A stretch of DNA of 25,383 nt from a virus. The DNA lies in IMG/VR virus record IMGVR_UViG_3300030090_006030, positions 1 to 25,383 of that record; one strand, 5' to 3'. Below the pieces are notes generated by a model that saw only the letters and a program-made list of their open reading frames with translations, was not told the origin of the DNA and made no database searches. Both the position numbers and the translations under genes were made by a program. This document shows, in pieces, positions 1-25,383 of the stretch (the stretch's first letter is position 1; every line of letters starts with the position of its first letter).

Positions 1-1
1 A

Positions 2-49
2 TTAGGATATACTGCAGTGCTGGGTGGAATTTTAAACCCTACTAGGTAG
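2..49 (+). CDS. 3' end of an upstream gene (partial)
   Basis: The first 45 bases read openly in one frame as 15 residues ending GGILNPTR and then TAG, followed within 8 bases by the next start. Frame 1 is also open to a TAG at 43-45, so the choice of frame is a judgement based on the more protein-like Gly/Leu-rich composition. Nothing can be said about function. It is presumably the previous gene of the virion module, since the spacing fits the tight operon style of the rest of the window. Confidence 0.35.
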   Translation, partial: LGYTAVLGGILNPTR

Positions 50-56
50 AATAAAT

Positions 57-1061
57 ATGAGAACTTTAAGAAGACCAATGTTTAGAATCGGTGGCTCAGC
101 AGGAGAAGGAATAACTTCTGGTTTAACACCTAAAAGAGGTAGAGTTGATGAACCTGGAGGTTACTCAGGCGAACTTAGAGACATGAGAGTGTCAGATTTA
201 GGTAATTTAACTATTGGACAAATGCAAGATTTATCAAAATCACCAAAAAGTGGAGATCTAAGTAAATTTTTAATTGATTTTGGTTTAGATATAGCTAGTG
301 CCCCACCATCAGGAAGTATTTTTTCAACGGCAGCACAATCTGCTAAAGCACCTTACCAAAGATTTCAAGACCGTAAAGCTGCAAGAGCTGAAGCTGAAAC
401 AGATATGTTTAAAAATCTTATTGAAGGAGCCACTAAAATTGAAACTGCTAAAAAAGGAGAGGGTGCTAAATCTTATGCAAAACAATGGGAAGTTAATAGA
501 ATTGGTGAACTAATGAATGAAATAGCGGAACTAGAAGAAACAGATCCACAAAATAAACAACTACCTATTCTTAAAGCACAATTAGATAAACTTAAACCAA
601 AAAATCCATTTATAAGCTTTTTCTTAAGTGATGAAATTGGTGGAAAACTATTTAAAAAAATTAAAGCAGACCTTCTTGCTAAAGATAGAGCAGAAGGTGG
701 AGAAAATAAATATTTAAGCGAGGACGATCCTAATTTATGGAAAGATGCAACTAAGGCGTTTGAAAAAGAAGTATCAGGCATGTTTAATAAAGGTGGTCGA
801 GTAGGTTATCAACAAGGCATGTCAGTGCAACCCCAGCCAGTATCTATGCAACCAGAAATGCAAATGCCAGAAGAAATGACAAGCATTAGCTTTGAAGAAT
901 TAAGACAAAGACTTCCAGCAGAAGTAACGGATGATATAGTAAGACTTATAGCAAGCAGTGGAGAAGCTATGGAAGATTTTGCAACAATAGAAACTGAACA
1001 AGACATAGCAAATTTTAATAAAAAATATGGTGTCAATCTAGTATTACCATCGGAAAGTTAA
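57..1061 (+). CDS. Conserved marine-phage protein with RIGG/GGR motifs
   Basis: A 334-aa soluble protein of unknown function. The N-terminus (residues 5-25) reads RRPMFRIGGSAGEGI and a second Gly-rich GGRVGYQQG motif lies near residue 248. Between them is a charged, helix-rich region (about 100-240). Next comes a short Met/Gln/Pro linker and a compact C-terminal segment starting SFEELRQRLPAEV and ending in NKKYGVNLVLP. I associate such PMFR.GG and FEELRxRLP motifs with proteins next to structural genes in pelagiphage-type genomes; this is recollection, not a search. It lies one base before the giant 1448-aa gene, in the same operon, which suggests a virion or assembly role. The start is ATG with weak Shine-Dalgarno context. 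Confidence 0.85.
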   Translation: MRTLRRPMFRIGGSAGEGITSGLTPKRGRVDEPGGYSGELRDMRVSDLGNLTIGQMQDLSKSPKSGDLSKFLIDFGLDIASAPPSGSIFSTAAQSAKAPYQRFQDRKAARAEAETDMFKNLIEGATKIETAKKGEGAKSYAKQWEVNRIGELMNEIAELEETDPQNKQLPILKAQLDKLKPKNPFISFFLSDEIGGKLFKKIKADLLAKDRAEGGENKYLSEDDPNLWKDATKAFEKEVSGMFNKGGRVGYQQGMSVQPQPVSMQPEMQMPEEMTSISFEELRQRLPAEVTDDIVRLIASSGEAMEDFATIETEQDIANFNKKYGVNLVLPSES

Positions 1062-1062
1062 A

Positions 1063-4000
1063 ATGCCGTCAAAGGAATTAACTTACTTACAAGACGAAGG
1101 ACCTTTCTCAGTCTATAAAAAAAGAAAAAAAGAATCTCAAGAACCTATTTCAGACATTGATACTTATAAAAAAGTAGTTATTCAAGCTTTAGAAAATTAT
1201 CAGACTAAACAAAGAAAACCTGTTCGTTGGAATTGGCTTGGTGATAGCGAAGGAGCTTTTAAACTTGGTACATCCTTACAACCTAGTTATCGTATGCTGG
1301 ATACCTACTCAAAAATAAAGACGGGTAAAAGTATTTATAATGATGTTAATAAAACCATTAGAGAAAGAGACTATGTTGATGGATGGAATGAATTAGCTAG
1401 AGGAGTAGAAACTGGTGCGCATCAATTACAGTTAAGTTTAGGACAACTTTTATTTGCAGGCACAGATCTTTTAGCAAACACTAATTTTGCTTCAAAATTT
1501 ACAGAGTTAATGAATGATCCAATGGTTAAACCAGAGGAACCAGAAACTTGGAGAGGTGATCTTGTTTCAATCATGACACAATTCGGTGTACCTGGTAGTC
1601 TTGTAGCTAAAATTGTTAACAGAGCAGCTAAAGTTGGTCCTGTTATGAAAGCAACTCAAAAAATGGGAACAAGTAAAGCTTCCAAGATTGCACAAAGAGC
1701 CGTTAAAGGTGGTACTGTAGTAGGTGCAACGGATTTGATTTTTTCTCCAGATGTTAGAAGAGAAGAAACTCTTTTTGTAGAACCCGAAGATACTTCTAAA
1801 TTAAAAGGTAGAAAAAAAGCACTCGCTATGTTTAGAAATAAAATTCGTTATGGCGTTGAAGGAACACTTGTAGGAGGTCTTTTTCCTTTAGGTGGAAAAG
1901 CAATTCAACAAACTTATAAATATGGTGTTAAACCTATTGTAACTCCTGCCACAAGATACGGGCTTCGAGGAGCAGGCTACGGGATACAAGGGACTGCAAA
2001 ATATTTACTTGCTAAGAACCCATTGTTACATTCAAGAATTACTAGAAATTTAGTAGGTGCAAGTAAAAATACTATTAAAAAAATAATCTCTCCTATAACT
2101 GCAAAACTTGGTTATCAAGGGCTACCTCCTCTAGACCAGTGGAGATTATTTCAAGTAACAAGTCCTCTAAAATCAGAACGTATTATGAGTCGAGTAGATA
2201 ATTTCTTATCTGCATTTAGGTCTTATGGAAAAATGCCAAAAGATATTCAAGGCGTTTCAGAACAAGTTAAACTTTTTATTACTAGTAGAGCTAGAAAAAT
2301 AGATAAGTTGTTAGAAGGTATGGAAAAACGTGCTCACAGTCTCGCTAAAAAATTTGAAAGTAGACATGGTACAAACGACACGTCAAGACCATTAGAAAAA
2401 ATGTATTTAGATGATGCTGTTAATTATTTAAGTGGTAAGAAAAAACTTAGTGATTTAAACAAAGACTTAAGACCACTTGCTTTAGAATTAAAAAAAGACA
2501 TTAATAAAATTTTAACTGAGTTCGGTAAGAACCTACCTAAAGGAACTAGAAGCGAACCTGTAGCAGATCTAAGAAAAGCTCTTACAGGAAGAGTGGACAA
2601 CTATCTTGTAAAATCTTTTGCTACATTTACAAACCCTAGATTTACTCCCGATCCAAAGATTAGAAAAAATGCAAGAAACTGGATTGCTAACAATGTAATT
2701 GCTAAAAACAGAGATCTTAGAGAATTAACTAAAAGTGAATTTAAAGGAGACCGTGATAGACATGCGGAACAAATTATTAATAACATTTTAGCTAGAGGAC
2801 AAACAGCAAATATTAATCCTGTTAAAATTCTTCAAAATATTGGAACAAGAGATTTAAGAACAGATAAATTTGCATTTTTAAAAACGGGGGAAGAGCTTCC
2901 AGATGTTATTAGAAAATTATTAGGAGAAGAAAAAGATTTAAAAGCACAAGTTTTATTTACTGTAGCTGATATTAATGCTTCTCTTGCAACAAAAAAAGGT
3001 TTTGACATGATAGCTAATATTGGAAAGAAAAATGGTTGGCTTTTTACTTCAGAAGACGCAGCAAAAACAAAATTTGTAACACCTGTTAAGATAGGAGAAA
3101 TACCTAGATTAGGTTCAATGAAAAGTGAACTTGAAAAACTATATACTTCTCCTCAACTTAGAAAAGTTTTAACAGAAACAGGTACACCTTTAGACGGATT
3201 AACTAAAACACCTATTATTAGACAAATGTTACAAGCTAAATCTTTTGTTCAAGCACAAAAAACTTTGTACTCACCACAAACTCAGGTGCGTAACGTTACT
3301 TCTGCTTCCTTCTTTGCTTTATGGAATGGCCATGTTGGTCATCAGGCAAGTGCAATTGATTCACTGAGAATGGTAATAAAAGATATTTTTAAAGCAGGTA
3401 AAGGACAACCTATTGATGAAGTAGAATTTTCAAAATATGTTGAAAAACTTGTTAGACTTGGCGTTTATGACGAAAACATTGTAGCATCAGAACTTAAAGC
3501 TATTATGAATAATTTAAAAGATGGAGTTATAAAAACTGAAAACGGTCTTTATGATTCTTTTGTAAAAGCAGGATTAACAGAAAAAGTTTCTAGACTATAC
3601 GCTGGCGGTGACAATCTTTGGAAAGGATATGGATACGAATTTTTTAAATCAGACTTAACAAGGGCCTTAAGAACTGTTGATGACGTAGAGAATTATTTTA
3701 AAACTCACAATCATCCTTTTTTAAGAAAGAATCTTATGACAGGGGAAACTAAAGGTCTTGACGAAGCTTTAGAAGAAGCTGCAGCGTTCATGCTAAGAAA
3801 CACATATCCAACTTACAGTAAAGTTCCACCAGTTATTCAAGGTCTTAGAAATATACCTATTATTGGTAACTTCGTAGCCTTTCCTTCTGAAATGTTAAGA
3901 ACAGGAGCAACTTCAATAGCTATGTCATTAAAGAACATTGCATCAGATAACCCTGTTCTTCGTGAGATGGGATATAAAAATCTTATAGGAGGTTATTTAG

Positions 4001-5409
4001 CATTAAAAGGAATAGGTGCAGCTGGTCACGCTGTTGCTAACTTTGTTACAGGAAACTCAACTGAACAATGGGAAGCATATAAACGTTCATCTGCTGCTCC
4101 TTGGGACAAGAACTCTAACTTAGTAGGTATTACTCCATGGAAAAATGGAGAATCTGCAGCAATTAATTTCTCATACTTTAGTCCTTATGATGTATTAGAA
4201 AATCCAATTCAAGCAGCAATGACTATGGCTGACAAACAAAACATAGCAAAAGATCAAATTGATGATTACGTTATGTCATTAATGTTTGCTGAAGACGGAC
4301 CTATCATGGAATTATTACAACCTTTCCTTTCTCCTGCAATCTACTACGAAAGAATACAAGACGTTAATCCTGGAAATTTTTTAACAGCAGGACGTGGTGG
4401 TAGAACAGCTGAGGGAAACATGATTTATTCTCCTACTGATAGCATAGAAACTAGATTTAACAAGTCTTTAGCTTACATGATAAAAGGTATTGAACCTGGT
4501 ATTATTTCAAGTGGTCGAAAAATAAAAGACGCTTTACAAGGAGATGTAACTGGTGCAGGAAAACCTGCAAAACTTGAAGACGAAATTTTAGCGTTACTTA
4601 CTGGAACAAGAATTATTAGAATTGATGTTAAGAAAGATTTAAGATGGGTAGCTGCTAACACAAACAGACTTTTAAGAGCAGCTGACGAAACAGAAAAATT
4701 CTATAAATCTAAAGACTATATGGATAGACCACCTTCTGTAATGGTTGATGAGTTTAATCAAATGCAAGGGGAAGCTTTTAAGATTCAAAGAGATCTTTAT
4801 ATGAAGATTAAAGATATGCAAACATTGGATTTAAGCAAAGATAAAATTGAGGAAATATTAATTGACTCAGGTGTTAATAAAAAATTAGTTTCTAGTTTAA
4901 TGGACGGAGAATTTACTCCAATTAAATATTCTAAACCTAGATTTGAACGTAAAGTAGATGACGTTAAAGGTGTAGCAAAAGAAAAAACAAAAGATAGTGA
5001 TGATTATATTTATAATGTAAGAGAGAGTTTTTTATTTCCTGAAGATAAACTTGATAGTGTAATGGATAAATGGGAAGACAGAAAATTTTTCCCTAAAGGC
5101 TATAAACCAGAAGAACAAGGTGCAGTAACTAATGACAAAGGTAATGTTGTTCGTGATGAAAGAGGAAGAATTAAGAAAGAGCCCACTTTCTTACAAAAAG
5201 CAATTCCTAAAATTAAAAACTTAGTGGTTCCAGGAAGTCCTTACGAACAAAGAAGCCAGACACCTTTACCTCCAACACCAGCAGTAAATCAACAAGCTAT
5301 AGCGCAAGCTCCGCAACAAGCCGGTGCAACAGGATTAAGTTATAGCGAAAATGCTTTACTTTCTAACGAAGAAAAAGCAATGAAACTAAGACAAAAAGGA
5401 ATGGTATAA
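1063..5409 (+). CDS. Giant putative internal virion / DNA-ejection protein
   Basis: A 1448-aa protein, the largest in the window. It has no recognisable enzymatic motif. It alternates long charged helical stretches with Gly/Ala/hydrophobic segments (about residues 225-330, and about 935-990 around IIGNFVAFPSEMLRTGATS), the style of ejected internal virion proteins that must line or cross the envelope. The C-terminal 60 residues are Pro/Gln/Ala-rich. Size, its place at the end of a structural operon and the downstream small membrane protein fit an internal core or ejection protein of a podovirus. This is inference; an unrelated large structural protein is possible. A GGAAAG Shine-Dalgarno sits 6 bases before the ATG. 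The stop overlaps the next ATG (TAATG). Confidence 0.9.
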   Translation: MPSKELTYLQDEGPFSVYKKRKKESQEPISDIDTYKKVVIQALENYQTKQRKPVRWNWLGDSEGAFKLGTSLQPSYRMLDTYSKIKTGKSIYNDVNKTIRERDYVDGWNELARGVETGAHQLQLSLGQLLFAGTDLLANTNFASKFTELMNDPMVKPEEPETWRGDLVSIMTQFGVPGSLVAKIVNRAAKVGPVMKATQKMGTSKASKIAQRAVKGGTVVGATDLIFSPDVRREETLFVEPEDTSKLKGRKKALAMFRNKIRYGVEGTLVGGLFPLGGKAIQQTYKYGVKPIVTPATRYGLRGAGYGIQGTAKYLLAKNPLLHSRITRNLVGASKNTIKKIISPITAKLGYQGLPPLDQWRLFQVTSPLKSERIMSRVDNFLSAFRSYGKMPKDIQGVSEQVKLFITSRARKIDKLLEGMEKRAHSLAKKFESRHGTNDTSRPLEKMYLDDAVNYLSGKKKLSDLNKDLRPLALELKKDINKILTEFGKNLPKGTRSEPVADLRKALTGRVDNYLVKSFATFTNPRFTPDPKIRKNARNWIANNVIAKNRDLRELTKSEFKGDRDRHAEQIINNILARGQTANINPVKILQNIGTRDLRTDKFAFLKTGEELPDVIRKLLGEEKDLKAQVLFTVADINASLATKKGFDMIANIGKKNGWLFTSEDAAKTKFVTPVKIGEIPRLGSMKSELEKLYTSPQLRKVLTETGTPLDGLTKTPIIRQMLQAKSFVQAQKTLYSPQTQVRNVTSASFFALWNGHVGHQASAIDSLRMVIKDIFKAGKGQPIDEVEFSKYVEKLVRLGVYDENIVASELKAIMNNLKDGVIKTENGLYDSFVKAGLTEKVSRLYAGGDNLWKGYGYEFFKSDLTRALRTVDDVENYFKTHNHPFLRKNLMTGETKGLDEALEEAAAFMLRNTYPTYSKVPPVIQGLRNIPIIGNFVAFPSEMLRTGATSIAMSLKNIASDNPVLREMGYKNLIGGYLALKGIGAAGHAVANFVTGNSTEQWEAYKRSSAAPWDKNSNLVGITPWKNGESAAINFSYFSPYDVLENPIQAAMTMADKQNIAKDQIDDYVMSLMFAEDGPIMELLQPFLSPAIYYERIQDVNPGNFLTAGRGGRTAEGNMIYSPTDSIETRFNKSLAYMIKGIEPGIISSGRKIKDALQGDVTGAGKPAKLEDEILALLTGTRIIRIDVKKDLRWVAANTNRLLRAADETEKFYKSKDYMDRPPSVMVDEFNQMQGEAFKIQRDLYMKIKDMQTLDLSKDKIEEILIDSGVNKKLVSSLMDGEFTPIKYSKPRFERKVDDVKGVAKEKTKDSDDYIYNVRESFLFPEDKLDSVMDKWEDRKFFPKGYKPEEQGAVTNDKGNVVRDERGRIKKEPTFLQKAIPKIKNLVVPGSPYEQRSQTPLPPTPAVNQQAIAQAPQQAGATGLSYSENALLSNEEKAMKLRQKGMV

Positions 5410-5597
5410 TGGCAAAAGATAACGCACTACAACGAATAGACTCACACGAAAAGCTTTGCAGAATTATGCAAAAGCAAACTCACGATAAAATAAGAGATTT
5501 ACAAAATCACATTACAAGAATTGAAAGAATTTTATTAGTATCTGCTGGTGCCTTAATTACAGGCATGGGCAGTGTTATTATAATGCTCTTAAATTAA
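5409..5597 (+). CDS. Small coiled-coil protein with C-terminal membrane anchor
   Basis: 62 aa. Residues 10-42 form a charged amphipathic helix with coiled-coil spacing, and residues 42-61 (LLVSAGALITGMGSVIIMLL) form one transmembrane segment ending at the C-terminus. This layout resembles XhlA-type haemolysin/holin-associated proteins and other short phage tail-anchored proteins. A holin-accessory or membrane-docking role is plausible but unproven. It starts inside the stop codon of the giant virion protein, so it is translationally coupled to it and is the last gene of that operon before the strand switch. Confidence 0.8.
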   Translation: MAKDNALQRIDSHEKLCRIMQKQTHDKIRDLQNHITRIERILLVSAGALITGMGSVIIMLLN

Positions 5598-5620
5598 TTG
5601 TAAAAATTACAACGCGTCGC

Positions 5621-5651
5621 GCGTATGTCCTACATTTTCAAGGATACACGC
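5621..5651. terminator. Candidate bidirectional hairpin between convergent genes
   Basis: GCGTATGTCC at 5621-5630 can pair with GGATACACGC at 5642-5651 (10 pairs with one mismatch and one G-T wobble, 11-base loop). It lies in the 60-base gap where the virion operon (plus) and the SNF2 helicase gene (minus) converge, directly after a local GC island (CGCGTCGCGCG). There is no clear T-tract, so it may act as a mRNA 3' end or a factor-dependent stop rather than a classic intrinsic terminator. Confidence 0.4.
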
Positions 5652-5657
5652 AAAGCT

Positions 5658-7091
5658 TTATATCCAAGCCTTTAGTTCTTCTCCCATTACTTTTGTAGCT
5701 ATGTTAACTTTTTTCTTAAGGGATGTAACAATTTTTTCATCTACAGTGCCTTCTGCAATAATATCAATATAAGTCATTGGTTTTTCTTGACCTATTCTGT
5801 CAATTCTAGCTTCAGATTGTTGACGTTTTTCTAAATCATAACCATTAGAATAGTAAATCATTGTACTTGCACCTGTTAAAGTAATACCATACCCGCCGGT
5901 CTGAGGAGTTCCAACTAAAAATCTTACACTACTGTTTGGATTTTGCATTTTTTTTATTGCTTTCTGTCTGTCATCCGTAGATGTATCTCCAAAATAAGTT
6001 ACAACAGAGTTATCCCCATACTCTTCTTTTAAGTGTTTCACTATTGTTTCTATATCGTTCCTCCAATGTGCCCAAATTACAACCTTACCTTGTATCTCGT
6101 CTACAGTGTCAATAAGTTCGGTTATACGATTATTCTTAATTTCTTGTATGGTCCCATCATCTGCTTTAAAATGACCACAGGTAATTTGCTGCATTCTCAT
6201 AAGTTGAGTAATTACATTCATAGTAGTTGTTACTTTTCCATTTAATTCAGCTAAAGCCGTTTTCTTCATTTGTTGATAAACTTTATTTTGTTCAGGTGTC
6301 ATTTGAATAATACGTTTCATAAATGTTTTTTTAGGTAAATCTAAACAATCGTCTTTCAAAACACGGTATGAAAAGTTTTTTAAGGTTTCAGACAACTCAT
6401 CTAAATTTTTATAAGATGTTACAAGTTGCACGGAACGACCACCAAAATGGGCTTCTCTCATTTCAGCATATCTATTACGAAAGGCATAATAAGATGTAAA
6501 ATCTAATAAAAAAGGATCTAAAAAATAACACTGAGTAAATAAATCTAAAGGTGACTTAGTAACTGGTGATCCTGTTAATATTCTTCTATACTTACATAAT
6601 TTTGATAATCGTAATATATTTTTTGTTCGTTTTGCACCTGGATTTTTAATAGTTGTAGATTCGTCTATGGCAACCATTGTTTCATGGCAGCTTAAGAATT
6701 TAGCAGCAAAATCAAGGCCTTTTTTAGTTGAAAAAGCTTCAACATTCATAATTAAAATGTGAAGATCTGTATCGGGCTTAAATAAAACAGACAGTTTTTC
6801 TTCTTGTTTTTTATTAATTAATGCTTGCCATAAAACAGCCTTTTTATGAACATGATTGGCTAAATGTGTAGGTATTTCGGAATCGTACCAATTTTTATAA
6901 ACACCTTTAGGCGCTATGATTAAAGCACCATTAATTTTGCCTTTATCATAGAGCATAGAAATATTGTCTATAAGCACCTTTGATTTTCCAGTACCCATTT
7001 CCATAAAGTATGCAAATACTTCTTTATTCCAAGACATCTTTAACGCCTTCAACTGATGCGCGTATGGTGGCGTTTTAAATTTGTAATTCAT
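5658..7091 (-). CDS. SNF2-family DNA helicase/translocase
   Basis: A 477-aa superfamily 2 ATPase of the SNF2/HepA type, which moves along duplex DNA using ATP. Visible motifs in order: Q-like YAHQLKAL (residues 10-17), Walker A MGTGKS (32-37), Walker B/DEAH-box variant DEST in AIDESTTIKNP, motif III LTGSP, the second RecA lobe with VGTPQTGGYGITL (motif V), and QSEARIDRIGQ (motif VI with the arginine finger). Length fits the minimal phage version, with no extra DNA-binding domain. It is the only gene of this block on the minus strand and faces the replication operon across a shared promoter region. Likely roles are fork remodelling, recombination or displacement of bound proteins. Confidence 0.93.
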   Translation of the reverse strand: MNYKFKTPPYAHQLKALKMSWNKEVFAYFMEMGTGKSKVLIDNISMLYDKGKINGALIIAPKGVYKNWYDSEIPTHLANHVHKKAVLWQALINKKQEEKLSVLFKPDTDLHILIMNVEAFSTKKGLDFAAKFLSCHETMVAIDESTTIKNPGAKRTKNILRLSKLCKYRRILTGSPVTKSPLDLFTQCYFLDPFLLDFTSYYAFRNRYAEMREAHFGGRSVQLVTSYKNLDELSETLKNFSYRVLKDDCLDLPKKTFMKRIIQMTPEQNKVYQQMKKTALAELNGKVTTTMNVITQLMRMQQITCGHFKADDGTIQEIKNNRITELIDTVDEIQGKVVIWAHWRNDIETIVKHLKEEYGDNSVVTYFGDTSTDDRQKAIKKMQNPNSSVRFLVGTPQTGGYGITLTGASTMIYYSNGYDLEKRQQSEARIDRIGQEKPMTYIDIIAEGTVDEKIVTSLKKKVNIATKVMGEELKAWI

Positions 7092-7100
7092 AACTTTCTA

Positions 7101-7129
7101 TTGACATGTATACAATAAAGTCCTATAAC
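7101..7129 (+). promoter_or_regulatory. Sigma70-type promoter of the replication operon
   Basis: A perfect -35 TTGACA (7101-7106), exactly 17 bases, then -10 TATAAC (7124-7129). The expected transcript start is near 7136 and the first ATG is at 7140, so the leader would be only about 4 bases with no room for a Shine-Dalgarno. The -35 box is mirrored by TGTCAA at 7131-7136. Confidence 0.75.
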
Positions 7130-7136
7130 TTGTCAA
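7107..7136 (-). promoter_or_regulatory. Promoter of the SNF2 helicase gene, overlapping the plus promoter
   Basis: Read on the minus strand: TTGACA (7136-7131), 18 bases, TATACA (7112-7107). The ATG at 7091 lies about 16 bases past the -10, giving a leader of roughly 10 bases. Its footprint coincides almost completely with that of the plus-strand promoter, so polymerase should be able to occupy only one of the two at a time. Confidence 0.6.
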
Positions 7137-7139
7137 GTA

Positions 7140-7535
7140 ATGAAAGATAAAAGTATAGATTATAGTGAAATAAAAAAAGATAGGCTGCCTATTGTTTATG
7201 TTGTGCAAGAAATTGCAGGTACTAGAGAAGGTAGGCCTAAGATAAATATTATGGGAGCAGCTTATTATGGGAATATAAAATTTCTGTTACCTGAGCTTTC
7301 TCAGATTATTTTTTCTCCAGGTCCTTTAATCTTAAAGCTTAGAAAATCATTAAAAGATTTTAAATCAACAGATTATCTTTTATTAACTGGAGACCCTGCT
7401 ATAATAGGTGTAGCATGTTCTATTGTTTCAGAATTGACAAACGGAAAATACAACTTATTAAAATGGGACAAACAAGAAAGAAAATACTATCCAATAAATA
7501 TTAACTTATATGAAAGAGGAGAAATAGATGAGTAA
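7140..7535 (+). CDS. Conserved phage protein of unknown function, first gene of replication operon
   Basis: 131 aa, no domain I can name with confidence. It has an alternating strand/helix composition with a LLLTGDPAIIGVACSI segment (about residues 79-94), which looks like a strand followed by a small-residue turn and helix. It begins with a basic acidic-mixed N-terminus and has no signal peptide or membrane segment. The ATG lies only about 10 bases after the -10 box, so translation is probably leaderless or nearly so. It overlaps the next gene by 8 bases. Its place at the head of the replication operon suggests an early function in DNA metabolism or takeover; this is position-based inference. 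Confidence 0.85.
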   Translation: MKDKSIDYSEIKKDRLPIVYVVQEIAGTREGRPKINIMGAAYYGNIKFLLPELSQIIFSPGPLILKLRKSLKDFKSTDYLLLTGDPAIIGVACSIVSELTNGKYNLLKWDKQERKYYPININLYERGEIDE

Positions 7536-8094
7536 CGAAAACTTACAAAAACAATTTTTAGAAGATGCTCCACAAGGAGTGGACAATCTTGCTAATGTTC
7601 AAGATTTATCTGATTGTGTTGTTCGTCTTCAAAAACTTGAAGATGAAATAAAACAAGATGAAGAAAATCTAAAACTTAAAAAACAAAAAGCTGACAAGTT
7701 GTCAGGAGAAGTGATTCCAGAAATGATGGAATCAATGAGATTAAAAACAATGAAATTAGCAGATGGATCTGCTATAGAAGTAAAAGAGATTTACAGCGCC
7801 ACAATACCTGTAGCAAGAAAAGATGGCGCGTATAACTGGCTTCGAGAAAACGGTCTGGGTGATTTGATTAAAAATGAAATCACTGTTTCCTTTGGCCGTG
7901 GCGAAGATAACAAGGCGAGCGATTACGCAAACCTTGCATCAGAGCGTGGGTACCAACCGGTACAAAAACTTAAAGTGGAACCCATGACTCTTAAAGCATT
8001 GTTCAGAGAACGGTCTGAGAAAAAATTAGATCTTCCGGCTGAACATTTTAACCTGTTTAAGGGAAACAAAACAAAAATAACAAGGAGTAAGTAA
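7528..8094 (+). CDS. Coiled-coil protein paired with the SSB-like gene
   Basis: 188 aa. Residues 25-60 are a heptad-like charged coiled coil (LQKLEDEIKQDEENLKLKKQ). After this comes a mixed domain containing MKLADGSAIEVKE and ending with basic residues. No catalytic motif is seen. Start ATG overlaps the upstream gene; Shine-Dalgarno AGAGGAGA lies 5-8 bases upstream, a strong site that supports this start. It is one base from the SSB-like gene, and I recall this pair being common in marine phage replication operons. A role as accessory factor for DNA binding or recombination is inferred from position only. Confidence 0.85.
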   Translation: MSNENLQKQFLEDAPQGVDNLANVQDLSDCVVRLQKLEDEIKQDEENLKLKKQKADKLSGEVIPEMMESMRLKTMKLADGSAIEVKEIYSATIPVARKDGAYNWLRENGLGDLIKNEITVSFGRGEDNKASDYANLASERGYQPVQKLKVEPMTLKALFRERSEKKLDLPAEHFNLFKGNKTKITRSK

Positions 8095-8095
8095 C

Positions 8096-8866
8096 ATGAG
8101 TCAAGAGACAAGTGACATCGTAAAGAAACAAGGTGGTGCATTAGCGACTTTAGATTTTGTTAAAGATTCAGGAATGGGTCTTGAAAACATTGATAAAGGC
8201 GATCTTGCTTTACCTTTTCTGAAACTACTACAAAGTGGTTCAGATGAAACAAAGAAAAAACATGCAAAATACGTTGACGGCGCTGAAGCCGGCATGTTTT
8301 ATAATACAGTTACAAAAAAACTGTATGATGGAGAAAAAGGAATTGAAATAATTCCTGTATTCTACAAAATGACGTACCCAGAATGGGCTCCCTTTGAAAA
8401 AAGCGAAGGAAGACCCGTCCACCCGGATAGAGGTGCTGAGGTTCTTCAACAAACAACTCAAAATGATCGTAATAAAGATATGCTGAAAAATGGTAATGAA
8501 ATTATCAAAACAGCAAATCACTTTGTGATCATTAATGGTGATAGACCTGAAAAGGCTTTAATCACTATGAAATCTACTCAGTTAAAAGAGAGTAGAAGTT
8601 GGAATTCATTGATGGAAAATGAATTTGAAATTGATCCGAACACCAAAAAAGCAGTTGCGGCACCTATCTTTTCCAGAGTCTATAGACTTAAATCTGTAGA
8701 AAATGCTGGAAGTAACTTTAATTGGCATGGATATAAAATTTCATTGTCAAGAAAAGTAGATAATGCTGGCATCTACCAAATGGCCAAAGATTTTCATAAC
8801 TCTTTGAAAAAATCAGCTCAAAAGAAAGCTGAAAATTCTATAGAGGAAGGAAAGTCTAACTACTAA
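8096..8866 (+). CDS. Putative phage ssDNA-binding protein
   Basis: 256 aa, cytoplasmic, no signal or membrane segment. The N-terminal third contains the LALPFLKLLQSGS motif followed by KYVDGAEAGMFYNTVTKK, an arrangement seen in phage proteins annotated as recombination-associated or ssDNA-binding. The C-terminal tail is Lys/Glu-rich (KKSAQKKAENSIEEGK), compatible with a flexible protein-interaction tail. It follows an AGGAG Shine-Dalgarno with 7-base spacing. It sits between the coiled-coil protein and the primase. The function is a moderate-confidence guess from family style and location. The gene is followed by two tandem hairpins. Confidence 0.75.
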   Translation: MSQETSDIVKKQGGALATLDFVKDSGMGLENIDKGDLALPFLKLLQSGSDETKKKHAKYVDGAEAGMFYNTVTKKLYDGEKGIEIIPVFYKMTYPEWAPFEKSEGRPVHPDRGAEVLQQTTQNDRNKDMLKNGNEIIKTANHFVIINGDRPEKALITMKSTQLKESRSWNSLMENEFEIDPNTKKAVAAPIFSRVYRLKSVENAGSNFNWHGYKISLSRKVDNAGIYQMAKDFHNSLKKSAQKKAENSIEEGKSNY

Positions 8867-8867
8867 G

Positions 8868-8915
8868 TTTCCTCGCGAAGGAAAATAGGGCGGTTTAGGG
8901 AGACTGAAGCCGCCC
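8868..8915 (+). promoter_or_regulatory. Two tandem RNA hairpins downstream of the SSB-like gene
   Basis: Hairpin 1: TTTCCT (8868-8873) pairs with AGGAAA (8879-8884), loop of 5. Hairpin 2: GGGCGGTTT (8888-8896) pairs with AAGCCGCCC (8907-8915), nine pairs with one G-T wobble and a 10-base loop, very GC-rich for this AT-rich genome. What follows is an A-tract, not a T-tract, so it is not a canonical intrinsic terminator for the plus strand. mRNA 3'-end protection, partial attenuation before the primase or a processing site are the likely uses. Confidence 0.55.
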
Positions 8916-8949
8916 GCAAAAAAACATAATTTAGTAGTAAGGGATCATT

Positions 8950-10518
8950 ATGGTAAATGAATTTATAAAACTTTTTTCTGGTTACGATGGAAACTTCGGT
9001 ATCGCAGATATGTCCAGTGCAAAACTGGACTCTGAAAAAAACAAATTAAAACCTGATTATGAATGGTCAGGCAGGCCTATTACTGACGAAGATTACAAAA
9101 ATCACATAGAAGGAAAAATATCTATAGGAATACAACCGTGTAAATTAGATAAAACCGCTCAATTTGGATGTATTGATGTTGATCCAAAAAATTATAAAGA
9201 ATTTAGGATAGAATCCTACCTAGCATTATTTCAACAATATAAACTGCCTTTGATACCCCTTTTATCTAAAAGTGGTGGTCTTCATTGTTATCTATTCCTT
9301 GAAGAACCTATTCCAACAATAGATTTAATTGAAGCTTTAAAATCTTTTTTACTTCCTCTTGGATTAGATCCTGATACAGAGATTTTTCCTAAGCAGAAAG
9401 AATTAAAGGAAGATGACAAAGGCGAAATTAAACCAGGTAACTTTATTAACCTACCTTATTACAATAATGGAGAGACAAATAGATATGCTGTAGATAAGAA
9501 TAATTCTAAACTATCCTTGCAGCAGTTTATAGAAGCAGCAAATCAATCAAAAATAAATAAAGAAGATTTACAAAAATTAGTCGACACGACATATAAAAAT
9601 ATTTTAGTAGGAACGAATGAAGAATTTAATGATGGTCCACCATGCCTAGCTCTTTGTTCTAAAAGAAAATTGGATGATGGCAGAGATCGTTTTATGTACA
9701 ACTATATGGTCTTTGCTAAGAAAAAGTATAAAGACAAATGGGTTGATCACATATCTAACGCAAATTATAGCTATTTAGAAACACCTTGGGACAGGTCAAA
9801 ATTAGATTCTAAAATTAAGGCTTGGTCTAAAGAAACAGCTGGACACACTTGTTATGAAGATCCAATACAAAGTAAATGTATGCGAGCTTTATGTTATTCA
9901 AGACCTTATGGCGTTAAGTCAGATAGCATTACATCTTTTCCAGAAATAAGTGATTTTCAAATTATTATGTACTCTGAACCGGAGTATAGATTTAATATAG
10001 CGCTGCCAGACAGTACTCAAGCAGAAGTGATAGCAACAAACAGAAAAATGATGACGAATCAAAAAGATTTATTAGAATTAATATGGGAACAAACAGGAAT
10101 TTACCACGAACCTTTGAAACCAAAAGACTTTAGAGCTAAACTAACGGAGCTTAGACAGAATTGTCAAACCATAACGCCACCTGAAGGAACAGGTATAGAT
10201 GATTTATTAAAAGAAGAATTATTTCAATATTGTGTTAATGGTCCACAAGCGCAAGAAAGACTTCAAATTAAAAACGGTTCTTGTTTTACAGAGGATGGAT
10301 TTCATTATTTCCAATGGAAATCTTTTCTAGCGCATCTTGGAAATGGTTGGAAGACTCCACATGAAAAGATAGCTCAGAAACTTAAAGAAAAATGTGATGT
10401 TAAGTTTGGTCACTATATAAAAATAGAAGGTAAAGCTGTTAGTGTATGTAAAGTTAAACAACTTCACGTTGATAAAATAGAATACAAACCAGTAGAAAAA
10501 GAAGGAAGCAATTACTAA
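8950..10518 (+). CDS. Archaeo-eukaryotic-type (AEP) primase
   Basis: 522 aa. The N-terminal half matches the AEP/TOTE-like primase-polymerase fold: motif I GCIDVDP with the metal-binding pair Asp76 and Asp78, motif II SGGLH (Ser108 to His112), and motif III around NFINLPYYN (164-172). After it lies a Cys-rich knuckle (HTCYEDPI, SKCMRALC, about residues 297-315) that may bind metal, then a helical C-terminal domain. It would make primers for the family A polymerase encoded downstream. The AAGGG Shine-Dalgarno 7 bases before the ATG supports the start. The stop overlaps the helicase start (TAATG). No fused helicase domain is present, unlike T7 gp4; helicases are separate genes here. Confidence 0.85.
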   Translation: MVNEFIKLFSGYDGNFGIADMSSAKLDSEKNKLKPDYEWSGRPITDEDYKNHIEGKISIGIQPCKLDKTAQFGCIDVDPKNYKEFRIESYLALFQQYKLPLIPLLSKSGGLHCYLFLEEPIPTIDLIEALKSFLLPLGLDPDTEIFPKQKELKEDDKGEIKPGNFINLPYYNNGETNRYAVDKNNSKLSLQQFIEAANQSKINKEDLQKLVDTTYKNILVGTNEEFNDGPPCLALCSKRKLDDGRDRFMYNYMVFAKKKYKDKWVDHISNANYSYLETPWDRSKLDSKIKAWSKETAGHTCYEDPIQSKCMRALCYSRPYGVKSDSITSFPEISDFQIIMYSEPEYRFNIALPDSTQAEVIATNRKMMTNQKDLLELIWEQTGIYHEPLKPKDFRAKLTELRQNCQTITPPEGTGIDDLLKEELFQYCVNGPQAQERLQIKNGSCFTEDGFHYFQWKSFLAHLGNGWKTPHEKIAQKLKEKCDVKFGHYIKIEGKAVSVCKVKQLHVDKIEYKPVEKEGSNY

Positions 10519-11957
10519 TGCGGTATAAAGTTATTGGCCCACCAGGTACGGGTAAGACGAGAAGACTATTAAATGAAGTACACCGATACGTAAAAGATGG
10601 AACAGCTTTAGATCGAATTGGATATTTTGCATTTACTCGTAAAGCTGCTCGTGAAGCAAGAGACAGGTATCTAGATGTAAACACACACTTAACTAAAAAA
10701 GATATTAAATATTTTCAAACCCTACACTCATTAGCTTTTAATTGTTTGGGATTAAAAGAAGAAAACGTTATGCAAGATTTAAATTATAAAGCCATAGGAG
10801 AAAAATGTGGAATACAAGTTAAGTATGCAGCGTATGAAACTAATTCTTGGAATGGTATTTTTTCATCAAGTAGTGAATATTTAACATTAATTAATTTAGC
10901 TAGATCAAAACAAATTACAGCTTTAGAACAATTTGATCGTAATGAACACTTAGGTAAAGTAGAAAGACAAAAGATTGATGCCATAGCAAAAGAAATAAAA
11001 GATTATAAAAAGGTTTATGGACTCATTGACTATCATGACATGTTGGAAAATTTTTTAGAGAAAGGAAAGTCTCCAAAGTTTGATGTTATTTTTGTAGATG
11101 AAGCTCAAGACCTATCAAAGATACAATGGTCCATTATTGAAAAACTAGAGAAAGATAATGATATGGATATATGGGTGGCAGGTGATGATGATCAAGCTAT
11201 TTTTGGTTGGGCAGGAGCTGAGGTTAGTTCTTTTATTAATTGGAAAGCAGAATCAATTCCTTTAACAAAATCAGAAAGAGTTCCAAGTCAGATACAAAGT
11301 AAAGCATTAAACATAATTAATAGAGTTGAAGAGAATAGAATTAATAAAGACTATTTACCTAAAGGAGAAAAAGGTGAGATACACCAACGATATAAGCTAA
11401 GTGATATTGATTTAACTAAAGGTGATTGGTTAATTTTAACAAGAACTAATCCATTATTAAAACCTATTCCTGCATTTTTAAAACGAAAAGGATTATTTTT
11501 TGAAACTGTTGATGGAAATAGTATGGGTAAAGGTCTTTTTGAAGATGTTCAAAATTGGAATAGGCTTAGAGAAGGAGAGACACTTCCCGAGATTCAGGAG
11601 ACAAGGGTCAGGGAAAGAATAAAAGATAAGAAATTAACTATAAATGAAGAATGGTATGATGCATTTAATAATGTTGCATCAGCTAAAATAGATTATTTAA
11701 GAGCAATGCTTATGAATGGAGAAGATTTATCTAAAGAACCTAGAATAAAAGTATCTACAATTCATGGAGCAAAAGGTGGTGAAGCTACGAATGTAGTTTT
11801 ATTTTTAAATCAAACTTTGAATACAATGAAGGCTGCAAAAAAATCAAAAGCTAAACAAGATGAAGAGTATCGTGTTTGGTATGTAGGAGTAACAAGAACC
11901 ATAAAAAATTTATATTTAATTAAATGCAATAACAAACAAAAGGAGTTTAGTATATGA
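10518..11957 (+). CDS. UvrD/Rep-like superfamily 1 DNA helicase
   Basis: 479 aa, shorter than cellular UvrD (about 700 aa) as usual for phage versions. Motifs in order: Walker A GPPGTGKT (7-14), motif Ia FAFTRKAAREA, Walker B VDEAQDLS, motif III AGDDDQAIFGWAGA, motif IV region LTRTNPL, motif V STIHGAKGGEATNVV, motif VI YVGVTRTIKNLYLI. It is a 3'-5' ssDNA translocase that would unwind DNA for replication or repair. It is coupled to the primase by TAATG and to the DUF3310 gene by a 4-base overlap. A purine-rich GC patch at 11595-11617 resembles a motif found elsewhere in the window. Confidence 0.93.
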   Translation: MRYKVIGPPGTGKTRRLLNEVHRYVKDGTALDRIGYFAFTRKAAREARDRYLDVNTHLTKKDIKYFQTLHSLAFNCLGLKEENVMQDLNYKAIGEKCGIQVKYAAYETNSWNGIFSSSSEYLTLINLARSKQITALEQFDRNEHLGKVERQKIDAIAKEIKDYKKVYGLIDYHDMLENFLEKGKSPKFDVIFVDEAQDLSKIQWSIIEKLEKDNDMDIWVAGDDDQAIFGWAGAEVSSFINWKAESIPLTKSERVPSQIQSKALNIINRVEENRINKDYLPKGEKGEIHQRYKLSDIDLTKGDWLILTRTNPLLKPIPAFLKRKGLFFETVDGNSMGKGLFEDVQNWNRLREGETLPEIQETRVRERIKDKKLTINEEWYDAFNNVASAKIDYLRAMLMNGEDLSKEPRIKVSTIHGAKGGEATNVVLFLNQTLNTMKAAKKSKAKQDEEYRVWYVGVTRTIKNLYLIKCNNKQKEFSI

Positions 11958-12160
11958 GCGCGTATAAAAAGCAGATCGGTGGATCACACTATAAAAATTT
12001 TCGTATTCAGCCGAGCAAGTTTATAAACGACAATAAGTTGCTTTTTGCGGAAGGGAATGCTATAAAGTACATCTGTAGGCACTCTACAAAAAATGGAAAG
12101 CAAGACTTGGAAAAAGCTAAACATTATATTGATATGATAATAGAAAGAGATTATGTTTAA
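11954..12160 (+). CDS. DUF3310 family small protein
   Basis: 68 aa. The pattern KKQIGGSHYKNFRIQPSKFI, then EGNAIKYICRHSTKNGKQDLEKAKHY.D is the typical DUF3310 signature (GGSHY, P..FI, NAIKYI.R...K.G..DL.KA..YL). Such proteins are often fused to or encoded near phage nucleotide-metabolism genes; the biochemical role is not firmly known. An AGGAG Shine-Dalgarno is 8 bases before the ATG. It overlaps both neighbours (4 bases upstream, 8 bases downstream), so it is translated as part of the replication operon between helicase and polymerase. Confidence 0.9.
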   Translation: MSAYKKQIGGSHYKNFRIQPSKFINDNKLLFAEGNAIKYICRHSTKNGKQDLEKAKHYIDMIIERDYV

Positions 12161-13997
12161 AGCGCAAACAGAATGGGCCAAGCCTGAAGAGTTTCCAGAT
12201 TTACGTCAAGCAGATACAATAGCAATAGACTTAGAAACATATGATCCAGATTTAAAATCAAAAGGATCAGGTTCAATTGTTGGTAGAGGTAAAGTTGTAG
12301 GTATAGCAATTGCAACAGATGGATACTCTGGATACTTCCCTTTTGATCACAAAGGTGGAGGAAATCTTGAAAAAAGTAAAGTAATTGAATGGTTTAAAGA
12401 TGTTTGTGCATGTCCTGCTGATAAAATTTTTCACAATGCAATGTACGACGTGTGTTGGATTAGAGCGATGGGGATAAAAATAAATGGAAACATTTATGAC
12501 ACCATGATTGCAGCATCATTAGTAAATGAAAATAGATTTAGATTTGATCTTGGCTCTTTAGGTTGGGATTATGTTGGTAGAGGTAAAAACGAAAAAGAAT
12601 TAGTAGAAGCAGCAAATGAATGGGGAGTTGATCCCAAAGCTGACATGTGGATGTTACCATCAATGTATGTTGGTAATTATGCTGAACGAGATGCGGAACT
12701 TACTTTAGATTTATGGAAAGTCATGCAGAAAGAAATAAGCAACCAGGATCTAGGGTCTATTTTTGAATTAGAAACAGATTTATTTCCGTGTTTAGTTGAT
12801 ATGAAATTTAAAGGGGTTCGTGTCGATACCGAATCCGCTCATAAACTGAAACAACAATTATGTACAGAAGAAAAGAAGTTATTATCAGAAGTAACCAAAG
12901 AGACAGGAATAGAATGTCAAATATGGGCAGCAAGATCAATTGCCAAAGTTTTTGACAAATTAAAACTGTCTTATGACCGCACTGAAAAGACAAAGTCTCC
13001 TTCATTTACAAAAAATTTTCTTTCTGAACATAATCATCCTTTAGTTAAGAAAATAGCAAAAGCTAGAGAAATAAACAAGGCCCATACCACATTTATTGAC
13101 ACAATTATTAGATATGAACATAAAGGTAGAATTCATGCGGATATTAATCAAATAAGATCTGACCAAGGTGGTACAGTTACCGGTAGATTTTCATATTCTA
13201 ATCCTAATTTACAACAAATTCCTGCTCGTAATAAGGACTTAGGTCCTTTGATTCGATCCCTTTTCATACCAGAATCAGGTTGCGAGTGGGGATGCTTTGA
13301 CTACAGTCAACAAGAACCTAGACTTGTAGTTCACTATGCATCCTTAGATCAAGATACAAGTGTGTTTGGAGTAAAAGATGCTTACGAAGAAAATGTTAAA
13401 TCAGATTTTCATCAAACCGTAGCGGACATGGCTCAAATACCTAGAACACAAGCTAAGACAATTAACCTAGGATTGTTCTATGGAATGGGTAAAGGTAAAC
13501 TTCAAGCTGAGCTTGGTGTATCAAAAGAGAAAGCAGAAGAACTATTTCAACAATACCATTCTAGAGTTCCCTTTGTTAAAAGATTAATGAACTCTGTATC
13601 TAATAGAGCACAAAAAAGTGGACAGATAAGAACTTTACTAGGCAGACTATGCAGGTTTCATCTATGGGAACCAAATTTATTTGGCATGCACAAAGCACTT
13701 CCGCATGAAGAAGCACTTAGAGAACATGGTCCAGGAATAAGAAGAGCATATACTTATAAAGCTTTAAATAAATTAATCCAAGGTTCAGCTGCTGACATGA
13801 CAAAGAAAGCTATGTTAGATTTATACAAGGAAGGAATTGTTCCTCATATTCAAATTCATGATGAACTAGACATTTCTGTAGAATCTGATAATCAAGCAAA
13901 AAAAATTATTGAGATTATGGAGAATGCTGTTAAACTAGAAATCCCTAACAAAGTTGATTATGAATTTGGCAAAAATTGGGGAGATATTTATGGGTAA
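12153..13997 (+). CDS. polA: Family A DNA polymerase with 3'-5' exonuclease
   Basis: 614 aa, the usual size for a phage Pol I lacking the 5' nuclease. Exonuclease motifs: Exo I AIDLETYDP (Asp26, Glu28), Exo II FHNAMYDVCW, Exo III YAERDAELT, all intact, so proofreading is expected. Polymerase motifs: A FDYSQQEPRL (catalytic Asp383), B RTQAKTINLGLFYGM, C IQIHDELDI with HDE. Two departures from E. coli Pol I: motif A has Gln and Pro where Ile709 and Leu711 stand, and Leu439 replaces Phe762. Leu at this position is described as common in marine virioplankton polymerases. It is the replicative polymerase of this phage, working with the encoded primase and helicases. Confidence 0.95.
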   Translation: MFKAQTEWAKPEEFPDLRQADTIAIDLETYDPDLKSKGSGSIVGRGKVVGIAIATDGYSGYFPFDHKGGGNLEKSKVIEWFKDVCACPADKIFHNAMYDVCWIRAMGIKINGNIYDTMIAASLVNENRFRFDLGSLGWDYVGRGKNEKELVEAANEWGVDPKADMWMLPSMYVGNYAERDAELTLDLWKVMQKEISNQDLGSIFELETDLFPCLVDMKFKGVRVDTESAHKLKQQLCTEEKKLLSEVTKETGIECQIWAARSIAKVFDKLKLSYDRTEKTKSPSFTKNFLSEHNHPLVKKIAKAREINKAHTTFIDTIIRYEHKGRIHADINQIRSDQGGTVTGRFSYSNPNLQQIPARNKDLGPLIRSLFIPESGCEWGCFDYSQQEPRLVVHYASLDQDTSVFGVKDAYEENVKSDFHQTVADMAQIPRTQAKTINLGLFYGMGKGKLQAELGVSKEKAEELFQQYHSRVPFVKRLMNSVSNRAQKSGQIRTLLGRLCRFHLWEPNLFGMHKALPHEEALREHGPGIRRAYTYKALNKLIQGSAADMTKKAMLDLYKEGIVPHIQIHDELDISVESDNQAKKIIEIMENAVKLEIPNKVDYEFGKNWGDIYG

Positions 13998-14002
13998 TTA
14001 TT

Positions 14003-14641
14003 ATGGCTTATTTAAACGCAAATATTCCTGCAACTTATGCACAGATAAGAAGAGAATATTTATATGATCTCAAAGAACACCATGGAGAAGTTGAAGACTG
14101 TATTATCTTTGGCATGGCATCAATTACAGGGCGTCCTATACTCTTTCATGCAATTATGGAAAACGGTGCTGTCTTCTATCGTCTCCCAATATCTGCCTTC
14201 ATTCAAAGAGGCTTTAAACCGCAAGAAGTTCCTAAATATAGACTTGATGAGCTGGAGCTTTGGAATTGTTTCAGTTATTATCCTAATGTTATTTCTTTCG
14301 ATCTCTTAGACGGAACAAGAGGTAAATACTTCGGAAAAGACAAGAAAACACACTCAGGATTATATCTTTTTACAGTTGACTGGGCGCACCCAGAGAGTAA
14401 TATAGTAGATACCGATCATTCGGAAATTCCGCACGAACACAAAATGGCCTTAGATGATGGTAATTATGCGGCTCAGCCAAACAATCGTATAATCTGGAAC
14501 ATTCCTTCTTTTACAGTTAAGGATGAAATTCCTGACTGGAAAGTTCAAACAAGTGAATGGAACGTAGAAGATACGGGTAAGTGGAAAACAGAAGATACTG
14601 ATAAGTTTTTCTATAAAATAGAGGAGACAAAAAATGATTAA
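14003..14641 (+). CDS. Conserved marine-phage protein of unknown function
   Basis: 212 aa. An upstream in-frame ATG exists at 13976 inside the polymerase gene, but MAYLNANIPATYAQI starting at 14003 is the form I recall for this family, and it starts 6 bases after the polymerase stop. The protein is acidic and rich in aromatic residues, with conserved-looking stretches RREYLYDLKEHHGEVEDCII, LWNCFSYYP and LFTVDWAHPESN. It has no signal peptide or transmembrane segment. No enzymatic motif is recognised. It closes the replication operon and overlaps the next 25-codon gene (ATG inside its last codons). Confidence 0.85.
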   Translation: MAYLNANIPATYAQIRREYLYDLKEHHGEVEDCIIFGMASITGRPILFHAIMENGAVFYRLPISAFIQRGFKPQEVPKYRLDELELWNCFSYYPNVISFDLLDGTRGKYFGKDKKTHSGLYLFTVDWAHPESNIVDTDHSEIPHEHKMALDDGNYAAQPNNRIIWNIPSFTVKDEIPDWKVQTSEWNVEDTGKWKTEDTDKFFYKIEETKND

Positions 14642-14711
14642 AAAAATTAAAGATGCTTTTAAAAAAGCAACCAACTGGATAGTTGGACAATATAATAAAA
14701 TTATTAAATAA
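14634..14711 (+). CDS. 25-aa cationic amphipathic peptide
   Basis: A 25-codon ORF preceded by GAGGAGA (14620s), a strong Shine-Dalgarno, and overlapping the end of the upstream gene by 8 bases. The peptide starts MIKKIKDAFKK and continues through NWIVGQYNKIIK; 8 of 25 residues are Lys, no more than one is acidic, and Ile/Phe/Trp/Val fall on one face of a helix. It looks like a membrane-surface-active helix. Lysis timing, membrane depolarisation or host inhibition are possible. The good ribosome site and position between two genes argue against chance. Function is unknown. Confidence 0.6.
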   Translation: MIKKIKDAFKKATNWIVGQYNKIIK

Positions 14712-14720
14712 GGAAAACCA

Positions 14721-14876
14721 ATGACATATAAATGTAAAGACTGTCATTGTAAGTGCCATTGCAATGAAGAATTACATGCTGACGTTTATGGAGTGTGTAC
14801 ATGTGATAACTGTAGCTGTGGTAGAAAAAAAGAGGAAGTTGTAGACGACACTCAAGAATGTGACGTATGTCAATAG
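14721..14876 (+). CDS. Metallothionein-like cysteine-rich protein
   Basis: A 51-aa protein with 11 Cys (over a fifth of residues) and 3 His. The spacing is C5-x2-C8-x-C10-x-C12-x-C14, then C26-x-C28-x2-C31-x-C33, then C47-x2-C50. Repeated C-x-C and C-x2-C clusters are the hallmark of metallothioneins and thiolate metal clusters; no ordinary zinc ribbon has this density. His9 and His13 interleave the first cluster, as in bacterial metallothioneins. AAGGAAAA 6 bases before the ATG is a good Shine-Dalgarno. There is no signal peptide, so it should be cytoplasmic. It overlaps no gene upstream and ends 8 bases before the exported-protein start. A small redox or regulatory zinc protein is the alternative. 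Confidence 0.75.
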   Translation: MTYKCKDCHCKCHCNEELHADVYGVCTCDNCSCGRKKEEVVDDTQECDVCQ

Positions 14877-14884
14877 GAGACCGC

Positions 14885-15535
14885 GTGAATTATAAATTTA
14901 CATTAATATTATTTATATTAATAGCATTGCTAACGGTTTTTGGTGCACCAATAGTGCAAGGAGCAAACAATCAAACAAACGTTAGTGGTTCAAACACAAG
15001 TATTGAAGGTGGGTATACTGGAGGAGCTACAACCTACGAATCAGGTAGCTCATCAAGTACAACTACAAATAGCACTAGTAATAGTAATATAAGATCTGCA
15101 CCCCCAACATCTAGTGCACCTTCTTATAACTCTATGACACAAGATGTTTGTGCAGTTGGAGCTTCTGTGGGAGTTCAAACTTTTGGTGTTGGAGTGTCTG
15201 GTGGAAAACATTTTATAGATAAAAATTGTGAAAGATTAAAACTAGCAAGAATTTTAAATGATTTTGGCATGAAAGTGGCAGCTGTGGCAATATTATGTCA
15301 AGATGAGCGTGTATTTGAATCAATGATACAAGCCGGCACCCCGTGCCCTATTGATGGAAAAATAGGTAAAGATGCATTAGTTCTTTGGAATAAATATCAA
15401 TTTGAAAGACCTGATTTCTCGGCATACGTGAAACGTATGAAAAAACGTGAAAAGATTGATGGTGTTCCTAAAGCAAATCCTGTAAAAGCTAAAGATAAAG
15501 TAAAAATAAAAAAAATAAAGAAAAATAAACAATGA
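14885..15535 (+). CDS. Exported Ser/Thr/Gly-rich protein with conserved Cys domain
   Basis: 216 aa from the GTG at 14885, chosen over the ATG at 14867 because AGGAG lies 5 bases before the GTG and because it leaves a clean signal peptide (NYKFTLILFILIALLTVFG, likely cleavage after QGA). The mature part begins with a low-complexity Ser/Thr/Asn/Gly linker (about 30-85), then a domain with four or five Cys (QDVCAVGAS, DKNCERLKLARILNDFG, AILCQDERVFE, AGTPCPIDGKIG) and a very basic Lys-rich tail. I recall similar proteins in pelagiphage-type genomes; no function is known. It probably acts in the periplasm or outer envelope, or is mounted on the virion. Confidence 0.85.
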   Translation: MNYKFTLILFILIALLTVFGAPIVQGANNQTNVSGSNTSIEGGYTGGATTYESGSSSSTTTNSTSNSNIRSAPPTSSAPSYNSMTQDVCAVGASVGVQTFGVGVSGGKHFIDKNCERLKLARILNDFGMKVAAVAILCQDERVFESMIQAGTPCPIDGKIGKDALVLWNKYQFERPDFSAYVKRMKKREKIDGVPKANPVKAKDKVKIKKIKKNKQ

Positions 15536-15690
15536 AAAAAATAATAATATCATTAGCTTTGCTAAGTATGCTTAGTGCATGTGCAATTGGTCCTAAATGT
15601 ACATACACACAAGAAGGAACTAAGGTTAAATCTTGGTTTTGGTTTTATAAAGATAAACCAGCAGACTTAGATAAAGAGAATTGTAATTGA
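15532..15690 (+). CDS. Small lipoprotein
   Basis: 52 aa starting in an ATGA overlap with the preceding gene. A short Lys-rich start and hydrophobic helix end in the lipobox LSAC (Cys17), so the mature protein is a 36-residue lipid-anchored peptide with two further Cys and the segment KSWFWFYKDKPADLDKE. Position among exported and membrane proteins would allow an outer-membrane spanin-like part, but it lacks the Pro-rich character of Rz1 and no paired inner-membrane Rz partner is obvious. It overlaps the next gene by 4 bases (TTGA). Confidence 0.75.
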   Translation: MKKIIISLALLSMLSACAIGPKCTYTQEGTKVKSWFWFYKDKPADLDKENCN

Positions 15691-17531
15691 TACAAAAAAT
15701 TAAAAATCTTGCAATTATCTTTGCATTAATATGGTTAATGGGCTCTTGTATTATTGTTAAAGCAAGAGGCGAAAACGACACTGCAACATCAACCAATATA
15801 CTACCTAATGCAGGTACAACATCCTCTAATATGGATAACCATAACTTAGATGGTGTTAACTCAGGCACAGGAAACTTATCAAACAACTCAACCCATAACG
15901 GATTTACTATAACTTGCGGTACAACAATTGATGGTCATTGTGGTAAAGCATTTAATGGAGAATTAGAATCAAGTAGAGATATGAAAGTATCAGCAAGCGA
16001 TACTTTAGTTGGTGTAACAGGTACTGAATCTGGCACAACATACACTGCAACACAAAACAAATTAGATGGAGGAATAATATTAAACTCTTATTTTTCAGTT
16101 CAAAACTGTGAAGATGGATCAAGTTCTTTTAGTTGTGGTGCCTCATCAGGTGCCGATGACAGCTATGTTCTTCATTTAAAAATTAAAGATGCTGATGGTA
16201 ATACATTGGCTGACATGACAACAACAAGACTAGATGACGCTGGTTATTATGGTAATAGTGCAAAATTTGAAGATAGTTTAACTTGGAATGGCACTGGTGG
16301 AGCTAGTTATGAATGGTACTGGCAAGGGTTTGATGGATCTCAAAGCACATCAGCACTTCGAGGACCTAACTTATTAGGTGCTGAATTATTATTAGACTTT
16401 CCAATAGATGACCATGAAGCATTAACAACACAAGAGATTGCAAATATTAACGAAGCATTAAATACAACTGAACTTACAGAGAATGAAATTTATGACATTA
16501 TATCTGGACTAGAGTCTGTTATTGAAGAAGAGTTTTTTGCAACAGGTAACTTAGAAGAAGGTGCTAGAATAGAACTTAGTATAGAAGAAACAGGTTTAAC
16601 TATTGAAGTGGCTTCTACTTCAACTGGGGCTATTATGATGGAATCACCAATGGTACAGGAAACGTTTAGTAGTGTAATGGAAGAAATGCCCATTGAAACT
16701 TTAAAAGAAGAAATGGTTGCAATGGTACAAGAAGAAATGCCTTTTATGGCAATGATGGAAGAACTGGCACCGCCTCCACCGCCTATGGAAATGATGGAAG
16801 AGATGGAAGAAGAAGAGCCACCAATGATGACTATAAGACCTGGACCTATGATGGAAGAAACACCAAAAGAGAAAGAGCCTTCAACAATGAAGGGTTCACC
16901 TATGATGATGGAAGCACCACAAGAAGAAACTATAAAAGAAGAAACGGTTGCAAGTGCTCCTACGAAGATGGTACAACGTCCAAATGAAGAAGAAAAAATT
17001 GAAGAAAAAAAAGAAGCAGTCCAAGAAGAGGAAACAGTTAAAGAAGAAAAAGAAGAAGTAGCTGTTGCCCAAAAAGAAACTGTCAAAGAAGAAGCGGCGT
17101 CTGAAAAAGAGGAATCCGTTAGCGAAACTGCTACAGCATCCGCTGTTTCGACAAAGAAAAAACTTAAACAAAAAAAGGTACAATCGAAAAAAACTCAAAA
17201 GCCCAAGCTTGATAGAGTAATGGCTAAGGTTGATGCTAAGATTAAAAATCCTGTTAAAAATTTACAGTTAAAAAACTTAATAAAAATGGACGCGATGACA
17301 AACGATCAAGCGTCATTAGCTTCATACAATGTGCCTTTTTATAGGGATAAAGACATTTATTTAAACCAATTAAATATATTTGATAACAGACAAATATATG
17401 CAAATACTAGTCTTGCAACGTATATAAAAAATGATAAAGTAGCAGTTAAGGCAGAAATCCTGCATAAACTCAATCTTAAAAAACAAAGATTGATAATTGA
17501 ATTGGAGCAATTGAAAAATGGGAAAACTTAA
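15687..17531 (+). CDS. Exported protein with Met/Glu/Pro-rich domain
   Basis: 614 aa from TTG at 15687 in a TTGA junction; the N-terminus (IQKIKNLAIIFALIWLMGSC) is a signal sequence, with an atypical lipobox-like MGSC. Order: Ser/Thr/Asn-rich beta-like domain (about 30-240, including paired Cys), an acidic helical zone (245-315), then residues 317-408 holding 23 Met among Glu and Pro, a Glu/Lys/Ala coiled-coil-like stretch (about 410-510), a Lys-rich segment, and a compact C-terminal domain (about 530-610) with YNVPFYRDKDIYLNQLN, which I recall from pelagiphage-type contigs. Function is unknown; a tail, fibre or periplasmic structural role or metal binding by the Met-rich part are options. 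It overlaps the next gene by 14 bases. Confidence 0.85.
   Translation: MIQKIKNLAIIFALIWLMGSCIIVKARGENDTATSTNILPNAGTTSSNMDNHNLDGVNSGTGNLSNNSTHNGFTITCGTTIDGHCGKAFNGELESSRDMKVSASDTLVGVTGTESGTTYTATQNKLDGGIILNSYFSVQNCEDGSSSFSCGASSGADDSYVLHLKIKDADGNTLADMTTTRLDDAGYYGNSAKFEDSLTWNGTGGASYEWYWQGFDGSQSTSALRGPNLLGAELLLDFPIDDHEALTTQEIANINEALNTTELTENEIYDIISGLESVIEEEFFATGNLEEGARIELSIEETGLTIEVASTSTGAIMMESPMVQETFSSVMEEMPIETLKEEMVAMVQEEMPFMAMMEELAPPPPPMEMMEEMEEEEPPMMTIRPGPMMEETPKEKEPSTMKGSPMMMEAPQEETIKEETVASAPTKMVQRPNEEEKIEEKKEAVQEEETVKEEKEEVAVAQKETVKEEAASEKEESVSETATASAVSTKKKLKQKKVQSKKTQKPKLDRVMAKVDAKIKNPVKNLQLKNLIKMDAMTNDQASLASYNVPFYRDKDIYLNQLNIFDNRQIYANTSLATYIKNDKVAVKAEILHKLNLKKQRLIIELEQLKNGKT
16635..16910 (+). 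repeat. Low-complexity ATGATGGAAGA repeats inside the Met-rich protein
   Basis: Degenerate copies of ATGATGGAAGA-like units recur through this stretch (for example near 16752, 16790-16815, 16849 and 16905). They encode MMEE-type blocks. The pattern suggests expansion by slippage or unequal recombination, and should vary in length between related phages. Confidence 0.6.
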
Positions 17532-17790
17532 AGATCAATTAGCTGGTATCGCTGCACTCGTTGCAGCTATTGTTGCTATCGGTGGTGGTTTTATCAAGTA
17601 TGGTGAAATTACTACTAAACTAGACGCTTTATCTGAATCTACACCTGAAAGGTCGATTGAGATTGAAGAAAACAGTGGTAATATTATTAGTAATCAACAA
17701 TCTATTAAAATATTAGAAAAGGAAATAGAGCTTCTTAAAGTTCAAATTCAAGAATTAAAAGAGAGCGCATCTAATCCATTATCTCAGTAA
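17518..17790 (+). CDS. Membrane-anchored coiled-coil protein
   Basis: 90 aa. Residues 8-26 (LAGIAALVAAIVAIGGGF) are one transmembrane helix near the N-terminus; residues 30-85 are a long charged coiled coil (ILEKEIELLKVQIQELKES). The layout matches bitopic inner-membrane proteins with a long soluble helix, such as i-spanins (Rz-like), though Rz proteins are usually longer. It lies between exported proteins and upstream of the M15 peptidase, consistent with a lysis or envelope role. It overlaps the previous gene by 14 bases and the following by 1 base. Confidence 0.8.
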   Translation: MGKLKDQLAGIAALVAAIVAIGGGFIKYGEITTKLDALSESTPERSIEIEENSGNIISNQQSIKILEKEIELLKVQIQELKESASNPLSQ

Positions 17791-18209
17791 TGCCTAAACC
17801 ATTAAAAATTTCCGAAGAAGCAGCGGTGCAAATGCCAATGAAGACGGTTGCCTCTTTAATTATGATGGTTGCAATTGGAACCTGGGCTTACTTTGGTATT
17901 AACGAGAAACTTAACCAACACTCAACACAATTAGAATTAATGATGAAAGATTTAGACGCTAACTCTGAATTTAGAATCAAATACCCACGGGGCCAATTAG
18001 GCAAATCTTCTGGTGAGGCAGAACTTTATATGTTGGTGGAGGATCTTTATAAATCTGTTGATCGTTTAAATAAAGCTATTGAGGACGGAATGCACAATAA
18101 AGTGAATATAGAATTTTTACAAAAACAAATGAACAAGGTTTTAATTGATATTGAGAAGCTTAAGGATCGACAAAGAACTTTTGCCAATGGAAATGGAGCA
18201 TATAAATGA
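17790..18209 (+). CDS. Bitopic membrane protein with coiled coil
   Basis: 139 aa. A short soluble N-terminus (LKISEEAAVQMPMKT) is followed by a transmembrane helix at about residues 21-38 and a long helical coiled-coil region (40-130) interrupted by FRIKYPRGQLGKS. I recall the EEAAVQMPMKT-plus-TM form from marine phages, without an assigned function. With the previous gene it makes a tandem pair of membrane-anchored coiled-coil proteins, each starting at the stop of the one before. A role in lysis, in superinfection exclusion or in the virion is possible. Confidence 0.8.
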   Translation: MPKPLKISEEAAVQMPMKTVASLIMMVAIGTWAYFGINEKLNQHSTQLELMMKDLDANSEFRIKYPRGQLGKSSGEAELYMLVEDLYKSVDRLNKAIEDGMHNKVNIEFLQKQMNKVLIDIEKLKDRQRTFANGNGAYK

Positions 18210-18415
18210 TCGAGACTGTGGTAGGACTTTTAATGTTTATTAACGGAGAAATTAAGGAACACAGAATTCAAGAAAATATGGCGGCATGCTTACGTGGTAA
18301 GAGAGTTGCAGAAAGAGATTATAATCCAAGTGTAAGCTACAAGTGTATTAAAGCGAAAGCTGAAACAGAGATATACATGGGCCAAAAGAGTATTAAAAAA
18401 ATAATATTGGAGTAA
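18206..18415 (+). CDS. Small exported or membrane-associated Cys protein
   Basis: 69 aa starting in an ATGA overlap. The first 14 residues (IETVVGLLMFINGE) are a weak hydrophobic segment that could anchor or export it. The rest contains two Cys (AACLRGKRVAER, SYKCIKAKAE) that could form a disulfide if exported. It lies directly upstream of the M15 peptidase gene and downstream of two membrane proteins. No family function is known to me. Confidence 0.75.
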   Translation: MIETVVGLLMFINGEIKEHRIQENMAACLRGKRVAERDYNPSVSYKCIKAKAETEIYMGQKSIKKIILE

Positions 18416-18417
18416 TT

Positions 18418-18882
18418 ATGAAACTAACAGCAAACTTTACATTAGATGAACTTACAAAAAGCCAAACAGCTGAACGTAAAGGCATTAATAATAATCCATC
18501 ACCAGAACAAATAGAAAATTTAAAGGCTTTAGCAGTCAATATATTGCAACCTGTAAGAGCACATTTTGACAAACCATTAATTATATCCTCAGGATTCCGT
18601 TGTGCCCAGCTGTGCATAGAGATAGGTAGCAGTATTAACAGCCAACACGTAGCTGATAACGAAGCAGCTGCAGCAGACTTTGAGATTTGGGGAGTAGATA
18701 ACGAGGTTCTGGCAACATGGATTAAATCAGAGCTAGAATATGACCAGCTTATCCTAGAATTCTGGAAAAAAGGCGAACCTAATTCAGGTTGGGTCCACTG
18801 TTCATACTCAAGAAATCAAAATAGACAACAATCTTTACGAGCTAAAAGAGAAGACGGTAAAGTTAAATATCTTCCCTGGTAA
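18418..18882 (+). CDS. Peptidase M15-type endolysin-like protein
   Basis: 154 aa, the size of single-domain phage L-alanyl-D-glutamate or D-Ala-D-Ala peptidases (Peptidase_M15_3 type). Key segments: LDELTKSQTA at the start, IISSGFRC, GSSINSQH (first zinc His), AAADFE (zinc Asp) and GWVHCSY (second zinc His). The gap from the first His to the Asp is 10 residues rather than the usual 7 (H-x2-G-x-A-A-D), an apparent 3-residue insertion. It would cut cell-wall peptides for lysis or entry. There is no signal peptide, so it needs a holin or virion delivery. GGAG 6-7 bases upstream supports the start. It overlaps the zinc ribbon gene by one base. Confidence 0.88.
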   Translation: MKLTANFTLDELTKSQTAERKGINNNPSPEQIENLKALAVNILQPVRAHFDKPLIISSGFRCAQLCIEIGSSINSQHVADNEAAAADFEIWGVDNEVLATWIKSELEYDQLILEFWKKGEPNSGWVHCSYSRNQNRQQSLRAKREDGKVKYLPW

Positions 18883-19091
18883 TGAGTTTTAAAGTTGTAA
18901 CAGAAATTGTATCTGGAGATTGTCCTTCTTGTGATAATCCATCTTTATTAGTTAACATTGGTAATAATAATTATCGTTGTATAAATTGTGGCGATACCCT
19001 TGAACAAAAAATTAATGGTGTAATTAAATATATTAAAAGCCCTGATAGAACGACCAAATTGGGTTTAAGGTCCGATTGTCTAGATGGCTAA
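18882..19091 (+). CDS. Zinc ribbon protein
   Basis: 69 aa. Two Cys pairs, GDCPSC (14-17) and YRCINCGD (32-35), spaced as in a classic zinc ribbon, then LEQKINGVIKYIKS and a short tail. It is likely a DNA, RNA or protein-binding mini-protein; I recall similar proteins in marine phages. No other domain is present. It starts inside the stop of the peptidase gene and its final codons overlap the start of the following basic peptide gene by 8 bases. Confidence 0.8.
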   Translation: MSFKVVTEIVSGDCPSCDNPSLLVNIGNNNYRCINCGDTLEQKINGVIKYIKSPDRTTKLGLRSDCLDG

Positions 19092-19218
19092 AAAAAGACC
19101 CTTGTTTGGGGTTAGTAACTATACCAAAAAGACCCCTAAGAAGCGCCCTGGGAGGCACGCTAAGAGCTATTCTAAGCGCATCCCTAGGCGGAAGAAGTAC
19201 AGAGGCCAGGGACGATGA
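19084..19218 (+). CDS. 44-aa highly basic protein
   Basis: Reads MAKKRPLFGVSNYTKK, then KKRPGRHAKSYSKR and ends KKYRGQGR: 20 Lys or Arg of 44 and one His, no acidic residues. This form (KKRPGRH followed by KKYRGQGR) is one I recall from marine phage genomes. It is preferred over the other long frame here (19076-19297), whose composition is not protein-like. Extreme charge suggests nucleic acid binding, perhaps DNA condensation or RNA binding. The GC content of this gene is higher than its neighbours because of CGC/AGG/CCT codons. It ends with an ATGA junction. Confidence 0.75.
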   Translation: MAKKRPLFGVSNYTKKTPKKRPGRHAKSYSKRIPRRKKYRGQGR

Positions 19219-19286
19219 TTTGGAGCGTTATTACTTTCTCGTTCTGGTTGTGTTTATATTTTTTAATGATGAATATAATCTATTAA
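19215..19286 (+). CDS. Possible 23-aa membrane peptide
   Basis: Starts at the ATGA junction with the basic protein gene and encodes 23 residues, almost all hydrophobic (IWSVITFSFWLCLYFL), enough for one transmembrane helix. No independent Shine-Dalgarno is visible, but coupling to the upstream stop would suffice. It may be a chance ORF; the coupling and composition are the only support. Confidence 0.35.
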   Translation: MIWSVITFSFWLCLYFLMMNIIY

Positions 19287-19293
19287 TATGTTC

Positions 19294-19322
19294 TTGACAA
19301 CACTCCTACAATAACCTATTCT
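19294..19322 (+). promoter_or_regulatory. Sigma70-type promoter for the small-gene cluster
   Basis: TTGACA (19294-19299), 17 bases, TATTCT (19317-19322). The predicted start near 19329 gives a leader of about 12 bases before the ATG at 19341, with only a weak AGAAAG ribosome site. It is the only clear promoter between same-strand genes and would start a new operon of small proteins. Confidence 0.65.
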
Positions 19323-19340
19323 TATAAAAGAAAGACAAAT

Positions 19341-19529
19341 ATGAGATATACATACATAGTAACAGACGAAGAAGGTAAAGCTGAAGACATTCAAGCTATG
19401 AGTTTTAAAAAAATGTTAAAAAGACTTGATAAAAAGAAAACATTTTGGGTAACTTATAAAAATAAAAAAGGAAATTCTCAAACGAAAGTGATAATAAATG
19501 GTAAAGAACAAAAAAATATTTACGCCTAA
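19341..19529 (+). CDS. Small basic conserved protein
   Basis: 62 aa beginning RYTYIVTDEEGKAEDIQAMS and then Lys-rich (KKMLKRLDKKKTFWVTYKNKK). The beta-strand, charged-turn, helix, strand layout resembles small phage proteins I recall starting MRYTF or MRYTY. It is the first gene after the TTGACA promoter at 19294, so probably early and well expressed. It overlaps the next ORF by 32 bases. Function is unknown. Confidence 0.75.
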   Translation: MRYTYIVTDEEGKAEDIQAMSFKKMLKRLDKKKTFWVTYKNKKGNSQTKVIINGKEQKNIYA

Positions 19530-19659
19530 TGTTTATAACCAATGGTTAGCATTATTCCGTAAAGATTGGGAAGAGAAAAATGAAGAAAAGAGAAAAAGGC
19601 AAAAAATGGGACGGACGGTCAAGAATATCAAACGACCAATACAAGAGGAATTGGAATGA
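19498..19659 (+). CDS. 53-aa basic protein, overlapped in another frame
   Basis: Reads MVKNKKIFTPNVYNQWLALF, then RKDWEEKNEEKRKRQK, and continues to EEELE-like end (PIQEELE). The N-terminal half has a balanced amphipathic helix typical of real protein; the last 80 bases are shared with the next ORF in another frame and look more like a by-product. It starts within the previous gene. Probably a real small gene with an extended overlapping tail. Confidence 0.5.
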   Translation: MVKNKKIFTPNVYNQWLALFRKDWEEKNEEKRKRQKMGRTVKNIKRPIQEELE

Positions 19660-19777
19660 TATATTTGGCAATAGAAACGTGGTTCGGACTGAGGCAAGTT
19701 TTGTAAGTAGAGATTATTCAGATGAAACTATTTACAAATCAGAAAGAAACGGAGAGAGCGATAAGAGCAGCGACTGA
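19580..19777 (+). CDS. Small protein with WDGRSRISND motif
   Basis: 65 aa. Residues 8-30 (KKWDGRSRISNDQYKRNWND) are a form I recall in small marine-phage proteins, which argues that this frame is translated. A strong GGGAAGAG ribosome site lies 5-6 bases before the ATG. The C-terminal half is Ser/Asp/Glu-rich and less convincing. It overlaps the previous ORF by 80 bases and the following by 56 bases, both in different frames. Function is unknown. Confidence 0.6.
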   Translation: MKKREKGKKWDGRSRISNDQYKRNWNDIFGNRNVVRTEASFVSRDYSDETIYKSERNGESDKSSD

Positions 19778-19868
19778 ACAATATAACAAATGGAGGAAAA
19801 ATGAAAACACTAAGAAAGATAGACGAAGCAGCAAGAAAGTGGGAAATAACAAAAGAAAAAAGATATAA
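19722..19868 (+). CDS. Possible 48-aa basic protein
   Basis: Begins KLFTNQKETERAIRAATEQY and becomes very Lys/Arg-rich where it overlaps the next gene (68 bases). The first 27 residues form a plausible amphipathic helix with NKWRKNE. No strong ribosome site is seen. The Lys/Arg-rich tail is probably a frame by-product of the A-rich overlap, so the ORF may be real only in its first half, or not at all. Confidence 0.4.
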   Translation: MKLFTNQKETERAIRAATEQYNKWRKNENTKKDRRSSKKVGNNKRKKI

Positions 19869-19962
19869 AGATGAGTGGTACGAGCTAATAAAAAAATTTA
19901 AACATGAAGATGCTAGTAATTCTGCTATTAATAGGCGGAAATTCAATACAACTAGAAGTTGA
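19801..19962 (+). CDS. 53-aa conserved small protein with strong ribosome site
   Basis: GGAGG lies 4 bases before the ATG, the best Shine-Dalgarno of this cluster. The protein starts KTLRKIDEAARKWEITKEKR and continues YKDEWYELIKKF, an amphipathic helical pattern that I recall as conserved in marine phages. The last 20 residues overlap the next gene in a different frame. No known domain or localisation signal is present. Confidence 0.65.
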   Translation: MKTLRKIDEAARKWEITKEKRYKDEWYELIKKFKHEDASNSAINRRKFNTTRS

Positions 19963-20110
19963 AAAATCTCCTAGTATCAAGTGTACAGAATCAGGCGACA
20001 AGTGGCTAGAGACACACGCTGTGTACAAGGATCAGGTAGCAGGGAACAAGAGACTTCAGGGTTATTATACAAAAGAGAATGCATTAGTATGGGGATACTA
20101 TTGCAAATAA
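19904..20110 (+). CDS. Small exported Cys protein
   Basis: 68 aa. Residues 2-12 (KMLVILLLIGG) form a short signal sequence; the rest has two Cys (SIKCTESG, near residue 27, and the C-terminal YYCK), likely disulfide-bonded after export, and an aromatic-rich end (YYTKENALVWGYYC). It ends exactly where the minus-strand gene ends (no gap), so two small exported proteins converge tail to tail. It contains a short GC-rich purine motif (20034-20055) also found at 23593. Function is unknown. Confidence 0.65.
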   Translation: MKMLVILLLIGGNSIQLEVEKSPSIKCTESGDKWLETHAVYKDQVAGNKRLQGYYTKENALVWGYYCK

Positions 20111-20326
20111 TTACATTTCAAATTCTGCAGCACATTGAAACTGCACGCCTAAGTGATATTTATTAATTATATCAGGATCATAGTTTTGCAGCATTTTTAA
20201 ACCATTTAAATGAGCACTTGCCACACAATCATACCAAGTATTATATAACTGAGTGTGTTTTATAGGCATTTCACAATCTTGGGTAAGAAAAGAGCAAACA
20301 GTTAAAAAAAGAGCAAATTTAGTCAT
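20111..20326 (-). CDS. Minus-strand small secreted Cys protein
   Basis: 71 aa from the ATG at 20326. Signal peptide TKFALFLTVCSFLTQDC, followed by a mature domain with conserved-looking TWYDCVASAHLNGLKML and VQFQC near the end. This shape (signal, WYDC, long helix, K.QF.C) matches small secreted proteins I recall in pelagiphage-type genomes. It is the only minus-strand gene in the small-gene cluster and has its own divergent promoter. The periplasm is its likely location. Function is unknown; superinfection exclusion or inhibition of an envelope enzyme are typical guesses. Confidence 0.7.
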   Translation of the reverse strand: MTKFALFLTVCSFLTQDCEMPIKHTQLYNTWYDCVASAHLNGLKMLQNYDPDIINKYHLGVQFQCAAEFEM

Positions 20327-20354
20327 TGACAAACCTAACGGGTTATCCTATATA
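20326..20354 (+). promoter_or_regulatory. Sigma70-type promoter for the RHH-like gene operon
   Basis: TTGACA (20326-20331), 17 bases, TATATA (20349-20354). The expected start near 20361 gives a 45-base leader to the ATG at 20406, the longest leader of the promoters here. AAAGGA (20388-20393) is the ribosome site but lies 12 bases from the ATG, and ATG-ATA-TAA at 20394-20402 forms a 2-codon minicistron in between. Confidence 0.65.
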
Positions 20355-20378
20355 TTATCTTATATTGTTATTAAACAA
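20349..20378 (-). promoter_or_regulatory. Candidate minus promoter sharing the TATATA box
   Basis: On the minus strand TTGTTT (20378-20373), 18 bases, then the same self-complementary TATATA (20354-20349). It would drive the secreted protein at 20326 with a leader of about 16 bases. The -35 is weak, so this is less sure than its plus partner. Confidence 0.4.
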
Positions 20379-20405
20379 ACTATAAAGAAAGGAATGATAT
20401 AACAT

Positions 20406-20588
20406 ATGACTGATATTAGTAAATATAAAAACGTTTCTTTGTCCAAAGACACGTATCATAAACTGAGCACGCTTATTGATATATTTAAAAAAGTATATCC
20501 CAATACAAGCAGGTCAGGTATGATTACAAAACTTGTGGAAGAAGAAATAGCAAGAAACAAAAAGAAGACTAACGGAAAGGGGAAATAA
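20406..20588 (+). CDS. Putative ribbon-helix-helix-like DNA-binding protein
   Basis: 60 aa. The pattern KNVSLSKDTYHKLSTLIDIF, then NTSRSGMITKLVEEEIARNKK resembles a ribbon-helix-helix repressor: a short strand (NVSLSK), helix A, a turn with NTSRS, and helix B. Length and basic tail fit. If so it is a dimeric DNA-binding regulator, and its own promoter region (20326-20378) with the palindromic TATATA would be a natural operator. It is the first gene of its operon. The identification rests on the pattern only. Confidence 0.6.
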   Translation: MTDISKYKNVSLSKDTYHKLSTLIDIFKKVYPNTSRSGMITKLVEEEIARNKKKTNGKGK

Positions 20589-20762
20589 ATGGAAAAGTTC
20601 ATAATGACTAAAGAACAAAGAAAAGAAATCTTAAAATATATGTGGACTAGGCCCTACGGTGAAGTTGCAGCGTTAATTGCAATTATTGCAGGGATGCAGC
20701 CCATGGAAAGTAAGAAAGAAAATGGAAAAGACAAAAAAGACATGCCCAAGGTGTCTGGGTAA
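20589..20762 (+). CDS. 57-aa protein with hydrophobic segment
   Basis: Starts MEKFIMTKEQRKEILKYMW, followed by RPYGEVAALIAIIAGMQP, a short hydrophobic helix, and a Lys-rich tail. It begins directly after the previous stop with AAAGGGGAAA as ribosome site. The tail overlaps the zinc finger gene by 41 bases. It may associate with membranes; no family is recognised. Confidence 0.55.
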   Translation: MEKFIMTKEQRKEILKYMWTRPYGEVAALIAIIAGMQPMESKKENGKDKKDMPKVSG

Positions 20763-20895
20763 CGGATATATCCGTATCCCAAATGCGTCTGTAGATGTAC
20801 CTAAACAGATTACAATCAATTGTACGATGTGTGATTCGCAAGGTGAAGTATATCTTGCTGATCCTGGTCCTGATACCGCTCCTAAACTGCAGTAA
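20722..20895 (+). CDS. Small zinc finger (DnaJ-type CxxCxGxG-like) protein
   Basis: 57 aa from the ATG at 20722. Two knuckles, CPRCLGNGYIRI and CTMCDSQGEVYL, match the CxxCxGxG-type fold of the DnaJ cysteine-rich domain and of many phage mini zinc fingers. The track-like longer start (20677) would add 15 residues of no protein-like character, so M16 with the AAGAAAGAAA purine tract ahead is preferred. The end overlaps the following lipoprotein ORF by 53 bases in another frame. Likely a nucleic-acid or protein-binding module. Confidence 0.7.
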   Translation: MEKTKKTCPRCLGNGYIRIPNASVDVPKQITINCTMCDSQGEVYLADPGPDTAPKLQ

Positions 20896-20977
20896 AAGTG
20901 GAGGAGTGGACCCTACAACAACAATTGGGAAACAAGTTCTTAAGGAAATAATAAAAAATGGTAACAACAAAAAGTGA
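20843..20977 (+). CDS. Small lipoprotein overlapping the zinc finger gene
   Basis: 44 aa from GTG at 20843: KYILLILVLIPLLNC is a signal peptide with a lipobox-like LLNC, and the mature part SKSGGVDPTTTIGKQVLKEI matches small lipoproteins I recall from marine phages. It is encoded in a different frame from the zinc finger gene it overlaps (53 bases), and its end overlaps the coiled-coil gene by 20 bases. Asn at -1 of the lipobox is unusual, so lipidation is uncertain. Confidence 0.55.
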   Translation: MKYILLILVLIPLLNCSKSGGVDPTTTIGKQVLKEIIKNGNNKK

Positions 20978-21197
20978 CAGTGAAAAGTTTTATAAAATGG
21001 TAGATGAATTGGAAAGTAAAAAAGGCCCCAACGATCTAGAAGAACAGATTAGAATTTTAACCTTTAGAAACGAAACACTTCACAAACAAAACGAAAAACA
21101 AACACAAGAAATAATTGAACTTAGGAATGATAACAAGAAACTTGCACAACAAGTTGACGATTATGTATCAAAACTTAGAAAAAATGGAGTAATTTAA
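20958..21197 (+). CDS. Small coiled-coil protein
   Basis: 79 aa, strongly charged. Residues 25-75 (LEEQIRILTFRNETLHKQ, IIELRNDNKKLAQQVDDYV) give clear heptads, so it should form a dimeric or trimeric coiled coil. No membrane segment or signal. It starts within the lipoprotein gene and ends in a TAATG junction with the next gene. Function is unknown. Confidence 0.75.
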   Translation: MVTTKSDSEKFYKMVDELESKKGPNDLEEQIRILTFRNETLHKQNEKQTQEIIELRNDNKKLAQQVDDYVSKLRKNGVI

Positions 21198-21406
21198 TGG
21201 AAATGAGAATGAAAAAAGGAGATAGTTGGTGTCATATCCCTGACTATTCAAAACATACAGTAGAAGAAACAAAGAAAGGAGTAATTATTACAATTTATAC
21301 CTATAGCGGCAACGTTCATGAATATATCTGTGAAGATAAGGAAAGAACGAAGAACGGAGAATGGGCTAAAAGTTATAAAGAGTGGAAGAAGAATGGACTC
21401 CAGTAA
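21197..21406 (+). CDS. Small hypothetical protein
   Basis: 69 aa, cytoplasmic in character, with KKGDSWCHIPDYSKHTVEE, a beta-hairpin-like KKGVIITIYTYSGNVHEYIC and a Lys-rich helical tail. Two Cys and two His (WCHIP, VHEYIC) might bind a metal, but no standard spacing is present. It starts in a TAATG overlap and its end overlaps the homing-endonuclease gene by 14 bases. Confidence 0.7.
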   Translation: MEMRMKKGDSWCHIPDYSKHTVEETKKGVIITIYTYSGNVHEYICEDKERTKNGEWAKSYKEWKKNGLQ

Positions 21407-21725
21407 TGAACTAGCCTATTTAGCAGGCGTGTTTGATGGAGAAGGTTCCTTTGGAGTGTGGTCAAGAGGTAAAAATAAGAAAAAAGGATTTAGAGCCAGT
21501 ATAGAAATGACAGATGCAGATGTAATTATGAAATTTTTAGTTTATTTCCAAGCAGGGCAAATTATTTTTATTAAGCCTAGAAAAAAACATCACAAACCAT
21601 GCTACCGATGGAAAGTTGATTTAGAAAAAGCAGTTGAGATTGTAAGAAAAATGCTTCCTTATTTATCAAAGCGAAGACAAATACAGTTTCACGAAACCGT
21701 AGGTAAATATGAAGTTTCCCTTTGA
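21393..21725 (+). CDS. Single-motif LAGLIDADG homing endonuclease
   Basis: 110 aa from ATG 21393, preferred over 21318 because the upstream 25 residues are Lys/Arg-rich by-product of the previous gene and because GGAAGAAG lies just before. The motif LAYLAGVFDGEGSFGV (about residues 6-21) is a LAGLIDADG helix with its catalytic acidic residue in DGEG. Only one motif is present, so it would act as a homodimer. It continues IEMTDADVIMKFLV and CYRWKV. It is free-standing, not inside an intron or intein that can be seen. It overlaps its neighbours by 14 and 17 bases. Either an active mobile endonuclease or a repurposed DNA-binding protein. Confidence 0.85.
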   Translation: MDSSNELAYLAGVFDGEGSFGVWSRGKNKKKGFRASIEMTDADVIMKFLVYFQAGQIIFIKPRKKHHKPCYRWKVDLEKAVEIVRKMLPYLSKRRQIQFHETVGKYEVSL

Positions 21726-21909
21726 AATAAGAATAGCTATTTTAATTTTTGTAGGCGGTTGTCTGCCTGTGTTAATTACTCATTTTTATATGTGGGCCTT
21801 TGAGTGTGAATTTAAAACAGCTGCAACGTATACGTTTATTACTTGTATTCCTATAGCAGCGTGGATGGCTTCAAAGATTAATGAAAGGTGGCATGATGAT
21901 CGTGAATAA
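21709..21909 (+). CDS. Small two-helix membrane protein
   Basis: 66 aa with two hydrophobic segments, IRIAILIFVGGCLPVLITHF (about 8-27) and AATYTFITCIPIAAWMA (about 38-54), a short polar start and a charged tail (NERWHDDRE). This is the layout of small phage holins (class II: two helices), but no pinholin-specific features can be proven. It starts inside the endonuclease gene and ends overlapping the next. It is far from the M15 peptidase, so a lysis role is only a guess. Confidence 0.7.
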   Translation: MKFPFEIRIAILIFVGGCLPVLITHFYMWAFECEFKTAATYTFITCIPIAAWMASKINERWHDDRE

Positions 21910-22060
21910 AGAAGATTATGAAGTTTTAGGAGAGTGTATCGTGACTGACCAGGTTCCGGCAGCTTTGGTAGCGGACTACTTTGATGACGATAAGTTTAAA
22001 AAGTGGTATATGAAGCGATATGGACATAAAAGCAAGAGTAAAAAAGGCGGTCAATACTGA
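21896..22060 (+). CDS. 54-aa conserved small protein
   Basis: Starts at the second of two ATGs (21893 or 21896); AAAGG about 7 bases upstream fits the second. The body, KEDYEVLGECIVTDQVPAAL then VADYFDDDKFKKWYMKRY, is an acidic helical pattern that I recall in marine phage mini-proteins (DQVP, FHKWY.KRY). It is soluble and ends with a Lys/Gly-rich tail that overlaps the next gene by 41 bases. Function is unknown. Confidence 0.65.
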   Translation: MIVNKEDYEVLGECIVTDQVPAALVADYFDDDKFKKWYMKRYGHKSKSKKGGQY

Positions 22061-22217
22061 TAATATCCTTGATTTAATTGTGGATATGTCGCTTATTTTA
22101 TTTGATGTTTTAAGTTCGCCGATATTGATTGTTATGAGAGTAATTAGATATTTTTTTAATAAGTTTATAAGAGGATATTTTAAAAGAGGAATTAAGTGGG
22201 TTGTAAATAGAATATGA
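22020..22217 (+). CDS. Amphipathic or membrane-associated small protein
   Basis: 65 aa. Residues 14-45 (NILDLIVDMSLILFDVLSSP, ILIVMRVIRYFF) are strongly hydrophobic, then a basic amphipathic tail (IRGYFKRGIKWVVNRI). I recall this type (ISSPILIV.R.I) in pelagiphage-type contigs. It probably lies in or on the inner membrane. It overlaps the previous gene by 41 bases and the next by 4 (ATGA). Confidence 0.7.
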   Translation: MDIKARVKKAVNTDNILDLIVDMSLILFDVLSSPILIVMRVIRYFFNKFIRGYFKRGIKWVVNRI

Positions 22218-22315
22218 AAAAACTAATAGATAAATTTCACCTATGGCATCTGATGTATAGAACTGAGATTGTTATTTTTACGATTGGTTTTATACTAGGT
22301 GCTATAATACTGTGA
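22214..22315 (+). CDS. 33-aa single-TM peptide
   Basis: Starts in ATGA overlap: KKLIDKFHLWHLMYRTE followed by one transmembrane helix, IVIFTIGFILGAIIL, at the very C-terminus. The polar N-terminus plus tail anchor resembles conserved small membrane peptides I recall in marine phages (FHLWH.MYRTE). Translational coupling on both sides (next gene starts at the stop) supports it being real. Possibly part of a holin or membrane complex with the previous gene. Confidence 0.65.
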   Translation: MKKLIDKFHLWHLMYRTEIVIFTIGFILGAIIL

Positions 22316-22584
22316 ACTGCTGGCATTGTAACACAGAATTAATATGGGGTGGCGATCATGATCTTGAAGAAGAGAATGAAGACTATTCAATCGTTACCAA
22401 TTTAAGCTGTCCTGAGTGTCATAGCTTTGTAGAAGTTTATTACCCAAAAGGGTATAAAAAACAAGAAGCTGATTTTTCTGATGATTTAAAACATCATGAA
22501 GAAATGTACGGGGAACAGGAACAAAAAGAACTTAAGGAGTCTTACAAACAATCTTTAGTTAATAAAAAAGAAAGAAAATGTTAA
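22312..22584 (+). CDS. Zinc ribbon protein with GTG start
   Basis: 90 aa from GTG at 22312, overlapping the stop of the previous gene (GTGA). The two Cys knuckles CWHC (near the N-terminus) and CPEC (about residue 34) form a zinc ribbon, separated by an acidic loop GGDHDLEEENEDYS; then a highly charged helical tail (residues 45-90). This is probably a protein- or nucleic acid-binding adapter. I recall the form NCWHCNTELIWGGDHD in marine phages. It ends 7 bases into the next gene. Confidence 0.75.
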   Translation: MNCWHCNTELIWGGDHDLEEENEDYSIVTNLSCPECHSFVEVYYPKGYKKQEADFSDDLKHHEEMYGEQEQKELKESYKQSLVNKKERKC

Positions 22585-22796
22585 AAAGAATACACGTCAA
22601 TCAACACAATGTTAGAAGTAATAAGAAGAACGGGACCAACAAACCTGTGATTACTGTTAAAACATCTAAGTCTAATGACTATGCCCATCAAGTTGAGGTT
22701 CTAGGACCTAGTAAAGTTATCTATAGACCGGATAAACCTTTAAGCTGTGGAGCTAAAGTATGGATTGAGACAACCGCTGAGGTTATCTTAAAATGA
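22578..22796 (+). CDS. Conserved small protein
   Basis: 72 aa, basic. Starts LKRIHVNQHNVRSNKK, then PVITVKTSKSNDYAHQVEVL, GPSKVIYRPDKPLSCGAKVW. It looks like a small beta-barrel or beta-sheet domain (KRIHVNQH plus PVITVKT strands) and matches a small family I recall directly upstream of phage nucleases. It overlaps the exonuclease gene by 4 bases, suggesting a functional pairing with it, which is inference. Confidence 0.75.
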   Translation: MLKRIHVNQHNVRSNKKNGTNKPVITVKTSKSNDYAHQVEVLGPSKVIYRPDKPLSCGAKVWIETTAEVILK

Positions 22797-23470
22797 AATG
22801 GAATAAACTCTACAAGTATCCTCCCTGTACTCGTAGTACAACGGATGGTTTAAGAACTTACGCTGTGGGTAACGAAAAATTACCAAGTGTTACAACGATC
22901 TTACAAGCGACGCAAAGCCCTGAAAAACTTGAGTTTTTTAAGAATTGGCGTGCTCAGAAAGGCGTGGAAGAAGCAGACAGAATCAAGAATGAAGCGGCTA
23001 GTCGAGGTACGAATTTACATAAACATCTAGAGAAATATATTTTAGGCGAAGGACACGCTGATCTGACTGAAGAAGGTAAGTTAGCGAAAGAGATGTCTGA
23101 TGTTATTATTGAGAATGGTTTAAAGGATTTATCTGAAGTGTGGGGATCTGAAGTGACTTTACATTACCCAGGACTATACGCAGGTCAGACGGATCTTGTT
23201 GGGACCTATGATTATGAAGATTCGATTATTGATTTTAAACAGTCCAACCGTCCTAAGAGACGTGAGTGGATTGAAGATTATCTCATGCAACTAGCTGCTT
23301 ATGCTATGGCTCATAATACGGTTTACGGATCAGAGATTACGCAGGGTGTTATATTGATGTGTACACCTGATAAATACTTCCAAAAATTTCAGATTAAAGG
23401 TCGGGAGTTTATCAATTATCAGCATAAATTTCTAGCTAAAGTTGATCAATACTATAAAACTGTTGCATAA
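22793..23470 (+). CDS. PD-(D/E)XK exonuclease (RecB/Cas4-like)
   Basis: 225 aa. Motifs: SVTTILQAT start; GTNLHKHLEKYI (the GxxxHxxxE helix near residues 71-82); YAGQTDLVGTYD (catalytic Asp in QTD, about residue 131), IIDFKQSN (Asp-x-Lys, catalytic pair about 144-146), and WIEDYLMQLAAYAMA (QxxxY motif, motif IV). This is the standard RecB-like or Cas4-like fold of phage exonucleases, functionally like T7 gp6, which degrades host DNA or removes primers and recombines. It is the last of the small-gene operon; the repeat-rich region follows. Confidence 0.9.
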   Translation: MKWNKLYKYPPCTRSTTDGLRTYAVGNEKLPSVTTILQATQSPEKLEFFKNWRAQKGVEEADRIKNEAASRGTNLHKHLEKYILGEGHADLTEEGKLAKEMSDVIIENGLKDLSEVWGSEVTLHYPGLYAGQTDLVGTYDYEDSIIDFKQSNRPKRREWIEDYLMQLAAYAMAHNTVYGSEITQGVILMCTPDKYFQKFQIKGREFINYQHKFLAKVDQYYKTVA

Positions 23471-23695
23471 ATGTCACAGATTTGGGTTGTACGAGGGTTG
23501 TACGAGGTGCTTTTTACGTACAACCGAAAACCCAAAATGGACGATATTGTGGCAGAAATGTGGCAAGATTCGGGTCAAATGTGGCAAGATTTAGGCAGCA
23601 GGAGACAGGGAACAAGGGACTGGTACAACCCGAAAATCAAAAAAGCCTTATTTTACGCCAAAGTTGTACGACCTATATGTTTTTTAAAACATTGA
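23471..23695 (+). CDS. Uncertain ORF within the repeat region
   Basis: 74 aa starting one base after the exonuclease stop. The sequence has an internal 7-residue repeat (EMWQDSG then QMWQDLG) and ends with AKVVRPICFLKH. A second frame (23482-23703) is equally open, and the DNA is dominated by repeats (see the array), so an ORF here could be incidental. I include it because TAA-ATG coupling to the exonuclease gene and the clean start are compatible with a gene. Confidence 0.3.
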   Translation: MSQIWVVRGLYEVLFTYNRKPKMDDIVAEMWQDSGQMWQDLGSRRQGTRDWYNPKIKKALFYAKVVRPICFLKH

Positions 23696-23755
23696 ATTTT
23701 TGAAATCAGTACTTTAAAAACTCGTACAACCGTACAACTGGTACAACCGTACAGG
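23485..23755. repeat. Clustered GTACAAC direct and inverted repeats with AT-rich and GC-rich blocks
   Basis: Plus-oriented GTTGTAC at 23486-23492, 23497-23503 and 23663-23669; inverted GTACAAC at about 23518-23524, 23623-23629, 23724-23730, 23732-23738 and 23741-23747. The first two lie in a perfect 11-base tandem repeat (GGTTGTACGAG). AAATGTGGCAAGATT is repeated perfectly at 23556 and 23577. Between them is an AT-rich block (23672-23720) with a 7-bp inverted repeat, ATGTTTT/AAAACAT at 23677-23692. The array ends in GGGGCCGCGCGGG (from 23754). Candidate origin, packaging or operator site. Confidence 0.7.
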
Positions 23756-23827
23756 GGCCGCGCGGGACTTTTGGATTGGATTTTGTGCTTTGATATTTTA
23801 AAAAAACATATAGGGGTGTATTTTATA

Positions 23828-23983
23828 ATGACTGAAGAAAACTTTTTTGATATGTTCAATAGGGTACACAACCCAGACTATTATTATGCCAGTAAAAAGA
23901 TCAAAGAGAAAAAAACCAAAAAGAAAAAAACTTACAGTCGTAAGCCAACCAAAAGATTTCCCGTATTTAAAGTACAGAGTTGA
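23828..23983 (+). CDS. Small basic protein overlapping the next gene
   Basis: 51 aa from ATG 23828, with AGGGG about 10 bases upstream. Residues 1-25 (MTEENFFDMFNRVHNPDYYY) look like a real amphipathic helix; the rest is Lys-rich and coincides with the overlap with the next gene (98 bases, other frame). It may therefore be a short gene whose tail is a by-product, or a chance ORF. Confidence 0.4.
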   Translation: MTEENFFDMFNRVHNPDYYYASKKIKEKKTKKKKTYSRKPTKRFPVFKVQS

Positions 23984-24200
23984 ATGGATTGACATTATCG
24001 GTGACTCAGGATGGGCCGATGAGGATAAGTTTGATAAGATGACTCTAGCTAAACCGATTAATGAAGGATGGATTTATGAGAAGAATAAAAAACATATTAA
24101 GATGTTTGCTTCTTACGATAAAGATGAGGACGGTTATGTGTTTGGAGATCGTACTATGATTCCTAGATCATGTATTACAAAAATAACTAGATTGAATTAA
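23886..24200 (+). CDS. Conserved marine-phage protein
   Basis: 104 aa from ATG 23886. A very basic N-terminus (KRSKRKKPKRKKL) precedes a compact domain: YRVEWIDIIGDSGWADEDKF, KPINEGWIYEKNKKHIKMFA and FGDRTMIPRSCITKI, a pattern (WxDxxxxSGWA, GDRxxxPRSCI) I recall as conserved in marine phages. The basic tail may bind nucleic acid. It ends 14 bases inside the minus-strand terminase-like gene (convergent overlap). An alternative start further in would lose the basic tail. Confidence 0.75.
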   Translation: MPVKRSKRKKPKRKKLTVVSQPKDFPYLKYRVEWIDIIGDSGWADEDKFDKMTLAKPINEGWIYEKNKKHIKMFASYDKDEDGYVFGDRTMIPRSCITKITRLN

Positions 24201-24774
24201 CTTCTGCTAAATCTTTTTCTACTAACTCTTCTGTATCTTTTTCTGGCTTTTTTGGTTTTTGTTTTGATGATTCTGGGATACGCTTTTGTTGTTGAGTATC
24301 TTGTTTAATCTCTTCTGGTTCAGGTGTCACATTAATAATTGATGAGTATTCTTTCATAATATTTCTCATCTTATCTTCTAATTGTTCTGTTGTTAAATCT
24401 TCTAGCTTACCGGTTTTAATAATCTTTTGTTCAACATATAACCCAGCAGCCTTGCCTCTTGCCACTTCAGCATTTACCGCAGCAGACCAAGCACCTTTCT
24501 TTAATGCCTCCTGTCTAATCTTACCTAATTCTGCAATGTGTCTTTCGTAAGTCACACCATATTTCTTTTGATATTCTTCCCTGAGTTCACCTATGTATTT
24601 AACTACAAGTGGATACTTATTTGGATTCATAAGTTCTGAAGCTGTCACTCTCGCTCTGTCTTTCTCATACCCAGCATCAATGGCACACTGATAGGCATAT
24701 TTCCTACCTTCATTGCTAATTAGTTCATTAGCAAACTTGATTTGCATTTCTGTAAGTCTTTTTGGTACTCCCAT
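24187..24774 (-). CDS. terS: Terminase small subunit-like protein
   Basis: 195 aa from ATG at 24774 (an upstream TTG-type start at 24783 lies inside the promoter and is less likely). The N-terminus GVPKRLTEMQIKFANELI, then YQCAIDAGYEKDRARVTASE, is the Terminase_2/small-subunit signature (LT.kQ..F...., A...AGY..,A...A..L), a helix-turn-helix that recognises the packaging site. A helical middle region and a Lys/Glu/Gln-rich tail follow. It is transcribed opposite to its neighbours and is close to the repeat array, which makes that array a candidate packaging site. The large subunit is not in the window. Confidence 0.75.
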   Translation of the reverse strand: MGVPKRLTEMQIKFANELISNEGRKYAYQCAIDAGYEKDRARVTASELMNPNKYPLVVKYIGELREEYQKKYGVTYERHIAELGKIRQEALKKGAWSAAVNAEVARGKAAGLYVEQKIIKTGKLEDLTTEQLEDKMRNIMKEYSSIINVTPEPEEIKQDTQQQKRIPESSKQKPKKPEKDTEELVEKDLAEVNSI

Positions 24775-24776
24775 AC

Positions 24777-24805
24777 TTGACAATAAACGTAACTCGTCGT
24801 ATTGT
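24777..24805 (+). promoter_or_regulatory. Plus member of a palindromic divergent promoter
   Basis: TTGACA (24777-24782), 17 bases, TATTGT (24800-24805). The predicted start near 24812 is only about 3 bases before the ATG at 24815, so the transcript would be essentially leaderless. Confidence 0.7.
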
Positions 24806-24808
24806 CAA
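24780..24808 (-). promoter_or_regulatory. Minus member of the palindromic divergent promoter
   Basis: On the minus strand TTGACA (24808-24803), 17 bases, TATTGT (24785-24780). The terminase-like ATG begins at 24774, right at the predicted start, so this mRNA would be leaderless as well. TTGACAATA (24777-24785) and TATTGTCAA (24800-24808) are a perfect 9-bp inverted repeat. Confidence 0.7.
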
Positions 24809-24814
24809 CTGATT

Positions 24815-25057
24815 ATGATAAGTGGAAAGATGTTGGCTCAACAGCTAGAGAAATTCTTAACTTCACCCGTATGTCAGAATGCTAGAGTGCAAGTCAAATT
24901 ACCAACAGGAGAATTTAGATCTCCAGATGGTTTCTTTGATGTGAAGAAGATGTATTTGCTGCAAAATAACTTAATTGGTGCACGTGAAACACATAGGATA
25001 GTTCTAGAGATTACTCCAGAAAACTGGAAAATGAAGAAGCCAACTATAAAATTATAA
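24815..25057 (+). CDS. Small conserved protein
   Basis: 80 aa from ATG 24815; the longer upstream reading (from 24713) lies in the terminase-like gene on the other strand and has no support. The body has a short helix (LAQQLEKFLTSPVCQN), then strands: ARVQVKLPTGEFRSPDGFFD and RIVLEITPENW. I recall LPTGEF mini-proteins of this sort near phage terminase genes. It is driven by the palindromic promoter and starts about 10 bases after the -10. It precedes the resolvase-like gene by 21 bases. Function is unknown. Confidence 0.75.
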   Translation: MISGKMLAQQLEKFLTSPVCQNARVQVKLPTGEFRSPDGFFDVKKMYLLQNNLIGARETHRIVLEITPENWKMKKPTIKL

Positions 25058-25078
25058 AGCAGAAATTACGGCAAAAAC

Positions 25079-25383
25079 ATGGCAAAGCCGGAGACAAAAT
25101 TTTGGCAATATTGGAAGAAGAATACACCTAATATTTTGTGGACTAGGCTAGAAAATACTAGCAGTTTAGGAACACCTGATCTGTTGGGATATAATAAAAA
25201 TAACTTCTTTTTTACAGTTGAGTTAAAAGTAGCAAATAGTAATTCCGTTCGTCTGTCGCCACATCAAATTGCGTTCCATTTAAGGCATCCCAAGAATAGT
25301 TTTATCTTGGTAAAGCACCTTGCTTCTAGTCGCTTGAAACTTTATGAGGGATCACAGGTGAAGCAGCTTGTTGCTTGCGGCTT
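25079..25383 (+). CDS. PD-(D/E)XK nuclease, resolvase-like (partial, cut by window end)
   Basis: 101 residues are visible; the gene runs off the 3' end. Residues around LGTPDLLGYNKNNFFFTVEL and the following ELKVANS show the GTPD and E-x-K catalytic pair of VRR-NUC/Holliday-junction-resolvase-like phage nucleases, then VRLSPHQIAFHLRHPKNSFI, an SPHQ helix typical of that group. It would cut branched replication intermediates before packaging, in keeping with its position next to the terminase-like gene. It starts at ATG 25079, without a strong ribosome site. Confidence 0.8.
   Translation, partial: MAKPETKFWQYWKKNTPNILWTRLENTSSLGTPDLLGYNKNNFFFTVELKVANSNSVRLSPHQIAFHLRHPKNSFILVKHLASSRLKLYEGSQVKQLVACG

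Follow-up and report, generated by a model that had tools for sequence, protein, structure and literature searches.

A viral DNA of 25,383 nucleotides, hereafter the window, encodes at positions 14721–14876 (plus strand) a Cys-rich protein of 51 amino acids, MTYKCKDCHCKCHCNEELHADVYGVCTCDNCSCGRKKEEVVDDTQECDVCQ, that belongs to a virus-only, metallothionein-like family and ends in an arm resembling the C-terminus of the class I ribonucleotide reductase of SAR11 bacteria. The explanation that we favor, with a probability of roughly 40%, is a two-module metal-thiolate protein in which the arm acts on the host reductase or on a host thioredoxin or glutaredoxin. If the core of the protein binds several zinc ions, this would be the first family of metallothionein-like proteins to be restricted to phages, as far as could be found.

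The window is a 25.4-kb fragment that encodes a DNA polymerase A, an AEP-TOTE-type primase, helicases, an M15 peptidase, and a small terminase, and among named phages it is closest at the DNA level to those of SAR11 (Pelagibacter), such as HTVC023P and HTVC027P. The primase, with its AEP-TOTE domain, and a run of three adjacent genes akin to gp32–gp34 of phage Pam3 lie at 8950–10518 and 7140–8866. As the first-pass annotation had stated, the 51-residue product contains 11 Cys (residues 5, 8, 10, 12, 14, 26, 28, 31, 33, 47, and 50) and three His (residues 9, 13, and 19), and its ATG is preceded at a distance of 6 nt by a good Shine-Dalgarno sequence, AAGGA (14710–14714, plus strand). Its Cys content of 22% is by far the highest among the open reading frames (ORFs) of the window (runner-up 13%), and 200 first-order Markov shuffles of the window yielded no ORF of 60 amino acids or fewer with 11 Cys. 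Four records in the annotated phage collection have the family (Gjalp, Eyrgjafa, HTVC041P, and an uncultured Chosvirus), and in the last two the gene is without annotation. This omission and the short length are what a spurious or decaying ORF would predict, but that reading has practically no probability left, being already refuted by the conservation data: a median pairwise dN/dS of 0.18 (527 pairs with dS <1), which indicates purifying selection and agrees with the value below 1 anticipated for related phages, together with the ribosome-binding site, a conserved place, and hundreds of relatives. The ORF is a real gene.

It had been described as lying between two real genes. A large gene upstream and a gene downstream are indeed present, but the immediate upstream neighbor is an ORF for a 25-residue, amphipathic-looking peptide (MIKKIKDAFKKATNWIVGQYNKIIK; 14634–14711, plus strand), which overlaps the end of the large gene. 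The latter (14003–14641, plus strand; alternative starts at 13976 and 14003) is the phrog_3704 gene, used here as a syntenic anchor. Its labels conflict: PHROGs has "ferredoxin" and GenBank "phosphoribosylaminoimidazole synthetase (PurM)" (the same gene lies at L038:6001–6645 and L113:2504–3151), and neither is backed by any Pfam match. The downstream gene (14885–15535, plus strand), weakly similar to New_glue and phrog_20531, is listed as starting at ATG 14867; its true start is probably GTG 14885, which lies just past the Cys-rich gene and is preceded by AGGAG, and in that case the two genes do not overlap. Amphipathic-looking ORFs of 19–90 amino acids (MIKK(W)I...) also lie directly upstream of the family gene in many polymerase-side relatives (L049, L055, L058, L061, L064, and L084). 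Some of these are fused to a zinc-knuckle-like end (CNTHSRFKKSCPIC, with a CxxH..CPxC knuckle), and gp12 of HTVC027P combines a finger and an amphipathic tail in one protein.

The metal-ligand core occupies codons 5–33 (14733–14819, plus strand) and was delimited from 135 unique HMM homologues and a 125-row alignment. It is described by the 29-residue pattern CxxCx(C/H)xCHCx4HxDxYGxCxCxxCxC, which holds 11 potential metal ligands, represented in the window by C5, C8, C10 (the C/H position), C12, H13, C14, H19, C26, C28, C31, and C33. Among the 135 homologues, the eight core Cys are invariant save for a single change to Ala (in L171), position 10 is Cys in 58 and His in 77 with nothing else allowed, H13 is kept in all, and H19 is kept in all but one, where it is replaced by Cys. 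C33 is exchanged for His in five of the 125 alignment rows, a set picked by a pattern permitting only Cys or His at that position. Such exchange between Cys and His is what metal ligands allow. The smallest members, such as L174 (MKCKKCNHDCHCVEDLHADEYGVCTCDKCECK), are 32 residues long and consist of the core alone. The seeds of the scans contain Cys and so bias them toward conserved Cys, a bias from which the choice of loci by the phrog_3704 anchor is free; the anchored search also gave variants of reduced length and ligand number that bear the same arm (MTERWCKKCNKMCHCPNAEGECTNCDC...). The conservation of the Cys positions in relatives disposes of one of the objections that the first-pass annotation had raised against itself. 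Since the 11 ligands are near-invariant, nearly all exceptions are swaps between Cys and His, and core-only members of 32 residues exist, binding of several metal ions is suggested, and we consider it very probable on sequence grounds that the core binds more than one. Three non-ligand positions are about as conserved as the ligands, with D21 invariant and Y23 and G24 near-invariant. AlphaFold2 models from two runs, of low confidence (pLDDT 61–62), contain no helix and only strands of one to two residues, and in these low-confidence models the short strands flank D21, Y23, and G24.

Small size, abundant Cys (11 in 51 amino acids), and conserved CxC and CxxC ligands are the sequence features of a functional metallothionein, and as far as the sequence tells the protein is metallothionein-like in function while standing outside the bacterial metallothionein family. 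Scans of the protein and 19 relatives against Pfam, PHROGs, and NCBIfam matched no family, so it is not a member of any known metallothionein family. The profile search that had been proposed for this purpose was negative: PF02069 (Metallothio_Pro; cut-off 33 bits) matched neither the protein nor the 19 relatives nor the whole record at E-values up to 10, and one control genome, Synechococcus elongatus, scored over the cut-off. SmtA is a Zn4Cys9His2 protein. Like SmtA/BmtA (PF02069), the phage proteins are small, with about nine Cys and two His as potential ligands, a CxCxxCxC motif, and Tyr and Gly among the conserved non-ligands, but the order and spacing of the ligands differ, and the phage family is found only in viruses and bears a reductase-like arm. 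When the family alignment was compared by hhalign with SmtA, only 14 columns covering the CxCxxCxC motif were aligned (probability 1.8%), and no profile similarity extended beyond that motif. No published phage metallothionein was found in the incomplete set of literature consulted, and prior reports may exist. A match to a radical-SAM-modified RiPP (NCBIfam, E = 3.2) was dropped as weak; no radical SAM gene was seen in the neighborhoods examined. What stands of the earlier label "metallothionein-like" is thus a phage-encoded protein with the pattern of a metal-thiolate cluster; the label finds no family match and leaves the arm unaccounted for.

Behind the core, a variable linker that includes an acidic stretch (codons 34–45; 14820–14855, plus strand) leads to the arm, which in the window reads ECDVCQ (14856–14873, plus strand) and in most of the family ECESCQ or ECLSCQ. 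Its two Cys, residues 47 and 50, are the last of the protein and are separable from the core. Among 160 unique proteins, 72 end in CxxC plus one residue (almost always ECxxCQ), 33 in a sequence like S(Y/F)ENEVKYD, and 11 in KDFWK, the rest having another end or none. The arm is therefore a property of about half of the family, the window's member included, and its two Cys are nearly always both present or both absent. It is missing from all T4-like members and from all but one of the capsid-side members. As about half of the family does without it, the core must have a role of its own, and the 18 different DNA spellings of ECESCQ mean that selection acts on the peptide. Across 2.17 Mb of phage loci, only the Cys-rich family and other small Cys/His-rich proteins were found to carry the arm, and those checked lie in the same place.

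These features bear on the simplest alternative, a plain viral metallothionein in which the core would buffer, store, or detoxify zinc, copper, or cadmium inside an infected cell or supply zinc to phage zinc proteins, and the CxxC would be an extra metal pair. The density of 11 ligands in 29 residues, the CxC motifs, the swaps between Cys and His, and the 32-residue members all agree with it, and the window encodes several further Cys-rich, zinc-finger-like ORFs. In 297 SAR11 genomes sampled, no bacterial metallothionein scored over the cut-off, so that the phage would add what the host seems to lack. We nevertheless regard it as rather doubtful. The nearly all-or-none occurrence of the arm, its almost constant Gln end, its match to the host tail, and its presence on an unrelated treble-clef-like finger are all left unexplained, and the invariance of D21, Y23, and G24, which is close to that of the ligands, goes beyond the needs of a pure buffer. 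The metal-buffering role first suggested for the protein is compatible with the thiolate-cluster pattern, but pure buffering does not explain a separable arm.

The likeness to a reductase tail was put to the test in the host genomes. All 15 SAR11 class I reductase alpha subunits examined end in YEECLSCQ. In 58 SAR11 genomes, the pattern EC(L/F)(S-like)CQ followed by a stop gave 28 matches, one per genome, every one of them the C-terminus of a class I reductase, and no other protein ending in ECLSCQ was found in these 58 genomes. The EECLSCQ-COOH of four relatives of the window's protein (L015, L019, L021, and L025) is letter for letter the end of SAR11 NrdA. The window's own arm is a partial match only, having the E, C, C, and Q of the host tail but D and V in place of its L and S. 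As in NrdA, the CxxC pair stands at the extreme C-terminus behind a linker; the phage arm differs in being detached from any reductase, and the remainder of the protein, which stands alone at 51 amino acids with no attached reductase catalytic domain, is unrelated to NrdA. Among related phage records, many of which are fragments, no recognizable reductase alpha subunit (PF02867) was seen in 50 and no glutaredoxin in 42, so that host enzymes would be used. The arm was also considered as a fragment of a phage-encoded reductase; this idea was rejected, as the 50 records contain none and the reductases that other SAR11 phages (HTVC019P and relatives) encode for themselves end in EADCLACEG or EADCLSCEG. 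In those reductase-bearing phages, the Cys-rich family has no match. A resemblance of the ends of arm-less members to the reductase beta subunit NrdB was likewise tested and rejected. About half of the sampled SAR11 genomes have class I NrdA/NrdB, with the tail YEECLSCQ, and the others have a class II NrdJ that is about 1200 amino acids long and ends in ATTGCS (L392–L411 and L442–L451).

Taken together, these observations point to the two-module metal-thiolate protein, which may work as follows. The core, with its eight near-invariant Cys, one Cys-or-His position, and two His, would wrap several divalent metal ions, most likely three to four zinc, in a metallothionein-like cluster built round a short H-x-D-x-Y-G hairpin, as ligand conservation and the swaps between Cys and His suggest. 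In the window's branch of the family, a flexible linker would present the arm, EC-x2-CQ, the function of which is suggested by its resemblance to the redox-active Cys pair of the host reductase. This arm may dock where the tail of the reductase itself docks, on host thioredoxin or glutaredoxin and perhaps on the reductase, and pass thiol electrons. The metal cluster would serve as a folded scaffold for the arm, much as NrdJb does in class II reductases. In this way, host dNTP synthesis or the thiol/zinc pool of the cell would be kept running to the benefit of phage replication. In arm-less relatives, zinc would be bound and buffered by the core alone.

The class II reductase NrdJ has a zinc-binding, Cys-rich, electron-carrying domain whose redox Cys pair lies close to the extreme C-terminus, and in some bacteria this domain is encoded by a separate gene, NrdJb (PMC5704485). 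By analogy, and without homology, NrdJb is a precedent for a reductase arm that stands alone. The NrdJ domain differs from the phage protein in its length of 150–220 amino acids and in having one zinc and six Cys without a CxC cluster, and no similarity between the two was seen. The class II pattern CPxCG...C..C..CG...C is not matched by the phage protein, the spacing differing in a by-eye comparison with the ends of SAR11 NrdJ (CPECGSFTLVRNGTCLKCDTCGATTGCS).

That the arm engages host thioredoxin, glutaredoxin, or reductase is proposed tentatively. The arm is only six residues long, most of the family has ECESCQ, the window has ECDVCQ, and many members are arm-less. With so short a peptide and so partial a match, a simple CxxC at the C-terminus may have arisen by convergence. 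The most specific form of the proposal, a stand-alone phage metal-thiolate protein whose arm copies the host class I reductase tail and works in trans on reductase or redoxin, as a minimal, virus-only "reductase arm" replacing a whole reductase gene, is on the doubtful side. Should the arm work as a reductase tail, it would be a novel means by which a phage that encodes no reductase draws on host dNTP synthesis, and a natural minimal system for studying how a flexible tail passes electrons. The same likeness to the host tail, and the seeming lack of a reductase in the related phages, would also suit an inhibitory decoy, in which the arm competes with the reductase tail for thioredoxin or glutaredoxin or blocks the active site, host dNTP synthesis stops, and the phage recycles host nucleotides. 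This is very unlikely, as phages without a reductase need host dNTPs, and other SAR11 phages bring a reductase of their own, which suggests that dNTPs are limiting.

The position of the gene brings in a further alternative. In loci chosen by the phrog_3704 gene, and thus independently of the Cys-rich gene, the family lies downstream of the anchor in 44 of 61 window-like loci, so that the same position in related phages, which the first-pass annotation had asked about, is largely kept; the count is 0 of 67 in loci of the HTVC023P-like clade. About one fifth of the latter have instead a treble-clef-like finger, MKKCKQC...FCSQDC...SDECLSCQ, with the same kind of arm. This small protein (MKKCKQCDKEFQPKDELDQFCSQDCKEEALAELDSGSDECLSCQ), which is weakly NinG-like (E = 0.003) and has a reductase-like C-terminus, occurs in the same place in L245, L248, L250, L253, L257, L261, L287, and L312. 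Small phage zinc fingers (Lar-like, FCS/treble-clef-like, and zinc ribbon) resemble the family in their place in sister phages and, in some cases, in their arm, but they have four to six ligands, are expected to bind one zinc, and lack CxCxCHC and CxCxxCxC. The seeming interchangeability of these proteins would be explained if the family were a compact poly-zinc adaptor, with structural metals, a surface of K6, D21, Y23, and G24 that binds a host protein or nucleic acid and redirects the host, and C-termini that act as targeting motifs. The invariance of D21, Y23, and G24 would also fit, as would the only hit of a PDB profile search, a weak hairpin match (E = 0.25) to 8q5b, a small zinc finger protein of the CPxCG type. 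This alternative is unlikely, however, since the CxxCxCxCHC spacing and the 11 ligands exceed a finger for one or two zinc ions, a hydrophobic core is almost absent, and neither the protein nor its 19 relatives match any zinc-finger family in Pfam, including in the test for zinc ribbon and Lar-like proteins.

There are two further genomic settings. In SAR11 autographiviruses, the family gene immediately precedes the major capsid gene, and a third setting is formed by T4-like contigs with UvsX-like and DnaB-like genes, which were assigned by inspection. In both, the next gene upstream often encodes a phrog_7595 protein. This DUF5754-like protein of 90–94 amino acids forms a recurrent pair with the family across unrelated phages (L041:4691–4963; L097:5714–5998; L124–L126, L135, L153, L154, and L192–L194).

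With few exceptions, the distinct sequences of the family, at least 135 in number, come from IMG/VR, where the protein as query led to 36 loci, an alignment query to 284 matches (80 kept), and a divergent alignment to at least 380. The family is thus common among marine relatives of SAR11 phages, and the hosts of the viruses that bear it are SAR11, the most abundant bacterium of the ocean, wherever they are known. A search of plasmids found no member, and a search of about 85,000 bacterial and archaeal genomes in GTDB found none except on one contig of a SAR11 single-cell genome. That contig also bears genes resembling those for a tail fiber, a lysis protein, and a large terminase, and therefore looks like a phage. 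Its presence in this genome ties the family directly to SAR11 cells; the cell has a class I reductase, yet the phage copy is arm-less, which speaks against the proposed action of the arm. A candidate function can now be offered for hypothetical or missed genes of cultured SAR11 phages, namely gp42 of Gjalp, gp29 of Eyrgjafa, and the gene of HTVC041P. In HTVC023P, a further unannotated Cys-rich frame (CFECHHDCHCDKICPKCSCYTC; L038:6643–6750) lies just behind gp44 and lacks an obvious start codon; it may start inside gp44 or arise by frameshifting.
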